The translations under genes were made by a program, and so were the position numbers. From Sutcliffiella sp. FSL R7-0096 (lineage in GTDB: Bacteria; Bacillota; Bacilli; Bacillales; Bacillaceae_I), in the NCBI RefSeq assembly GCF_038595065.1, contig NZ_CP152003.1, positions 3,452,001 to 3,516,000 on the forward strand: a stretch of 64,000 bases of DNA, given 5' to 3'. The notes under the pieces are model-generated. The model worked only from the letters and a program-made list of their open reading frames with translations, was not told the origin of the DNA and ran no database searches. Positions 1-64,000 of the stretch are shown here, piece by piece; position 1 is the first letter of the stretch, and every line of letters starts with the position of its first letter.

Positions 1-397
1 TTTTTCTGGCAAATTCCAAGAGCTGATAAAAATTTTGTGCATACTGAGCGGGCAATTTATCTTCTTCGAGGATTGCTTCTATTGTCAATTTGACTTCTGC
101 ATACTCTTTTAATTGAATCAGTATGGTTATGTAAATTTGAAGCACATGAAAATAATCACCGATATCCTCACGCAACATTTTCTTGCAACGATTCTTTGCC
201 TCTGTCAGTTGACCGAGTTCCATAAAGCAAACAACCATCCCAAGTTCAACTTCCGCATAGGCATAATCATTTTCTCGAGCCTGTTCAAAAAGCTCCAATG
301 CCTCCGAGAACTTTTTCTCTTTCATGGTTTGCATCGCTTTTTCCAACAGCCTCTGTTTAAGATTCGGAAACTCAACTATCTTTTTTGGTTTTTTCAT
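1..397 (-). CDS. ysoA: TPR-repeat protein, YsoA-like (partial, 3' end outside window)
   Basis: The reading frame starts at an ATG at 397 and stays open to the left edge, so only the N-terminal 132 residues are visible. It begins MKKPKKIVEFPNLKQRLLEK and then shows helix-turn-helix blocks of about 34 residues with the alternating small and aromatic residues of tetratricopeptide repeats (for example ALELFEQARENDYAYAEVEL). TPR proteins are protein-interaction scaffolds; the partner here is unknown. The name rests on position: in B. subtilis ysoA lies near the trigger factor gene, on the far side of the ysnB-ysnA-rph cluster. A weak AGGACGG lies about 12 bases before the ATG. Confidence 0.6.
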   Translation of the reverse strand, partial: MKKPKKIVEFPNLKQRLLEKAMQTMKEKKFSEALELFEQARENDYAYAEVELGMVVCFMELGQLTEAKNRCKKMLREDIGDYFHVLQIYITILIQLKEYAEVKLTIEAILEEDKLPAQYAQNFYQLLEFARK

Positions 398-506
398 ATG
401 TATGTAGCCGTCCTATTTTTATTGTGGAAATATTTGAAACAAGTTTATCAGTGTTTTAAGGGGAGCACAAGTGATAGGGGGGATGGTTATGTTTTAATCG
501 AAAAAG

Positions 507-578
507 CAAAAACACCATGCAATCATTTTTATCAGCACTCTTTTTAAGAGTATTCATAAAAATGCACATGGTGTTCTT
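507..578 (-). terminator. Long hairpin terminator downstream of tRNA-Arg
   Basis: AACACCATG at the outer edge pairs with CATGGTGTT, with further nested pairing (ATTTTTAT/ATAAAAAT and ACTCTT/AGAGT) inside. It is followed on the minus strand by TTTTGCTTTTT. The position just 3' of the tRNA fits a terminator of the tRNA transcript; it could also end transcription coming from the left. Confidence 0.65.
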
Positions 579-587
579 TAGGTAAAA

Positions 588-664
588 TGGCGTCCCAGGA
601 GGGATTCGAACCCCCGACACACGGCTTAGAAGGCCGTTGCTCTATCCAACTGAGCTACTGGGAC
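588..664 (-). tRNA. tRNA-Arg (anticodon TCT)
   Basis: Read on the minus strand, this is a full 77-nt cloverleaf including the encoded CCA end. The acceptor is GTCCCAG/CTGGGAC. The D-loop has AGCTCAGTTGGATAGAGC, the anticodon loop is CTTCTAA with anticodon TCT (reads AGA), and the T arm is GGGGGTTCGAATCCC. B. subtilis also has a single tRNA-Arg gene near ysnB, which agrees with the synteny. Confidence 0.96.
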
Positions 665-801
665 AATATAAAAGACTTGCAATGTATTCCCCGATAAGAA
701 ATATTTACTAATTATCATCAGCGACAAGATTTATTATATGAGATACATAAATTAAAGTCAACACTTTTTGAAAACTTTCCTCGAATAATTTTAATTCAAT
801 T

Positions 802-826
802 AAAGAGAGAGGGTTAACCTCTCCCT
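802..826 (-). terminator. Terminator of the ysnB end of the operon
   Basis: Just past the ysnB stop codon the minus strand carries GGGAGAGG, a TTAA loop, and CCCTCTCT followed by CTTTAATT. The stem is good but the T tract is imperfect. Confidence 0.55.
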
Positions 827-828
827 TG

Positions 829-1332
829 TCACTTATCAAATGTATGGGAAGAAAGTTTTTCTCCCTTTTCATTATAGTAATGTACAAAATAAGTGGAGTC
901 TTTTGTATCTAGTATAGCATAGGTCTTGTTGCGTGTCATACGGGGAAGTTCTATGCTGCCCGGATTTATAAATAGGATTCCATCCAGAAACTCGACACCT
1001 GCGATATGCGAATGTCCGAAGCAAACAATATTCGCTTCCTCTTCTTCTGCGGCATATTTTAATGGCAGCAAAGAAGATTTCACTTGATAAAGATGTCCAT
1101 GTGTAGCAAAAAGTCGGTTGTTGGAAAATTCCTTGGTTAATTGTTGAGGATAATCATCATCATAATCGCAGTTTCCTCTTACACCATAAAAGCCTTTCAT
1201 TTCTTCACATGCCGATGGGAGTTCAGAATCACCACAATGGATGAAAAGGTCCACTTCCCCTTGATGACGGGCCTTTATTTGCCGAAGTACCTCTGCTTGT
1301 CCATGATTGTCACTAACAATTAAAACTTTCAT
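829..1332 (-). CDS. ysnB: Metallophosphoesterase YsnB (MJ0936/YfcE type)
   Basis: A 167-residue predicted cytoplasmic phosphodiesterase. All the metal-ligand motifs of the calcineurin-like superfamily are present in order: SDNHG near residue 7, HCGDSE near 33, GNCD near 53, THGH near 77 and GHSHIAG near 106. The size matches the single-domain YfcE/MJ0936 family, which hydrolyses model phosphodiesters; the natural substrate is not known. It is the last gene of the rph-ysnA-ysnB run, 10 bp after the upstream gene, which suggests co-transcription with the nucleotide-pool enzyme before it. Confidence 0.9.
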   Translation of the reverse strand: MKVLIVSDNHGQAEVLRQIKARHQGEVDLFIHCGDSELPSACEEMKGFYGVRGNCDYDDDYPQQLTKEFSNNRLFATHGHLYQVKSSLLPLKYAAEEEEANIVCFGHSHIAGVEFLDGILFINPGSIELPRMTRNKTYAILDTKDSTYFVHYYNEKGEKLSSHTFDK

Positions 1333-1342
1333 GCTTCCACTC

Positions 1343-1945
1343 CTAGTTTTTGCGGGAGAGCATCTCCCACTGATTGGTCAATTGACTGATGGCATTTCCC
1401 CTGTGACTGATTTCACTTTTTTCTTCTTTGGAAAGTTGGGCCATCGTCCTCTGTTTCTCTTCCACATAAAAAATCGGATCATAGCCAAAACCGTTATCCC
1501 CTACAGGTTCAAAAGCGATGGTACCTTCACACGTGCCACGAACGGTAAACTTTTCCCCATCAGGATCGACTACTGCCAATACACATACAAATCGAGCCGT
1601 ACGCTTCTTTTCAGGTACTCCTTCCATTCTTTTGAGCACCTTTAGGATGTTTTTTCTATCATCTTTATCCATACCCGCATAGCGAGCGGAATACACACCA
1701 GGCTCTCCATTTAGTGCATCCACCTCAAGGCCGGAATCATCTGCAAGCACTATTTTTCCTAGGTGTGCCGATACCGCCTCCGCTTTTAGTAAAGCATTTG
1801 CTTCAAAGGTAGTTCCCGTTTCCTCCACGTCTGGGACGTGAGGGAAGTCAGCAAGGGATTTAACCATAAATCCCTTGGGTTCCAAGATCACTTTAAAATC
1901 TTTTACTTTCCCAGGATTATTGGTTGCAATGATAATCTCAGTCAT
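1343..1945 (-). CDS. rdgB: XTP/dITP diphosphatase (RdgB/HAM1 family)
   Basis: A 200-residue house-cleaning pyrophosphatase that converts dITP, ITP and XTP to monophosphates and so keeps deaminated purines out of nucleic acids. The N-terminal nucleotide-binding TNNPGK (residues 8-13), the acidic [10 protein letters not shown] around 69-78 and the C-terminal FGYDPIFY near 153 are the family signatures. The start codon overlaps the rph stop by 4 bp (ATGA), so translation is probably coupled. The B. subtilis equivalent is ysnA. Confidence 0.93.
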
Positions 1946-2709
1946 CTTGATTTTCTCCTTTTTCCTTTTTCACTGATACTCTCAGCCAAGGCTCCTAATG
2001 CCTTTTTTTGTTCCTCCACCAGATGGAGGACCCCTTCTTCTGCCAGATCCAACAATTCATTCAGTTGTTTTCTTGAAAATGTTGCTTCTTCTCCAGTTCC
2101 CTGCAATTCCACAAGTTCCAAGGAACCCGTCATGATGACGTTCATATCCACTTGGGCAGTGGAGTCTTCTATGTAATTCAAATCAAGCAGCGGCTCCCCG
2201 TCTTCCATTACTCCAACTGAAGTAGCCGCCAAAAAGTCTGTCACTGGTATATCAGCTATCTTTTTTGCTTCCACTAGTTTCTGAAAGGCTAGCACCATCG
2301 CCACAAACGCACCTGTGATGGATGCCGTTCTTGTTCCACCATCAGCTTGGATGACATCACAGTCGATCCAAATCGTCTTTTCACCTATTTTCTCCAATTC
2401 CACAACCGACCGTAGCGCACGACCGATCAGACGTTGGATTTCCATTGTTCTGCCGGTGACCTTGCCTTTTGTGGACTCCCGCATGGTTCTTTTCTCTGTT
2501 GCCCTTGGAAGCATGGAATATTCCGCTGTAATCCATCCTTTTCCTCCACCGCGCATAAAAGGTGGCACCCTGTCTTCTATCGTTGCTGAACAAATTACTT
2601 TTGTATTTCCTACACAAATTAAAACCGATCCTTCTGGATGGGTGATGTAATCGGTGATAACTTCAACTGTTCTAATTTGATTTTGTTCTCTTCCATCTGA
2701 TCTGGACAT
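1942..2709 (-). CDS. rph: Ribonuclease PH
   Basis: A 255-residue phosphorolytic 3'-5' exoribonuclease that trims tRNA 3' ends using phosphate and is active as a hexamer. The protein starts [20 protein letters not shown]. The conserved blocks [45 protein letters not shown] and [19 protein letters not shown] follow in order. Length is within the family range; there is a short Lys/Arg-rich tail (KGKRRKSR). It is the first gene of the rph-rdgB-ysnB operon. A MITE copy lies about 35 bp upstream of the start, so the promoter must lie inside or beyond that element. Confidence 0.96.
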
Positions 2710-2744
2710 TCTAACAAACTCCTTTTGTCGCCATTATATAAAAA

Positions 2745-2928
2745 GGCTGTTTTCGTATACTTTGTTGCTTTTCGTATATTCAAATCATCCGTTATATTAC
2801 TTACTGTCGTGCTCTTTTCCACTATAGGATTTAAATTACTACTTGCATATTTACAGATACGTAAGCAATAAATAGTCCTACTGCCGACTTTTTATTAGTG
2901 AATAGCAACAATCTTTTAGAAAAGTGCC
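2745..2928 (-). mobile_element. MITE-like element, copy a
   Basis: A 184-bp non-coding element. One end reads GGCTGTTTTCGTATAC..TGTTGCT. The other end, reverse-complemented, reads GGCACTTTTCTAAAAGATTGTTGCT, giving an imperfect terminal inverted repeat of about 27 bp. It is flanked by an exact 8-bp direct repeat TATAAAAA (2737-2744 and 2929-2936). The core carries GAGCACGACAGTAAG, shared with the copies at 4393 and 5960. It lies between rph and gerM and encodes no transposase. Confidence 0.8.
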
Positions 2929-2955
2929 TATAAAAAAGAAGGCTCTATTATCCTC

Positions 2956-3083
2956 GCTGTTGATTTCCGTACCGGGCTTCGCTTTCCACGGGGCGGTGCT
3001 TGAGCCTCCTCACAACGCTTCAGGGATCTCAAGTCTACCGCTTCCACCCTCAGGAGTCTACACCCTATACTACAATCAACAGC
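2956..3083 (+). repeat. Bacillaceae-type GC-rich palindromic repeat, type A copy 1
   Basis: Starts GCTGTTGATT and ends with its reverse complement AATCAACAGC. Inside, GCGGTGCTTGAG pairs with CTCAAGTCTACCGC around the conserved GAGCCTCCTC. Six more type A copies occur in this window. It lies between rph and the gerM terminator, in no open frame that resembles a gene. I recall similar intergenic repeats from many Bacillaceae genomes but cannot give an accepted name. Confidence 0.85.
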
Positions 3084-3125
3084 TATAAAACAAGCTAAAT
3101 TCAACAATAACTTCTATTACAGAAT

Positions 3126-3159
3126 AAAAAGAAAGAAGAGGCAGTGTCTCACCTCTTCT
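3126..3159 (-). terminator. Terminator of gerM
   Basis: On the minus strand AGAAGAGG, a 10-base loop, CCTCTTCT and then TTCTTTTT, located just after the gerM stop codon. Confidence 0.75.
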
Positions 3160-3192
3160 CGGTTCTATTATTAGTATATCAAATTTTACACT

Positions 3193-4275
3193 TTAAAACC
3201 TGCCCGTGTTCACTTTTTCAGGACGTGTCACAGGTTCAGAGATGTTCGTGCCATCTGTCGCCATAAGATCGCCTTCCCCGTCCACCGTGATGGCAATGCT
3301 CTCCACACCTGTCTGCTCGGTCAAAGTGAGTACCAAGGAATCTACAATTGACTTGGACACTATACGCCCCTCAAGACCTAAGATCGCTTCATTAAAATTC
3401 AGTACTAGATTTCCATCTTCCATTACCGGATCATCCAAGAGGGCAATTTCATTGCTCAAGTCATTCGTTAAGCCCGAATTATGCGCTGGTCCTTTGATAA
3501 GGGCCTCCACAATCGCAGCATACTTATCTTTACCATCTAAGCTCAGTCTCGCTGTGACCGGAACATAATATGGGTCTCCTTCATTGCTTTCCGCCATAAA
3601 GTATAGCGTCACGGCGCGGGAACTCATTAGATCGACGGCTTCGGCCGTATCATAGTTAATCCCATTGGCTCTGCTTACACCTTCCCCAATAGGGGTTTTG
3701 TTGACAGGCATCACTGTTTGCAGATGTCCATTCACCATTATTTGGACCTTATCCACATTTTCGAATTGTGTGAGCGTCCATGTGATTGCTTGAAGAATTT
3801 TCTCTTCATCTGCAGCATCATAACTCATGAATTCGTTGTTGAAATCAGCAACGATGGTGCCGTCTTCCTTAAGGTTCACGTCCACTTCCGTTCCAGCAGG
3901 TAAAACGGCACGGAACCCATTCGGCAGCATGGCATCCACCGGTCCACCGGCAACTAAGTATTCCAATGCCTGTTTCGCCACTTCGTTTGTTTTTGGCAAC
4001 TCCATCGTCTGCGAAACAACATATCCATTGCTATCAATTAAGTATAATTCTCTTTGGACATTTTCGGATGCAGCCTCTTCCCCATCCGTTTCTTCCCCGG
4101 TTACATCATTTTCTGTACCATTTTCGTTTGCTACATCATCTACATATGAAACATCCTGCGGAATATCCTGTTCGGAGCCTGCTTGCTCGTCACCTCCAAA
4201 TAATCCACATCCAGATAAAAGCACAGAAGAAGCAAGCACGGCAGCAGCGGTCATTTTCACTTTTTTATGAGACAT
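3193..4275 (-). CDS. gerM: Germination lipoprotein GerM
   Basis: A 360-residue lipoprotein needed in B. subtilis for sporulation and normal germination, expressed in the mother cell and forespore envelope. The chosen ATG at 4275 follows AGGAGGG at good spacing and gives a lipoprotein signal: MSHKKVKMTAAAVLASS, then LLSGC with the lipid-modified Cys at residue 23. The frame extends further upstream but without signal or SD. A Glu/Asp-rich linker (about 28-70) is followed by two GerMN domains (about 75-200 and 225-350), each with a VDKVQIMVNG- or VESIAITVDG-type strand. It precedes racE and has its own terminator. Sporulation-specific promoter elements could not be assigned with confidence. Confidence 0.92.
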   Translation of the reverse strand: MSHKKVKMTAAAVLASSVLLSGCGLFGGDEQAGSEQDIPQDVSYVDDVANENGTENDVTGEETDGEEAASENVQRELYLIDSNGYVVSQTMELPKTNEVAKQALEYLVAGGPVDAMLPNGFRAVLPAGTEVDVNLKEDGTIVADFNNEFMSYDAADEEKILQAITWTLTQFENVDKVQIMVNGHLQTVMPVNKTPIGEGVSRANGINYDTAEAVDLMSSRAVTLYFMAESNEGDPYYVPVTARLSLDGKDKYAAIVEALIKGPAHNSGLTNDLSNEIALLDDPVMEDGNLVLNFNEAILGLEGRIVSKSIVDSLVLTLTEQTGVESIAITVDGEGDLMATDGTNISEPVTRPEKVNTGRF

Positions 4276-4392
4276 AGGTTTCCCTCCTAAGACGGTTTGT
4301 ACTAATATATATACGAGCTTTCCAAAAAATAGACCGAGCTCTGTAAAAAGTTTTGTCCCATTTGTAAATTGCTTTATTTTTTTGTTCCGAAT

Positions 4393-4575
4393 GGCTCTTT
4401 GCTCAAAGATTGTTGCTATATCCTTATAAAAAGTCTGCAATTGGACTTTTTACTGCTTTCATACTCTAAAAGGTGCAAGCAGTTTCTTAAGAACGGCAGG
4501 GAAAGGAGCACGACAGTAAGGAAAATAACGGTTATTGTATCCATACGAAAAAGCAACAAGTTTACGAAAAGAGCC
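4393..4575 (+). mobile_element. MITE-like element, copy b
   Basis: A 183-bp element, opposite orientation to copy a. Ends: GGCTCTTTGCTCAAAGATTGTTGCT on the left and the reverse complement GGCTCTTTTCGTAAACTTGTTGCT on the right. An 8-bp flanking duplication has one mismatch: TTCCGAAT (4385-4392) and TTCTGAAT (4576-4583). It sits between the gerM start region and the racE terminator, so gerM transcription has to start inside it or downstream of it. Confidence 0.8.
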
Positions 4576-4590
4576 TTCTGAATAAATCAC

Positions 4591-4625
4591 AAAAAAGCCA
4601 CTCTATCCAAATTGGATAGGGTGGC
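4591..4625 (-). terminator. Terminator of racE
   Basis: Minus strand GCCACCCTATCC, loop AATT, GGATAGAGTGGC and six T. A strong intrinsic terminator 23 bp after the racE stop. Confidence 0.88.
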
Positions 4626-4647
4626 CTCTCATATACTTTGTAGATTG

Positions 4648-5457
4648 TTAGATCCCAATCGGATCCAGTACAATCGTTTGTACATTTTCAATCGGCTGCT
4701 CGAACAGTTTGCTTGCTATTTTCTCAAACATTTCCTTTGAGCCGGTTGTGTAGAATTGGTGCTGTTCTTTTAATTGGCTTTTGTTTAAAAGCTTTTTGAA
4801 ATTGAGGATCGTACTGACTTCACGGGCCGTTTCATCACCCGAACATATCAGCTGGATATCCTCCCCCATCACTTCCTGGATTGTAGAACGCAATAAAGGA
4901 TAATGGGTACATCCAAGTATCAATGTATCGATCTTTGAGCCCTTGAAAAGGTGTAGGGTATCCTGAACAATCCCTCTAGCCCGCTCGCCTTCGAAATCCC
5001 CGCTTTCGACTAACGGCACGAAGTTCGGGCAAGCCAAGCTTTCCACATGCACTTCATTGTTGATAGATCTAAGGGCATCGGCATAGGCACCACTGTTAAT
5101 CGTCCCGACAGTACCGATGACACCTACCTGATAATTTGAAGTGACCTTCAGCGCCGTTCTGGCACCAGGATCCACAACTCCTATAACAGGAATGTCCAAT
5201 TGTTCCCTTATCTCATCCAATATAACAGCTGTGGCGGTGTTACAAGCGATAACGAGCATCTTGATATCATGGGTCAACAGGTACCTGGTCATTTCCCATG
5301 TGTAAAGCCTTACCTCGTCAACAGGCCTTGGCCCATAGGGACAACGAGCCGTATCCCCCAGATAAATGATGCGCTCTTTTGGCAACTGACGCATGATTTC
5401 TTTCGCAACCGTCAGGCCTCCTACTCCAGAATCAATAACTCCAATTGGTCTTTGCAA
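4648..5457 (-). CDS. racE: Glutamate racemase
   Basis: A 269-residue cytoplasmic enzyme making D-glutamate for peptidoglycan. The N-terminal [15 protein letters not shown] (6-20) binds substrate. The two catalytic cysteines are in ACNTATA (Cys72) and GCTHYPLL (about residue 185). [11 protein letters not shown] near 34 is also typical. Full length with no insertions. It is preceded by the MarR-type ysmB with a 9-bp gap, so the two are probably one transcript, as in B. subtilis. Confidence 0.96.
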
Positions 5458-5466
5458 CTAAATCCC

Positions 5467-5922
5467 TCATTCTTTCATTTCTAGATGTAAACGTGCTAAA
5501 CACTTTTCTAACATGAAAATCTCATCTTTGGAATAGTTCTTTAGTATGTTTTGCAAGTAGTCCTGACGTTTTTTTACCACTTCTGCAATGATGCGCTCTC
5601 CTTCTTCTAACAGATGGATTCGCACTACACGACGGTCGTTCGGATCTTTTACACGCTGGACAAGTTCATTCTTTTCCATACGGTCTACAAGATCTGTAGT
5701 CGTACTGCATGCCAAATACATTTTCGTGGACAATTCACCAATCGTCATATCCCCACCTTCAAGCAACCATTGCAACGCAACGAATTGAGGAGGTGTGATC
5801 GTGTAATTGCTCAGAATTTCGCGACCTTTTTGCTTTACTAATGTCGCTATGTATCTTAATGATTTTTCTATATCAGCCACTAATTGTTGGTCCTGTAATA
5901 CTGCTTCATTCTGATTCGTCAT
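5467..5922 (-). CDS. ysmB: MarR-family transcriptional regulator YsmB
   Basis: A 151-residue winged-helix regulator: MTNQNEAVLQDQQLV, then a dimerisation helix, the recognition region MTIGELSTKMYLACSTTTDL and the wing DPNDRRVVRIHL. I start it at 5922, where AGAGGG precedes the ATG. The frame could be extended to 5970, but that extension (MRRAEIKRKREERGSR) runs into MITE copy c and is unlikely to be native. Target genes are unknown; the constant linkage to racE and gerE suggests a housekeeping role near the cell wall. Confidence 0.85.
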   Translation of the reverse strand: MTNQNEAVLQDQQLVADIEKSLRYIATLVKQKGREILSNYTITPPQFVALQWLLEGGDMTIGELSTKMYLACSTTTDLVDRMEKNELVQRVKDPNDRRVVRIHLLEEGERIIAEVVKKRQDYLQNILKNYSKDEIFMLEKCLARLHLEMKE

Positions 5923-5959
5923 TCTCGACCCTCTTTCTTCCCTTTTTCTTTTTATCTCA

Positions 5960-6138
5960 GCTCTTCTCAAGAATTGTTGCTATCCCACGTAAAATGTCAG
6001 TAATGGAATTTTTTACCGTAAATCTACTCTAATTTACACATGCAACTATTCTCATTCTTAACAAGAAAAGAGCACGACAGTAAGGAGTAAAACGAGTTAC
6101 TTATAAATACGAAAAGCAACAAAGTTACGAAAACAGCC
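5960..6138 (+). mobile_element. MITE-like element, copy c
   Basis: A 179-bp element with ends GCTCTTCTCAAGAATTGTTGCT and (reverse-complemented) GGCTGTTTTCGTAACTTTGTTGCT. The flanking duplication is 8 bp with one mismatch: TTATCTCA (5952-5959) and TTATCTGA (6139-6146). It contains GAGCACGACAGTAAGG as in copies a and b. It occupies the gap between gerE and ysmB, 37 bp upstream of the chosen ysmB start. Confidence 0.8.
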
Positions 6139-6269
6139 TTATCTGAACATAAGATGTCATGTATTCATTGTGTCTAGTATGTTTATTTTCTTATGTTTTC
6201 ATATAAAAAGCAAGATGTAAAGGCTTATAAACATATTTACCCACATTGAAATACTTGGTTTAATCAAGA

Positions 6270-6318
6270 ATAAATAACCGACTACCATTCATAACAGGTT
6301 TGTTAGAAGATAGTCGGC
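6270..6318 (-). terminator. Terminator of gerE
   Basis: Minus strand CCGACTA and TAGTCGG separated by a long loop, then TTATTTATTC. Directly after the gerE stop codon. The long loop lowers confidence. Confidence 0.5.
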
Positions 6319-6326
6319 AGGTTAAG

Positions 6327-6551
6327 TTAAAGCTCTAATTCTCCCATGCGAAGAAGCTCGACAACTGCTTGGGAACGCCCCTTTACTCCCAGCTTTTGCA
6401 TAGCATTTGAAATGTGGTTCCGAACTGTCTTTTCACTGATAAACAACTCACCAGCAATCTCTTTGGTTGTCTTATCCTGAACTAACAGCTCAAATACTTC
6501 TCTTTCTCTTTTGGTAAGCAATGGCTTTGGTTGAAACTCTTTCTCCTTCAA
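6327..6551 (-). CDS. gerE: Spore coat transcription regulator GerE
   Basis: A 74-residue LuxR-type helix-turn-helix protein that acts in the mother cell late in sporulation, with SigK, on coat genes. The whole sequence is one HTH domain: [20 protein letters not shown], the recognition helix [17 protein letters not shown] and the C-terminal dimer helix [13 protein letters not shown]. It matches the B. subtilis protein nearly residue for residue from memory. The start codon is TTG at 6551 with GGAGG ten bases upstream. Confidence 0.97.
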
Positions 6552-6667
6552 TAATTGTAACCCTCCTTGCCTTAGCCAGAGCTGAACTAGCGGATGGGTG
6601 TATATTTAGTCATGGTATAATATGTTAGAAGGAGGGCGGGAGTTACATGTATTTAGACGTATTTTCA

Positions 6668-7132
6668 TTATTTTTTCAAAGTTTCTATAGAAAGAAAGAG
6701 ATTTTTCTGCTCCTCAGTCCATGCTTCCCCTTTTCCAGTGTGTTTATTGAGCTGGACCATGCGTCCTCTTCCTACAAAACATGGCTCTCCATTACTCTTT
6801 CTACCAAGATAATGCAGATCGACAGAAGAGGTTCCTACTTGATTCGCTTTTACACATACCTCTAATTCCTCACCAAAATAAACCTGCTTTAGAAAATCAC
6901 ATTGTAAATCCGCTACGACTGGAATGGTATTGCTTCCTTCCTGTGTCCAGTCTTGCATAAAACCCAGACTCTTAAAAAATTCAATTCTAGCTTCTTCAAA
7001 ATAAACAAACGGAACTGTATTGTTCATATGCCCGAACATATCCGTCTCGGAAAATCTCACTTTGACTCCGTGACTGAATGAGAACTCATTCATCCATTGT
7101 TGAAGATCTTCTATATAAGCTGGTTTTTTCAT
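6668..7132 (-). CDS. ysmA: Acyl-CoA thioesterase, YsmA-like (4HBT hotdog fold)
   Basis: A 154-residue hotdog-fold thioesterase of the 4-hydroxybenzoyl-CoA type. The motif VRFSETDMFGHMNNTVPFVY (about 25-44) carries the catalytic acidic residue and the turn before the long hotdog helix (YFEEARIEFFKSLGF). Substrate is unknown; the family cleaves acyl-CoA. It lies between gerE and sdhB as in B. subtilis and could be co-transcribed with neither, since a repeat and a terminator separate it from sdhB. Confidence 0.85.
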   Translation of the reverse strand: MKKPAYIEDLQQWMNEFSFSHGVKVRFSETDMFGHMNNTVPFVYFEEARIEFFKSLGFMQDWTQEGSNTIPVVADLQCDFLKQVYFGEELEVCVKANQVGTSSVDLHYLGRKSNGEPCFVGRGRMVQLNKHTGKGEAWTEEQKNLFLSIETLKK

Positions 7133-7165
7133 CTATATTCCTCCCTATTTTAAAAAATATTGATG

Positions 7166-7307
7166 TTGGCTTTAACTCCCTGTTTCCTTTCGTTTTAGGT
7201 GTTCGCTTTCCCCGAGAGGAAGGGACAGGAGACCCCTCAGGCTTGCCGAGGAGGCTCCCGGACCGCCCGCAGAAAAACGAAGCGCCTGGAACGGAAATTA
7301 ACCGTCG
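7166..7307 (-). repeat. GC-rich palindromic repeat, type B copy 1 (rearranged)
   Basis: The right part reads as a type B copy on the minus strand (GGAAGGGACAGGAGACCCC, GAGGAGGCTCCCGGACCGCC, GCGCCTGGAACGGAAATTAA). The left part (CCTTTCGTTTTAGGTGTTCG) is the same terminal segment in the opposite orientation, so the expected AGGAGTCT arm is missing and the copy is a head-to-head chimera. Confidence 0.7.
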
Positions 7308-7343
7308 TTTAAATCATTCTGAATTTTCTAACATGCGCATTTG

Positions 7344-7377
7344 TAAAAAACGCCCCTTTTTAGTAAAGAGGCGTTCT
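7344..7377 (-). terminator. Terminator of the sdhCAB operon
   Basis: Minus strand AACGCCTCTTT, loop ACTA, AAAAGGGGCGTT, then TTTT. It lies about 12 bp past the sdhB stop codon. Confidence 0.85.
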
Positions 7378-7389
7378 GTTGGTTGTTTA

Positions 7390-8157
7390 TTACCCTTGGT
7401 CGGAACCAAAGAAGTTTCTGAACATCTGAACCGTCGTGTCGCGGTTAAGCGCAGCGATGGATGTTGTCAAAGGAATACCTTTCGGGCAAGACTGCACACA
7501 GTTCTGTGAGTTACCACAGTTTGCAAGGCCTCCGTCACCCATGATTGCTTCCAGACGCTCGGATTTGTTCATTTCCCCAGTTGGATGGGCGTTGAATAAA
7601 CGCACTTGGGATAACGGTGCAGGACCGATGAACTCAGATTTGCTATTAACATTAGGACAAGCTTCCAAACATACTCCACATGTCATACATTTGGAGAGTT
7701 CATATGCCCATTGACGTTTTTTCTCCGGCATACGAGGACCAGGTCCAAGATCGTAGGTACCATCGATTGGAATCCATGCTTTAACCTTTTTCAAGGAATC
7801 GAACATGCGACTTCTATCCACTTGAAGGTCACGAACCACAGGGAATGTGCTCATCGGCTCAAGTACGATCGGTTGCTCCAATTGGTCTACAAGCGCCGTA
7901 CAGGATTGTCTCGGCTTGCCGTTGATCACCATGGAACACGCTCCACACACTTCCTCCAAACAGTTCATATCCCAGTTTACAGGAGTCGTCTCTTTCCCTT
8001 CATTGTTAACAGGGTTACGACGAACTTCCATAAGTGCAGAGATTACGTTCATGTTCGGGCGGTATGGTAATTCAAACGTTTCATAATAAGGGGTTCCCTC
8101 GGGACCATCTTGACGCTTCACTTTAAACGTTACAGTTTTTGTTTGTTCAGCCATCAT
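7390..8157 (-). CDS. sdhB: Succinate dehydrogenase iron-sulfur subunit
   Basis: A 255-residue subunit carrying the three Fe-S clusters that pass electrons from the flavin to the membrane anchor. Cluster ligands are visible: CLEEVCGACS plus a later C (2Fe-2S, about 66-85), CMTCGVCLEACP (4Fe-4S, near 159) and CGNSQNCVQSCPKG (3Fe-4S, near 214). Two adjacent ATG codons (8157 and 8154) could start it. The first overlaps the sdhA stop as ATGA, suggesting coupled translation; the SD GGGGG fits either. Confidence 0.96.
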   Translation of the reverse strand: MMAEQTKTVTFKVKRQDGPEGTPYYETFELPYRPNMNVISALMEVRRNPVNNEGKETTPVNWDMNCLEEVCGACSMVINGKPRQSCTALVDQLEQPIVLEPMSTFPVVRDLQVDRSRMFDSLKKVKAWIPIDGTYDLGPGPRMPEKKRQWAYELSKCMTCGVCLEACPNVNSKSEFIGPAPLSQVRLFNAHPTGEMNKSERLEAIMGDGGLANCGNSQNCVQSCPKGIPLTTSIAALNRDTTVQMFRNFFGSDQG

Positions 8158-9914
8158 TCTTTACCCCCTTTTTTCTTAGAGTAGTCACGCTTACGCGGCG
8201 GAATCAAGCTTACATCTACCTCTTCATAATGGAACTCTGGGGCAGATTTAGGACCTGTGAATTTCGCCATTGTTGTTTTTAAGAACTCCTCATCGTTACG
8301 CTCTGGGAAGTCCGGTTTATAATGAGCTCCACGGCTCTCATTACGATTGTATGCACCAATGGTGATAACACGTGCTAATTGAAGCATGTGCTGTAGCTGA
8401 CGAGTGAACGCCGCTCCTTGGTTGCTCCATTTCGCTGTATCGTGGATGTTGATATTATCATAGCGCTCAAGAAGCTCTTGGATTTTCTCATCCGTTTGCT
8501 TCAGCTTGTCGTTGTAACGTACAACTGTTACGTTGTCTGTCATCCACTCCCCAAGCTCTTTATGAAGCACATAAGCATTCTCTGTACCATTCATTGTCAT
8601 GATCTTGTTCCACTTTGCTTCTTCTTCTTTTACATAGCGATCGAAAAGGGAGGAAGAAAGGGAATCTGTGGATTTCTCCAATCCGTTCATGTATTCTACC
8701 GCTTTTGGACCAGCTACCATACCACCATAGATTGCAGAAAGTAAGGAGTTCGCTCCAAGACGGTTTGCACCATGCTGGGAATAATCACATTCACCTGCAG
8801 CAAATAGTCCAGGGATGTTTGTCATTTGGTCATAATCTACCCAGATTCCACCCATGGAATAGTGAACAGCAGGGAAAATTTTCATTGGTACTTTACGCGG
8901 ATCGTCACCCATGAATTTTTCATAGATTTCAATGATACCGCCAAGTTTGATATCCAATTCTTTCGGATCCTTATGGGAAAGATCCAGGTATACCATGTTT
9001 TCACCGTTAACACCAAGCTTCTGGTTTACACACACATCGAAGATTTCACGTGTCGCGATGTCACGTGGCACAAGGTTACCGTAAGCAGGATATTTTTCCT
9101 CCAGGAAGTACCAAGGCTTACCATCTTTGTAAGTCCAAACACGTCCACCTTCTCCACGAGCCGACTCACTCATCAGACGAAGCTTGTCATCTCCAGGAAT
9201 GGCTGTCGGATGAATCTGGATGAACTCACCGTTCGCATAATAAGCACCTTGCTGATACACGATGGAAGCAGCAGAACCTGTATTGATAACAGAGTTTGTG
9301 GATTTCCCGAAGATGATACCAGGTCCACCGGTTGCCATAATTACAGCATCTGCAGGGAATGATACGATCTCCATGCTTGTAAGGTTTTGTGCGACAACTC
9401 CGCGGCAAACGCCATCGTCATCGATAACAGAACCCAAGAACTCCCAGCCTTCATATTTTGTTACAAGACCGGATACTTCGTGTCGACGAACTTGCTCGTC
9501 CAACGCATATAACAGCTGCTGACCTGTTGTTGCACCAGCAAATGCTGTACGGTGATGCTGTGTCCCACCAAAGCGACGGAAGTCTAGTAATCCCTCAGGA
9601 GTACGGTTGAACATAACTCCCATACGGTCCAATAGATGGATGATTCCTGGTGCCGCTTCACACATCGCTTTTACAGGAGGCTGATTCGCTAGGAAATCTC
9701 CCCCGTATACGGAATCGTCAAAGTGTTCCCAAGGAGAATCCCCTTCTCCTTTAGTGTTAACTGCCCCGTTTATTCCACCCTGGGCACAAACTGAGTGAGA
9801 ACGTTTAACTGGTACTAATGAAAATAGATCAACTGGCACACCGGCTTCAGCGACTTTGATGGTTGCCATCAACCCCGCAAGTCCACCGCCGACCACGATA
9901 ACTTTTTTACTCAT
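8154..9914 (-). CDS. sdhA: Succinate dehydrogenase flavoprotein subunit
   Basis: A 586-residue FAD subunit that oxidises succinate to fumarate. It has the dinucleotide fold GGGLAGLM (9-16), the covalent FAD histidine His40 in RSHSVCAQGGINGA, the substrate-site HPTAIPGDDKLRLMSESARG and the capping-domain RDIATREIF. Sequence and length fit the menaquinone-reducing enzyme of B. subtilis. It is the middle gene of sdhCAB, 28 bp after sdhC. Confidence 0.97.
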   Translation of the reverse strand: MSKKVIVVGGGLAGLMATIKVAEAGVPVDLFSLVPVKRSHSVCAQGGINGAVNTKGEGDSPWEHFDDSVYGGDFLANQPPVKAMCEAAPGIIHLLDRMGVMFNRTPEGLLDFRRFGGTQHHRTAFAGATTGQQLLYALDEQVRRHEVSGLVTKYEGWEFLGSVIDDDGVCRGVVAQNLTSMEIVSFPADAVIMATGGPGIIFGKSTNSVINTGSAASIVYQQGAYYANGEFIQIHPTAIPGDDKLRLMSESARGEGGRVWTYKDGKPWYFLEEKYPAYGNLVPRDIATREIFDVCVNQKLGVNGENMVYLDLSHKDPKELDIKLGGIIEIYEKFMGDDPRKVPMKIFPAVHYSMGGIWVDYDQMTNIPGLFAAGECDYSQHGANRLGANSLLSAIYGGMVAGPKAVEYMNGLEKSTDSLSSSLFDRYVKEEEAKWNKIMTMNGTENAYVLHKELGEWMTDNVTVVRYNDKLKQTDEKIQELLERYDNINIHDTAKWSNQGAAFTRQLQHMLQLARVITIGAYNRNESRGAHYKPDFPERNDEEFLKTTMAKFTGPKSAPEFHYEEVDVSLIPPRKRDYSKKKGGKE

Positions 9915-9942
9915 ATGTAACTCACTCCTTAATAGTTGCTGA

Positions 9943-10551
9943 TTAGACGAATGCTAGAATTGCACGGACACCTACGAAAGATAATGCAAAGAAAATCCCG
10001 ATTGTTACGTAGGTTGCAATAAGTTGAGAACGAGGAGTTACAGTGATTCCCCAGCTAACACAGAAAGACCATAGGCCATTTGCAAAGTGGAAGATCGTTG
10101 CAATTACACCAACAATGTAGAACCAGAACATAAACGGGCTGGACAGGATGTCTGCCATCATGTTGTAGTTAACGTCCGCTCCAAGTGCTGCTGCGATTCT
10201 CGTTTCCCATACATGCCATACGATAAAAATTAATGTAACGATTCCTGTAAAGCGTTGAAGCATAAACATCCAGTTACGAACAAATCCATATTTGCTTACA
10301 TTGTTTTTTGCTGTAAAAGCAATATATAAGCCATAGATAGCGTGGAATAGGATTGGAAGAAAGATTACAAAAATTTCTAGCGCATAACGAAACGGCAAGC
10401 TCTCCATAAAGTGTGCCGCTTTGTTAAAAGATTCTGGCCCTTTAGTCGCAAAATGGTTGATAACCAAATGCTGAACTAAGAAAAGACCAACAGGAATGAC
10501 TCCTAGTAACGAGTGGAGTCTACGAAGTAAAAATTCACGTTCAGTTGCCAT
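9943..10551 (-). CDS. sdhC: Succinate dehydrogenase cytochrome b558 subunit
   Basis: A 202-residue integral membrane subunit with five hydrophobic helices that binds two hemes and anchors SdhAB. Candidate heme ligands His13 (RRLHSLLG) and His28 (QHLVINHF) are in place, with further histidines in ILFHAIYG and IVWHVWETR. The ATG at 10551 follows GGGGG by 7 bases; a GTG three bases earlier is too close to the SD. First gene of the operon. Confidence 0.95.
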   Translation of the reverse strand: MATEREFLLRRLHSLLGVIPVGLFLVQHLVINHFATKGPESFNKAAHFMESLPFRYALEIFVIFLPILFHAIYGLYIAFTAKNNVSKYGFVRNWMFMLQRFTGIVTLIFIVWHVWETRIAAALGADVNYNMMADILSSPFMFWFYIVGVIATIFHFANGLWSFCVSWGITVTPRSQLIATYVTIGIFFALSFVGVRAILAFV

Positions 10552-10715
10552 CACTTAACCCCCTTTTTCGAATAAGAAAATAGATTAGATGTTTTGTAAG
10601 TTCTGCTTTTCACTATCTATTATAGTAGAAAATCAAGGAACTCCCCATCTCATTTTTGAAACTTTCAATAAAATGAAAGCCTTTGCAGATTTATCGACAA
10701 ATATGTGACATATTT

Positions 10716-10744
10716 ATTTTACTCCCCTATATGTGTAGCGTCAA
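10716..10744 (-). promoter_or_regulatory. SigA-type promoter of sdhCAB
   Basis: Minus strand TTGACG, 17-base spacer, TAAAAT. Transcription from it would give a leader of about 155 nt before sdhC. The leader holds the small stem CTTTCA/TGAAAG near 10651-10670. The rest of the 350-bp gap to yslB shows no gene. Confidence 0.7.
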
Positions 10745-10904
10745 GAAAACGCGAACAAAAATTGAACTTTTAGAAAAACTCTATCCTCCACTGTAATTAT
10801 CAGAAAAATAGAAAAATATTTTCGTAGAATAAAATACTCCATACGTTTCATTTATTTAAGGGCTTGGATGGTATATAATAAAGGTAGAGAAAGAGGGGAA
10901 CTAA

Positions 10905-11336
10905 ATGACAGAATCGAACAACCAACAACAAGTGGTCGACACACAAATCCAAGTCCCTATCTTCGGGTACGAATTGATCCGCGACATGCTCCTGCCTGAC
11001 CTATTGGGAAAGGATCATATTCAGCTCATTTACTGGGCTGGAAAACAGCTTGCACGTAAGTTCACGATTGATACCCAAGAGGAAATTGTCCAGTTCTTTA
11101 AAGAGGCTGGGTGGGGCGAGCTTGAACTGATCGAACAGAGCAAATATGAAGTAAAATACCTCATACGCGGTGAGATGGTTGCGCGCCGCCTTGATTTGAA
11201 CAAGGACGCTACCTTCCAACTTGAAGCAGGTTTCCTCGCTGAGCAGATCCAACGCCAAAAAGGGAAAACCGCAGAGGCGATTGAAGAACAAAAAAAACGA
11301 AAAGAGATTACGATTACAGTACAGTGGGATAGGTAA
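10905..11336 (+). CDS. yslB: YslB family protein (DUF2507)
   Basis: A 143-residue soluble protein of unknown function found next to sdhC in Bacillus relatives. It shows the family blocks VPIFGYELIRDMLLPDLLG (about 18-36), IQLIYWAGKQLARKF and FLAEQIQRQKGKTAEA. There are no membrane segments or catalytic motifs that I recognise. It has its own promoter (TATAAT at 10874) and AGAGGGG SD, is divergent from sdhCAB and is followed by a terminator, so it is monocistronic. Confidence 0.85.
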   Translation: MTESNNQQQVVDTQIQVPIFGYELIRDMLLPDLLGKDHIQLIYWAGKQLARKFTIDTQEEIVQFFKEAGWGELELIEQSKYEVKYLIRGEMVARRLDLNKDATFQLEAGFLAEQIQRQKGKTAEAIEEQKKRKEITITVQWDR

Positions 11337-11487
11337 TGGAGTTCGTTGCTGCCTCCAGGGTGGTTGGCGGACAGCCATGCATAGAGTGAACATGCAGTGG
11401 GTTCTGGGTGGATGGCTTTTGACTACCTTACGGGTGGCAACCTAATGATGTTAGATTTTCCGCTTACTAAATTTGAGATAGGTGATG

Positions 11488-11523
11488 GCCGATTGCCCTT
11501 TGTTGGGGTGGTCGGCTTTTTTT
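11488..11523 (+). terminator. Terminator of yslB
   Basis: GCCGATTGCCC, short loop, GGGGTGGTCGGC, then seven T. It lies 150 bp after the yslB stop. Confidence 0.7.
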
Positions 11524-11585
11524 GGTGGAATTATTGTGGGGGAAGGGGGGACTCGGGAGGGGGATATTGCGGTTTTTTGTCGATC

Positions 11586-11727
11586 GGCTCGTATTTTTTG
11601 TTTAACTGCTCATATATTTGTGTAACAGCTCGTATTTTTGTTTAACGGCTCATATATTTGTGTAACAGCTCGTATTTTTGTTTAACGGCTCATATATTTG
11701 TTTAGCAGCTCGTATTTTCATTAACGG
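11586..11727. repeat. Tandem array of seven 20-bp units
   Basis: Alternating units GCTCGTATTTTTGTTTAACG and GCTCATATATTTGTGTAACA, period 20 (40 for the pair), the outer ones decayed. It lies between the converging ends of yslB and lysC. No spacers, so it is not a CRISPR array, and it carries no open frame that resembles a gene. Confidence 0.9.
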
Positions 11728-11792
11728 AAAGTATTTTGCTTGCTTTGGCTTGTAACGGTTGGTCATTGCACGCGCACACTCTCTACTTAAGC

Positions 11793-11829
11793 AAAAAAAG
11801 CGCCCTCTCAAGTAGGAAAAGGGCACTTT
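11793..11829 (-). terminator. Terminator of lysC
   Basis: Minus strand AAAGTGCCCT, 13-base loop, AGGGCGCTTT and TTTT. It lies 23 bp after the lysC stop. Confidence 0.82.
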
Positions 11830-11851
11830 CGAAATAAAAACTAGTATTCTT

Positions 11852-12355
11852 TTAGCTTAATACTCTCTCAACAGACTCTTCTCCCAGCTTAAATGCCACG
11901 TGAAGCGCCTCTACCGCACGAACCATTTCAGCAACATCGACTACTGTAGAAACCTTGATTTCGGAAGTACTTACCATTTTCACATGGATGCCTTCTGTTG
12001 CAAGGACCTGGAACATTTCTGCTGCCACCCCTGGATTTGATACCATTCCGGAACCGACGATGGATACCTTCGCAAGTCCGCTCTCCTGCTCGATGGCTGT
12101 GAATCCTAAGCGGCTTTGGTGTTGCTCCAACACTTCAATTGTATCTTTCACGTCTACTGTTTTAACAGAGAACGAGATATTTGTAGTATCTTTATCCATG
12201 CTTGTTTGGATGATGATATCCACGTTCAAGCTATGTTGAGCTAAAGTCGTAAAAATGGTCGATAATGTATGTAGCTCATTAGGCAGGCTACAAACGGTAA
12301 TGCGGGTGATTTGATCTTCAAATGCGATTCCTCTTACAACTAGATTTTTTTCCAT
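11852..12355 (-). CDS. lysC: Aspartokinase II beta subunit (internal start within lysC)
   Basis: B. subtilis aspartokinase II is an alpha2beta2 enzyme whose beta chain arises from an in-frame internal start in lysC. The same site exists here: GAGGAGG, eight bases, then ATG at 12355 beginning MEKNLVVRGIAFEDQIT. This gives 167 residues that are almost exactly the two ACT domains. The strong SD inside the coding frame is seen directly; that it is used is inferred from the family. Confidence 0.75.
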   Translation of the reverse strand: MEKNLVVRGIAFEDQITRITVCSLPNELHTLSTIFTTLAQHSLNVDIIIQTSMDKDTTNISFSVKTVDVKDTIEVLEQHQSRLGFTAIEQESGLAKVSIVGSGMVSNPGVAAEMFQVLATEGIHVKMVSTSEIKVSTVVDVAEMVRAVEALHVAFKLGEESVERVLS

Positions 12356-13093
12356 GGATACTTCCTCCTCAATGATCGTTCCTTCTTCCTCTTCCATACT
12401 GGACCGCACAACCAGCTGCACTCCATAATTTTTAGCAAATTCAACCGCACGGGGGTGAAGAACCCCTGCACCTAGATTGGCCAGTTCGAGCATTTCATCA
12501 TATGCGATGGCAGCAAGTTTTCTTGCTCCTTTTACAAACCGCGGGTCTGTGGTGAAGACACCAGTAACATCTGTATAAATGTCACACTTCTCTGCGTTTA
12601 GGGCCGCAGCCAATGCAACCGCAGTAGTGTCCGATCCACCGCGTCCAAGCGTTGTGATTTCATTTGTGGCCGTAATCCCTTGGAATCCTGCAACAATGAC
12701 AATTTTCCCCGCATTTAAGTGACTTTTTAAAAGATCTGTTTCAATATGCGTAATCCTTGCGTTTCCATGGACCGGCTCTGTACGGATTCCCGCTTGCCAG
12801 CCTGTTAGGGAAACCGCTTCATGCCCTCTAACCTGCAAGGCCATGGCAAGTAAAGAGATGGTGATTTGCTCACCAGTTGTCAAAAGCATATCCATATCGC
12901 GCTTGCTAGGATGGGGGTTGATAGCATTCGCTAACGTCAACAGCTCATCTGTTGTTTTTCCCATAGCCGAAACCACTACTACTACTTTATGTCCGTTTTC
13001 CACTTCACTGATGACCCGACTTGCAACGTGCTGAATTCGTTCAACCGAGCCTACTGATGTTCCTCCGAATTTCTGTACAACAATCGTTGACAT
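11852..13093 (-). CDS. lysC: Aspartokinase II (lysine-sensitive)
   Basis: A 413-residue aspartate kinase, the first step to lysine, diaminopimelate, threonine and methionine. It starts MSTIVVQKFGGTSVGSVERI with the ATP/aspartate-binding KFGGTS (8-13). GRGGSDTTAVALAAAL near 155 and two ACT regulatory domains (about 265-400) follow. The ATG at 13093 has AAGGGA nine bases upstream. The frame reads further upstream to 13252, but that part is encoded by a palindromic repeat in the leader and is not protein. The leader carries a lysine riboswitch. Confidence 0.95.
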   Translation of the reverse strand: MSTIVVQKFGGTSVGSVERIQHVASRVISEVENGHKVVVVVSAMGKTTDELLTLANAINPHPSKRDMDMLLTTGEQITISLLAMALQVRGHEAVSLTGWQAGIRTEPVHGNARITHIETDLLKSHLNAGKIVIVAGFQGITATNEITTLGRGGSDTTAVALAAALNAEKCDIYTDVTGVFTTDPRFVKGARKLAAIAYDEMLELANLGAGVLHPRAVEFAKNYGVQLVVRSSMEEEEGTIIEEEVSMEKNLVVRGIAFEDQITRITVCSLPNELHTLSTIFTTLAQHSLNVDIIIQTSMDKDTTNISFSVKTVDVKDTIEVLEQHQSRLGFTAIEQESGLAKVSIVGSGMVSNPGVAAEMFQVLATEGIHVKMVSTSEIKVSTVVDVAEMVRAVEALHVAFKLGEESVERVLS

Positions 13094-13134
13094 GTGCACC
13101 ATTCCCTTTTCATTAGTTAGTTCTGTTAAACGCC

Positions 13135-13260
13135 GCTGTTGATTTCCAATCCGGGCTTCGCTTTCCCAAGGACGCCACTGGAGCCTCCTCGGCAAGCCTG
13201 CGGGTCTCCACCTAGCGCTATCTCCCTCATGAGTCTTCGCCCTGTGCTCCAATCAATAGC
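13135..13260 (+). repeat. GC-rich palindromic repeat, type A copy 2 (in lysC leader)
   Basis: GCTGTTGATT to AATCAATAGC, with inner pairing of TGGAG and CTCCA around GAGCCTCCTC. It lies between the riboswitch terminator and the lysC SD, so it is part of the 5' untranslated RNA in read-through transcripts. Confidence 0.85.
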
Positions 13261-13344
13261 TAAGTTTTTACAGAATTTGTAATTTCATCATAATGTTAGA
13301 TAGCTCTCAGTACGCATTTAGCCAAAGCAGCTTTTTGAGGATAT

Positions 13345-13588
13345 AAAAAAACAGCAATGAGCTAATGTCTCATTGCTGTGATTGGTCAAATAAAGAATCC
13401 GTTCACGCGGTGAGATAGCTCTCCAGGCAGCACAAAGACAACCTGACAGTCCTACATTTCTTAAACGCAGAACCAGTAAAAAAAAGAAAAAGAGACTTTT
13501 TTTTACTTCGGCGATCCTCCCCTTTCCGTAATCATCCCGGAAGCTCTTTCTTCTCCGATTACATACTTTTGAAGTTCGCACCTCTATC
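13345..13588 (-). promoter_or_regulatory. Lysine riboswitch (L box) with terminator, upstream of lysC
   Basis: On the minus strand the aptamer core motifs are present in order: GATAGAGGTGCGAACTTC, GGGGAGGATCGCCGAAG, ACTGTCAGGTTGTC and CTGCCTGGAGAGCTATCTCA. The last pairs back to the first to close P1 (13411-13588). The expression platform ends in a strong terminator ACAGCAATGAG/CTCATTGCTGT plus seven T (13345-13379). When lysine binds, the known mechanism is early termination of lysC. A hairpin (CACTTCA/TGAAGTG, 13591-13610) precedes the aptamer. Confidence 0.93.
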
Positions 13589-13632
13589 ATCACTTCATCG
13601 ATTTGAAGTGGTACATTATGAAATTAATAGTG

Positions 13633-13661
13633 ATTATAACAGACAATAGATTCCGTTACAA
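13633..13661 (-). promoter_or_regulatory. SigA-type promoter of lysC
   Basis: Minus strand TTGTAA, 17-base spacer, TATAAT. It ends just inside the gap after the uvrC stop and would start RNA about 35 nt before the riboswitch. Confidence 0.75.
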
Positions 13662-13664
13662 CAC

Positions 13665-15437
13665 CTATTCACGAAGTTTTTTAAAAATTTCTTCAGCTAT
13701 CGGCTTCGGTATTTTCGCAGCCTGTATTTCTTCCACAGTGGCCTCTTTCATCTTTGCGACAGAACCGAAGTGTTTCATGAGGACCTTTTTCCTTGTAGCC
13801 CCAACCCCTGTAATTTCATCAAGTATGGATTGAAACACACTTTTACTTCTGATCTGCCGGTGGAAGGTAATGGCGAATCGATGGACTTCATCCTGAATAC
13901 GTTGAAGAAGATAGAACTCCTGACTTGTTCTCTCGAGCGGAACAATCATTGCATCCTCCCCAGCGAGGAGGTTACTTGTTCTATGCTTGTCGTCTTTGGC
14001 AAGGCCGACAATCGGAATGAATAAATCCAGTTCATTTTCAAGGACATCCCTTACAGCACTCATATGACCTTTGGCACCATCAATTACAATCAGGTCCGGG
14101 AGTGGTAATGACTCTTTCAAAACTCGTGTATATCTTCTTCGCACTACCTCTCTCATGGATTCATAGTCATCAGGACCTTGGACACTTTTGGTCTTATACT
14201 TGCGATACTCTCTTTTCTCTGGCTTGCCATCAATAAAGACGACCATGGCTGAGACCGGATCAGTGCCTTGGATATTCGAGTTATCAAAGGCTTCAATACG
14301 GTGCGGTGTCATGATGCCAAGGATTTCGCCGAGGTTTTCGACCGCTTTGATGGTTCTGCCCTCATCCCGCTCAATTAAAGAGAATTTTTCTCCAAGTGCA
14401 ACTTTTGCGTTCTTATTGGCGAGATCCACCAACTGCTTCTTTTTTCCCCGTTGCGGCTGAAGCACGTTTGTTTGTAAAAGCTCTTGCGCAACCGGCAGGT
14501 CTATTTGACTTGGAAGCATGACTTCTTTTGGTACAAAATGATTCTGCTTAGAGTAAAACTGACCCAGGAACGTGAGGAAATCTTCTTCCGGCTCATTGTA
14601 GATTGGAAACAAGGACACATCACGCTCGATCAATTTTCCCTGACGGATGAAAAAGACTTGTACGCACATCCACCCCTTGTCATAAGCGTATCCGAATACA
14701 TCCCGGTCAACGAAGTCATTCATTTCCATTTTCTGCTTTTCCATTGTCGCTTCAATATTGATGATTTGATCTCGGAATTCCTGTGCCCGTTCAAATTCCA
14801 GGTTTTCTGAGGCTTTCATCATTTTTTCAGTAAGCTCGGTTTTGACTTCCTTATAGCCACCGTTCAAAAAGCGGACAATCCCATCGACCATTTGCTTGTT
14901 CGTCTCCTCGGATACATGTTCCACACAAGGGGCAAGACATTGTCCCATGTGATAGTAAAGACATACCCTGTCTGGAAGCGTCATGCACTTTCGGAGAGGA
15001 TAGATCCGGTCAAGCAACTTTTTCGTTTCATTAGCAGCTTGAACATTCGGGTAAGGTCCAAAATACTTCCCTTTATCCTTTTGAACTTTTCTGGTGATCA
15101 AAAGACGCGGATGCTTTTCCGCAGTAATTTTAATAAAGGGGTAACGCTTGTCATCTTTTAGCATGACATTGTATTTAGGGTTGTGTTTTTTTATAAGATT
15201 AAGTTCAAGTATCAGTGCTTCAATATTGGATGAAGTCACAATATATTCAAAGTTGACAATTTCATTTACAAGTCGGAGCGTCTTACCATCATGGCTCCCA
15301 GTAAAATACGAGCGAACTCGATTTTTCAGGACCTTCGCCTTTCCGACATAGATAATCGTTCCTTGACGATCTTTCATCAGATAGCATCCTGGTTGGTCAG
15401 GCAAAATGGCGAGCTTTTCTTTTAATGATTCATTCAA
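13665..15437 (-). CDS. uvrC: UvrABC excinuclease subunit C
   Basis: A 590-residue nuclease that makes both incisions in nucleotide excision repair. It has the N-terminal GIY-YIG domain ([20 protein letters not shown], about 15-34, ending near 95), the cysteine cluster region [21 protein letters not shown], a UVR domain near 200-235, the RNase H-like C-terminal nuclease ([10 protein letters not shown] and [10 protein letters not shown]) and terminal HhH repeats. I start it at a TTG (15437) with GGAGG eight bases before, giving [20 protein letters not shown] as in relatives; upstream extension to 15545 lacks homology. Confidence 0.95.
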
Positions 15438-15574
15438 TGATTCTTCCTCCCAACCCAAGATTTTTCGTATATTTCTATTATACCTTGTTTCGTACGTACG
15501 TTCCATTTGAGAGCTTGGGGGATGTTTGTAGATTCGGAGTAGCAAGGGAAAACGAAGTGGAAGATTGATGTGGT

Positions 15575-15730
15575 GAATTACTGATATATCTTGAGAATTA
15601 TTGATATATCCTGAAAATTACTGATATAACTTGAAAATTATTGATATATCTTCAGAATTATTGATATATCTTCAAAATTACTGATATTTTGTATTTTTTT
15701 TGATATATCCTAGATTTTATTGATATAAGT
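15575..15730. repeat. Tandem array of 20-bp TGATATATC units
   Basis: About five good units of TTGATATATCTTGAGAATTA type at exact 20-bp spacing (15580, 15600, 15620, 15640, 15660) and two or three decayed ones. It lies between the trxA terminator and the uvrC start. No spacers and no coding potential. The unit sequence differs from the array at 11.6 kb but the period is the same. Confidence 0.9.
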
Positions 15731-15762
15731 ATTAGCCGAGTACTATTCAAACCTATAGCATG

Positions 15763-15789
15763 CAAAAAACCCGGTCAAAGGACCGGGCT
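15763..15789 (-). terminator. Terminator of trxA
   Basis: Minus strand AAGCCCGGTCC, TTT loop, GACCGGGTTTTTTG. A strong intrinsic terminator shortly after the stop codon. Confidence 0.9.
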
Positions 15790-15802
15790 TCCTCAAAGTG
15801 TA

Positions 15803-16117
15803 TTAAGCGTGCTTGTTTAAAAGTTCAGCCAAAGCTTCTTTCGGTTGGTAACCTACTGCTTTGTCTACTACTTCACCGTTTTTGATAACAAGTAAAGTCG
15901 GGATGCTCATAACGCCGAATTTCCCGGCAGTTTCTTGGTTCTCATCAACATCCACTTTTACGATTTTAACTTTTTCGCCCATGTCTTGATCTAATTCTTC
16001 AAGAACTGGAGCAATCATTTTACAAGGTCCGCACCATGGTGCCCAGAAATCTGCAAGAACTAGACCTTCGCTAGTTTCTTGTGTAAAGTTTTGGTCAGTT
16101 GCATTTGTAATTGCCAT
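15803..16117 (-). CDS. trxA: Thioredoxin
   Basis: A 104-residue cytoplasmic dithiol oxidoreductase. The active site WCGPCK is at residues 28-33 and the cis-proline is in MSIPTLLV near 73. Full length. The SD AGGAGG is clear. The upstream 190 bp carry a likely promoter (TATACT with an upstream TG near 16215) and then a palindromic repeat. Monocistronic by its own terminator. Confidence 0.97.
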
Positions 16118-16315
16118 AATAAATTCCTCCTAAGCCTTTTATCTCACAGTTAACAATATATGCTGTTAATGTGTGCTCTGACAGATGGAAAATCTTTCAG
16201 AGTATTACTATAGCTAAAGTATAGCATTTACCATATAGCGTTGCTAATTTTTTGCTTCGTTATAGGTTTACCCGTTTTCGGCCATTTTATTTCATGCTAG
16301 AATTCCTCAAACTCC

Positions 16316-16441
16316 GCTGGTGATTTCCGCACTGGGCTTCGCTTTCCTAGGGGCTGACGAGAGCCCTCCTCGCTTCGCTGTGGGGTCTCCACCTAGCGCT
16401 ACCTCCCTCAGGAGTCTTCGCCCTATGCTCCAATCACCAGC
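16316..16441 (+). repeat. GC-rich palindromic repeat, type A copy 3
   Basis: Ends are GCTGGTGATT and AATCACCAGC. Compared with copy 1, both arms changed together (T:A to G:C at the fifth pair). It lies between the etfA terminator and the trxA promoter. Confidence 0.85.
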
Positions 16442-16465
16442 TAGGTTATCCCTAATCCTTCACAT

Positions 16466-16499
16466 CAAAACAGCCAAGCATCCAAGTGCCTGGCTGTTT
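16466..16499 (-). terminator. Terminator of the fatty-acid/ETF operon
   Basis: Minus strand AAACAGCCAGGCACTTGGATGC, then TTGGCTGTTTTG. The stem is AAACAGCCA/TGGCTGTTT, just after the etfA stop. Confidence 0.75.
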
Positions 16500-16511
16500 C
16501 TCGATTTAATC

Positions 16512-17489
16512 TTAGTTCGTCACCAACAGCTTTTTGAATTCAGCTGTCAACATTGGTACTACTTCGAACAGGTCACCGACGATACCATAGTCAGCTACTT
16601 TGAAAATATTTGCTTCCGGATCTTTATTGATCGCAACGATCACCTTGGAGTTGGACATACCGGCAAGATGCTGGATGGCGCCGGAGATACCGCATGCAAT
16701 GTAAAGATCAGGTGTCACCACTTTTCCTGTTTGACCGATTTGCAAGGAGTAATCACAATAGTCTGCGTCACACGCTCCACGGGAAGCACCTACTGCTGCT
16801 CCAAGTACGTCTGCCAATTCTTTTAATGGTTCGAAACCTTCTGTGGATTTCACTCCACGGCCACCAGCCACAACCACTTTCGCCTCGGAAAGGTCCACTC
16901 CTTCGGTTGCCTTGCGAACCACTTCTTTAATGATAGTGCGAAGGTCCTTCACATCTACATCTAGGGAAGATACGTCACCTGAACGTGCTTCATCTTTATC
17001 TAGGGATGCGATATTGTTCGGACGAATAGTCGCAAAAATAACACCGTCTGTTACGATTTTCTTTTCGAATGCTTTACCGGAGTAGATTGGTCTAGTGAAT
17101 ACTAGGTTTCCACCGACTTCTTCTACTTCTGTTGCATCAGAGATCAATCCGGAATTCAGTTTGGACGCCAGTTTAGGAGATAGATCTTTTCCTAATGCTG
17201 TATGACCAAAAATTATTCCTTCCGGTTTTTCTGAGTCGATAACCGCCATTAACGCTTGGGAGTATCCGTCAGATGTGTACGCTTTCAAATTTGCGTGTTC
17301 TACAGTTACGACGCGGTCTGCACCGTAAGAGATTAATTCTTGTGCAAGAGAACCTACGCTTTCCCCAACTAGTACAGTGACTACTTCGCCACCTTCTGCT
17401 ACTGTTTTTCCTGCTGCAATTGCTTCAAATGATACATTACGCAATGCGGAATCACGCACTTCTGCTAATGTTAATACTTTTCTTGCCAT
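16512..17489 (-). CDS. etfA: Electron transfer flavoprotein alpha subunit
   Basis: A 325-residue FAD-binding subunit that carries electrons from acyl-CoA dehydrogenases towards the quinone pool. The C-terminal FAD domain shows [20 protein letters not shown] (about 206-225), [40 protein letters not shown] and [20 protein letters not shown]. It is last in a run lcfA-fadR-ysiB-etfB-etfA. A palindromic repeat separates it from etfB, but no terminator does. Confidence 0.96.
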
Positions 17490-17539
17490 GTTTGTCTCCT
17501 CCTGTCCATATATCTATCTATAAATATCTCGTAAACGAC

Positions 17540-17665
17540 GCTTTTGATTTCCGTAGCTGGCTTCGCTTTCCGCGGGGCTCTTGTGGAGCCTCCTCAGGCC
17601 TCCTGCGGGGTCTCCTCTAAGCGCAACCTCCCGCCGAGTCTATGACATCTGCTTCAATCAAACGC
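17540..17665 (+). repeat. GC-rich palindromic repeat, type A copy 4
   Basis: Ends GCTTTTGATT and AATCAAACGC, nine of ten bases pairing, with the fourth pair changed in concert relative to copy 1. It lies inside the etfB-etfA intergenic gap and is therefore transcribed with the operon. Confidence 0.82.
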
Positions 17666-17685
17666 CTAAATGTTTATAGGACGTA

Positions 17686-18459
17686 TTAAATTACTTTCGC
17701 TTCGTTTCTTAATGCTGAAACTAGTTCTTTTACTTGTGCATCTAATTCACCTTGAAGCACGCGACCTGCTTCTTTTTTCGGTGGAAGGTAGATTTCCAAG
17801 GTTTTTGTTTTTGCTTCTACAACATCCTCATCAAGGTCTAGATCATCTAGTTCTAGTTCATCAAGAGGCTTTTTCTTTGCCTTCATGATCCCTGGAAGAG
17901 ATGGATAACGTGGATCATTTAATCCTTGTTGTGCTGTTACAAGCAATGGAAGGGATGTTTCAATAACTTCAGAATCACCTTCAACATCGCGTACGATAGT
18001 AGCTTTTCCGCCCTCGATTTCTAGCTTCGTGATGGTTGTCACGTAAGGGATATCCAATAATTCCGCAACACGTGGTCCAACTTGTCCGGAACCACCGTCG
18101 ATTGCTACGTTACCGCCGATAATCAAATCCGCATCTTTATCTTTTAAGAATTCTGCTAAGATTTTCGCTGTAGTGAATTGGTCTCCATTTTCTACATCGT
18201 CTTCTGTGTTGATCAAGACTGCTTTGTCGGCCCCCATCGCCAGCGCAGTGCGAAGTTCTTTTTCTGCTTCTTCAGATCCCACTGTCACGACTGTTACTTC
18301 TCCGCCATGAGCGTCTCTTACTTGAATTGCTTCCTCCACCGCATACTCGTCATACGGGTTGATAATGAATTCTGCACCATCTTCATTTATGCTGCCATTT
18401 GACACCGTCAGTCTTTCCTCTGTATCAAATGTTCTTTTTAATAAAACAAAAATATTCAT
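17686..18459 (-). CDS. etfB: Electron transfer flavoprotein beta subunit
   Basis: A 257-residue partner of EtfA that binds AMP. It starts MNIFVLLKRTFDTEERL at an ATG seven bases after AGGAGG (a TTG three bases upstream is less well placed). Signatures are NPYDEYAVEEAIQVRD, TVVTVGSEEAEKELRTALAM, IGGNVAIDGGSGQVGPRVAE and VTAQQGLNDPRYPSLPGIMK. It follows ysiB with 64 bp between. Confidence 0.96.
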   Translation of the reverse strand: MNIFVLLKRTFDTEERLTVSNGSINEDGAEFIINPYDEYAVEEAIQVRDAHGGEVTVVTVGSEEAEKELRTALAMGADKAVLINTEDDVENGDQFTTAKILAEFLKDKDADLIIGGNVAIDGGSGQVGPRVAELLDIPYVTTITKLEIEGGKATIVRDVEGDSEVIETSLPLLVTAQQGLNDPRYPSLPGIMKAKKKPLDELELDDLDLDEDVVEAKTKTLEIYLPPKKEAGRVLQGELDAQVKELVSALRNEAKVI

Positions 18460-18523
18460 CAAAGTACCTCCTGTTTAAACATTATTTTTATTAATAATTT
18501 TCAGATTTTATATTATAAAAAAA

Positions 18524-19297
18524 TTACTTCCCTTTGAACTCGGGAGCTCTTTTTTCCATAAACGCGGTGATTCCTTCTTTACCATCTTCTGAAGTGAAGA
18601 CCTTACCGAATAGTTGAGCTTCTTTCTCCACTCCTTGGTAAAATTCTTCATGTTTACCATAACGGGACAGCTCGATTACCGAAGCAACAGAGATAGGTCC
18701 TTTTTGTGCAATCTTCTTCGCCATCTTCAAAGCTTCATCCATCAAAACTTCTTCATCGACGGCTTTATTTGCAAGGCCCCATTGAACCGCTTCTTCCCCT
18801 GTTAAGGTATCGCTGGTGAACAGCATTTCAAAGGCTTTCGCAGAACCGACAAGTTTAGGTAAACGTTGTGTCCCAGCGAACCCTGGAATTAACCCTAACT
18901 GCAATTCAGGTAATCCAAGCTTAGCAGTTTTCGTTACCAACCGGATATGGCAGCCCATTGCAAGCTCCAGTCCTCCGCCCAATGCGGCACCATGGATGGC
19001 AGCAATGATCGGTTTAGGGAAATTCTCCATTCGTTCAAAAAGATCCTGGCCGAACTTTGCCAGCTGTGCAAATTCTTCCCCGGTTTCCACCGTGGTGAAC
19101 TCTTTGATATCTGCTCCTGCTGAGAAGAATCTTCCTTCTCCGTGAAGCAATACCACCCTCACATCCTCTTGCTTCTCCAGGTCATCCATCAAGGATGAAA
19201 GCTCTTTCAAAACTACGGATGACAAAGCATTTGCCGGTGCTTTATTAATGGTGATGATAGCAATTCGGTCTTCTACTTTCATTTGCAAGAATTCCAT
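18524..19297 (-). CDS. ysiB: Enoyl-CoA hydratase/isomerase (YsiB)
   Basis: A 257-residue crotonase-fold enzyme, probably the hydration step of beta-oxidation. The oxyanion-hole loop FSAGADIKEF (about 58-67) and the second loop AAIHGAALGGGLELAMGCHI (about 98-117) with GLIPGFAGTQRLPKLVG are typical. The catalytic Glu pair region is GLPELQLGLIPG. Genetic position between fadR and etfB supports fatty-acid degradation and FadR control. Confidence 0.93.
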   Translation of the reverse strand: MEFLQMKVEDRIAIITINKAPANALSSVVLKELSSLMDDLEKQEDVRVVLLHGEGRFFSAGADIKEFTTVETGEEFAQLAKFGQDLFERMENFPKPIIAAIHGAALGGGLELAMGCHIRLVTKTAKLGLPELQLGLIPGFAGTQRLPKLVGSAKAFEMLFTSDTLTGEEAVQWGLANKAVDEEVLMDEALKMAKKIAQKGPISVASVIELSRYGKHEEFYQGVEKEAQLFGKVFTSEDGKEGITAFMEKRAPEFKGK

Positions 19298-19331
19298 AAT
19301 AAATCCCTCCTTATGTAAAGCGAAGAGCTAC

Positions 19332-19919
19332 TTAAGGTGTAGCTCCAAAACCTTTGATTAGTAATTCGTGCACTCTTGGCGCGATGGATGCCAGGTCGTA
19401 CTTTTGGTCATTCATCACCCAGGTGGTAACCGTTTCATCTATCGTGCCGAACACCATCTGTCTTGCTAGTCGGACATCCAGGTCCGCACGAAGCTCCCCA
19501 TTCTTGGTACCAGCCAGCAAAATCTCATCTACCACATGTAAATACCCTTTTAGCACCTCGTTAATCTTTAAGCGAAGCTCCAGGTTGGATTGTCGCAACT
19601 CCAATTGGGTTACGATTGCTAGATGGTGATCTGCAGCAAGCATGGTGAAATGTTTTTCAATCAACGTTAATAATTTCTCTGTTGATGTCGATTTTCCTGC
19701 AATTTCTTGACGAATCTTTTCGACGAAGAGTCCCATTTTTTCTTGAAAAAGAGAAATGAGGATATCTTCTTTATTTTTAAAGTATAGATAGATGGTACCG
19801 TCCGCTACTCCTGCCTGTTTGGCAATCTTAGAAACTTGCGCGTGATGGTAGCCGTTTTCGGCTATGACAATAACCGCCGCATCTATTATTTGCTTATATT
19901 TAGGCTTTTGTTGTTTCAA
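19332..19919 (-). CDS. fadR: TetR-family fatty-acid degradation repressor FadR
   Basis: A 195-residue repressor released by long-chain acyl-CoA. It has an N-terminal HTH (IIDAAVIVIAENGYHHAQVS, recognition helix GVADGTIYLYFKNKEDIL) and the acyl-CoA domain with TQLELRQSNLELRLKINEVL and MVFGTIDETVTTWVMNDQ. The best start is TTG at 19919 with AGGAGC eight bases before, giving MKQQKPKYKQIIDAA as in B. subtilis YsiA. A perfect operator palindrome lies just upstream, so it is autoregulated with the genes behind it. Confidence 0.94.
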   Translation of the reverse strand: MKQQKPKYKQIIDAAVIVIAENGYHHAQVSKIAKQAGVADGTIYLYFKNKEDILISLFQEKMGLFVEKIRQEIAGKSTSTEKLLTLIEKHFTMLAADHHLAIVTQLELRQSNLELRLKINEVLKGYLHVVDEILLAGTKNGELRADLDVRLARQMVFGTIDETVTTWVMNDQKYDLASIAPRVHELLIKGFGATP

Positions 19920-19942
19920 CCTATTCGCTCCTTTTAGGAAAA

Positions 19943-19960
19943 TGAATGAATCATCATTCA
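19943..19960. promoter_or_regulatory. FadR operator
   Basis: TGAATGA, four bases, TCATTCA: a perfect palindrome with the arms of the known Bacillus FadR box. It lies 24 bp upstream of the fadR TTG, so it overlaps the leader or promoter of fadR-ysiB-etfB-etfA. I see no comparable full box upstream of lcfA. Confidence 0.85.
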
Positions 19961-20061
19961 TATTTTCATGATACTGTACCCTGAATGAACTGTCAATCAT
20001 TATCTTATCATAATTTTCGTGCAAATTACTAATTATTTATTTGGTGAGAAAAGAGCCAATT

Positions 20062-20086
20062 AAAAAGAGAGGGTATCATCCCTCTC
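20062..20086 (-). terminator. Terminator of lcfA
   Basis: Minus strand GAGAGGG, ATGATA loop, CCCTCTC, then TTTTTAA. It separates lcfA from fadR, whose transcription probably restarts at its own promoter. Confidence 0.85.
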
Positions 20087-20099
20087 CCCCCGGTCTAAC

Positions 20100-21788
20100 T
20101 TATTTTGCGATTTTCTGTTTTTCTTCATCCACAAGTGCTCTTCTCAAAATCTTTCCAACTGCTGTCTTTGGAAGCTCATCTCTGAATTCATAAAGTCTTG
20201 GAACCTTGTAGGCAGCTAAGTGTTTGCGGGCATAGGCATCCAGTTCTTCTTCTGTAAGAGTGGCTCCTGCCTTTTTAACAATATAAGCCTTCACGGTCTC
20301 ACCACGATATGCATCCGGGACGCCTGCCACCACTACCTCCTGGATTTGTTCATGCTCATAAAGCACTTCCTCTATCTCCCGTGGATAGATGTTGAAACCG
20401 CCAGCAATGATCATGTCTTTCTTACGGTCTACCACATAGAAATAGCCACGTTCGTCCATATAGCCAAGGTCCCCTGTCAATAACCATCCGTCTTTTAGCA
20501 CTGCTTCTGTTTCTTCTTTTCTGTTCCAGTAACCCTTCATGATTTGAGGGCCTTTTACAGCAATTTCACCAATTTCCCCGACAGGAGCCAGTTCGCCGTT
20601 TTCCATGGAGAGGATGACGGATTCTGTATTTGGCCAAGGAATGCCGATGCTACCAGATACCCTTTCATCCCAAAGGAAGTTTGCATGCGTGACCGGGGAT
20701 GCTTCTGAAAGCCCGTATCCTTCCACCAACTTCCCTCCTGTTACTCGTTCGAACTGTTCCTGCACTTCAACAGGCAATGCTGCCGAACCACTGATACAGG
20801 AATCAATGGATGATAGGTCATATTTTTGAATATCAGGATGGTTCAAGAGAGCGATATAGATCGTGGGTGCTCCCGGGAAAAGCGTCGGCTTCTCCTTTTG
20901 GATGGTTTTCAAGGTTGTCTCCGGATCGAATTTAGGCAAGAGCACCATTTCGAAAGCCTGCATGATGGAAAGGTTCATAACAGCTGTCATTCCATACACA
21001 TGGAAGAACGGAAGGATACCGATGACCTTTTCCTGTGCTTTTTTGCATCGATACATCCATTTTACACTCATCATCGTATTGGAAACGAGATTCATATGTG
21101 TCAACATGACTCCTTTAGGAAATCCTGTTGTTCCTCCTGTATATTGAAGCAAAGCAAGATCTTCGTTCGGGTCTATCGGAATATCAATCATTTGTGCTTC
21201 TGATTGTTTGATCACTTCCGTAAATAAGTGGTTTTCCCCGCTATGTTCCACTTTAACGACAATCCCATATTGTTTCTTCTGTACAAACGGATACAGCATG
21301 TTCTTAGGGAACGGTAGATAGTCCTTTATTCCCGTGACAATGACATGCTTCAATTTTGTCAGCGCTTTCACTTTTGAAACTCTCGGATAAAGAATATCCA
21401 ATGTGATGATGACTTCCGAACCGGAATCATTCACCTGATATTCGAGCTCACGTTCCATGTAAAGAGGGTTCGTCTGCACGACAATTCCTCCTGCAAACAG
21501 GACACCATAATAACTGATAACCGCTTGGGGACAGTTGGGCAGCATGATGGACACCCTGTCACCCTTTTCAATTCCGAGTCCTTTTAAGTAGTTTGCCAGT
21601 TTTAAAGATTGATCATACACTTCTTCAAATGTCAGTTTCTTGCCAAGGAAGCTTATGGCCGTTTTTGTTGGGTACTCTTCCGCTGCTTGTTTTAAAAATG
21701 ACTGCAATGTTCGTTCTTCGAAGTTGATCTCATGAGGTATTTCATCTGGATAAAGTGATAGCCACGGCTTATTCACTACTTGCTCCAT
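20100..21788 (-). CDS. lcfA: Long-chain fatty-acid-CoA ligase
   Basis: A 562-residue ATP-dependent acyl-CoA synthetase that activates long-chain fatty acids for beta-oxidation. It has the AMP-binding motif LLQYTGGTTGFPKGVMLTH (about 214-232), YGLSEASPV near 360, the hinge/A8 region DGWLLTGDLGYMDERGYFYV with VDRKKDMIIAGGFNIYPREI, and the catalytic Lys near the end in PKTAVGKILRRAL. First gene of the fatty-acid cluster. A SigA-like TATAAT lies near 21875 on the minus strand. Confidence 0.95.
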   Translation of the reverse strand: MEQVVNKPWLSLYPDEIPHEINFEERTLQSFLKQAAEEYPTKTAISFLGKKLTFEEVYDQSLKLANYLKGLGIEKGDRVSIMLPNCPQAVISYYGVLFAGGIVVQTNPLYMERELEYQVNDSGSEVIITLDILYPRVSKVKALTKLKHVIVTGIKDYLPFPKNMLYPFVQKKQYGIVVKVEHSGENHLFTEVIKQSEAQMIDIPIDPNEDLALLQYTGGTTGFPKGVMLTHMNLVSNTMMSVKWMYRCKKAQEKVIGILPFFHVYGMTAVMNLSIMQAFEMVLLPKFDPETTLKTIQKEKPTLFPGAPTIYIALLNHPDIQKYDLSSIDSCISGSAALPVEVQEQFERVTGGKLVEGYGLSEASPVTHANFLWDERVSGSIGIPWPNTESVILSMENGELAPVGEIGEIAVKGPQIMKGYWNRKEETEAVLKDGWLLTGDLGYMDERGYFYVVDRKKDMIIAGGFNIYPREIEEVLYEHEQIQEVVVAGVPDAYRGETVKAYIVKKAGATLTEEELDAYARKHLAAYKVPRLYEFRDELPKTAVGKILRRALVDEEKQKIAK

Positions 21789-21919
21789 TCCATTCCCTCC
21801 TCTTTATCGGCCTGTACTACTACAAAAGGCCCATATCTGTTTGTTATAGTATATCAGTAATCCGATGAAAATTATAACATTTTTTTGATTTTTGCAAAAA
21901 TATAGTTTTGACAGCTATT

Positions 21920-21967
21920 CAAAAACCCGCATCGTTGTCTTACTTTCTAACAACTGATTGCGGGTTT
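21920..21967 (-). terminator. Terminator of khtTU
   Basis: Minus strand AAACCCGCAATCAGTTGT and ACAACGATGCGGGTTTTTG form a stem with internal mismatches followed by T. It lies directly after the khtU stop. Confidence 0.8.
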
Positions 21968-21971
21968 CAAC

Positions 21972-23147
21972 TTATGAAGGAACTTTTAAATTTCTTTTTT
22001 TCTTTTGTTTTTTTCCATAGATTAAATCCGTTAACTTAGGTGCAAAGATAAAAAACAGGATACCGAGCATTGCCGATACTAAAATAAACATGCCGCTGAA
22101 AACTTTTGTTGCCCCCGTGGCTATACCGGCTATGACGACAGAGAATTCTCCCCGTGGAGTAAGCGAAAATCCTGCTCTTAATGCCACTCTTTTTGACAGT
22201 CCATACCATCTCCCACCAAGCATGCCTACGATTATTTTCCCTACTAGAGCCCAACCGACAAGGGTGAAGAGCAGTCCAACATAAGGGATACCTTCCCCAA
22301 GGTTGATGGTCGTACCAAAGTGCAAGAAGAAAATTGGTAACAGTAAGTCTCTTACAGGAAGCGTTACGTTTTCAATGTCATGTGACCGTTTGGTTTCAGC
22401 AAGCATGATACCAGCTAAAAATGCACCCAAAACTTCAGAAAGACCTAATAATAAAGCAAGTCCACCATAGGTCAGCGCAATTCCGACCGTCAACAAAATG
22501 AACCTATCACTTCCGATCAGTCGCTCAATGAATTTCTCGAGCCTAGAGAACCCAAAACGACCTATCAGCATGGCACCTGCTGTCAAAAGGATAATTTTCC
22601 CTAGTAAAATAGCAAAATCCAAACCTGTAATTCCCCCATCGGAGGCCATTCCTATCAAAACGGCAACGATGATTGGCGCTACAATATCTTCAAAGATGAG
22701 GATGGCAAGTATGTATTCCGATTCCGCATTTGCAAGCCTCTTTGTACTTTCAAGCAGCTTAGCGGAAATGGAAGAGCTTGTAGCATATAAGACACCACCG
22801 ATAATGAGGGAAGGCAAGAGGTCTAGTCCAAAGAACAGGCAGATGAAAGTGGAAACTCCCAGATTCAGAACGACATCGAGCAATCCCGGCTTCCAAACCT
22901 TAACGGCCATTCCTTTCAATTTCGCTAATGGAAATTCCAGACCCAGCAGGAAAAAAAGAAGCACAATTCCCACCTCGCTTGCGATATGAAGAATCTCATT
23001 ATCGGAAATGAAGGATCCGATTCCAATTCCTAAAATAATATAAAGGATGACCCCTGGAATTTTTATTTTCCCACCTATATAGCTAATAAGAAAAAGAACC
23101 AATAATATGACACCTATGCTCAAAAGTATCGGTGCTCCATGATCCAT
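21972..23147 (-). CDS. khtU: K+(H+) antiporter subunit KhtU, CPA2 family
   Basis: A 391-residue membrane protein with about 12 hydrophobic helices of the Na+/H+ exchanger fold. The conserved ILIFEDIVAPIIVAVL segment near 150 has the ion-binding acidic residue, and LSEVLGAFLAGIMLAET is typical of CPA2 exchangers. There is no C-terminal RCK domain; that role is in the separate KhtT encoded just upstream, whose stop codon shares one base with the khtU start. In B. subtilis KhtTU exports K+ and protects against methylglyoxal. The location between lcfA and yshE differs from B. subtilis. Confidence 0.88.
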   Translation of the reverse strand: MDHGAPILLSIGVILLVLFLISYIGGKIKIPGVILYIILGIGIGSFISDNEILHIASEVGIVLLFFLLGLEFPLAKLKGMAVKVWKPGLLDVVLNLGVSTFICLFFGLDLLPSLIIGGVLYATSSSISAKLLESTKRLANAESEYILAILIFEDIVAPIIVAVLIGMASDGGITGLDFAILLGKIILLTAGAMLIGRFGFSRLEKFIERLIGSDRFILLTVGIALTYGGLALLLGLSEVLGAFLAGIMLAETKRSHDIENVTLPVRDLLLPIFFLHFGTTINLGEGIPYVGLLFTLVGWALVGKIIVGMLGGRWYGLSKRVALRAGFSLTPRGEFSVVIAGIATGATKVFSGMFILVSAMLGILFFIFAPKLTDLIYGKKQKKKRNLKVPS

Positions 23148-23641
23148 CAGGAAGTGCCGCCTCCCTCACAAAGCTTGGTAAGCTTTGCAATCTGCGCCTG
23201 CTTTCCGCAGATCATCAACACATCACCTTCGTGTAGGATAACATCAATATCTGGAACGGCGATATTGTCTTCCCCTTTGACGATTCCAATGATGGAGGCA
23301 CCAGTTCTAGTCCTTATCTGGGATTGCCCAATGGTCTTCCCAACAAGGGGCGATCCCTTTTTTACATCGACCCATTCAATGATGATCTGCTTTTTAAACA
23401 TTTTCATTTTATCCATATCTACAGGCTGGTACATCGCACCCAATAATTGAGCCCCCAGCTCCCTTGTTTCATCCGATGTCATAGAAATGGAAAAGTCCGC
23501 TTCATCACTATCAGGGTCATCAAAGAAGTACATTTCTCTTTTACCGGAATGGTGTACAACTAACACGACCATATTACCTTCTGCCGTGATAAAGGATATT
23601 TTTTTGCCTATTCCGGGCAGTTCGGTAGTTTTAAATTGCAT
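23147..23641 (-). CDS. khtT: KhtT, RCK_C/TrkA-C regulatory subunit of the KhtU antiporter
   Basis: A 164-residue soluble regulator. Start at 23641: AGGAGG seven bases before the ATG, giving MQFKTTELPGIGKKISFITA. The C-terminal half (about 80-160) is a TrkA-C domain with VKKGSPLVGKTIGQSQIRTR and VILHEGDVLMICGKQAQIAK. In the family this domain senses cytoplasmic conditions or nucleotides and gates the antiporter. Confidence 0.88.
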   Translation of the reverse strand: MQFKTTELPGIGKKISFITAEGNMVVLVVHHSGKREMYFFDDPDSDEADFSISMTSDETRELGAQLLGAMYQPVDMDKMKMFKKQIIIEWVDVKKGSPLVGKTIGQSQIRTRTGASIIGIVKGEDNIAVPDIDVILHEGDVLMICGKQAQIAKLTKLCEGGGTS

Positions 23642-23704
23642 GTCTTTTCCTCCTAGATAAAAAAGAGAAGGAGGTTCGTCCCCTTCTCCCTGCAATATAC
23701 AATA

Positions 23705-23785
23705 TTATGCGATTACAAGATAAATGATTCCAATCAAAACAAAAATTACGCACAAGCCTATTAATACTTTCGCTAAAGTTTCCAC
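23705..23785 (-). CDS. 26-residue single-span membrane micropeptide (new)
   Basis: A short frame opening with GTG at 23785, preceded by AAGGAG at good spacing, translating METLAKVLIGLCVIFVLIGI then IYLVIA. It is one hydrophobic helix with a single acidic residue at the N-terminus. It begins 13 bp after the yshE stop and ends 63 bp before khtT, so it lies in what looks like a yshE-micropeptide-khtT-khtU transcript. I do not recognise a family. Short hydrophobic frames arise by chance, but SD, spacing and operon position favour a real gene. Confidence 0.5.
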   Translation of the reverse strand: METLAKVLIGLCVIFVLIGIIYLVIA

Positions 23786-23798
23786 AGTTTCCTTCTCC

Positions 23799-24206
23799 TT
23801 ACCCGATACTTGCCCCTATGATAAATGATAGGCCAACGGAAATGACAAAAGAGATAAAGCCAACTGCCCGGTTGTCATTTCGTATTTCTTCATCGATGTT
23901 AAAACTTGGTGTCAAAAATTCAAAAATGAAATAAGCAAACAGCAATAGTAAAAAGCCTGCCGCACCCCATCCTATCATCGTCAGCAACGTGTCATGATCA
24001 CTGATGGAGTATCGGAAAATATTCGCAATACCCAATATCTTTCCGCCAGTCGCCATCGCTACGGCAAGATTCCCCTTTTTGATTTCTTCCATATTTTTAT
24101 ACTTCGTCACTAATTCAAAGATAGCCAGAAATAAAACAAGACACAAAACCACCACACTGAAATTTGCAGCCGTTCTGACTAATTCATTTTCCCAAAAACT
24201 AGACAT
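23799..24206 (-). CDS. yshE: DUF350 membrane protein YshE
   Basis: A 135-residue protein with four hydrophobic segments, ending FISFVISVGLSFIIGASIG. DUF350 proteins have two pseudo-repeats of paired helices; their function is not established. It sits 14 bp downstream of mutS2 on the same strand. In B. subtilis the order is the same (mutSB-yshE-lcfA), here with khtTU inserted after it. Confidence 0.85.
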   Translation of the reverse strand: MSSFWENELVRTAANFSVVVLCLVLFLAIFELVTKYKNMEEIKKGNLAVAMATGGKILGIANIFRYSISDHDTLLTMIGWGAAGFLLLLFAYFIFEFLTPSFNIDEEIRNDNRAVGFISFVISVGLSFIIGASIG

Positions 24207-24220
24207 ATCAGGCTCCCTTC

Positions 24221-26578
24221 CTATTTCAGTTCGACGACGGTTACACCAGTGCCACCTTCAGATGCCTCACCGAATCGATAATTTTTTACAGAACGATGGT
24301 TTTTCAGGTAATTTTGGACCCCGACACGCAATGCTCCGGTCCCTTTTCCATGTATGATCGATACCCGGTGGTAGCCTGCCAGTGTCGCATCATCTAGGTA
24401 TTTCTCCACTCTCATCAATGCATTTTCAAAGCGCTCACCACGAAGGTCAAGTTCTATGCTTACATGATAATCTTTCCCTTTGATGGTTGCCAATGGCTTT
24501 GTTTCCACCGGTTTTGGCCTGCTGATGTATTGTATATCCTTTGTTTTCACTTTCATTTTCAGGATGCCGATTTGAACCTGCCACTCTTTGTCCCCCGTTT
24601 TTTCTACTAGGTGACCTTTTTGATTAAGACTTAGTACCTTTACTTCGTCTCCTGGCTCAAGAGTTTGATTCGTTGCTTCCTGCTTCTTGGTGGAAGCAGA
24701 TTTTTTAACAGTTGGCACGGCGCCTTCCAAACGTTTCTTCGCGTCTATCAATTCATGCTCTTTGACATTAGCATGTTGTTCGATTCTCATCTTGCGTAAC
24801 TCGCGGATGACCTTCTCTGCTTCTTCCTTGGCATCTTCGACCATCTTCTCCGCTTTTGCCGCCGCTTTTTCATAAAGTTTGTCACGCTGCTCATTCAGTT
24901 CCTGCATTTGTTGTTCAAGGTCCTCATGCAGTTTTTGTGATGTTTTTCTTAACTGTTCCGCTTCTTTCCATTCCTCTTCCGCCCTTTTTTGAGAGGCTTC
25001 TAAAGAGGCAATCATGTTCTCGACTTTGTTGCTGTCCTCACTCACAAATTCTTTCGCCCGGTCAATGACATCCATGCTCAATCCAAGTCGTTTGGATATT
25101 TCAAACGCGTTACTTCTTCCTGGAACCCCAATAAGTAAACGATAGGTCGGGCTTAAGGTGTCCACATCAAATTCCACACTGGCATTCACCACACCTTCCC
25201 GGTTATAGCCATATGCTTTTAGCTCCGGATAGTGGGTGGTTGCAATGACACAGGCACCACGCTGATACACTTCATCAAGAATGGAGATGGCCAGGGCCGC
25301 ACCTTCTTGCGGGTCTGTTCCTGCACCGAGCTCGTCAAAAAGAACGAGGCTGTCATGGTCGACTTTTTTTAGGATATCCACAATATTAACCATGTGAGAA
25401 GAAAATGTACTTAAACTCTGTTCAATGGATTGCTCGTCGCCGATATCTGCATATACTGCGGAGAATACCCCGACTTCTGAACCGTCTTGTGCCGGCACAT
25501 GCAATCCGGATTGTGCCATGATGGTCAAGAGGCCCAACGTTTTCAAAGTGACCGTTTTACCACCTGTATTAGGTCCGGTTATGACAATGGAAGTATAGTC
25601 CTTTCCAAGCTCAATGGTGTTCGGGACCACTTCTTCTTCTGAAATGAGAGGATGTCTTGCCTGAACCAATCTCACAAATTTCTCATTATTGATTTCCGGC
25701 TTGGTTCCACGGATGAATTTTCCGTATTTCGCCTTTGCAAACATAAAATCAATCTCTGCCAAAATACTTACATTTTCAAGAAGGTCCCGCGCAGCTTCTG
25801 CCACTTCTCCTGACAATTCAGCCAATATGCGATCGATCTCGAGCTTCTCTTTTACCTTCGCTTCCTGCAGGACATTGTTCAGATCCACTACCTGCTGAGG
25901 TTCAATGAACAAGGTCGCACCAGATGAGGATTGGTCATGTACAATTCCTCCATAAGCACCACGGTATTCCTGTTTTACCGGAATCACATAACGCTCATTA
26001 CGGATGGTGATGATGGCGTCGGATAGCATTTTTTGCGCATTAGATGAACGAATCATGCTTTCTAGCTTTTCGCGCACCCTGGATTCTGTTGACCTTAATT
26101 GCTGGCGAATTCCTCGTAATTTATCACTTGCCCCGTCCAACACTTCTCCGTATTCATCTATACAGTTCTTGATATTGCGTTCAAGCTCCGGATAGATGAC
26201 TAACTGGTCCATATAGCTTTTCATGATCGGAATGGAGATTTCCTCTTCCAGTACCGTTTCCACGAATCGATCAAGCTTGCGCGCCGCATAGATGGTTCCT
26301 GCTATATCCAAAAGCTCATGGGTGTTCAATGTCCCGCCAATCTCGGCACGCTTCACATGCGCTCTGATATCTGTGATGCCTCCAAGTGGAACCTCCCCTT
26401 TTAATCTAAGAATGGTTGCCGCTTCATCTGTTTGCAGCTGCCTTTCCACAACCTCCTCATAGTTGGTCGCTGGTGTCAGCTGGGCCACTTTTTCTTTTCC
26501 TAAGGATGAGGCAGAAAATGTAGCTAATTTATCTTTTACTTTATTAAATTCCAATACCTTTAAAACTCTCGGTTGCAC
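24221..26578 (-). CDS. mutS2: Endonuclease MutS2
   Basis: A 785-residue MutS-like ATPase without the mismatch-recognition domain; it has been linked to control of recombination and to rescue of collided ribosomes. The lever/clamp coiled coil covers about 130-290. Walker A is [17 protein letters not shown] (about 334) and Walker [20 protein letters not shown] (about 411). A long coiled coil (520-630) follows, and the C-terminal Smr nuclease domain has [20 protein letters not shown] and [15 protein letters not shown]. Length matches B. subtilis MutSB. Confidence 0.96.
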
Positions 26579-26605
26579 GTACCCATAACTCCCTTCTTTA
26601 CTTGC

Positions 26606-28327
26606 TTACGTATGGTGTCGTGTTAAATACTTCTTTAACTCTTCTGGTGACCATGTATTGATCACATTTTCCTTTTTAATCCAGCCTTTTCTTGCCGTGG
26701 CCACTCCAATTTCCATGTGATCAAGCATATCAATGCTATGTGCATCTGTATTGATGACAAGTTTCACCCCGGCATCTTGGGCAAGACGCACATAATGGCT
26801 GGCAAGATCTAATCTATTCGGGTTTGCATTAAGTTCAAGTGCCGTATTTGTTTCCTTAGCAAGCTGAATCAACATTTCCACATCCACATCATAGCCTTCT
26901 CTGCGTCCAATAAGGCGACCTGTCGGGTGGGCAATGATATCCACATGATAATTCTCCAACGCCGTTTTTAATCGCTCCATGATAACTTCCCTTTTTTGTG
27001 AAAAGCTTGAATGAATCGAAGCGATGACAATATCCATCTCCGCCATCAGCTCGTCATCATAATCAAGGGAGCCGTCCGGTAGTATATCCATTTCCACACC
27101 TGACAAGATGGTGATATCGTCATACTTTTCATTTAACTTCCTAATTTCTGCCTTCTGTTGTCTCAGGCGATCTGGTGTAAGTCCGTTTGCCACTTTCAAA
27201 TATTGAGAATGGTCGGTGATCGCCATATATTTATACCCTTTTGCACGGTTCGCTTCAATCATCTCTTCTATTGTATGGGCACCATCGCTCCATGTGGAGT
27301 GCATATGTAGGTCCCCGCGAATATCATTTAATGAAACCAAAGGGACTTCTCCATTTTCTAACGCATAATCGACTTCCGTTCCATCCTCCCTTATTTCAGG
27401 TGGGATGAATGGGAGATTAAAATGTTTGAAGAATTCCTCTTCCGATCCGAAGTGTTTGATTTCCCCAGTTTCAACATCCTCCACACCATATTCACTAATT
27501 TTCTCTCCTCGCTCTTTAGCGAGTTGCCTCATGCGGACATTATGATCCTTTGAACCGGTGAAATGGTGAAGAGTCGTGGGAAAACTTAGTGGTTCCACCA
27601 TACGGAAATCAACGGATACATCATAGTCATATTTTAAAATGATGGATACTTTCGTATCACCATTGGCGATAATCTCTATAACCCTATCCATCTTCACAAG
27701 CTGCTCTCGTACCTTTTCTGGATTAGTTGTGGAAATGATAAAATCCAGATCCTTGATCGTTTCTCTATATCTGCGCAGGCTTCCAGCACGGGAATATTCT
27801 TCTAACCCATCAACAGTTGATAGGAACTGTTCTATCTGCTCGGCAATTGGTGTCATAAAAGAGATCGGCAAACGGTCAGGACGTTTGCCCACTTCTTCGA
27901 TGGCAGAAAGGATTTTCTCTTCCGTCTTCTTACCAAATCCCGCAAGCGCCTGCACCTTTTCAGCTTCACATGCCTCTTTCAGACTTGTTATATCTACTAC
28001 GTCCAGCTCTTGATAAAGTTTAGCTATTTTCTTTCCGCCTAATCCTGGAAGTTTCAATAACGGAACCAATCCCTCCGGCACTTCCTGCTGTAGCTCCTCT
28101 AATACGGAAGATTTGCCTGTTTCCATAATCTCCTGGATAACAGCCGCTGTTCCTTTACCAATTCCACTTATCTTTGTAAAGTCATCAATTTGACTCAGGC
28201 TTCTCTCATCATTTTCAAGGGCCAACGCCGCTTTCCTAAAAGCAGAAACCTTAAAGCCATTCTCGCCTTTCAGTTCCATATATATCGCAATCGTCTCCAA
28301 CCATTTCACGATCTGTTTTTTGTTCAT
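26606..28327 (-). CDS. polX: DNA polymerase X with PHP domain
   Basis: A 573-residue gap-filling repair polymerase. The N-terminal half is Pol beta-like with HhH motifs (ISGIGKGTAAVI; LPGLGGKKIAKLYQEL) and the nucleotidyltransferase site GSLRRYRETIKDLDFIIST. The C-terminal PHP domain (from about 330, GDLHMHSTWSDGAHTIEEMI) supplies 3'-5' exonuclease and AP-endonuclease activity in B. subtilis. The ATG at 28327 has AGGTG six bases upstream and gives MNKKQIVKWLETIAIYMELK; a GTG at 28336 is less likely. Confidence 0.95.
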   Translation of the reverse strand: MNKKQIVKWLETIAIYMELKGENGFKVSAFRKAALALENDERSLSQIDDFTKISGIGKGTAAVIQEIMETGKSSVLEELQQEVPEGLVPLLKLPGLGGKKIAKLYQELDVVDITSLKEACEAEKVQALAGFGKKTEEKILSAIEEVGKRPDRLPISFMTPIAEQIEQFLSTVDGLEEYSRAGSLRRYRETIKDLDFIISTTNPEKVREQLVKMDRVIEIIANGDTKVSIILKYDYDVSVDFRMVEPLSFPTTLHHFTGSKDHNVRMRQLAKERGEKISEYGVEDVETGEIKHFGSEEEFFKHFNLPFIPPEIREDGTEVDYALENGEVPLVSLNDIRGDLHMHSTWSDGAHTIEEMIEANRAKGYKYMAITDHSQYLKVANGLTPDRLRQQKAEIRKLNEKYDDITILSGVEMDILPDGSLDYDDELMAEMDIVIASIHSSFSQKREVIMERLKTALENYHVDIIAHPTGRLIGRREGYDVDVEMLIQLAKETNTALELNANPNRLDLASHYVRLAQDAGVKLVINTDAHSIDMLDHMEIGVATARKGWIKKENVINTWSPEELKKYLTRHHT

Positions 28328-28452
28328 CCTTATCACCTAACCTTATGTAAACTTATCCTATTAGAATCATACAAATAATTAGAGGAAATGTACAATCGAA
28401 GTTACTTGGGATAACGGAAAATCGAGTCTGCAGTAATTTTCCAAGAAAAAAA

Positions 28453-28481
28453 TGAAACCTTTCGTCCTTGTATACAGTATA
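28453..28481 (+). promoter_or_regulatory. Putative SigW-type promoter of the pspA-ydjGHI operon
   Basis: TGAAAC, 17 bases, AGTATA. The -35 is a perfect ECF SigW motif; the -10 is one base off CGTATA. In B. subtilis the ydjFGHI operon belongs to the SigW regulon, which supports the assignment. Confidence 0.55.
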
Positions 28482-28522
28482 AACTACTAAGAGTTTCCTA
28501 TTTTTTCGCTTTGTTTAACATC

Positions 28523-28649
28523 GCTGTTGATTTTCGCACTGGGCTTCGCTTACCCAAAGGGCGATGCTTGAGCCTTCCCTCTCCGTTACGGGGTCTCAAG
28601 CTACCGCTACCTCCAGTCGGAGTCTTCGGCCATTGCTACCATCAACAGC
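28523..28649 (+). repeat. GC-rich palindromic repeat, type A copy 5 (in pspA leader)
   Basis: GCTGTTGATT to ATCAACAGC with inner stem CTTGAG/CTCAAG. It lies between the putative SigW promoter and the pspA SD, so it would be transcribed. A false in-frame extension of pspA runs through it. Confidence 0.85.
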
Positions 28650-28720
28650 TAGAATATCAAATTAGTCATTGGATTATTATTTTATCGTTTGTTTGCATAA
28701 CTAAAAGGAGGAATGTGTGT

Positions 28721-29401
28721 ATGAGTATTATCGCGAGATTCAGAGATATTATGTCCAGTAACATTAACGCTTTGTTGGATAAAGCGGAGAACCCGGAGAA
28801 AATGATTGACCAATATTTACGGAACCTGAACAGTGATTTAGGAAAGGTAAAAGCGGAAACCGCATCCGTCATGGCTCAGGAGCAGCGTTCCAAGAGGGAA
28901 TGGGATGCATGCAGGGACGATATGGAGAAAATGGAACGATATGCGATCAAAGCGTTGGAAGCTGGTAATGAGGATGATGCAAGAAAGTTCCTCGAGAGAA
29001 AAAGAACGCTTGAGACCACTTTCTCCGAACTGGAAGCATCCTATCAACTGGCTAGAAACAACTCCCTTCAGATGAAACAGATGCATGATAAATTGGTTTC
29101 TGATATCGGCGAATTGGAAGCGCGCAGAAATATGCTCAAAGCGAAATGGTCTGTCGCCAAAACGCAAGAGAGAATGAATAAAATCGGAGATTCCGCAACA
29201 CGAGCAGGGGGATCGATTACCGCATTCGGCAGAATGGAAGACAAAGTGAACCGGGCACTCGATGAAGCAAACGCAATGGCAGAGCTAAATACAGGTCCAA
29301 AGGATGACATTGAAGACCTTACAGCAAAATACGATCAGCAAAGTGCAAATGTTGATAATGAGCTAGAAGCGTTAAAGGCGAGATTGAAGAATAATAATTA
29401 G
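28721..29401 (+). CDS. pspA: PspA/IM30 family envelope-stress protein
   Basis: A 226-residue, almost wholly helical coiled-coil protein of the PspA/Vipp1 (ESCRT-III-like) family, which coats and protects damaged membranes. It starts MSIIARFRDIMSSNINALLD at the ATG after AAAGGAGG; the N-terminal amphipathic helix binds membrane. AENPEKMIDQYLRNLNSDLG follows, then long heptad helices to about 205. B. subtilis counterpart: YdjF. It opens a four-gene operon with a zinc-ribbon protein, a TPM-domain protein and an SPFH protein. Confidence 0.93.
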   Translation: MSIIARFRDIMSSNINALLDKAENPEKMIDQYLRNLNSDLGKVKAETASVMAQEQRSKREWDACRDDMEKMERYAIKALEAGNEDDARKFLERKRTLETTFSELEASYQLARNNSLQMKQMHDKLVSDIGELEARRNMLKAKWSVAKTQERMNKIGDSATRAGGSITAFGRMEDKVNRALDEANAMAELNTGPKDDIEDLTAKYDQQSANVDNELEALKARLKNNN

Positions 29402-29413
29402 TCATCGTAAACG

Positions 29414-29439
29414 AAGCTGTAGCATACTCGCTACAGCTT
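29414..29439 (+). other. Hairpin between pspA and ydjG
   Basis: AAGCTGTAGC, ATACTC loop, GCTACAGCTT, ten perfect pairs but no T tract. It may protect or trim the pspA message, or act as a weak attenuator; the sequence alone does not decide. Confidence 0.4.
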
Positions 29440-29492
29440 TGAAATGTATAGATAGAAAATACTTGTACCAAAAAGGAGAGAGGTGATTTCAA

Positions 29493-30521
29493 ATGATCCT
29501 TCATTACAAATGCCCAGGCTGCGGAAGCGATATGAGTTTTGATGCCGACTCAGGCAAACTGTCCTGTCAAAGTTGTGGCCTCCGGGAAAATATTGAAGAA
29601 CATCCGGAACAGTTGATTACAGCAACTTTTACAGAGGATGAAGTAAAGGAATATCAATGTGAGAACTGTGGAGCGGTCCTGATGACGGAAATAGAAACCA
29701 CCGCAACTAGTTGCAGCTTTTGCGGAGCCGGGGTGGTCATTGCGGATCGATTGTCAGGCAACCTTGCTCCTGCTAAAGTCATCCCCTTTACAATCAGCAA
29801 AGAGGCGGCAATCAGCGCATTTCAGAAATGGTGTGGCAAGGGCCTCCTGACACCAAAGGGTTTTATGAGTGCAGATCGAATCAAGAGCATCACGGGAATC
29901 TATGTACCTTTTTGGTTGTATGATTTGAATAGCAAGGTCCAAGTACAAGCGGTCGGGACCAAGGTAAGAACCTATAGCCAAGGAGATTACATTTATACCG
30001 AGACAAAGTATTATGATGCCTTCCGAGACATCAATCTAGACTATGTCAAAATCCCGGTAGATGCTTCAGAAAAAATGAATGATGAACTGATGGATAAATT
30101 GGAGCCATTCCCTTATGATCAGCTAAAGGAATTCAAAACTCCTTATCTAGTAGGGTATGTGGCGGAGAAGTATAACTATGACGACAAAGAACTCCTACCA
30201 AGGGCAAAGCATAAAATAAGCGGATATATCGATTCCTACATACATTCCACTCTATCCGGCTATCAATCGATTAACTTCAAGGAAAAAAAGATAGATACGA
30301 AAAGTGTAAATAACCATTACGTGTTATTGCCTGTATGGATGATCAGCTATGATTATGCTCAATCAGAGCATACTTTTGCCATGAATGGCCAGACAGGAAA
30401 AGTGGTTGGTAAACCTCCGATCAGTATGGGCAAAGTGGCGATGTGGTTCAGTGGTGTTGCCGGCGGTACCCTCCTTGCGATGAAATCAATCGCCTACATG
30501 ATGGGAGGCGGGTTCTGGTGA
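29493..30521 (+). CDS. ydjG: Double zinc-ribbon membrane-associated protein YdjG
   Basis: A 342-residue protein with two TFIIB-like zinc ribbons: CPGCGSDMSF..CQSCG (7-30) and CENCGAVLMT..CSFCG (about 54-77). The middle segment resembles an SHOCT-free, beta-rich domain with repeated YKIP- and YVAEKYNYDD-type strands. The C-terminal end has a short hydrophobic segment (VAMWFSGVAGGTLLAMKSIA). Biochemical function is unknown; in B. subtilis it is co-expressed with PspA. The ydjH start overlaps its stop by 4 bp (GTGA). Confidence 0.85.
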   Translation: MILHYKCPGCGSDMSFDADSGKLSCQSCGLRENIEEHPEQLITATFTEDEVKEYQCENCGAVLMTEIETTATSCSFCGAGVVIADRLSGNLAPAKVIPFTISKEAAISAFQKWCGKGLLTPKGFMSADRIKSITGIYVPFWLYDLNSKVQVQAVGTKVRTYSQGDYIYTETKYYDAFRDINLDYVKIPVDASEKMNDELMDKLEPFPYDQLKEFKTPYLVGYVAEKYNYDDKELLPRAKHKISGYIDSYIHSTLSGYQSINFKEKKIDTKSVNNHYVLLPVWMISYDYAQSEHTFAMNGQTGKVVGKPPISMGKVAMWFSGVAGGTLLAMKSIAYMMGGGFW

Positions 30522-31393
30522 GAAGGTACAAAAGCATTTATTCATTTATCATCGCAGTTTTTTTAGTGGTAACATTGGGATTCACCGCACAGGCTGAATC
30601 GGTTAACCAGAAACAATTTGTATACGATTATGCCGGGATATTGACGGACCAGGAAGTCACACAACTTGATTCGTTAGCCAATGAGCTTGGTGCTGAATCC
30701 GATACTGCTTTTCTCGTTATCACAGCGAATGGAACGGATGGTATGGATATCGAAGAATATGTAGGAGACTTTTATGATGAAAATGCCCCTGGGTATGACC
30801 AGCCTTATGGAAACACAGCCATTCTGGCCATCGACTTGGAAGAACGGGATATATATTTGGCAGGATTCAAAAAAGCGGAACTTTATTTGAATGATCAACG
30901 GTTGGATCTGATCCTGGAGAGTATAACACCTGCCCTCTCTCAAGGAAACTACTATGAGGCATTTTCAGAGTTTATTTCAAGTTCCCATTCCTATATGGGC
31001 ATGGAACCAGAAACGAGTGATGATAACCCAGGTTCTTATCCTGATAATAATGACGGGTACCAAAATTATGAGGAAGAGTATTATGCAGGAGGAAACCCCT
31101 CAGATAATCTCTTTTTCCAGCTATGGTTCCAGCTTTTGGTTTCATTCATCGTTGGCGGAGCCGTTGTAGGGATCCTTGCTTATAACTCTGGTGGAAGAGT
31201 CACTGTAAATTCCGGAACCTATATGAATAGCAACAGCTCCAAAGTACTGCATCGACATGATAGATACCTCAGAAAGACAGTGACAAGAGTCAAGAAGCCG
31301 ACCAATAACAACAACAATAGCGGCGGGTTCACAGGCGGTGGCGGCATCACAGGTGGCGGTCATTCCCACAGCGGCAGCAGAGGGAAATTTTAA
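30518..31393 (+). CDS. ydjH: TPM-domain secreted/membrane protein YdjH
   Basis: A 291-residue protein starting at GTG (30518), nine bases after GGGAGG, with overlap GTGA to ydjG. A signal peptide VRRYKSIYSFIIAVFLVVTL..AQA is followed by a TPM (YgcG) domain of about 130 residues (FVYDYAGILTDQEVTQLDSL to the SSSHSYM region), an acidic Asn/Tyr linker, one membrane helix (LVSFIVGGAVVGILAY) and a Gly/His-rich tail ending GGGHSHSGSRGKF. TPM domains are linked to membrane-protein quality control and phosphatase-like folds; the activity here is unknown. Confidence 0.85.
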   Translation: MRRYKSIYSFIIAVFLVVTLGFTAQAESVNQKQFVYDYAGILTDQEVTQLDSLANELGAESDTAFLVITANGTDGMDIEEYVGDFYDENAPGYDQPYGNTAILAIDLEERDIYLAGFKKAELYLNDQRLDLILESITPALSQGNYYEAFSEFISSSHSYMGMEPETSDDNPGSYPDNNDGYQNYEEEYYAGGNPSDNLFFQLWFQLLVSFIVGGAVVGILAYNSGGRVTVNSGTYMNSNSSKVLHRHDRYLRKTVTRVKKPTNNNNNSGGFTGGGGITGGGHSHSGSRGKF

Positions 31394-31432
31394 TATGCTG
31401 GTTGGCTGAATTGTGTGATGACAGATTCACTA

Positions 31433-31561
31433 ACTGTTGATTGTTTCACAGGGCGAAGTCTCCGGCGGGAAGTAGCGGTAGTTTGAGAGCCCTGAAGCGT
31501 TGTGAGGAGGCTCAAGCACCGCCCCTCTGGATAAGCGAAACCCAGTGCGGAAACCAACAGC
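31433..31561 (-). repeat. GC-rich palindromic repeat, type A copy 6
   Basis: Minus-strand copy: CTGTTGATT at one end and AACCAACAGC at the other, inner GAGGAGGCTCAAG. It is inserted between ydjH and ydjI inside the operon. Confidence 0.85.
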
Positions 31562-31603
31562 GGCAGACGAGAGAAATTTTATAAAGTAAGGAGAAGAATT
31601 AAC

Positions 31604-32623
31604 ATGTCATTTTTCAGAAACCAATTTGCCAATGTCATTGAATGGCAAGAATTCAGAGAAGATATGATCTTCTATAAATGGAACAACAAAGAAATCAAAA
31701 AAGGAAGCAAGCTGATTATTCGCCCCGGCCAAGATGCCATCTTCTTCAACAACGGGAAAATAGAAGGAGTATTCCGTGATGAAGGCACCTATGATGTGGA
31801 GTCGCAGATCATCCCATTTTTATCCACATTGAAGGGATTTCGTTTTGGCTTCAACAGTGGTATGCGCGTGGAGGTCCTTTTCGTCAACACGAAAGAATTC
31901 ACCGTAAAATGGGGCACCAAAAATGCCATCAACATTCCGGCACCGGGTCTACCTGGGGGAATGCCTATCCGAGCAAATGGAACATTCCAATTCAAGGTTG
32001 ATGATTATATCGCGTTGATCGATAAAATAGCCGGGGTCAGGGAGCGCTATCTTGTAGAGGATGTCAGAATCCGGATCACTTCTGTTCTCGATCAGTTATT
32101 GATGAAGTGGATTACTCGGGAAGGCAAGGATATGTTCAATCTTCAGTCCAATTCTTTTGAAATATCCAAAGGCATCAAAGAAGACTTGGATATGCAAATC
32201 ATTGATAACGGTCTTACCATTACAGGTTTTCAAGTGATGAGCTTCAATTATCCAAAAGAGATCCAGGATATGATCTCCAAAACAGCCTCACACGGTATGG
32301 TCGGTGATGTGGATAAATACCAGCGACTATCCATGGTCGATGGCATGTCATCCGGAAAGATGGGTGGTAGTGGAGCTGCCTCTGATATGGCAGGCATGAT
32401 GATGGGCATGAACATGGCAAATCAAATGATGAATCAGATGAATCAACAAAACCAAAACAATACTGGGCAAAATCAGCCTCAGCCTCCTGCACAACCGGTG
32501 ACTCCACCAGCTTCTGAAGGGCAGCCTGCAGTATCTGAAGCCAAACCAAATTTCTGTCCTAACTGTGGCACCAAAACAGCTGGCGGCAACTTTTGTGCTA
32601 ACTGTGGGCATAAACTAGTTTAG
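31604..32623 (+). CDS. ydjI: SPFH-domain protein YdjI with C-terminal zinc ribbon
   Basis: A 339-residue protein. Residues about 20-230 form an SPFH/Band-7-like (virion core protein, YdjI) domain: IEWQEFREDMIFYKWNNKEI, KLIIRPGQDAIFFNNGKIEG, ERYLVEDVRIRITSVLDQLL. A Met/Gln/Pro-rich linker leads to a zinc ribbon FCPNCGTKTAGGNFCANCGH. In B. subtilis YdjI recruits PspA (YdjF) to membranes; the gene order supports the same here. SD AAGGAG. Confidence 0.88.
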   Translation: MSFFRNQFANVIEWQEFREDMIFYKWNNKEIKKGSKLIIRPGQDAIFFNNGKIEGVFRDEGTYDVESQIIPFLSTLKGFRFGFNSGMRVEVLFVNTKEFTVKWGTKNAINIPAPGLPGGMPIRANGTFQFKVDDYIALIDKIAGVRERYLVEDVRIRITSVLDQLLMKWITREGKDMFNLQSNSFEISKGIKEDLDMQIIDNGLTITGFQVMSFNYPKEIQDMISKTASHGMVGDVDKYQRLSMVDGMSSGKMGGSGAASDMAGMMMGMNMANQMMNQMNQQNQNNTGQNQPQPPAQPVTPPASEGQPAVSEAKPNFCPNCGTKTAGGNFCANCGHKLV

Positions 32624-32645
32624 ATATTACCTAAACAACATAAAA

Positions 32646-32674
32646 AGCAGCAGTTCATATGTGAACCGCTGCTT
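32646..32674 (+). terminator. Terminator-like hairpin after ydjI
   Basis: AGCAGCAGTTCA, TATG loop, TGAACCGCTGCTT, followed by a weak T-rich stretch (CAGCTTGTAG). The likely end of the pspA-ydjGHI transcript. Confidence 0.6.
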
Positions 32675-32719
32675 CAGCTTGTAGAAAAAGTAAATTTATT
32701 TTCAAGATGTGCAATTCCC

Positions 32720-32848
32720 ATGTTGATCGTAGTGGAAGGCGCGCAGACTCCTGCGGGAGGAAGGGACAGGGGAGACCCCGCAGGGCGCAGCCTGAGGAGG
32801 CTCCCGGACCGCCCGCGGAAAGCGAAGCGCCTGTAACGGAGAGCAACA
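32720..32848 (-). repeat. GC-rich palindromic repeat, type B copy 2
   Basis: TGTTGATCG..GGAAGGCGC at one end, GCGCCTGTAACGGAGAGCAA at the other, inner stem GGGAG/CTCCC. It is the reverse-complement homologue of the copy at 35270 and lies between the converging ydjI and cvpA. Confidence 0.85.
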
Positions 32849-32891
32849 GTCATATGCAAATATATAGATAATTAAGGTTTGTCAACAGACT

Positions 32892-32924
32892 AAAAGCAGA
32901 AGTTCATATTTAACCTCTGCTTTT
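32892..32924 (-). terminator. Terminator of zapA-cvpA
   Basis: Minus strand AAAAGCAGA, 15-base loop, TCTGCTTTT. Just past the cvpA stop. Confidence 0.72.
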
Positions 32925-32935
32925 ACAATGCTTAT

Positions 32936-33487
32936 TTATCTGCTGGCCGTATAACCGGCCCATAATTCCTGCAACTTAGCAGAGAAAATCGGGGTGTTTT
33001 CCACAATTCCCTTCGCCATGGATGAATCGCTGATGGACGTCTGCACCATTTCCAAAGGAACAAGCGCTCCTATGTACAAGAAAATGAAGACAACCAGATA
33101 AACTTCTACAAACCCAAGGACCGCCCCGGCCCAACTGTTCAGCTGCTTCAAAATCGGCAGATGGGATAGAAAATCCAGCATGGAACCGATGATCTGTGCA
33201 GCAATTCTTGTCCCGAAGAATAGAATGGCAAAGGCAATTGCTCTATAATAAGCGGTATCGAGGCTGATGGTCTCAAAAAACATAGAGAATTCCGAATTAC
33301 CAAAACTCGGCATCGGTACCCAAAGCTTCAATTTTGGCGCCAAGTCCGCATAGAACAAATATGCAACCACAAAAGCGGCAATGAATCCAGATAGATGGAC
33401 AATTTGCATGATGAATCCTCGACGGATCCCCACAATCAATCCCATAATAAATAGAAAGATAATAATCAAATCTAGCATCGTACTCAA
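32936..33487 (-). CDS. cvpA: CvpA-family membrane protein YshB
   Basis: A 183-residue protein with four predicted membrane helices ([70 protein letters not shown]). The family is named after colicin V production; its cellular role is unclear. The start overlaps the zapA stop by 4 bp, so both are one transcript as in B. subtilis. Confidence 0.88.
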
Positions 33488-33753
33488 CCCTTTTTCTTTA
33501 ATTCTCTCTCAAGCATATCGTATTCATCTTTTAATTTGATATAATCATGTACAACGTTAACCGCAGTCAACACTGCCAGTTTACTGATGTCCAAGTTTGA
33601 ATTTTTACCATTGATTTCTCTCATTTTTTCATCGACAATGGAAGCAACAAGTCGTATGTGACTTATACTTTCCGTACCAACAATCGAATATTGTTGTCCA
33701 TATATGTCGACAGTTGTGCGAGTTTTATGCTCTGACAACGTGTATGCCCCCAT
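33484..33753 (-). CDS. zapA: Cell-division protein ZapA
   Basis: An 89-residue protein that bundles FtsZ filaments at the division ring. It has the ZapA core [40 protein letters not shown] and [20 protein letters not shown], ending in a charged coiled coil. An ATG at 33753 has AGGA five bases upstream. A TTG at 33738 with GGGGG eight bases before would give MSEHKTRTT, closer to the usual N-terminus; I cannot decide between them. Confidence 0.9.
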
Positions 33754-33847
33754 TCATTAAAATCCTAATCTTTATAATACCACGAAACTTTCTAAAGTGG
33801 AAAAGAAACATGGAAAAATGTAAAAATTTGTAGTAGGAGTGAATTAA

Positions 33848-34804
33848 TTGTCATATCAAGTTATTCAAGTGTCTGGGACTATTTTAAACAAAATTGAAAG
33901 TTTCTATAAGGAACATAAGATAGACAAACTGCCAACAGGAGCAGTTTTTGTTGCTAAATCGCCTACGTGTAACATTACGGCATACAAGTCAGGAAAAGTA
34001 TTGTTCCAAGGAAAAGGAGCGGAAGAGGAAGCGAATATATGGAAGGGGTTTGGGGCTACTGATGCACCTTCCAAATCTGGTAAAAAGGCCACCACTGTTT
34101 CATCATCAGGAAACAAAGTGAAATCTTCCTTGCCTGCAGGCTTTGCCTCCCTCTCTGTCATCGGATCTGATGAAGTAGGGACTGGGGATTATTTTGGTCC
34201 GATTACCGTTTGTGCCGCTTATGTAAAAAAAGAGCACATGGTTAAGTTGCAAGAACTTGGTGTCCAGGATTCAAAAGCATTAAATGATGAAAAAATCGTG
34301 CGTATTGCAAAAGCAATTTTGCCACATGTACCTTACAGCTTATTAGTATTACATAATGAAAAATACAATGAACTGCAACAGAGCGGTATGAGTCAAGGGA
34401 AAATAAAGGCGTTGTTGCATAATAAAGCATTGCAACATGTGTTGGATAAGATTTCTCCTGAGAAACCTGATGCCATATTAATTGACCAGTTTGCGGAATC
34501 AGGCATCTACTATCGTCATGTGGCTCAACAGAAGAAAATTGTTCGTGAAAATGTATATTTTCATACAAAAGCGGAAGGCCTGCACCTTTCAGTGGCAGCA
34601 GCGTCCATTATCGCGAGGTATTCTTTCTTGAAAGAGATGGATAAACTGAGCAAGCTTGCGGGAATAACGATTCCTAAAGGAGCGGGGTCAAAAGTGGATT
34701 CTGCAGCAGCAAGGGTCATCGAAAAGCACGGAGAAGGTTTTTTGAACAAAGTAGCGAAAGTCCATTTTGCAAACACCTTGAAGGCAAAAAAACTGGTCAG
34801 ATAA
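33848..34804 (+). CDS. rnhC: Ribonuclease HIII
   Basis: A 318-residue enzyme that cuts RNA in RNA-DNA hybrids. It has an N-terminal TBP-like domain (MSYQVIQVSGTILNKIESFY, about 1-80), then the type 2 RNase H fold starting VIGSDEVGTGDYFGPITVCA (catalytic Asp-Glu about 99-100), VQDSKALNDEKI near 140, the AILIDQFAE Asp near 212 and VAAASIIARYSFLKEMDKL. The start codon is TTG after GTAGGAG. Divergent from zapA. Confidence 0.95.
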   Translation: MSYQVIQVSGTILNKIESFYKEHKIDKLPTGAVFVAKSPTCNITAYKSGKVLFQGKGAEEEANIWKGFGATDAPSKSGKKATTVSSSGNKVKSSLPAGFASLSVIGSDEVGTGDYFGPITVCAAYVKKEHMVKLQELGVQDSKALNDEKIVRIAKAILPHVPYSLLVLHNEKYNELQQSGMSQGKIKALLHNKALQHVLDKISPEKPDAILIDQFAESGIYYRHVAQQKKIVRENVYFHTKAEGLHLSVAAASIIARYSFLKEMDKLSKLAGITIPKGAGSKVDSAAARVIEKHGEGFLNKVAKVHFANTLKAKKLVR

Positions 34805-34824
34805 CTTTACCAATCGAAAGTTCG

Positions 34825-34852
34825 TTTACAGTAGCAGGTCTTGTGCTATAAT
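34825..34852 (+). promoter_or_regulatory. SigA-type promoter of the antisense RNA
   Basis: TTTACA, 16-base spacer, TATAAT, just 20 bp after the rnhC stop. Downstream of it there is no open frame, only structured sequence ending in a terminator. Confidence 0.7.
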
Positions 34853-34858
34853 TTGTGT

Positions 34859-35009
34859 ATACACATGATTGAAGAAGCCAAAGTGTTGGACGCACTTTGA
34901 CTTAACAGTATAAGTTCCGCAGAAGCACGGCTACTGTGGAGTCGAACGTAATAAGTAACTCACCCGACTGCCTAACAGCGAATTAGAAGTCACGGGTGGG
35001 TTATTTTTT
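34859..35009 (+). ncRNA. Antisense RNA antitoxin (RatA/SR4-like), predicted
   Basis: About 150 nt from the promoter to a strong terminator: AACTCACCCG, loop, CGGGTGGGTT and ATTTTTTT (34956-35009). It contains the stem AAAGTG/CACTTT near 34880-34900. Its 3' end overlaps the stop codon and 3' region of the toxin gene on the other strand. This is the arrangement of B. subtilis type I antitoxins that pair with the 3' end of the toxin mRNA. No expression evidence; assigned from layout. Confidence 0.6.
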
Positions 35010-35096
35010 TGTCATTTCTTTTATCAACACGATTACTAGATTCACTAATGCAAAGAGGAAAAGTCCTGATGTGAGGAAAAGCTGCATCTCGCTCAT
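35001..35096 (-). CDS. Type I toxin, holin-like membrane peptide (31 aa)
   Basis: The peptide reads MSEMQLFLTSGLFLFALVNL then VIVLIKEMTKK: a single membrane helix and a short basic tail, as in the TxpA/BsrG/Fst-type holin-like toxins. The SD GGGGGTGA lies four bases before the ATG at 35096. Upstream on the minus strand two TATAAT boxes (35133-35180) can act as -10 elements. The mRNA would run through the shared GC-rich hairpin at 34956-35000. Such peptides depolarise the membrane when not silenced by the antisense RNA. Too short for routine gene calling. Confidence 0.72.
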   Translation of the reverse strand: MSEMQLFLTSGLFLFALVNLVIVLIKEMTKK

Positions 35097-35269
35097 ACGG
35101 TCACCCCCGTTCTCCACAGGGATTCACCGCACCACCCGTTCCTATTATACTGTCCACTCTATTATACCATTCTATCGGAAAAACAGAACACTTGTTCTTA
35201 TATTTCCTTCCAAATACCTAGTTTTTAAATAACATGGAGATTGAGTTAAGGTTTGTTTTTGCGTTAGCG

Positions 35270-35391
35270 GTTGCTCTCCGTTTCAGGCGCTTCGCTTTCC
35301 ACGGGCGGTCCGGGAGCCTCCTCACTCCGTTGCGGGGTCTCCCCTGTCCCTTCCTCCCGTAGGAGTCTGCGCGCCTTCCACTGCGATCAAC
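35270..35391 (+). repeat. GC-rich palindromic repeat, type B copy 3
   Basis: GTTGCTCTCCGTTTCAGGCG to CACTGCGATCAAC with inner GGGAGCC/GGTCTCCC. Plus orientation; close homologue of the copy at 32720. It lies between the toxin promoter region and the pheT terminator. Confidence 0.85.
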
Positions 35392-35420
35392 TTGGTAATT
35401 GCATTTTCTATTTTAAGCAC

Positions 35421-35452
35421 AAAAAAGGGATCCCATGTGGAACCCCTTTTTC
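35421..35452 (-). terminator. Terminator of pheST
   Basis: Minus strand AAAAGGGGTTCC, ACAT, GGGATCCCTTTTTT. Directly after the pheT stop. Confidence 0.85.
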
Positions 35453-35459
35453 TTGAAAA

Positions 35460-37874
35460 TTAGCTTCTCAATACCGCATTGTATTTTTCTTCGACTGCTT
35501 GAAGCACTTTTGTGTGGACTTTTGTTACTTCTTCGTCCGTTAGTGTGTGTTCTGGGTGGTAGTAACGTAAGGCAAAAGCGACTGATTTTTTGGATGCGTC
35601 GATTTTGTCACCTTCGTAGACGTCAAATACCTGTACTTCTTTTAGAAGGGAATCACCTGTCGTCTTGATGACTGCTTCTAGTTCACCAGCTGGAGTTTCA
35701 CGATCCACTACTAACGCGATATCGCGGCTGATGGATGGGAAACGAGGGATTGCTTCGTATTGGATTTCTCCGATACTCTCTCCAAGAAGTGCTGTTAAGG
35801 ATAGCTCGAACACATATGTTTCAGGTAAGTCTAGTTCATTCAACTTTTCAGGGTGAAGCTGTCCTATGAAACCAATGCTTTTTCCGTTCAGTAAGATTTC
35901 CGCTGTACGTCCCGGGTGTAAGCCGTCTTTTTCAGAGCGGGTGTAAGTAATCGTTTCACTCACACCAAGCATGGAGAACATGCCTTCTAGGATTCCTTTT
36001 GCTACAAAGAAATCGACCGCTTTTTTCTCTCCTTGCCATGGGTGTTGCTGCCAAAGTCCTGTTAGGGCACCAGCAAGACGTTCTTTTTCCTCAGGCAAAA
36101 CAGCACCATCTTTTCCGATGAATACAGAGCCGATTTCATATACCGCGTTCGATGGTAAGGAACGTGCGATATTGTGCTGAAGAGCTTCCAGAAGATGCGG
36201 CACTATGCTTAGACGCAGCGTGCTTCTTTCTTCACTCATCGGCATCGCAAGGCGAATCGCTTTTCCATCTTCAAGGGCAAATTGCTTTGCGCGCTCATCG
36301 CTTGTCAAAGAGTACGTAATGTTTTGGATCAGACCAGCACCCTCCAAGTAACGGCGGACTTTACGACGCTTTGCTTGATATGGTGTCAACACACCGGGAG
36401 TTGCTGCACTTACAGGCAATGTCGTCGGGATGTTGTCGTATCCGTAAAGACGAGCAACTTCCTCCACTAAGTCCTCCTCAATCGTGATATCCCCACGACG
36501 GGTTGGTACCGTTACTGTGAAGCTCTCATTGTCTTCTGATACTTCGAATTGAAGCTTTGTGAAAATATTTTTCACTTCCGCGGCAGTGATGGAAGTTCCC
36601 AGTACAGAATTTATTTTTTCTACAGTAGTAGTCACAACAGCAGGTTCAACTTTTAGGGTGTTTACTTCCACAGAACCACCGACCACTTCACCGCCAGCAT
36701 ATTTTACCATTAGTGCAACTGCTCTTTCTGCAGCTTCATGAGTGCGGTTCGGATCGATACCTTTTTCATAGCGGGCACTTGCTTCACTACGAAGGCCGTG
36801 GTCCTTAGAAGCTTTTCTGACAATTACTCCGTTAAAGTATGCGGACTCCAACAGGATTGTCGTGGTGTCAGATTGGACCTCTGAATTCGCTCCACCCATT
36901 ACACCGGCAAGCGCGACAGGCTCTGAGCCATTAGTGATAACTAGATGGTCTTCTGTTAACGTACGCTCAGCATCGTCAAGCGTCGTAATTTTCTCATCCT
37001 TGCGAGCACGTCGTACAAGAATTTCTTTGCTGTCAAGACGATCATAGTCGAACGCATGCAATGGCTGACCGTATTCTAATAAAATATAGTTCGTGATATC
37101 GACCACATTGTTGTGTGGGCGGATCCCCGCTGCCATGAGGCGAGCTTGCATCCAAAGCGGTGACGGACCGATTTTCACGTTTTTCACTACTTTAGCCACA
37201 TATAAAGGGTTGTCGCCAGAAGCGTCCACATTAACTGAAATATAGTCAGAAGCTTCCTCATGGTTTGCTTCATATTCTGTGGAAGGCCATTTTACGTCAC
37301 GACCAAGGATTGCGCCCACTTCATAGGCCACACCTAGCATGCTTAGTGCATCAGAACGGTTTGGCGTTAAGCCAAGCTCCATCACTTTGTCGTTGCGGTT
37401 TAAGTATTCTAATGCATCTGTACCAACTTCCACCTCATTCGGGAACACGAAGATTCCTTCAGAGAATTCTTTGGCAACAAGCTTAGAACCAATTCCTAGT
37501 TCCTGCAGGGAACAGATCATACCGTTGGACTCTTCGCCCCGAAGCTTAGCACGCTTTATTTTAAAATTACCAGGAAGCACTGCCCCAACTGTCGCAACTG
37601 CCACCTTCTGGCCTTTATCTACATTTTTAGCGCCACAGACAATTTGTACAGTCTCTCCGTTTCCAAGGTCCACCTGGCATTTATTCAACTTATCCGCATT
37701 TGGATGCTGTTCCTTTTCTAAGACGTGACCCACTACGACACCTTTGATACCTTCGTTCAGCACTTCTACGCCTTCTACTTCAATACCGCTTCTTGTAATC
37801 TTCTCTGCCAAGTCTTCAGCAGAAATATCATCTATATTAACGTAATCTTTTAACCAATTGTAAGATACTAACAT
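35460..37874 (-). CDS. pheT: Phenylalanine-tRNA ligase beta subunit
   Basis: An 804-residue subunit of the alpha2beta2 synthetase. It has an N-terminal tRNA-binding (EMAP-like) domain (about 40-150; [40 protein letters not shown]), the B3/B4 editing domain ([26 protein letters not shown]), B5, a core catalytic-like fold and the C-terminal FDX-ACB anticodon domain ([20 protein letters not shown] to the end). Full length, 14 bp after pheS. Confidence 0.97.
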
Positions 37875-37888
37875 GGTTTCCCCTCCTC

Positions 37889-38923
37889 TTAAACTCGATT
37901 GAATTGCTTCACGAAACGTTGATCGTTCGTGTAGAAATGGCGGATATCGTCAATGCCGTAACGAAGCATCGCAATACGTTCAGGTCCCATTCCAAAAGCA
38001 AATCCTTGATATTTTTTCGGATCATAACCGGACATTTCCAGTACGCGTGGATGAACCATACCCGCTCCAAGAATTTCAATCCAGCCAGTTCCTTTACACA
38101 TGCTGCAGCCTTTTCCTCCACATTTCGCACATGTCACGTCAATTTCAACAGACGGCTCTGTGAACGGGAAGAAGCTAGGGCGGAGACGGATTTCACGATC
38201 TTCACCGAACATCTTTTTCGCAAATGTTTCAAGCGTTCCCTTAAGGTCACTCATGCTGATGTTCTCGTCTATAACAAGCCCTTCAATCTGTGTGAACTGG
38301 TGGGAGTGGGTCGCATCGTCATCATCACGGCGATACACCTTACCAGGACAGATGATTTTGATAGGTCCCTTTTCTTTGTTTGCTTCCATCGTTCTCGCTT
38401 GAACAGGGGAAGTTTGCGTTCTTAAAAGCACCTCATCTGTAATATAAAAAGAATCCTGCATGTCGCGAGCAGGGTGATCCTTAGGTAGGTTCAGTGCTTC
38501 GAAGTTGTAGTAGTCCGTCTCGACTTCCGGTCCTTCTGTGATCGTGTATCCCATCCCTAAGAACAGGTCTTCGATTTCTTCGATGACTTTTGTCAACGGA
38601 TGAGGATTACCAGTTGGAGCCGGACGGCCAGGTAATGTTACATCAATTGTTTCAGAGGCAAGCTTCTTCGCTACCTCCGCTTTCTCAAGCTCAGCTTGTT
38701 TCGCTTCAATCTTTTCCGCAACATTTCCACGAACAACGTTAGCTAATGCTCCCATTTTCGGGCGCTCTTCTGCAGAAAGCTTACCCATTCCTTTTAAAAT
38801 TTCCGTGATTGGTCCTTTTTTTCCCAGGTATGCCACACGGACTTCATTTAACTGCTTTAAGTCTTGCGCTTGTTCTACCTGCTCAATGGCAAGCGTCTCT
38901 AATTCCTTTAATCGTTGTTCCAC
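37889..38923 (-). CDS. pheS: Phenylalanine-tRNA ligase alpha subunit
   Basis: A 344-residue catalytic subunit charging tRNA-Phe. It starts at GTG (38923), seven bases after AAGGAGG, giving [20 protein letters not shown]. The coiled coil (1-90) is followed by the class II core: [46 protein letters not shown] and [20 protein letters not shown]. The frame upstream of 38923 runs into a palindromic repeat and is not protein. Expression is controlled by the T-box leader. Confidence 0.97.
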
Positions 38924-38980
38924 ATCTATTCCTCCTTGGTTCATTTTTGAGTACATAAGAGTAGGTTGTTGAAATTTCCA

Positions 38981-39107
38981 GCTGTTGATTGGAGCACAGG
39001 GCGAAGACTCCATGAGGGTGATAGCGGTAGACTTGAGACCCCTGAAGCGTTGTGAGGAGGCTCAAACCGCCCCTCGGAAAGCGAAGCCCAGTGCGGAAAT
39101 CAACAGC
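38981..39107 (-). repeat. GC-rich palindromic repeat, type A copy 7 (in pheS leader)
   Basis: GCTGTTGATT to AATCAACAGC, inner GCGGTAGACTTGAG pairing with CTCAAACCGC. It sits between the T-box terminator and the pheS SD, on the transcribed strand of the leader. Confidence 0.85.
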
Positions 39108-39134
39108 GGCGTTTAGCAGAGCCTATAAATAAAC

Positions 39135-39411
39135 AAAAAAACTCGCCCCTCAAAAAGGGACGAGATATTCGCGGTACCACCCTAGTTAACAAAGACAAAA
39201 AAACTCTTTGTTCGCTCTGTTCCAGATAACGGCTATCTAACCGGTCCACCTTTACAGCATCGCTTTAAGCACGCTGGTCCAAGTGTCACTCAAGAGGTGA
39301 AATATTCGCTCTTTCTTCCTTTAAGATGCTTTCAGTCTACGGCACCTTTTCCCTGATAAGGTCTGAAATGAGCTACTTGCCTCTCTCATTGCTTTGATTT
39401 GTATGTAACTA
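39135..39411 (-). promoter_or_regulatory. T-box leader (Phe) of pheST
   Basis: Minus strand: Stem I region with a candidate TTC (Phe) specifier at 39299-39301 in the context ATATTTCACC; the T-box antiterminator sequence AGGGTGGTACCGCG (39168-39181); and a terminator CTCGTCCC..GGGGCGAG with T7 (39135-39164). Uncharged tRNA-Phe binding favours the antiterminator and read-through into pheST. The T-box core is unmistakable; the exact specifier pairing was assigned by eye. Confidence 0.92.
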
Positions 39412-39418
39412 TTTCTAT

Positions 39419-39447
39419 ATTATATTGAAAACATGTGCCGGATGCAA
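39419..39447 (-). promoter_or_regulatory. SigA-type promoter of the pheST T-box
   Basis: Minus strand TTGCAT, 17 bases, TATAAT, placed in the narrow gap after the ysgA stop (39450), so the pheST leader begins about 39411. Confidence 0.7.
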
Positions 39448-39449
39448 CT

Positions 39450-40208
39450 CTATCCGCGTAAATAATACATTAAAATCCCTGCCGCAACGCCGACATTTAA
39501 GGATTCACTCTGACCATGAATCGGGATGTATAGGTTCTGGTCTGTCATGTCTAGATGTTCCTGAGCCATTCCTTTTCCTTCATTCCCAAGAATTAGCGCA
39601 AAAGTTCCGGATGGTTGGACTTCCTGATAAGGTACACCGTTTTGTAAGGAAGTTCCGTATACTGGTGTGTTAAGCTCTTTACACTGCTTGATGTAACTTT
39701 TTAGATCACCCCTTGCAATCGGCAGGTGAAAAATCGAACCTTGTGTGGAACGGATTACTTTGGAGCTGTATAGATCTGCGCAACCTTCTCCCAAGATCAC
39801 CATATCCATTCCCGCAGCATCTGCTGTTCTTATCATGGTGCCCACATTTCCCGGATCTTGTACATTATCGAGTAAAAGAATTTTTTTATTGGGTTGGATA
39901 GTGTGTTCATTTTCTTCGGGAATGCGGCAAATTGCTGCGACTCCTTGTGGCGTTTCCGTCTCACTAATTTCTTTTAGGACATTGGGAACGGCATAGATTA
40001 GTTCCACATGGTTGAGATCCCATTCTTTTGGAATGGAGCGATCTTCGGAAATAATGATTTCTTCCACTAGATTGTCTATTTTCAATGCCTCTTCCACCAA
40101 ATGAAACCCTTCAATGATAAATGTTCCCGTTTGTTCCCGTTCTTTCTTTTTCTGCAGCTTTTTCCACTGCTTTACTTTATTATTCTTAATGGATTCTATA
40201 TGTTTCAA
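39450..40208 (-). CDS. ysgA: SpoU/TrmH-type RNA 2'-O-methyltransferase YsgA
   Basis: A 252-residue SPOUT methyltransferase. An N-terminal substrate-binding domain (about 1-95; MKHIESIKNNKVKQWKKLQK) precedes the knotted catalytic domain with ILLDNVQDPGNVGTMIRTAD (about 110-129), FALILGNEGKGMAQEHLDMT and IPIHGQSESLNVGVAAGILM, the three SPOUT motifs. The target is probably 23S rRNA or tRNA but is not determined from sequence. Same position next to pheS as in B. subtilis. Confidence 0.92.
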   Translation of the reverse strand: MKHIESIKNNKVKQWKKLQKKKEREQTGTFIIEGFHLVEEALKIDNLVEEIIISEDRSIPKEWDLNHVELIYAVPNVLKEISETETPQGVAAICRIPEENEHTIQPNKKILLLDNVQDPGNVGTMIRTADAAGMDMVILGEGCADLYSSKVIRSTQGSIFHLPIARGDLKSYIKQCKELNTPVYGTSLQNGVPYQEVQPSGTFALILGNEGKGMAQEHLDMTDQNLYIPIHGQSESLNVGVAAGILMYYLRG

Positions 40209-40327
40209 TGATTGTTTCTCCTTTTCCGCTACTCACTATAAGCTATTATACGCATTTTGCACACATAATTAAACCATCTGTTGGACATGCTATGTGTTGA
40301 TACTATTTTTCCTACGAGGTGATATGA

Positions 40328-40534
40328 ATGAATTTAAATTTACGTCATGCGATTCGTCAGAATGTGGAAGGAAATTCTCAAGACCAGCTTAGAGAAACAA
40401 TCTTAGATGCCATCAATAAAGGTGAGGAAAAAATGCTTCCAGGTTTGGGCGTGTTGTTTGAAGTGATTTGGGAGAATTCTTCTGAGCAGGACAAAGCTGA
40501 AATGCTCTCAACTTTAGAGGATGGATTGAAATAG
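40328..40534 (+). CDS. sspI: Small acid-soluble spore protein SspI
   Basis: A 68-residue minor spore core protein: [20 protein letters not shown], then [20 protein letters not shown] and [11 protein letters not shown]. It matches the SspI family over its whole length; B. subtilis SspI has 71 residues. Made in the forespore late in sporulation in relatives. SD GAGGTGA. Divergent from ysgA and followed by its own terminator. Confidence 0.96.
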
Positions 40535-40545
40535 TATTGGATTGA

Positions 40546-40574
40546 GGCAGCTCCTATTGGGGGCTGTTTTTATT
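40546..40574 (+). terminator. Terminator of sspI
   Basis: AGGCAGCTCC, TATT, GGGGGCTGTTTTTATTT, 11 bp after the stop codon. Confidence 0.8.
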
Positions 40575-40825
40575 TGAGTTGATAAGTTCTCCTGTATTTG
40601 GAACCACAATGTGTTAGGCCTAATGAGTAAATAATTTTTGATGTGGTGGAGTTCGTTGCTAAACCTAGAAATTCCTTTAATTCTTGATGAGTGATGTTTA
40701 TTCCGAATAGTAGCTGATAATCTTCTAAGTTCCTGCCAAAACACCTCAAGTTCATGCCAAAAAAATTTGGACCTAATTTCTACCAATTAAGAGACCAAAA
40801 ATCCCTAACTTCCTATATCTCAAAA
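40575..40825. other. Non-coding gap with a decayed direct repeat
   Basis: No convincing gene. Two near-identical blocks AAGTTCCTGCCAAAA and AAGTTCATGCCAAAA stand about 22 bp apart near 40728-40765. They are followed by weaker matches, which looks like a worn tandem array of about 22 bp period. Confidence 0.4.
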
Positions 40826-40858
40826 CGAAAGGCCCGCCATCTACAGCGGCAGGCCTTC
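40826..40858 (-). terminator. Terminator of ysdC
   Basis: Minus strand AAGGCCTGCC, GCTGTAGAT, GGCGGGCCTTTCG. A strong stem just after the ysdC stop. Confidence 0.75.
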
Positions 40859-40868
40859 AAAATAACTA

Positions 40869-41954
40869 TCAATCAAACGTCAATCTGCTTACCGTATCAG
40901 CATCCAACTTCTTGATCACTTCTGCAATCAATTTCACCGCGTTTTCGTAGTCATCGCGGTGTAGCATTGCTGCGTGAGAGTGGATGTAGCGTGTTGCGAT
41001 GGTGATGGATAGTGCAGGTACACCTTGAGCTGTCAGGTGGATGGCACCGGAGTCTGTTCCGCCTCCTGCAACAGAGTCGAATTGATATGGAATTTCCATT
41101 TCGTCGGCTACACCTGTTACAAAATCGCGTAATCCTTTATGGGAGATCATAGATGCATCATAAAGGATGATTTGTGGGCCTTTCCCCATTTTGCTTAGTG
41201 CTTCTTTTTCTGTCACGCCTGGAGTGTCTCCTGCGATACCCACGTCCACACCAAATCCAATGTCAGGTTGGATAAGGTTAGCGGAAGTTTTCGCACCACG
41301 TAAGCCGACTTCTTCCTGCACTGTACCTACTCCGTACACGACGTTCGGGTGGTCTGCGTCTTTCAACTGCTTCAATACGTCAATGGCGATGGCACAGCCG
41401 ATGCGGTTATCCCACGCTTTTGCAAGCAACATTTTTTCGTTGTTCATTACAGTGAATTCGAAGTAAGGAACAACCTGGTCGCCGGGGCGCACTCCCCATT
41501 CTTGTGCTTCTTCACGGCTAGATGCACCGATATCGATGAACATGTCCTTGATATCAACCGGCTTTTTGCGCGCTTCCGGAGGCAGGATGTGTGGCGGTTT
41601 GGAACCGATCACACCTGTTACGTCACCTTTAGAAGTCACGATTGTAACTCGTTGTGCAAGCATTACTTGGGACCACCAGCCGCCAACTGTTTGGAAGCGA
41701 AGGAATCCGCGGTCATCGATATGGGTGATCATGAAGCCCACTTCGTCCAAGTGTCCTGCCACCATTACTTTTGGACCGTCCGCTTTACCGATTTTTTTCG
41801 CGATTAAGCTTCCCAATCCGTCGGTGAATACTTCATCAGCAAATGGCGTTATGTATTTTTTCATTACGTCGCGTGGTTCTTTTTCGTTGCCGGGAATACC
41901 CTTGGCATCTGTTAGATCTTTCAACATTGCTAATGTTTCATCTAGCTTTGTCAT
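40869..41954 (-). CDS. ysdC: M42-family glutamyl/deblocking aminopeptidase YsdC
   Basis: A 361-residue dinuclear metallopeptidase that forms large tetrahedral shells in characterised members. Metal ligands and catalytic residues are visible: [11 protein letters not shown] (His and Asp about 67-69), KAWDNRIG (Asp about 182), [12 protein letters not shown] (Glu-Glu about 213), [11 protein letters not shown] and the late [17 protein letters not shown]. It trims N-terminal residues from peptides. Sometimes annotated as endoglucanase M, which is not supported by fold. Confidence 0.92.
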
Positions 41955-42026
41955 GTATTTCGACCCCCTTAATAAATATCAATCCAACAATTATTATACA
42001 GAAAACTCTTACTAATGTAAAAAGGA

Positions 42027-42512
42027 TTAATAACCTTGCTCCTGACGCTCATGATTCACTTTGTTTTTTGCAAAGTAGGCTTCCTCCACTTCCTCCCACG
42101 AGAAGCCTAGCATTTCACCCAATTGCATATAGGAATCGACTAATACGTTATAGTTCTCTTCGGAAACATCATTTCTAAATATAGAAACAAGGTGATATAC
42201 GATATTGAATTGTCCGGTTAGGGACTCCGCTTGCCCGGCAATTCCTCTTGATACTTCCCCATATCCGAACGTCAGTCCCAAAGATAAAATAAAGTGCACC
42301 CCGTCCACATATTCTTCTAAGATCACATTGCGTTCAGCAGGTGGTTTTACACTCCAGAACTTGAAGCATCGAGTCTCATTTGCCAGTTCACCAAGCTCCA
42401 CAAGCAAGGCCAATATCTTTTCTTCTACTAAATTCTCTTTTATTAAACCGTGCTGGGATTCAATTTTCTCATCTAGCTCTCTTTGCATGTCATATAACTT
42501 CTGTAAATTCAT
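42027..42512 (-). CDS. Dimeric all-alpha dUTP diphosphatase
   Basis: A 161-residue protein of the all-alpha NTP pyrophosphatase class, which hydrolyses dUTP (and dUDP) to dUMP and keeps uracil out of DNA. Metal-binding acidic motifs are ELGELANETRCFKFW (about 38-52) and LEEYVDGVHFILSLGL (about 64-79). The family is common in Bacillus and their phages. It is 72 bp upstream of ysdC; I do not recall it at this position in B. subtilis. Confidence 0.85.
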   Translation of the reverse strand: MNLQKLYDMQRELDEKIESQHGLIKENLVEEKILALLVELGELANETRCFKFWSVKPPAERNVILEEYVDGVHFILSLGLTFGYGEVSRGIAGQAESLTGQFNIVYHLVSIFRNDVSEENYNVLVDSYMQLGEMLGFSWEEVEEAYFAKNKVNHERQEQGY

Positions 42513-42547
42513 AAAGTACCGCCTTTTTTAAAAATTTTATAAAAAAA

Positions 42548-42576
42548 TGAAACCTTTTCATACCTCCACCCGTATA
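42548..42576 (+). promoter_or_regulatory. SigW-type promoter of ysdB
   Basis: TGAAAC, 17 bases, CGTATA: perfect ECF SigW hexamers, 48 bp before the ysdB start. B. subtilis ysdB is a SigW-dependent gene, which agrees. Confidence 0.85.
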
Positions 42577-42624
42577 TTAGGTATTTTATAATAAATCTTT
42601 TAATTTTGCGAAGGAGTAACAACT

Positions 42625-43017
42625 ATGTTTATGATTCTCATTCGTCTTGCTTTACTTGCACTTGTTGCGTTTATTATCTATTCTATTTTCAAGTACCTCC
42701 TGAATCCGAAGAGGAAGCTTGAAATCGCACATGAACAGAAGAATTTCTTCCTGTTAGATCAGAAAAGCAACGTGCGTAAGAATTTCCTTCTCACTTACAA
42801 AGGCGTCATGTTTGAAGGAGAAAAATATCTAGGCACGACGGACAGGGCATTTGAAGTCATCTCCATTTTTATTTGGCCGAAGAATACGGAAAAGTTACAA
42901 GGTCTTAAGAAACATGATTTTGAATTTATCCAAAATGAGGTTCGAAAACAATATCCAGATGCTTTAATCGATTGGAAGAGTCCGATTAAAGAGTTTTTAA
43001 AAGAGGAAAGAGGTTAA
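42625..43017 (+). CDS. ysdB: YsdB, SigW-regulon membrane-anchored protein
   Basis: A 130-residue protein with one N-terminal membrane helix (LIRLALLALVAFIIYSIFKY, 4-23) and a cytoplasmic domain (LLTYKGVMFEGEKYLGTTDR, FIWPKNTEKLQGLKKHDFEF). The B. subtilis homologue takes part in the SigW activation pathway and cell-envelope stress. SD GAAGGAG. The stop codon lies inside the stem of the following terminator. Confidence 0.88.
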   Translation: MFMILIRLALLALVAFIIYSIFKYLLNPKRKLEIAHEQKNFFLLDQKSNVRKNFLLTYKGVMFEGEKYLGTTDRAFEVISIFIWPKNTEKLQGLKKHDFEFIQNEVRKQYPDALIDWKSPIKEFLKEERG

Positions 43018-43046
43018 CGCTGATATATTGGCGTTAACCTCTTTTT
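43009..43046 (+). terminator. Terminator of ysdB
   Basis: GAGGTTAACGC, TGATATATTG loop, GCGTTAACCTC and TTTTT. The ascending arm includes the ysdB stop codon. Confidence 0.9.
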
Positions 43047-43106
43047 AACTTTAAGTTGCTTTAAAGCCTCTTTATTATTTTTCTAAAAAAGTTAGTATCT
43101 TCAATT

Positions 43107-43688
43107 TCAGTTATTAACTTGTAAAGACGATTCCCTGTAACTCCAGAGGGTAATATTTGATGTTGTAACAGCTTTGGCACCTGCATCAAGAGCCTGCTTC
43201 ACATCTTCTTCATTAACAATTAATCCACCCGTTATGATCTCGATATTTGTATCGTTTCTAACCTTCTCAATATATTTTGGTAATACGCCTGGTAACACTT
43301 CGATAAAATCCGGCTGGACGTTGGCAGCCAACTTATAGCTCGTTTCCATAGCAATCGTATCAATGAGAAATAAACGCTGAATCGCTATAACATTATTTTT
43401 TTTCGCTGTTTTAAGTACATCTCCCCGTGTGGAAATCAGACCTGCCGGCTTTAGGTTTTGACATAAAAATTCTGCAGCATTTTTATCACTTTTTAAGCCC
43501 TGAATTAAATCAGCATGTAAAATGATTTTTTTCTTCCTATTCGCGGCATATTTCATTACACTAGCCAACTTTGAGATGTGGATCTCAAGTATGACAATAT
43601 ATTCATAATTACTTTCAAGTACGATTTCAAAATCTTTCATCCTTTTGATTGCAGGAAGAACCTTCTGACCATTAAAGTCCATATACAC
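43107..43688 (-). CDS. glpP: Glycerol uptake operon antiterminator GlpP
   Basis: A 193-residue RNA-binding antiterminator with a TIM-barrel-like fold. In B. subtilis it binds glycerol-3-phosphate and lets transcription pass leader terminators in front of glpFK and glpD. Family blocks: VLPAIKRMKDFEIVLESNYE (about 11-30), IILHADLIQGLKSDKNAAEF and FIEVLPGVLPKYIEKVRNDT with IITGGLIVNEEDVKQALDAG. SD GGAGGG. Here it is the last gene of the glp cluster, not the first as in B. subtilis. Two matching leader terminators lie upstream of glpF and glpD. Confidence 0.92.
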   Translation of the reverse strand: MYMDFNGQKVLPAIKRMKDFEIVLESNYEYIVILEIHISKLASVMKYAANRKKKIILHADLIQGLKSDKNAAEFLCQNLKPAGLISTRGDVLKTAKKNNVIAIQRLFLIDTIAMETSYKLAANVQPDFIEVLPGVLPKYIEKVRNDTNIEIITGGLIVNEEDVKQALDAGAKAVTTSNITLWSYRESSLQVNN

Positions 43689-43761
43689 CCTCCAGTATTG
43701 AAATTCTTAATGGAATTCAATATACCATTAAATACTATTACCTATAAATAAAATAAAAAAG

Positions 43762-45459
43762 TTAACTGCTGAATATCAGATTCTCCTCTTCCTCTTCCAT
43801 TACTATTCCAGTTGCATCTATTATCCGTTTCTCTAACTCCTCTGAATAATGATACTTTTGTTCCTTGGACCATTGAAGGTAATCAGCCATAAATGAAATC
43901 ACTTTTCCCTTCCATTGGTACACCCTATCTATATCAAACAATAAGTAACTGGTTCTGCGAAGGAAAAAATCTGTAGGACTTGTAACCATTTCATGTTCTA
44001 TTCCATAAATCAGTGCTGCCAATAAGTCCTTTGGTAAATTTGACGCCTCGTTTTTTTCATTTTTCCTCATAATGTCATAGATGAAAGAGATGTTGGAACC
44101 ATAGCATTCAATCAGTTTTCTAGCATCCGCTTCAGCAAGACCGAGTTTCATACCTGCTTGTACCTGTTCTTTCAGATACAGCTTGAAATTATCAGAACCA
44201 CCAACGCTGCCTCCAGACAGCTTCATCTTATCCGTTGTGCATCCTGGGTAGCGTACACCTGTTTCTGCTTCTAATTCTTTCGTAACAAGATTCACTACTT
44301 TTTCAGCCATTTTTCTGTATCCTGTTAATTTGCCTCCTGCAATCGTAATAAGGCCTGTTGGTGAATGGAAAATCTCATCTTTGCGGGAGATATCGGATGG
44401 GTCTTTCCCTTCTTCATGAATTAACGGTCTTAAGCCTGCCCAGCTTGATTCCACATCCTGTTCCGTTAGGTGAAGGTTTGGAAATAAATGATTAGTCGCC
44501 TTCAGAATATAATGAAGGTCCTCTTTTGTCATTCGAGGATGAACAGGGTTTTCCATGTATGTGGTATCAGTGGTACCTACATACGTTTTCTCTCCACGCG
44601 GAATTGCAAAAAGCATACGTCCATCCGCATATGGTGTATCAAAATAGACCGCTTCTGATAAAGGGAAGCGTTTTTTATCAATGACTAGATGGACACCTTT
44701 TGTTAAATGAAGATATTTTCCTTTCTTTGACTTATCCAAATCCCGTAATCCATCTACCCAGGGTCCAGTTGCATTGACTATTTTTTTCGCATAGATGTCC
44801 CTTGTTTGTCCAGTTTTCATATCGAGAATCTCAACACCGACTGCTTTCCCATTCTTATAAAGAAAATTTACCGCCTTTACATAGTTCGCCGCTAATACTC
44901 CTTTTTCGAAAGCTTTTTTTATAATTTCCAACGTTAAACGCGCATCATCAGTCCGATATTCCACATAAACCCCAGATCCTTTTAAGTCCTCTTTTTTCAA
45001 TAAAGGTTCTCTTAACATTGTATTTGCTACAGATAACATTTTACGACGCTCAGATTTTTTTACACGTGCCAAGAAATCGTACATGCCTAAACCTATTGAT
45101 GTTGAAAGTTTACCAAACGTTCCATTTTTATATATCGGGAGCATCATCCAAACAGGTGTCGTTACATGTGGGGCATTTTCATACACAATAGCACGTTCGC
45201 GTCCAACCTCTGCCACAAGTTTTATTTCTAATTGCTTCAGATAACGAAGCCCGCCATGAACAAGCTTAGTCGATCTGCTTGAAGTGCCCGCAGCAAAATC
45301 TTGCATCTCTATTAATCCCGTCTTCAACCCCCGTAATTGGGCATCAAGGGCTATCCCTGCCCCTGTTATTCCTCCACCAATAATTAGTAAATCTAATTCC
45401 CCTTCCCCCATATCCTCCATAATAGTTGCACGATTTTTATTTGAAAAATGTATACTCAT
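43762..45459 (-). CDS. glpD: Aerobic glycerol-3-phosphate dehydrogenase
   Basis: A 565-residue membrane-associated flavoenzyme feeding glycerol-3-phosphate electrons into the quinone pool and giving DHAP. It starts MSIHFSNKNRATIMEDMGEG at 45459, after AGAGAAGG. The FAD-binding motif is LLIIGGGITGAGIALDAQLR (about 24-43), then GTSSRSTKLVHGGLRYLKQL and the C-terminal DAO_C domain from about 405. An upstream extension to 45615 has no homology and crosses the leader terminator. Confidence 0.95.
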   Translation of the reverse strand: MSIHFSNKNRATIMEDMGEGELDLLIIGGGITGAGIALDAQLRGLKTGLIEMQDFAAGTSSRSTKLVHGGLRYLKQLEIKLVAEVGRERAIVYENAPHVTTPVWMMLPIYKNGTFGKLSTSIGLGMYDFLARVKKSERRKMLSVANTMLREPLLKKEDLKGSGVYVEYRTDDARLTLEIIKKAFEKGVLAANYVKAVNFLYKNGKAVGVEILDMKTGQTRDIYAKKIVNATGPWVDGLRDLDKSKKGKYLHLTKGVHLVIDKKRFPLSEAVYFDTPYADGRMLFAIPRGEKTYVGTTDTTYMENPVHPRMTKEDLHYILKATNHLFPNLHLTEQDVESSWAGLRPLIHEEGKDPSDISRKDEIFHSPTGLITIAGGKLTGYRKMAEKVVNLVTKELEAETGVRYPGCTTDKMKLSGGSVGGSDNFKLYLKEQVQAGMKLGLAEADARKLIECYGSNISFIYDIMRKNEKNEASNLPKDLLAALIYGIEHEMVTSPTDFFLRRTSYLLFDIDRVYQWKGKVISFMADYLQWSKEQKYHYSEELEKRIIDATGIVMEEEEENLIFSS

Positions 45460-45493
45460 CCTTCTCTCCCTTTTCCACCATATTTTTTTTAGT

Positions 45494-45543
45494 AAGGCTG
45501 TTTCTTTGTTGCTTTTTTTATTATCTGTCGTGCTTTGCAGGGC
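45494..45543 (-). mobile_element. MITE-like element fragment, copy d
   Basis: GGCTGTTTCTTTGTTGCTTT and CTGTCGTGCT match one end and the core of copies a-c; the other half is missing. It lies between the glpD leader terminator and the glpD SD, inside the leader RNA. Confidence 0.6.
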
Positions 45544-45547
45544 CAAT

Positions 45548-45612
45548 AAAAAAAGAGACCACAACAGTCTTGTAAACACATTAAAAATGTTTACAAGATG
45601 CCGTGGTCTCCT
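45548..45612 (-). promoter_or_regulatory. GlpP-type leader terminator in front of glpD
   Basis: Minus strand GAGACCAC, then CTTGTAAACA and TGTTTACAAG, then GTGGTCTC and seven T: a 30-bp near-perfect inverted repeat. In B. subtilis such leader terminators are overcome by GlpP plus glycerol-3-phosphate. The presence of glpP in the same cluster makes that assignment likely. Confidence 0.85.
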
Positions 45613-45677
45613 CATATACCCAGACCTTTTATTAACTTATCATCAGTCTAACACATCATGAATTTCTTCGTAAAGAG

Positions 45678-47219
<1,542 letters not shown>

Positions 47220-47284
47220 TCAATATGTTCGTATATCATTCAAAACGATATCCACTAACTTAAAAACCAATGTTATCTATTACT

Positions 47285-48112
47285 TTAGGATGCTGCCTTC
47301 TTTTTCGCTTCTATTTCCACCGGTGTTGCAACTGGCATCACTTTTGCCGCTATAACTACAGCCGCTATAACTAGAGTAAGAATGAATAAACCTGTCTCAG
47401 ATCCATTGGTAAACACTACCTGATAAAACTTCGCCCCTAAAACTCCTCCAAGGAATGGACCTACAACTGGAATCCATGCATATTTCCAATCAGATGAACC
47501 TTTCCCCGCAATCGGTAACAAAGCATGTGCAATACGTGGACCTAAATCACGAGCAGGGTTTATCGCATATCCCGTTGTACCGCCAAGTGAAAGTCCGATT
47601 GCTACAATAAAGAAACCGACGATTAATGGATTTAACCCTTCTGTAAATTCATTCGCACCAATACATAGAAGACCAAATAGTAAAATCGCTGTACCCAAAA
47701 TTTCACTAATTAAATTTGATGGAGTGTGGCGTATAGCTGGACCTGTTGAAAATACTGCTAGTTTTGCTCCCTGGTCCACTGTTTCTCTCCAATGTGGCAG
47801 ATAATGCAAGTAAACAATTGTAGCTCCTATGAATGCCCCCAGTATCTGCGCTGCAATATAACCTGGCACTTCCGCCCAGGCAAATTCCCCAATGGACGCC
47901 AATCCAAGCGTTACCGCTGGATTAAGATGTGCTCCACTAATACCTCCCACAGCATAGACACCAAATGCTACAGCAAACCCCCATCCCATTGTAATGACAA
48001 TCCATCCGGAGTTTTCCGCTTTTGATTTTTTTAGAACGACGCCTGCAACAACTCCTCCTCCAAAAATAATTAAAATCATCGTACCAATTACTTCACCTAA
48101 AAAAGCAGACAT
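47285..48112 (-). CDS. glpF: Glycerol uptake facilitator
   Basis: A 275-residue aquaglyceroporin with six membrane helices. The two half-helix motifs are SGAHLNPAVTLGL (about 60-72) and GYAINPARDLGPRI (about 178-191); the Asp after the second NPA-R marks the glycerol channel type. Transcription starts upstream of a GlpP-type leader terminator, and a cre site lies between that terminator and the start codon. Confidence 0.96.
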   Translation of the reverse strand: MSAFLGEVIGTMILIIFGGGVVAGVVLKKSKAENSGWIVITMGWGFAVAFGVYAVGGISGAHLNPAVTLGLASIGEFAWAEVPGYIAAQILGAFIGATIVYLHYLPHWRETVDQGAKLAVFSTGPAIRHTPSNLISEILGTAILLFGLLCIGANEFTEGLNPLIVGFFIVAIGLSLGGTTGYAINPARDLGPRIAHALLPIAGKGSSDWKYAWIPVVGPFLGGVLGAKFYQVVFTNGSETGLFILTLVIAAVVIAAKVMPVATPVEIEAKKKAAS

Positions 48113-48151
48113 TTATTTTCCTCCCTTAAAATAATATAAAAGTTTACATAT

Positions 48152-48166
48152 TTGGAAGCGGTTTCT
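48152..48166 (+). promoter_or_regulatory. cre site (CcpA) in the glpF leader
   Basis: TTGGAAGCGGTTTCT fits the degenerate consensus WTGNAANCGNWNNCW at every fixed position. It is 40 bp upstream of the glpF start and downstream of the leader terminator, so CcpA here would act as a roadblock. Confidence 0.7.
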
Positions 48167-48174
48167 TTCAGAAG

Positions 48175-48236
48175 CAAAAAAGACAGCTTTTGTACCAAAG
48201 TGGAAGGATTTCCCCTTTGGTACAAAAAGCTGTCTC
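48175..48236 (-). promoter_or_regulatory. GlpP-type leader terminator in front of glpFK
   Basis: Minus strand AGACAGCTTTTTGTACCAAA, 14-base loop, TTTGGTACAAAAGCTGTCT and six T. A long near-perfect hairpin with the same architecture as the glpD leader but different sequence. Confidence 0.85.
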
Positions 48237-48272
48237 TCAAAGACTCATCAGCTAATTTATAAACTTTCTTAA

Positions 48273-48302
48273 ATTATACACGAGCCCCTGCAAGTTTGTA
48301 AA
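48273..48302 (-). promoter_or_regulatory. SigA-type promoter of glpF
   Basis: Minus strand TTTACA, 18-base spacer, TATAAT, ending about 30 bp before the leader terminator. Confidence 0.6.
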
Positions 48303-48480
48303 TTACTATTATATTTTTTTGAATATTCGTTCACTTCATTATCATACCTTGTCAACGCTTCATCAAGAGTAAGCCAACGTTTCCCCTTTTTACAAAATGA
48401 ACTCAAAAATCTTTATTACATCATCTCAAATTTCCATTGTTTCCACAATAAGTTAGTTCGGGTAAACTAGCGCCAAAATA

Positions 48481-48525
48481 AAAAACGAGCGCTGATCCTT
48501 GTTAAAGGTTCGCGCCATTATCTTG
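48481..48525 (-). repeat. Terminator-like repeat, copy 1
   Basis: Contains AACGAGCGCTGATCCTTGTT and GGTTCGCGCC, nearly identical to the segment at 63299-63340. On the minus strand it reads GGCGCGAACC.. GCGCTCGTTTTTTATT and follows the VOC gene, so it may end that transcript. Confidence 0.55.
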
Positions 48526-48539
48526 AATAACTAATTGTT

Positions 48540-49012
48540 TTAAGGCTGCCATATTTCTAACATATTCCCATCTGGATCGCAAAATTTAAAGTTAGATCCA
48601 AAAGCATATTTTTCGGACTTTCAGATACAATGTTTACTCCATTTTCCTCCTTGAAACGATTGTACATTTCTTGGATACGGGGAGTAATGAAACAAACTAT
48701 AGGGTGTCGATCACTGTTTTCATCCGTAAAACCTAAACTCCCGGCCCCTCCCTTTGCGGTCACAAGAAATATAGCTGGTACCGTTTGCCTTAGACCCGGT
48801 CCAGGAAAATTCCCATTATGATCAGGAAATCTTAAGATCGATTTTTCCATCCCCGGCTTAACAGGATTATGGTTTGTAGGTTCATAACCTAAATTTTTTT
48901 GATACCATTTAATAGACTCGTAAACGTTTTTGACGGGAATATAAATACAAGTTACGCCTGTAATGTCTTTTTCCAGTTTTTCCTCCATTTTGATTTCTTC
49001 ATTAATTTGCAC
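48540..49012 (-). pseudogene. Glyoxalase/VOC-family protein with a C-terminal frameshift
   Basis: The N-terminal part (GVTCIYIPVKNVYESIKWYQ, KSILRFPDHNG, ITPRIQEMYNRFKEENG) is a normal vicinal oxygen chelate domain. After SESPKN the open frame gives an unrelated tail and stops at 48557. The other frame continues YAFGSNFKFCDPDGNMLEIW then QP and a stop at 48540, which is the expected VOC C-terminus. One base seems missing in the A run at about 48618-48622. Either a young pseudogene or a sequencing error. Start GTG at 49012 or ATG at 48988. Confidence 0.8.
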
Positions 49013-49068
49013 TTTCTTATTTCTTCCCTCTCATTTCACTCACGGGCTTCAAGAAGACAAGATATGAA

Positions 49069-49395
49069 TTACATTTCGAAAAACCTATCTCTCTCCACTT
49101 TACAGACTCTAAGAGCAAAATTTTTATACCATTCTGTTTTTCCTCTGTCTTGTACAACTTGATGTGCTAAATGTTCTTTCCATTTCTTTATCGAATCAAG
49201 AGATTCCCAGTAAGAAACTGTGATTCCCAATCCCTCATCACGAGCACTTTCCACACCTAAGAAACCTTCCTGTTGAGAAGCTAACTCTACCATTTTTTCA
49301 GCCATTTTCCCATAACCTCTGTCATTCTCAGTTCGTTGTGAAGCAAATATTACCGCATAATAAGGCGGATGAGGAGTTTTAGCAATTCCACTCAT
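49069..49395 (-). CDS. Antibiotic biosynthesis monooxygenase (ABM)-domain protein
   Basis: A 108-residue dimeric alpha-beta barrel protein: YYAVIFASQRTENDRGYGKM, MVELASQQEGFLGVESARDE and GITVSYWESLDSIKKWKEHL. The ABM fold appears in small monooxygenases and heme-degrading enzymes. No heme ligand is evident, so the activity cannot be named. It is transcribed towards the VOC pseudogene with 56 bp between. Confidence 0.85.
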   Translation of the reverse strand: MSGIAKTPHPPYYAVIFASQRTENDRGYGKMAEKMVELASQQEGFLGVESARDEGLGITVSYWESLDSIKKWKEHLAHQVVQDRGKTEWYKNFALRVCKVERDRFFEM

Positions 49396-49635
49396 AATTT
49401 AATTCCCCCTAGTTTTTAAAACATGATTGTAAAAAGTAACAACTGAATTTTAAGCCAATGCTGATAATCTGCCACACTGCCAGTTCCTAACCCTCTTTAA
49501 TCCACTTATCAATTATAGATGTTGCCTTTTTCTTTTCGACACAAAAACAACACTTTAGAATAATCATATTCAAAGGGGCAAAGCTTTCCAACTTTCATAT
49601 AGTTCCATACTTTTATTTCTCATGACAACAATGTA

Positions 49636-49664
49636 TTGTAGTTTATTTACAGTTATTATATAAT
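49636..49664 (+). promoter_or_regulatory. SigA-type promoter of the beta-glucanase gene
   Basis: TTGTAG, 17 bases, TATAAT. Predicted start about 49671, giving a leader of about 200 nt. Confidence 0.7.
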
Positions 49665-49670
49665 TTTAAG

Positions 49671-49684
49671 TGTAAGCGATTACA
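49671..49684 (+). promoter_or_regulatory. cre site (CcpA) at the beta-glucanase transcription start
   Basis: TGTAAGCGATTACA is a perfect palindromic cre core positioned at about +1 to +14 of the promoter, the classic place for catabolite repression. Confidence 0.85.
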
Positions 49685-49801
49685 ACACCTAAGAATAGTT
49701 TGCGAATAGAAAATATTAAAGGATAGGAGATGGTGCTTTCAATTAATTTAATAATATTTTATCCATTCTACGAGATTAGCTTTATTTTTTTGAAAATTAA
49801 T

Positions 49802-49813
49802 TAACGCGCGTTA
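49802..49813. promoter_or_regulatory. LacI-type operator O1 upstream of beta-glucanase
   Basis: TAACGCGCGTTA, a perfect 12-bp palindrome with a central CG as in LacI-family operators. An identical site lies 46 bp downstream. Confidence 0.7.
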
Positions 49814-49847
49814 GTTGAATAGAATAACATATTTTTTTACATGAATT

Positions 49848-49859
49848 TAACGCGCGTTA
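49848..49859. promoter_or_regulatory. LacI-type operator O2 upstream of beta-glucanase
   Basis: Second copy of TAACGCGCGTTA, abutting the SD (TAGGAGG). The context TTAACGCGCGTTAGT is identical at both sites. Confidence 0.7.
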
Positions 49860-49873
49860 GTAGGAGGTTAAGT

Positions 49874-50689
49874 ATGTTAAAGAAAAAGGTATTTGTTTTA
49901 TTAACGATGTTTTCATTATTGTTTGGAGGAGTTATGACTGGTGCAAAAGCAGCAGAAAGACCAATTGGGACTGCATTTCTTGAAACATTTGATTCTTATG
50001 ACTCAGAACGTTGGTCCAAAGCAGGAATTTGGACAAATGGAGAAATGTTTAATGCGACATGGTATCCAGAACAAGTTACAATTTCTGAAGGTACAATGAT
50101 GTTGCAAATTGATAAAGAAGACGATGAAACCGCAAGCCAACAATACAAGGCTGGAGAACTTCGGACAAACGATTTCTATCATTACGGGTTGTTTGAAGTG
50201 AGTATGAAACCTGCAAAATCAACTGGAACCGTCTCTTCATTATTCACTTATACTGGACCTTGGGATTGGGATGGTGATCCATGGGATGAAATTGACATCG
50301 AATTTTTAGGTAAAGATACCACTAAAATACAATTTAATTATTTTACAAACGGAGTAGGCGGGAATGAGCATTACCATGAATTAGGATTTGATGCAGCAGA
50401 TGACTTCAATACGTACGCATTTGAGTGGAGACCAGATTCTATTCGTTGGTTTGTAAATGGTGAACTGGTTCATACGGCAACAGAAAATATACCACAAACT
50501 CCACAGAAAATAATGATGAACTTATGGCCTGGTATTGGAGTTGATGAATGGACTGGTAAATTTAATGGAGCAGATACCCCTGTAATTTCCCAGTACGATT
50601 GGGTGAAGTATACACCACTTGATGAACTAGATTGTTACAATGAGAAAAATCATAAGCACAAGAAACATAAGAAAACTAAGATTCAATAG
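49874..50689 (+). CDS. bglS: Secreted beta-1,3-1,4-glucanase (lichenase), GH16
   Basis: A 271-residue secreted enzyme that cleaves mixed-linkage beta-glucans of cereal cell walls. Signal peptide MLKKKVFVLLTMFSLLFGGV then MTGAKA with a likely cut after residue 26. The GH16 catalytic motif EIDIEF lies at about 139-144 (nucleophile Glu139, acid/base Glu143). NTGIVSS-like KSTGTVSSLFTYTG, MMNLWPGIGVDEW and QYDWVKYT follow. Unlike B. subtilis BglS, which ends soon after that block, there is an added tail rich in Lys and His (NEKNHKHKKHKKTKIQ). ATG at 49874 follows AGGAGG; an earlier in-frame ATG at 49841 lies before operator O2. Confidence 0.95.
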   Translation: MLKKKVFVLLTMFSLLFGGVMTGAKAAERPIGTAFLETFDSYDSERWSKAGIWTNGEMFNATWYPEQVTISEGTMMLQIDKEDDETASQQYKAGELRTNDFYHYGLFEVSMKPAKSTGTVSSLFTYTGPWDWDGDPWDEIDIEFLGKDTTKIQFNYFTNGVGGNEHYHELGFDAADDFNTYAFEWRPDSIRWFVNGELVHTATENIPQTPQKIMMNLWPGIGVDEWTGKFNGADTPVISQYDWVKYTPLDELDCYNEKNHKHKKHKKTKIQ

Positions 50690-50731
50690 ATACTTCAAGG
50701 GTTTAATTGTGAAACATCACATGTAATACTG

Positions 50732-50773
50732 AGGTTGTCGCAATGGGTAAAAGCTTTGTGGCAACCTTTTTAT
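50732..50773 (+). terminator. Terminator of the beta-glucanase gene
   Basis: AGGTTGTCGCAA, 12-base loop, TTGTGGCAACCTTTTTATA. Confidence 0.82.
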
Positions 50774-50909
50774 AAAGGGAATGAATGGTCTTTTACCATA
50801 TAATTTTTTGAAATAGATACATCAGAAGCATGCTTTAGTAATTATGCAAACATACTGAAAAATTTGGTATAATAAGGGGAAATATATGATTTAGTAGGTG
50901 TAAGGTTGT

Positions 50910-51980
50910 ATGCGTAGTGAAGATTTAGCTAAACTTCTAGGTATTTCAAGAAGCACTATTTCGAGAGTAATTAATAATTATCCCGATATACCTCAAGCAA
51001 CTCGTGATAAGGTATGGAAGGCAATTAAGGAGTATAATTATGTTCCAAATGCTTCTGCCCGTAAACTTGCAGGAATAAGAAATAATATGATCGCCATATT
51101 TGTATTTGATGTAAAAGAAGGGAGTGCCCCACACCACTTAAAAACAACAGATGATACACTTATATATAATAATCCTTTTTTCTCACCTATCATTAATGCA
51201 ATTAGTGACCAAGCAAATAAATTAGACTATTATGTGTTAATTTCAATTGTCTATTCAAAAGATGACGTAAAAAGAGTGGAGAATGTTTTTTCGCAAAAAA
51301 TGATAGATGGTGCCATCTTTGTTGGAACCGAAGATACAGATAACGAATTACTCTTTAAGCTTATTGAACAGGAGTATTTTCTTGCTCTAATTGATACAAA
51401 TGACATTCATAATATAAATCATAATGCTATCTATGTAAATGCAAATAACTATGAAGGTAGTTGTAAGGCTATTTCATATTTAGTTGAATTGGGCCATAAA
51501 AAAATTGGTATGATTACTGGAAATTTAAAAAAGTTATCTGCAATGGAAAGACTAGAGGGTTATAAAGATACATTAAAAAAGTACAATATAATACTAGATG
51601 AAAATTTCATATATGAAGGGGACTTCATGGAAAGTAGTGGTTATAATGGGGCCAAGTATATTTTAGGTAAACCTAATCCTCCAACTGCACTATTTTTGAG
51701 CAATGATACAATGGCCGTAGGTGCTTATAAAGCCGTAGAAGAATTAGGGCTCAAAATACCGGATGATATTTCTATTATAGGCTTTGATAATGCCATTTTT
51801 TCGCAATATTTATCTCCAGCATTAACGACAGTTGATATGCCATTTGCTGAATTAGGGAAAAAAGCAGCAACATTATTAATAGAATCAATTGAGCAAAAGA
51901 CACAACGCGGAAATGTAGAAAAGTTGAAAGTAAATCTAATCGAGAGAGAATCATGCCAACGATTTAAATCTCGATTATGA
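50910..51980 (+). CDS. LacI-family transcriptional regulator
   Basis: A 356-residue sugar-responsive repressor. The N-terminal HTH is MRSEDLAKLLGISRSTISRV (1-20) with hinge YNYVPNASARKLAG (about 43-56). A periplasmic-binding-like domain follows (GAIFVGTEDTDN, NANNYEGSCKAISYLVELGH, TALFLSNDTMAVGAYKAVEE, ISIIGFDNAIFSQYLSPALT). SD is weak (GTGTAAGG). Codon use is more AT-rich than the backbone. It follows bglS in the same direction behind a terminator. The twin palindromes in front of bglS make it the best candidate to control that gene; a beta-glucan oligosaccharide as inducer is a guess. Confidence 0.92.
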   Translation: MRSEDLAKLLGISRSTISRVINNYPDIPQATRDKVWKAIKEYNYVPNASARKLAGIRNNMIAIFVFDVKEGSAPHHLKTTDDTLIYNNPFFSPIINAISDQANKLDYYVLISIVYSKDDVKRVENVFSQKMIDGAIFVGTEDTDNELLFKLIEQEYFLALIDTNDIHNINHNAIYVNANNYEGSCKAISYLVELGHKKIGMITGNLKKLSAMERLEGYKDTLKKYNIILDENFIYEGDFMESSGYNGAKYILGKPNPPTALFLSNDTMAVGAYKAVEELGLKIPDDISIIGFDNAIFSQYLSPALTTVDMPFAELGKKAATLLIESIEQKTQRGNVEKLKVNLIERESCQRFKSRL

Positions 51981-52040
51981 ATTTGAGTTATTAGGAAACT
52001 TCGAGAAGTTCCTAAAGGAAAAATAGACATTATTTACTTT

Positions 52041-52078
52041 AACAACCACTCCTACATAAAACGTAAGGAGTGGTTGTT
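52041..52078 (+). terminator. Hairpin after the LacI gene
   Basis: AACAACCACTCC, 13-base loop, GGAGTGGTTGTT then GTTGGTTTGG. A long stem with a weak T tract. Confidence 0.6.
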
Positions 52079-52453
52079 GTTGGTTTGGAACAAAGTTTGA
52101 TCAAAAATACGCCCTAACCCAGCATGTTAATCCATTTTGAAAAAAGTTTGATTGAAATGGATTCTTTTTCAACAGATTTAAGATTGGTTTTTATAAAAAA
52201 GATTGATCATTTTCTATCTTTAATCTTCAACAACCGCTCCAGGTTGTTAATAATTGTTAAAATCGACTCGCATTTATTGAACATTTTGCACCTGTTTAAC
52301 AAGATTCAATATTACTTACTTTTTCTATGATTAAAGATAATTCTTCCAAATCATCGAATAGTAAATCCGTTTCCATTGCCCCATTGTAAGTCCATTTTCA
52401 TTCAGATACATCACTTCTTTGATTTAACAAGTTGTTATTAATAAGCTCGGGTT
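52079..52453. other. Gap without recognisable features
   Basis: AT-rich sequence between the converging LacI and DUF1304 genes. Only short chance frames are open; no repeat of the families described here and no RNA motif seen. Confidence 0.5.
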
Positions 52454-52834
52454 CTACATTACAGATAAAAGGGCAACCAATGCTAAAATAGCTGGAAGTC
52501 CTTGTTTCACAATAATTGATTTGTTGGATGTAAAGCCTCCGAAAATAGCTGCCACCACCACACAAATTAAGAAAAACAACTGAATCATATAACCAATTGA
52601 ATTGAATCCAAGTATGAGTCCCCAAATAAGACCAGCTGCTAAAAATCCATTATATAGCCCTTGATTTGCAAACATGACGGCTACATTTCGATCTCCTTCT
52701 AAATGCTTCGGTAAATTGAAAGATCGTTTTGCCATTTTTGAATCAATAAAAAATATTTCAAGTATCATAATAAATAAATGTTCTAATGCTACGATCCCAA
52801 CTAAAATCGCCGCTAGTATTTCCACAGACCACAC
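52454..52834 (-). CDS. DUF1304 membrane protein
   Basis: A 126-residue protein with four hydrophobic helices (ILAAILVGIVALEHLFIMIL, LYNGFLAAGLIWGLILGF, MIQLFFLICVVVAAIFGG, LPAILALVALLSVM) and the DUF1304 core EGDRNVAVMFANQGLYNGFL. Function is unknown. It ends an operon behind MarR and nitroreductase genes, 23 bp after the latter, which suggests a role in a stress or xenobiotic response. Confidence 0.85.
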   Translation of the reverse strand: MWSVEILAAILVGIVALEHLFIMILEIFFIDSKMAKRSFNLPKHLEGDRNVAVMFANQGLYNGFLAAGLIWGLILGFNSIGYMIQLFFLICVVVAAIFGGFTSNKSIIVKQGLPAILALVALLSVM

Positions 52835-52857
52835 TGCCCTTTCCTAATCAATTTGTA

Positions 52858-53496
52858 TTATTTCCATTGTGCAATTCTATCGACAGGGAGACGGTATGAA
52901 GCATATCCTTCGTCAGCTGCTTTTCCGATGGAAAGAAGCATGACCGGTACATAGCGCTCTTTTTCCAATCCGAAGATTTCAGCGATATTTTCTTTATCAT
53001 AGCCCCCAATTGGGTTTGTATCATATCCGTGTGTACGTGCTGTCAGCATAAGCTGCATGGAGACGAGGCCAGCGTCAACCAGAATGGTTTCCCGATTTAC
53101 TTGGGCCGGAAGCTGCTCAAAATGTGCCATTAAAGCCTCCATTTGCCTGTCTTTTACCTCCTGTGGCATGTAGCCTAGGTCAACGGCTTTTGAGTAAATT
53201 CCTTCTAAATAGTCTGCATTGTTCATATCTGCAAATACTGCAATTACGGCAGATGAAGTGGTGACTTGTGACTGATTAAATTTAGCAAGCTTCGTTAGTT
53301 TCTCTTTACCTTCTGGGCTTTCAATGACAAGAAAACGCCATGGCTGTGCATTGACTGAAGATGGAGCAGTAGTCGCTTCCTCTAGTATTTCAGTCATCTC
53401 TTCTTTGCTGATTTTGACTGATGGATCATAGTTACGAATGGATCGTCGCCCTTTCATGATTTTCATAAAATCGTTTGTTTTTAATGAAGTTATCAT
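52858..53496 (-). CDS. Nitroreductase-family NAD(P)H oxidoreductase
   Basis: A 212-residue FMN enzyme that reduces nitro compounds or quinones. The FMN-binding start GRRSIRNYDPSVKIS (about 16-30), TTAPSSVNAQPWRFLVIES (about 41-59) and the C-terminal GYDTNPIGGYDKENIAEIFG with PVMLLSIGKA are characteristic. Natural substrate unknown. It lies 14 bp after a MarR-type regulator that probably controls it. Confidence 0.92.
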   Translation of the reverse strand: MITSLKTNDFMKIMKGRRSIRNYDPSVKISKEEMTEILEEATTAPSSVNAQPWRFLVIESPEGKEKLTKLAKFNQSQVTTSSAVIAVFADMNNADYLEGIYSKAVDLGYMPQEVKDRQMEALMAHFEQLPAQVNRETILVDAGLVSMQLMLTARTHGYDTNPIGGYDKENIAEIFGLEKERYVPVMLLSIGKAADEGYASYRLPVDRIAQWK

Positions 53497-53510
53497 GTGT
53501 AAACACTCCT

Positions 53511-53945
53511 CTATACTTTAATATTTTCTATATTTTTCTGCATCTGCAACAAAACATCCTTAAGAACAAGACGTTTTTCTTCGCTGATATTTGCGAACAT
53601 TTCCTTTATGAAACGCTCTTTTTCTTTTTTAGAAGACTCGATTCTCTCTCGCCCTTGCTCAGTTAAGTGAACAAGTATTATACGATTGTCCACAGACTTC
53701 CTTCTTCTAGACACCATTCCTTTGGATTCAAGCTGTTTGACGTGTCTTGTAATAGCAGCACCATCGATATTCATCTTTTTTTGAAGGTCACTTTGACTAA
53801 TTTCATCAAACTGATAAAGCAAAGCGAGTAACTCTAAACGAGTTTGGCTGATACCGGTACATACTTCAAACTTCGTGCTAATCACTTTGTTTACGGATTG
53901 CAGTTGATATAATATCTCAGCTTCTTGTGAACAGAATATTGTCAA
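53511..53945 (-). CDS. MarR-family transcriptional regulator
   Basis: A 144-residue winged-helix repressor: QTRLELLALLYQFDEISQSD, DLQKKMNIDGAAITRHVKQL (recognition helix) and RRRKSVDNRIILVHLTEQGR (wing). The start is TTG at 53945 after AAGGA. A Cys near residue 5 and one near 31 could be redox-sensing as in some MarR proteins, but this is speculative. It heads the operon with nitroreductase and DUF1304; two TTGA-N4-TCAA boxes precede it. Confidence 0.9.
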   Translation of the reverse strand: MTIFCSQEAEILYQLQSVNKVISTKFEVCTGISQTRLELLALLYQFDEISQSDLQKKMNIDGAAITRHVKQLESKGMVSRRRKSVDNRIILVHLTEQGRERIESSKKEKERFIKEMFANISEEKRLVLKDVLLQMQKNIENIKV

Positions 53946-53978
53946 AACCCATTCCTTCTTTCATGTTGAATAAATATT

Positions 53979-54004
53979 TGATAGGTCAATAATTGATACA
54001 TCAA
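53979..54004. promoter_or_regulatory. Paired MarR-type operator boxes
   Basis: TTGATAGGTCAA (53979-53990) and TTGATACATCAA (53993-54004), two 12-bp palindromic boxes 14 bp apart, 34 bp upstream of the regulator start. MarR proteins often bind such sites over their own promoters. Confidence 0.55.
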
Positions 54005-54176
54005 ACAATTTAACTTATTTATATTAAAAATGCAAGTATTTAATCCTACTTTTCCTAACGAAACTACATTACCTAAAAATGAACTGAATTCCATAAATAG
54101 CCAAAGAGAATTATCATTTTTATGTTCTAGGAACTGTTAGCTTATTAGGATGTGGTGGTACCCCTTATTTGAATAG
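54005..54176. other. Gap without recognisable gene
   Basis: AT-rich DNA between the MarR boxes and the small hypothetical frame. No structure that I can support. Confidence 0.4.
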
Positions 54177-54377
54177 TTGCTCCAGAAATCTGGCCCTAAT
54201 GCTGAACAAGAAACAAACTCTTATCATTTCCGAATTATTAATCAAATCTTATTAATTACTATTCTTTATACTCAAACTCTAAAAGAAACTTTGGTTAAAG
54301 GCTCCCTTTCTCTAATAGTATTTATTATTATCACCTTTAGTATTGCAAATAACTTCCTAATCTGGCAACTTATATAA
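54177..54377 (+). CDS. Small hypothetical membrane protein or gene remnant
   Basis: A 66-residue frame from a TTG with no SD: it ends in two hydrophobic segments (IINQILLITILYTQTL and LIVFIIITFSIANNFLIW). It could be the C-terminal remnant of a larger membrane protein. No family recognised; possibly not a gene. Confidence 0.25.
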   Translation: MLQKSGPNAEQETNSYHFRIINQILLITILYTQTLKETLVKGSLSLIVFIIITFSIANNFLIWQLI

Positions 54378-54433
54378 AGGAAGAACTATACATAAATAAA
54401 AGTTTTTTTAGAAGGAGTAATTTAGGATAGATT

Positions 54434-57400
54434 ATGGGAAGAGAAAACATCTCTATGCGAAGAATCCTGACAATTGTTATTGTCTTTATTATTTTCCTTA
54501 CAAGCTTTCGAGCCATTTGGTTTATCAACCATTTACCGCTAAATCAACCATTTGCTGAGCAAGGAATCTTTGACATTTCTCAGCTTCCATTGTCTGATAA
54601 AGCCACAGTTGCCCTTGATGGGGAATGGTCATTTTATCCGAATGTATTTGCTACGCCTAAAGAGCTGGAAGCTGCGGCAGATCAGAGAACCATTCAAGTC
54701 CCGCGCGGGTGGAGGGAGTTTCCCACTTTTGCAAACCAAAAGGAACAAGTAGGCACTTACGAATTGTGGATCCATGTACCAGACGACAAAGAGCGATACG
54801 GTTTGAAAGTTAGGCGAATTGCAGGCTCTTTTATCCTATACGTAAACGGAGATCAAATCGAACAGCGTACTGCTCCTAATGAAACAATGAAGATTCAGCA
54901 GTCCTCACTTGTATCGTCCATTTTAACAGTGACGCCTGATGAAACGGGATGGATTCACCTAGTAATTGCTGTTTCTTCTAGTAATGAAATCTATGATGGT
55001 GGTATATTAAATTCGATCCGCTTCGGAACAGAAGCCGCTATCATTCAAGAGCATTGGAGATCAGTGGCTATGCAGCTTATGGTGGCTGCGATCATGCTGA
55101 TTAACGGGATATATGCCTGTATTCTTTATTTCATTCGCCCGAAAAAAATCGAGCTATTGTATTTTATGGTGGCCGTGTTACTATCCTCTCTATCCGTTTT
55201 GGTTAGTGATGATCACCTCATTTTCCATTGGATACCATTAAACTATGAACTGTTTGTTAAGCTTGCGTATCTGTCGTATACCGGTCTTTCCCTTTTCTTT
55301 TTATTGTTTGTGAGGTATCTATTTACTAATTACAATCGAAATCAAGTAGTCCGATGGATTTCTGGACTTTGCGGGTTATACGCGGTGTTTATTGTCATAT
55401 CTCCTGCCACAATGATACGGGAATGGTCCATATTGCTGCTATTTGTACTTGCAATACCGTTTACAGCCATCATTTTACTTGTGACTCAAGTAATCGTAAA
55501 AAAAGAGAAAGATTCCCTCTTTTTACTGCTCGCTGCTATTAGTGTGGCTTCAAGCATCCTATGGTCATCCTTTGCAAACAGAGTGCACTCATTCGATTTA
55601 GGGATAATTAGCATGATCGATCCTAGCTTTTATCCAGTTGATTTGACGCTTGCATTTTTGACGTTTTCTACCTTTTGGTTTATTCGCTTCTTTCGCGCAG
55701 ATGACGACATTCGTGAGCTCGTGGAAAAGCTTCAAAAGGAGCATGTTAAAAAAGATCAATTTTTAGCCAATACTTCCCACGAGCTTCGTAATCCTCTGCA
55801 CGGGATGATCAATATGGCGCAAAGCGTCATTGACCAAGAAAAGTCACGACTTACGTCTCAAAGCAAAAAAAATCTAGGGCTTCTCATGATCATAGGTCGG
55901 CGGATGTCCTATTTATTAAACGATTTAATTGATGTCACGAAAATGCAGCAAAACAAAATCAGCTTGAATAAACAGCCAATCGCCCTTCTTCCTACCGTAA
56001 CAACCGCTGTCAATGTTCAACGGTTTATGATGAACGCGAAGAATCTTCACTTTCAGTTAGACATCCCTAAGGACTTTCCGCGTGTTTATGCGGATGAAAT
56101 CCGGCTCGGACAAATTATTTTTAATTTGCTTCATAATGCGGTGAAATTTACAGAGAAAGGGGTAATCGCGGTTGAAGCAGAGTTGCGAAAAAATCAGGCA
56201 GTCATCCGTATCAAGGATTCAGGCATCGGAATGAATCAAGAAACACAGAAGCGGGTTTTCCTTCCGTATGAACAAGGAACAAAGGATTTCTACGATGAAC
56301 AAGGTGGATTTGGGCTGGGGCTGAGCATTTGCCGTGAGTTAATCACGATGCATAACGGAACCTTAACCGTTCAATCCACACCTTTAAAAGGCTCCGTATT
56401 CACCTTTACATTACCGCTCGCTCAGGATGATGAGAGGAAGCTTGAAGAAAAAAGTTATACTCCGTCCACCAGCCAAGAAGACATGGTTTATCAAGAGATA
56501 GCTGCATCAGAAGTTCACATGCCTACAAAGAATGAGCATGGTCATAACAAGCCAAAAATCTTGGCCGTTGATGATGATCCAGTGAACCTTCATGTTCTTA
56601 AAAACATTCTCTTAACGGAAGGGTATTCAATTGAAACAGCCACAAGCGGTGAAGATGTTTTAAAGCGGTTGGACGAAGGTTGGGATATAATTATTGCCGA
56701 TGTGATGATGCCTGCAATGTCCGGCTACGAATTAACAAGAAAAATCCGAAACCATTTTTCTATTTCTGAGCTTCCGATTTTATTATTAACAGCTCGAAGT
56801 AAACCAGAAGAAGTGTATACAGGGTTTCATGCAGGGGCGAACGATTATCTCGCCAAACCAATGGATGCGTTGGAACTAAAGGTACGAATTCGCAGTTTGA
56901 TCGAACTAAAGCATTCAATACAGGAACGTTTAAGAATGGAAGGTGCATGGCTGCAATCACAAATTCAGCCACATTTTCTCTTTAATACTTTAAATTCGAT
57001 TGCTGCACTAGGGGTTACCGATACATCCAAAATGCTTATGTTACTCGAAGAATTCAGCAATTATTTACGATTAAGTTTTGATTTCAATAATGCAGAACCG
57101 CTTGTTCCATTATCAAATGAGCTTTCGCTTGTACAATCGTATTTATATATTGAAAAAGAGAGGTTTAATGAGCGTATTACAGTTAATTGGGAGCTTAAAT
57201 ACAGGGGTGAGTGGGTGATTCCACCTTTAACAATTCAGCCGCTTGTCGAAAATGCAGTTAAACATGGAATTTTAACGAAGCCGGAAGGAGGTACAATTTC
57301 TATAAAACTATCAAATGAACAGGTTGGGTTAAAAGTCGAAATTAGTGATGATGGTAAAGGCATAAGTTCAGAAAAGCAACACAATCTGTTTACATTTGTA

Positions 57401-57544
57401 AAATATGAACAAAGTAGAGGTATAGGGCTTATTAATGTTGATCGCCGTTTGAAGCAAATGTACGGTCAAGGATTAACCATCCGCAGTAAATTAGATCAAG
57501 GAACAACGATTTCGTTTTTAATTAGGAATGATAAGAGAAAATGA
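54434..57544 (+). CDS. Multidomain sensor: 7TMR-DISM, HisKA kinase, receiver and LytS-type kinase
   Basis: A 1036-residue membrane sensor. Order: TM helix (about 9-30); extracellular beta-sandwich (about 55-200, GEWSFYPN, VPRGWREF, YELWIHVPDD, LKVRRIAGSFILYVNGDQIE), like the 7TMR-DISM extracellular domain; seven TM helices (about 210-415); HisKA with FLANTSHELRNPLHGM (phospho-His449); HATPase_c (DEIRLGQIIFNLLHNAVKFT, GFGLGLSICRELI); receiver (ILAVDDDPVNLHVLKN, phospho-Asp756, LLTARSK, YLAKP); then a second kinase of LytS/His_kinase type (QSQIQPHFLFNTLNS, His847) with its own ATPase domain (PLVENAVKHG, GIGLINVDRRL). The response regulator follows 87 bp downstream. Ligand unknown; the DISM fold suggests a carbohydrate or small molecule. 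Confidence 0.9.
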   Translation: MGRENISMRRILTIVIVFIIFLTSFRAIWFINHLPLNQPFAEQGIFDISQLPLSDKATVALDGEWSFYPNVFATPKELEAAADQRTIQVPRGWREFPTFANQKEQVGTYELWIHVPDDKERYGLKVRRIAGSFILYVNGDQIEQRTAPNETMKIQQSSLVSSILTVTPDETGWIHLVIAVSSSNEIYDGGILNSIRFGTEAAIIQEHWRSVAMQLMVAAIMLINGIYACILYFIRPKKIELLYFMVAVLLSSLSVLVSDDHLIFHWIPLNYELFVKLAYLSYTGLSLFFLLFVRYLFTNYNRNQVVRWISGLCGLYAVFIVISPATMIREWSILLLFVLAIPFTAIILLVTQVIVKKEKDSLFLLLAAISVASSILWSSFANRVHSFDLGIISMIDPSFYPVDLTLAFLTFSTFWFIRFFRADDDIRELVEKLQKEHVKKDQFLANTSHELRNPLHGMINMAQSVIDQEKSRLTSQSKKNLGLLMIIGRRMSYLLNDLIDVTKMQQNKISLNKQPIALLPTVTTAVNVQRFMMNAKNLHFQLDIPKDFPRVYADEIRLGQIIFNLLHNAVKFTEKGVIAVEAELRKNQAVIRIKDSGIGMNQETQKRVFLPYEQGTKDFYDEQGGFGLGLSICRELITMHNGTLTVQSTPLKGSVFTFTLPLAQDDERKLEEKSYTPSTSQEDMVYQEIAASEVHMPTKNEHGHNKPKILAVDDDPVNLHVLKNILLTEGYSIETATSGEDVLKRLDEGWDIIIADVMMPAMSGYELTRKIRNHFSISELPILLLTARSKPEEVYTGFHAGANDYLAKPMDALELKVRIRSLIELKHSIQERLRMEGAWLQSQIQPHFLFNTLNSIAALGVTDTSKMLMLLEEFSNYLRLSFDFNNAEPLVPLSNELSLVQSYLYIEKERFNERITVNWELKYRGEWVIPPLTIQPLVENAVKHGILTKPEGGTISIKLSNEQVGLKVEISDDGKGISSEKQHNLFTFVKYEQSRGIGLINVDRRLKQMYGQGLTIRSKLDQGTTISFLIRNDKRK

Positions 57545-57631
57545 CCATCCTTTATCATCTTTCGCTTTTTCCTTGGTTCGGTTTTATTGATTGTAAAATA
57601 ATGGTGTACCCAGAACTAAAGGAGACATGAA

Positions 57632-58744
57632 ATGATTAAAGCAATAGTAGTTGATGATGAGATATTAGCATTAAATTACTTAACGAATCTACTTCGAACA
57701 TTTCCTTTGATTCATATTATCAATACTTATACAAATAAAACTAATATTTTAGAAGATATTCAGAAGCAATCTGTTGATGTAGTATTTTTAGATATTGAAA
57801 TGGCTGATGGAAACGGCTTAGATTTGGCAGAGGACATTTATTCTTTATCTCCATCTATTCAAATTGTTTTTGTAACTGGATATGCAAAGTATGCGGTAAA
57901 GGCTTTTGAAATTAATTCAATTGATTATTTATTAAAACCAGTTACGCCCAGACGATTAGCTATAACCATAAAGCGATTATCGGAAAAAAGCACCGACAAT
58001 AAAGTCAACCGGAAATCGGAGAATGAGTCATTATTTATTCAGTGCTTTCGTGAATTCCAGCTTTTTAAAGATGGTGAACCGCTCCATTTTAAAACTGCAA
58101 AAGTAAAGGAGTTATTCGCATATTTTGTAACCTTTATGAACTCATATATACCTCGTGACCGTATTATAGAGAGCCTATGGCCTAATCAAGATTGTAAAAA
58201 AGCGAAAATCAACCTCCATACATGCCTAACCCATTTGCGGAAATTATTGAGCACACTTGGATATTCCAATTGTATTAAATTCTCAAATCAGAGCTATATT
58301 TTATCACTGGATTACATTCGATGCGATTTAACTTTGTTCAATGAGGCAGTAATAAATATAGAAATGGTAAATGAATCAAATATACCGCACATCGATGAAG
58401 TACTAAAACTCTATACTGGTTCATATATGGAATGGAACCACTATGACTGGACAAATGAAATCGCACAAGAAAAAGAAAATTACCTAATTGGCCTTTTAGA
58501 AAAAGTAATAGATTACTATAGTGGAGATAATTTCAATAAAGCATTACGTTATCTTCATTTTCAAAGAAAGTTAGCACCATACTTAGATATAAATATTGAG
58601 CGTACCATGCATCTTCTCATTCAAAAAGGAAATCACGCTGAAGCATTGAAAACATATAATGATTATAAGCAAAAGCTTTCCGAAGATTTAGGGGTAGATC
58701 CCGGAGAACGTCTAACAGCACTTTATCGTTCGCTACTGAAATAA
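57632..58744 (+). CDS. Response regulator with SARP/BTAD-type output
   Basis: A 370-residue regulator. Receiver domain 1-120: acidic pocket Asp8-Asp9, phospho-Asp54 in VVFLDIEMADGNGL, Thr/Ser switch in VFVTGYAKYAV, Lys102 in YLLKPVTPRR. Then an OmpR-type winged helix (about 135-225; FQLFKDGEPLHFKTAKVKEL, LHTCLTHLRKLLSTLGYSN) and a bacterial transcriptional activation (TPR-like) domain to the end (DLTLFNEAV.., ALKTYNDYKQKLSEDLGVDP, GERLTALYRSLL). This REC-wHTH-BTAD layout is uncommon in Firmicutes outside Bacillus/Paenibacillus. It is the obvious partner of the preceding sensor. Confidence 0.9.
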   Translation: MIKAIVVDDEILALNYLTNLLRTFPLIHIINTYTNKTNILEDIQKQSVDVVFLDIEMADGNGLDLAEDIYSLSPSIQIVFVTGYAKYAVKAFEINSIDYLLKPVTPRRLAITIKRLSEKSTDNKVNRKSENESLFIQCFREFQLFKDGEPLHFKTAKVKELFAYFVTFMNSYIPRDRIIESLWPNQDCKKAKINLHTCLTHLRKLLSTLGYSNCIKFSNQSYILSLDYIRCDLTLFNEAVINIEMVNESNIPHIDEVLKLYTGSYMEWNHYDWTNEIAQEKENYLIGLLEKVIDYYSGDNFNKALRYLHFQRKLAPYLDINIERTMHLLIQKGNHAEALKTYNDYKQKLSEDLGVDPGERLTALYRSLLK

Positions 58745-58761
58745 ATAATAACGCCCATGGG

Positions 58762-58800
58762 CCTTTATTCAATCCGTTTTAATAAAGGATTGAATAAAGG
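58762..58800. terminator. Bidirectional hairpin between the response regulator and SinI-like gene
   Basis: CCTTTATTCAATCC and GGATTGAATAAAGG form 14 perfect pairs round an 11-base AT loop. No long T tract. It covers the C-terminal codons of the SinI-like gene and lies 17 bp after the response-regulator stop. Confidence 0.6.
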
Positions 58801-58897
58801 TCCTTACTTCTTCAATACCCAAGCCTAATTTCTTCGCTTCCATTATTAAAGATACCCACTCTTTATCTAATTGATATTTTTTTAAGCTATCATTCAT
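58769..58897 (-). CDS. SinI-like antirepressor peptide (42 aa)
   Basis: Reads MNDSLKKYQLDKEWVSLIME then AKKLGLGIEEVRTFIQSFIK then TD. The block LDKEWVSLIMEAKKLGLGIEEVRTFI matches the SinR-binding helical hook of SinI (in B. subtilis LDQEWVELMVEAKEANISPE), the domain that pulls SinR or SlrR apart. ATG at 58897 has GGGGG nine bases upstream; an ATG at 58906 is too near the SD. No SinR-like DNA-binding partner is visible in the window. It faces the SARP regulator, so the two transcripts converge. Confidence 0.75.
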   Translation of the reverse strand: MNDSLKKYQLDKEWVSLIMEAKKLGLGIEEVRTFIQSFIKTD

Positions 58898-59065
58898 ATT
58901 TTTCATCCCCCTTATTATATGCCTTCCATTTTATCTTTTACTTCTTAAAAATCTCTTAAATGAATTTTTCATCCTGTATGCAAAGAACAACAGGGCTGTT
59001 TGACAACCTTTATTTTACTAAAGTGTAACAGACAATCATGCAAAATTTTAGGCACATAAAGAATG

Positions 59066-59095
59066 AAAACGCATGGAAACCGATCCATGCGTTTT
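59066..59095. terminator. Hairpin terminator, possibly bidirectional
   Basis: AAAACGCATGGA, AACCGA, TCCATGCGTTTT flanked by CTTTAA. It marks the boundary to the IS remnant. Confidence 0.6.
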
Positions 59096-59329
59096 CTTTA
59101 ACAAATATTCAATCCATATGCCAACAATCTCGACCTATTGTTGAAGAACTTTACTTCGCAGTATTCGTCTACTACGTAGTACGAGTTACTCCACAATCTT
59201 GGCCATTTTCTGGAATAACTCTATTGTCAATCAACAGGTCCTTTAGATAACCATATCCAAAGGGGTAAAACCGTGTAACTTTTTTTCAAAGCCACATTTG
59301 GTGCTCATACCACTGAGAAAGCGGTTGTG

Positions 59330-59748
59330 CTTGAACATGCATAGTACGTGGAGCGCTCCACTTCCAGCATGCGCAGTACAAGTCGTACGGGATATCCTTG
59401 GACAATGTATGTTTGGGCAAATCTCTATATTATCCGCAAGCTTGGATTCTTTTTTTAGCAGGTCTCGAAGGATTTCCCGTTCCAATGGCTGTTTAGCATA
59501 CAGATTTTTCAATTTCTCATGTTCCTTTTCAAGCGCTGCATAAACAGTGGCTTTAGGAACAAAGGCCGCTTGCTTATAGCGTGTTCCATCTAACTGATCG
59601 AGATCTGCACGCTCCAATTCTCTGGCCCATCGAAGCTTCATCTTGGGATCCAGTTCATGTTGCCGGGCTGCAGCGGTCAAATTGCAGATTTCTTTGCCTT
59701 TGGCGACAACCTTTTCTTGAAATCCAGGTCATATTGCTGCCTTGTCAT
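59330..59748 (-). pseudogene. IS3-family transposase remnant (orfA plus N-terminal orfB)
   Basis: From ATG 59748 (SD GGAGGGG) the frame reads MTRQQYDLDFKKRL and is then broken. One frame over it continues VVAKGKEICNLTAAARQHEL, DQLDGTRYKQAAFVPKATVY and LEREILRDLLKKESKLADN, a typical IS3 OrfA with HTH and leucine zipper. One base seems lost in an A run near 59708-59714. Further on, another frame shows VRLVLRMLEVERSTYYA, the start of an OrfB, which then stops. A possible OrfB C-terminal scrap (KKLHGFTPLDM) lies at 59243-59270. The element is dead and internally deleted. GGACAATACCCCC near 59800 may be its left end. Confidence 0.75.
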
Positions 59749-59837
59749 GGCGTTCCCCTCCGTCTTGGTTTTATTGTATCGGAATAAGGGGGGGTATTGT
59801 CCAAGTTCATTTGGGCGCCAAATAGCATACATGAAAA

Positions 59838-60422
59838 TCAGGAGAGTTTGGCACCAAGCTCTCGAACGTGAGCAATCCATTTATCCCGCTGGCCAGATGT
59901 AGATGGTCTGATAGGACCAATCTCGGTTATGCGTACTGGTTTGATACCGCAGAAATGAAGTACGTTTCGCTTCATGACATTCAGCCCGGCCCGATGGTAC
60001 ACGAGTCGATTGTACCAGGCAGGGGTGTCGGACGTAACGATCAGGTGCGCAGATTTACCCAATAGAAGCTTATCCCATAACGGTGAATGCTCTCTGTATT
60101 TGAATGCGAACCCAGGCAAGAATACCCGATCGATAAAGCCCTTCAGAACAGCCGGCGTGCTCCCCCACCATATCGGATAAACGAATATCAGGTGATCCGC
60201 CCATCGGATCATCTCCTGTGCTTCAAGAAGTTCATTTTCCAGTTCCGTCCGCTTACCGTATCCATGGTGCAGATTCAAGTCAAAGGAGATTGAGCTTAAG
60301 TCGATATTTCGGACTTGGGCTTTGCTGTTCTCTTGAACTCCTTCCGTATATGCTTTGGCTAAGGTTGCACAGTAGCTCTGTCCATCCGGATGGCCGTTAA
60401 TGACAAGCATTTTCGATTTCAT
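59838..60422 (-). CDS. NAD(P)H-dependent oxidoreductase, flavodoxin-like (KefF/NQO family)
   Basis: A 194-residue flavoenzyme of the Flavodoxin_2 type. It starts MKSKMLVINGHPDGQSYCAT at 60422 after GGGGAGG. The FMN phosphate loop is NGHPDGQSYC (9-18); DHLIFVYPIWWGSTPAVLKG (about 85-104) and VTSDTPAWYNRLVYHRAG follow. Such enzymes reduce quinones or regulate K+ efflux. It is divergent from an AraC-type regulator that has a nonsense codon, so control may be lost. Confidence 0.9.
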   Translation of the reverse strand: MKSKMLVINGHPDGQSYCATLAKAYTEGVQENSKAQVRNIDLSSISFDLNLHHGYGKRTELENELLEAQEMIRWADHLIFVYPIWWGSTPAVLKGFIDRVFLPGFAFKYREHSPLWDKLLLGKSAHLIVTSDTPAWYNRLVYHRAGLNVMKRNVLHFCGIKPVRITEIGPIRPSTSGQRDKWIAHVRELGAKLS

Positions 60423-60555
60423 TGCTTTTACCTCCCCGGTAATTTCATTGTGATATAATAGTAAAATAGCAACCCTAGTATATACCGGCAACTGGCGGAA
60501 TGAAATGATCAACAACGTACTTTTACTTGATAAATTACGCAAAGGGGAGAATTCG

Positions 60556-61638
60556 GTGATCGATTCGGGTGTTTCTGTTACCATGCTGTATCCAATCATG
60601 AAGTCGCTTGTCCATAAGGGCGTGGACACAGATTCGTTTTTCCGGTATGTATCGTTTGACAGCACAGTTCTGACGCAACAGGATGCGCGTATCCCAACAA
60701 TGGAGTTAGAGAGATTGACAAACGCGGCGGCAGTCTATACACAGGATGATTATTTCGGATTGCAGATGGGGGAGTTTACGGAATTTGCCGATTTGGGCGT
60801 GCTCGGATACGTCATGATGCATTGCAATAACATAGAAGCTGCACTTCAGTCGTTTCAGACTTACAATGAAGTGTTATGCAGCGGATTCAATCTGGATTGG
60901 GAGATCGTAGATGAAGATGTGAGAATACGCATGTTTACCCAATCTAACTGGAATTTTCCCCGCCATTGTGCAGAAGGTATGGCTACTTCGCTCTACCGTC
61001 TGATCGGAATTCTGTGTAATCGAACGGTTCCGTTGCATGAAGTCAGGTTTATGCATGAGTCACCGGGGGGAATACATCCTTATGAAACTGTGTTCGGAGT
61101 GATTCCCACATTTGGAGACAATTCCACAATGCTGTGTATGAGTAAGGACTTGTTGGTGAATCCGGTTCTGTATTCCGATACAAGATTGTTATTCGTATTC
61201 GAAACGATTGCCAAAGAAGCCATTGAGAAGTTACAAGTGATAGGATCGTTCTCGGATGAAGTATTGCAATAGTTGGAACACTGTCTTCCGACCCATTATC
61301 CGACCTTACGGCAAACTGCGGAACACTTTCAAATGAGTGTGCGAACGTTACAACTTCGTTTGAAAAAGGAGAATACTTCTTATCACGAATTGTCTATTCG
61401 TGTGCGAAAGCAATTGTCCATCGGTTATTTAGAACAATTGCATATATCTATAGGTGAAATTGCATATGCTCTCCATTTCTCGGAACCGAGCGCATTCAGC
61501 AACGCCTTCAAGAAATGGACGGGGATTACGCCGTTACAATATAGGGATAACCTGAAATGCGAAACTCTAGATACAGGGTCATTTCGGGATCCTACCAACA
61601 AAACGCGGAAAACATACGCTAAGAGAATTTTGGAATAA
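60556..61638 (+). pseudogene. AraC-family regulator interrupted by an in-frame TAG
   Basis: An N-terminal arabinose-binding-like domain (LVHKGVDTDSFFRYVSFDST, LGVLGYVMMHCNNIEAALQS, NLDWEIVDEDVRIRMF) is followed, after DEVLQ, by a TAG at 61270-61272. The frame then continues without shift into a complete C-terminal HTH (TLRQTAEHFQMSVRTLQLRL, ISIGEIAYALHFSEPSAFSN, AFKKWTGITPLQYRDNL). One base change (CAG to TAG, or similar) would restore a protein of about 360 residues. Start GTG at 60556 with GGGGAG six bases upstream, or ATG at 60505. Divergent from the oxidoreductase. Confidence 0.85.
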
Positions 61639-61748
61639 AAAAGCCGATTTACCCTATGCTAAGAGAGTAACATCAGAAAAAAACGAGTTTACAATGGTAA
61701 GGAAATCCAAATATGAAAAAAAGCCTAAAGTGTAAGGAGCTGCTAAAA

Positions 61749-61893
61749 GTGAATTATAAAACGCTAAATAGAATTCTTGTGGTACTGTTTTATGGGAGTA
61801 ATGATATCCGGAATGATTATTGCCCAATCTGATAAAAAATTGCTTAGCAACTTTGGTATTATTATCTTCATTATCTTGAAGATTTTGAGATAA
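61749..61893 (+). pseudogene. Small membrane protein with a frameshift (tentative)
   Basis: After AAGGAG and nine bases, GTG opens MNYKTLNRILVVL. With a one-base slip in the T run at 61786-61789 it would go on MGVMISGMIIAQSDKKLLSN and FGIIIFIILKILR, one or two membrane helices. No family recognised. The opposite strand carries an open frame (61654-61977) that I consider a shadow. Confidence 0.3.
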
Positions 61894-62039
61894 AGCCAAA
61901 GAATATCTTTGAATTTTATCCACAAAGTATTGTTCAAATTCAAAATACAAGTGCACCTGCACTAGCGCCATTTCCATTCATATGTGGAATCTTTACTGTA
62001 ACTCAATAATTCTTATCTTCTAGTAACCAAGAAACCTCT

Positions 62040-62945
62040 CTATACACTAAATTGATTAGGAAGTTTAACTCCATTTTTTCTAACTCCCACTCCTAGAGCA
62101 ATTGCAGCTCCCAAGCTGCTTGATATACACCCCAAAGTTAGAAAAACTGACAGGTCTGATTCACCAATTAAAACAGATGCTATCCCTCCAACAGCTGGAA
62201 ACAACGCAACCATGTAACCACTTTTTGAGCCACCTATTTTCTCTACAAGTTTTAAATAAAACAGCCAAGCTAAAAAAGAAGCAACTATGGTTAAATATAA
62301 TAAGGCAGATAAATATGTTACTGAAGTTGGTATTATCATTTTCTGTCCTTGGAATATCACAATAGCTATCATGAATATACTTCCAACTGTGAAACCAATA
62401 GCATTTGCATAAATCGGATCAATTTTATGACTAGCATTTCTAGCAGAACTAGCATCACCAACTGATGTGAGTATTGTGCCTAACAAAGCTAAAAAAATTC
62501 CATTTACATCCTGAAATCCTTGAAACTGATTCAAAGTTGGGTAAATTAGAATACATACACCGAACACCCCCAGAATTCCTCCAACTAATACTCGGCTATG
62601 TAACTTCTCTTTAAGAAAAATATTAAGTGCAATAGGTGTTAGAATTACTTTTAATGAAAAAATTAGTGTCACAAGTGCTGCGGAGCTTAATATAGTAGCA
62701 TAATAGAGGCATAAATAACTTAATGCAAAGTTACATATGCCAAAGACCGCAACAAATGGAAGATCCTTCAATGCAGGAGCTTTTTTAGGTTTGAGAACCC
62801 ATAAGAGAAATAAAAACAAAATAGTGGTTATTACTAACCGATAAGTCAAAGAAAGCTCCAAACTTACTGGGGTTCCTTGAACCTTCACTGCAATAAAATT
62901 AAGCCCCCATACAACCAAACAAAATATGTACATAAACCTAACCAT
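62040..62945 (-). CDS. EamA/DMT-superfamily transporter
   Basis: A 301-residue membrane protein with ten helices in two EamA halves (about 5-130 and 145-285). Signatures: IFCLVVWGLNFIAVKVQGTP, YRLVITTILFLFLLWVLKPK, ALVTLIFSLKVILTPIALNI and TIVASFLAWLFYLKLVEKIG. Drug/metabolite exporters of this type move amino acids, purines or toxic metabolites; substrate not predictable. Stands alone with no clear operon partners. Confidence 0.92.
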   Translation of the reverse strand: MVRFMYIFCLVVWGLNFIAVKVQGTPVSLELSLTYRLVITTILFLFLLWVLKPKKAPALKDLPFVAVFGICNFALSYLCLYYATILSSAALVTLIFSLKVILTPIALNIFLKEKLHSRVLVGGILGVFGVCILIYPTLNQFQGFQDVNGIFLALLGTILTSVGDASSARNASHKIDPIYANAIGFTVGSIFMIAIVIFQGQKMIIPTSVTYLSALLYLTIVASFLAWLFYLKLVEKIGGSKSGYMVALFPAVGGIASVLIGESDLSVFLTLGCISSSLGAAIALGVGVRKNGVKLPNQFSV

Positions 62946-63297
62946 AGTTTTTCCTTCTTCCTAATGTCATGTCATTGTTGAAAATACATCTTCAATTTTA
63001 AATGATTACCTAGATTAGACTCATTTTTTTGAGTGATGTCTTTTGAAAACCAAAACTAAGTTACCCAAGTATTCATTAAGGTTTCTCTGGTGCTTTCTAT
63101 CGCCCTCCTAACCAATAATCATTTCCATCAATTTTACTTAAACTGATAAATCTTATAAATATCTCTATGTGGATATAACCCTTCATTTCTAATACTCTTA
63201 AGACCTTATTATTCATTCCATTCCTGCCGTTTGCTTAATTCCAATTATTTCATAATATTAAAATCCCTTCAATTAGATGTTTCTTGGCCAACATAAA
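62946..63297. other. Gap without recognisable gene
   Basis: AT-rich upstream region of the EamA transporter with scattered short frames; no promoter, repeat or RNA motif that I can support. Confidence 0.4.
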
Positions 63298-63345
63298 AAC
63301 GAGCGCTAGTCCTTGTTCCAGGTTCGCGCCTGATTGCTGAAGAAC
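63298..63345 (-). repeat. Terminator-like repeat, copy 2
   Basis: AACGAGCGCTAGTCCTTGTT and CAGGTTCGCGCC, the second copy of the element at 48481. Again it lies directly 3' of a minus-strand gene and reads GCGCTCGTTTTTATG on that strand. Confidence 0.55.
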
Positions 63346-63349
63346 AAAT

Positions 63350-64000
63350 TCATCCAAAAATTTGTGCAGCTATGCCATATAATGTTTTACTACGTGGTGG
63401 TAGTAGGTTTGAATTCTTAATCATAATAGGGGGTTGACTAACTTTTATGAAATTGTATTTTTCTAGATGCCACATAAATGCATCATTCCCTGATGGGATA
63501 TCTATTCTTAATTTACCTTGATGGTTTCTAGCTAATCTATCAATTAATGCAAGCGCTGCATGATGATCTGGTGCTACAATTGGACCAAGTATTAGATTGA
63601 TAGGTCCTAAAATAGACAAACCATACCCTATGATTCTCCCATCTGGATTTTTAACAACTAGAGACTCTTTAGCTTGGTTTATTCTATTGCTAATAAAATT
63701 CCTTCTTTCTACACCAAATGCATCCTTATCTAACTTTACAACTTGAGGTAAATCCTCCTTTCGCATAGGAAGAATCTCTACTTCTAAAATGTCATCTAAC
63801 AATCTGGGAACATAATTGTCACAGAGATACTTATGTACACAATCTGTATATTTAAATCCCATACTTTCATACATTGGCTTTCCTTCTTCTGTTGCTATTA
63901 GTATAACTGTTGTATCCTTAGAAACAGAATCTAAACATGCTTGTGTTAATTTCTTTCCAAGTCCTTGCCCTCTGTAATCTTGATGAACAATAACCATACC
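63350..64000 (-). CDS. Double GNAT-domain N-acetyltransferase (partial, 5' end outside window)
   Basis: At least 215 residues. The visible N-terminal end is already the acetyl-CoA-binding motif A of a first GNAT domain (VHQDYRGQGLGKKLTQACLD), so the true start is beyond the right edge. It has EEGKPMYESMGFKYTDCVHK, then a second domain (LPMRKEDLPQVVKLDKDAFG, NPDGRIIGYGLSILGPINLI, HHAALALIDRLARNHQGKLR). The substrate is unknown. Two-domain GNAT proteins of this kind are common in Bacillus. Confidence 0.88.
   Translation of the reverse strand, partial: GMVIVHQDYRGQGLGKKLTQACLDSVSKDTTVILIATEEGKPMYESMGFKYTDCVHKYLCDNYVPRLLDDILEVEILPMRKEDLPQVVKLDKDAFGVERRNFISNRINQAKESLVVKNPDGRIIGYGLSILGPINLILGPIVAPDHHAALALIDRLARNHQGKLRIDIPSGNDAFMWHLEKYNFIKVSQPPIMIKNSNLLPPRSKTLYGIAAQIFG

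Follow-up and report, generated by a model that had tools for sequence, protein, structure and literature searches.

The window analysed here, the whole stretch of 64,000 nucleotides, raises the question of what the three short, similar elements next to rph, gerM and ysmB are and what has moved them. In a first-pass annotation they had been described as elements of 179–184 bp that end in imperfect terminal inverted repeats (TIRs) and are each surrounded by 8-bp direct repeats. Their coordinates were confirmed (Table 1), and the direct repeats of e1, e2 and e3 match at 8, 7 and 7 positions, respectively. This is far above the frequency found for random pairs of 8-mers within the same three gaps, which is 0.00015 for exact matches and 0.00095 for matches at 7 or more positions. 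When ORFs of at least 70 aa were considered for the window copies, a 70-aa frame (4369–4581) was seen to span e2, which is not transposase-sized. The nearest paralogue of e2 in its own genome is 94% identical. A further fragment proposed at 45494 is unsupported: it contains end-like and core-like pieces (blastn E 0.003 within the window), but is non-significant with the family profile (E 8).

Table 1. Coordinates of the three MITE copies of the window, their target duplications and their inner blocks.
Feature	Positions	Strand	Description	Basis
MITE copy e1	2745–2928	minus	184 bp; lies before rph, start codon 35 bp away	profile match 1.6e-45, ends
MITE copy e2	4393–4575	plus	183 bp; upstream of gerM	profile match 6e-52
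MITE copy e3	5960–6138	plus	179 bp, first G lost; upstream of start codon of marR-like ysmB	profile match 4.4e-31
e1 left target duplication	2737–2744		TATAAAAA; 8/8 identical to right copy	
e1 right target duplication	2929–2936		TATAAAAA	
e2 left target duplication	4385–4392		TTCCGAAT; 7/8 identical to right copy	
e2 right target duplication	4576–4583		TTCTGAAT	
e3 left target duplication	5952–5959		TTATCTCA; 7/8 identical to right copy	
e3 right target duplication	6139–6146		TTATCTGA	
Block A of e1	2867–2896	minus	palindrome, imperfect in e1	sequence and family conservation, covariation
Block B of e1	2800–2820	minus	GGAAAAGAGCACGACAGTAAG on minus strand	sequence and family conservation
Block A of e2	4427–4456	plus	palindrome AAAAAGTC-TGCAATTG-GACTTTTT	sequence and family conservation, covariation
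Block B of e2	4499–4521	plus	GGGAAAGGAGCACGACAGTAAGG	sequence and family conservation
Block A of e3	5989–6016	plus		sequence and family conservation, covariation
Block B of e3	6064–6085	plus	AGAAAAGAGCACGACAGTAAGG	sequence and family conservation

The genome-wide search that had been suggested along with the annotation revealed that the view of a mobile MITE with 8-bp target duplications holds beyond the window. Roughly 125 copies are present in the genome of 4.9 Mb, which belongs to the Sutcliffiella/Bacillus horikoshii group; the core GAGCACGACAGTAAG was found at 135 genome sites with up to two mismatches, in comparison to 9 sites for the reversed pattern used as control. The stretches retrieved contain at least 113 distinct copies, 101 of them near full length, and the modal length is 184 bp. 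Between the two ends, 22 of the 28 bases of the consensus TIRs agree (counted by eye), and the 24-base end patterns gave no control matches in 13 genomes. During this census the iterated family profile drifted to both orientations, presumably since the element is made almost palindromic by its ends. At each place the best strand was kept, and an earlier profile was used from then on.

Exact 8-bp target duplications flank 41 of the 101 near-full-length copies, whereas re-paired flanks gave a mean of 0.6 and a maximum of 4 in 2000 trials; allowing one mismatch (at least 7/8), 67 copies stand against 3.1 with re-paired flanks. In an offset scan zero shift was best for 8-mers, and 9-mers scored lower. 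The duplications are varied A/T-rich 8-mers. At two places one copy sits inserted in the left end of another copy. Of the 68 copies classified, none is located within an ORF, and no bias in orientation or gene arrangement was found around the copies, the arrangement resembling that of control gaps. Searching plasmid and phage collections with one element copy yielded no match at E 1e-5, and one string each of blocks A and B had no exact counterpart in viral contigs.

The claim of transposition had been set against the outcome that all relatives carry the same copies and lack empty sites. Here, e1 is absent from all nine relative loci (L140–L148), and its empty site can be read in L140 and L142 as a single TATAAAAA. 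For e3, six of the nine loci lack the copy, with a single TTATCTGA readable in L140, L142 and L144, and same-site copies are present in L143, L145 and L148. At the e2 site, none of the nine loci holds a significant copy, and the exact empty target is unreadable; the corresponding gap in L141 contains a 48-base piece that is non-significant (E 0.05). All 16 genomes of the genus that were searched contain the element, in copy numbers ranging from few to more than 100. The family is thus a real MITE, short, bounded by TIRs, devoid of a transposase gene, with target duplications at many loci and with empty sites.

The first-pass annotation had recognised no named family. Comparison of the TIRs with those of IS families assigned the ends to the IS1595 family of insertion sequences: members of this family in related Bacillales are flanked by 8-bp duplications, and their ends are almost the same, with up to 22 of 24 bases shared. 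The end-pattern search uncovered an IS of 1810 bp in a genome of the same family and another genus (G001), with the ends GGCTGTTTTCGTATAGATTGTTGC and CGCTGTTTTCGTAAAGATTGTTGC and bounded by exact duplications ATAAAAAA. The IS carries a 354-aa frame with matches to PF12762 (E 2.8e-13), the IS1595 transposase model NF033547 (211 bits, cut-off 75) and the IS1/IS1595 zinc domain NF050000 (53 bits, cut-off 28). A second genome, of the same genus (G004), contains two identical IS copies of 1554 bp, each with exact duplications. In the proteins of both genomes these three models lie above cut-off, and the Pfam zinc ribbon PF12760 lies below its own.

Among 31 transposase loci, paired ends, which had to come with a duplication matching at 7/8 or better, were of the MITE type at eight (two being copies of one IS) and of the related type GGCTYTGTT at five; 16 had no paired ends and two gave spurious pairs. 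Locus L240 belongs to those without paired ends, although its protein and the one of G001 share 89% identity. At two loci (L245 and L246), TCTCAAAGATTG occurs in one end and CGTATAGATTG in the other, closely resembling the two MITE ends, and the transposase frame contains a stop; a decayed IS with a left end of the same kind is present in G014. An IS1595-family transposase is the likely mobiliser. In the own genome no PF12762 match was obtained at E 0.001 and only a weak decayed transposase-like trace is present, and because of this the MITE looks orphaned here. Outside the ends, strict expressions revealed no block common to the MITE and seven IS1595-type ISs, so that a descent from any one of them by internal deletion is unsupported.

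On these grounds it is very probable that the family is a non-autonomous MITE moved in trans by an IS1595-family transposase. The enzyme would have recognised the MITE ends of 24–28 bp and inserted the element at a staggered cut of 8 bp, in intergenic DNA rich in A/T. The autonomous partner would later have decayed or been lost from this genome, while the MITE copies remained, and the inner blocks A and B may act in cis during transposition.

These blocks go beyond the first reading: two conserved internal blocks flank a variable spacer and are about as conserved as the TIRs. Block A is a palindrome with compensatory changes, as judged by a genus-wide pair count with slid controls. Block B is a 13-base motif, GAAAAGAGCACGA, which repeats the tip of the MITE end (GAAAAGAGC). 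Searched with strict expressions, neither block was found in the seven IS1595-type ISs checked. In 59 of 79 own copies, those with five close relatives, private differences per site amount to 0.043 in the ends, 0.041 in block A, 0.037 in block B and 0.086 in the spacer. With the 79 own copies, RNAalifold recovered the block A hairpin in part only and at a weak energy of -1.29, and many of its strongly covarying column pairs are not base pairs, which we take as a subfamily signal. Due to this, the covariation of block A was judged by the pair count.

Since the blocks are about as constrained as the ends and no gene-arrangement or orientation bias surrounds the copies, we infer that they are putative cis-acting transposition modules, with less confidence than we place in the mobilisation by IS1595. 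The ratio of differences in blocks A and B to those in the spacer is 0.36, 0.30, 0.31 and 0.30 across the pair identity classes and 0.40 for pairs of at least 0.90 identity. If selection acted via transposition only, the ratio of the closest pairs would be expected to approach 1; as it stays low, a constraint after insertion is possible, which speaks partly against a cis role in transposition. The ends behave in the same way, with reduced differences persisting in the closest pairs, and subfamily mixing may cause the low ratio. That the blocks turn the MITE into a substrate superior to the autonomous element, for instance by offering additional sites for the transposase or a host factor, is a tentative idea that we consider rather doubtful.

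The persisting constraint, together with the two conserved blocks, the compensatory changes in block A and the position of e1 and e3 immediately ahead of the start codons of rph and ysmB, would also fit a host regulatory or structural repeat of the BOX-, REP- or bcr-type, kept for the neighbouring genes and not primarily a transposon. Nevertheless, the target duplications, the empty sites, the ends, the insertion of copy into copy and the lack of bias in orientation or gene arrangement argue against it, so that we regard this explanation as improbable. Even less credit can be given to membership in the ISL3 family. ISL3 ends begin with GGCTCTTT and the target duplications are 8 bp long, a resemblance in the outermost bases and in the length of the duplication. 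However, the ISL3 transposase domain PF01610 is missing from the own genome and occurs in two of 18 genomes of the family, and scanning three ISL3 loci (L163, L164 and L165) for end motifs, as well as the inverted repeats of L164, gave no MITE-like end pair. ISL3 was therefore rejected as mobiliser, and the full MITE ends are matched by IS1595 elements. That independent short repeats are flanked by similar sequences by chance can be practically dismissed: A/T-rich flanks do increase chance matches, but the excess of exact duplications over re-paired flanks refutes this.

The preferred reading, a MITE mobilised by IS1595, has a counterpart in the archaeon Haloquadratum walsbyi, where an IS1595-type MITE of 165 bp with inverted repeats of 25 and direct repeats of 8 has been described with ISHwa6 as putative partner (PMC3852290). 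For H. walsbyi MITEs in general, it is reported there that MITE and partner IS have nothing but the borders in common and that loss of the partner is possible. In contrast to roughly 125 copies in Sutcliffiella, seven are given for that MITE, and the corresponding section describes no conserved inner modules for it (PMC3852290). For the IS1595 family, 8-bp target duplications are described as usual and the transposase as combining a zinc and a DDE domain (PMC8101967); the Sutcliffiella MITE shares the former, but encodes no transposase. Like bcr1 of the Bacillus cereus group, reported with up to 130 integral copies per genome, it is a short interspersed repeat in Bacillaceae (PMC6542083). However, the mobility of bcr elements is linked there to TTTAT motifs and possible site-specific recombination (PMC6542083), whereas the Sutcliffiella MITE has varied 8-bp duplications and IS1595-type ends.

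With this, a Bacillaceae MITE family has a likely mobiliser, and constrained interior positions of a MITE can be told apart from free ones. This leads to a testable general question, namely what, apart from its inverted repeats, allows a MITE to become more numerous than its parent transposon. If the blocks do make the MITE a better substrate, this would explain more than 100 copies and their persistence where the partner vanished.

The proposal that the promoters of these gaps must lie within the copies or have been displaced by them found no backing: positions 2600–6400 contain five promoter-like sites compared to a shuffle mean of 7.9, and neither promoters nor terminators exceeded shuffles in the scan. 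At gathering scores, no RNA family of the window search lies on the MITE elements. The window itself contains matches to a lysine riboswitch, a T-box and tRNA.

The three elements described in the first-pass annotation as MITE-like, flanked by 8-bp repeats, are real and lie where it placed them. Here, each short non-autonomous element (MITE) is divided into ends (terminal inverted repeats), an inner palindrome (block A), an inner motif (block B) and the spacer between the blocks. In the genome holding the window (own genome; one contig, 4,908,118 bases) a genome-wide search yielded 135 occurrences of the core GAGCACGACAGTAAG at up to two mismatches, in comparison to 9 for the reversed pattern. 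The fetched stretches of this genome contain at least 113 distinct copies, 101 of them near full length. The length mode is 184 bp, and longer variants of 210-212 and 239 bp have part of the left half repeated.

An offset scan of the flanks gave a duplication length of 8 bp. The flanking 8-mers are identical in 41 of 101 copies and match in at least seven of eight positions in 67, whereas re-paired flanks reached means of 0.6 and 3.1 (maxima 4 and 11, 2000 trials). The targets are A/T-rich, most beginning with TTT and most ending in A. Furthermore, two copies are nested within the left end of another copy, with the target TTTCTCAA in both, and for one of these the right duplication reads TTTCTCTA.

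Repeat features of the window (window coordinates)
Feature	Position	Strand	Observation
e1 (MITE)	2745-2928	minus	flanking 8-mers agree 8/8
e2 (MITE)	4393-4575		flanking 8-mers agree 7/8
e3 (MITE)	5960-6138		flanking 8-mers agree 7/8
G/C-rich repeat	about 2936-3132		adjoins e1; about ten matches in window
G/C-rich repeat, similar stretches	near 7229, 13134, 16315, 17539, 28522, 31431, 32721, 35267, 38980
Possible degenerate remnant	45490-45540		end-like and block-B-like pieces

The fragment noted earlier at 45494 does contain these pieces, but its match to the family profile is not significant.

Empty sites, which had been suggested as a check, were sought in nine loci retrieved with the GerM protein from Sutcliffiella, Bacillus horikoshii and neighbours (L140-L148), the closest being 97% identical. 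The element e1 is missing in all nine, along with the second repeat adjoining it, and L140 and L142 retain a single TATAAAAA at the empty site. At the e2 site, no significant MITE copy was found in the nine relatives, in a region too diverged for the exact empty target to be read; the gap in L141 holds a 48-base non-significant piece (E 0.05) and that in L142 a different repeat. The element e3 is missing in six relatives, three of which (L140, L142, L144) have one TTATCTGA, and its site is occupied in L143, L145 and L148. Since these same-site copies are 84-85% identical to e3, whereas its closest relative in the own genome reaches only 72%, e3 appears to be an old insertion common to these lineages. 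Across L140-L148, e3 (with flanks, 5952-6146) is common to distant relatives and missing in closer ones. On a five-gene tree, this pattern requires about five losses (counted by eye) or allele exchange between lineages, and either precise loss or such an exchange would fit the distribution.

The comparison of the ends with IS families making 8-bp duplications, also proposed earlier, led to IS1595. An end-pattern search in ten genomes revealed in genome G001 a pair of inverted MITE-type ends separated by 1.8 kb and flanked on both sides by the duplication ATAAAAAA. They enclose two frames lying tail to tail. The first, of 354 aa, is identified by both Pfam and NCBIfam as an IS1595 transposase; the second, of 197 aa (L202, 1686-2276), appears lipoprotein-like by eye and has no Pfam match at E 0.001. 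In G004, two 100% identical IS copies lie at different places, each with exact duplications. A relative at E 1e-60 or better is present in 58 of 397 genomes of the order. Among 31 transposase loci checked for ends with a duplication of at least 7/8, eight carry MITE-type ends (L220 and L228 being copies of one IS), five the related GGCTYTGTT type, two spurious pairs and 16 none. Compared by eye over the full end, MITE and IS agree at up to 22 of 24 bases, a value reached for instance by L246 and L254 with the left end.

The own genome has no PF12762 match and only a broken transposase trace, two pieces spanning about 90 residues, and G014 holds a broken IS copy retaining the same kind of left end. 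These traces suggest that an IS1595-type partner was once present in the genus and is now decayed or gone in the own genome. In an IS-like copy of G001 (L229, C1:1660177-1660421), transposase residues 1-58 are joined directly to 331-354; this internal deletion is a possible step toward a MITE.

For Haloquadratum walsbyi, one report lists an IS1595-type MITE of 165 bp whose inverted repeats measure 25 and whose direct repeats measure 8, and states that MITEs often share only their borders with a partner, which may have been lost (PMC3852290). The features of the IS1595 family and of bcr1 follow PMC8101967 and PMC6542083, respectively. The present family was not found in titles and abstract openings on IS1595, MITEs in Bacillus and Sutcliffiella transposable elements, mostly outside subscription journals and without ISfinder; absence from print is not claimed.

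When 18 genomes of the family were searched at the DNA level, with no more than 40 candidates scored in each, the MITE was present in 16/16 genomes of the genus, and one of the two others had a weak match. The two-block pattern matches 13 of 397 genomes of the order, every one of this genus (13 of 15 sampled), and none of 382 outside it. The end pattern occurs 259 times in G014, 78 times in G012 and 43 times in G004, with 0 hits for the control.

In a genus-wide alignment of 89 elements, thinned from 144 by dropping near-duplicates, mean information per column is 1.51 and 1.52 bits for the ends, 1.56 and 1.48 for the arms of block A, 1.15 for its loop, 1.67 for block B and 0.61 for the spacer. 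The own genome contributes 48 of these 89, which had been recovered with a profile that also covers the interior. Selection independent of the interior, by the ends alone in G004, G012 and G014 (60 loci minus six without an end pair), gave block A in 38 and block B in 42 of 54 elements by strict expression; over all 80 elements (9/89 loci lacking an end pair) the numbers are 63 and 62. Block A is a palindrome, in which 34 cells have both partners changed, in comparison to 14.8 after shuffling (0/500 reaching 34) and no more than 13 in the slid controls. Its covariation is 0.139 versus at most 0.048 in slid controls, and the five pairs with a double change are not unusual (64/500 shuffles). Block B includes GAAAAGAGC, which is complementary to nine bases at the left-end tip. 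Strict expressions for the two blocks had no match in seven IS elements.

In our reading, blocks A and B would help transposition. Their private-difference rate is about that of the ends and about half that of the spacer. Among copies at 0.90 identity or more, the ratio of A+B to spacer differences is 0.40, with no rise toward 1. This counts against a role in transposition only, because blocks neutral after insertion should approach 1. Subfamily mixing could nevertheless cause the flat ratio, and the ends share this behaviour. The gene context disfavours a cis-regulatory role as the cause of conservation: the 68 copies classified (33/101 were dropped for short fetched flanks) lie in 41 tandem, 17 divergent and 10 convergent gaps, against 61%, 20% and 20% of 128 control gaps, none lies inside an ORF (ORF calls being crude throughout), and tandem pairs show 20 sense versus 21 antisense orientations.

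The G/C-rich repeat beside e1 may be another IS1595-type MITE. Three of its left ends, e.g., GGCTCTGCTAAACGCCGCTGTTGA, resemble those of the second IS1595 type (GGCTCTGTTAAA..TGTTGA), and one copy, in L142, shows the two ends together with an exact 8-bp duplication, aaaataaa; 37 of 56 copies scanned showed no ends. Some G/C-rich repeats adjoin ends of the first type (GGCTSTTTTC..TTGTTGC), both ends in L184, one end in L003, L180, L195, L218 and L355, and by eye, without BLAST confirmation, also in L203, L204 and L296. It is as if one G/C-rich cargo were carried by the ends of two IS1595 types.
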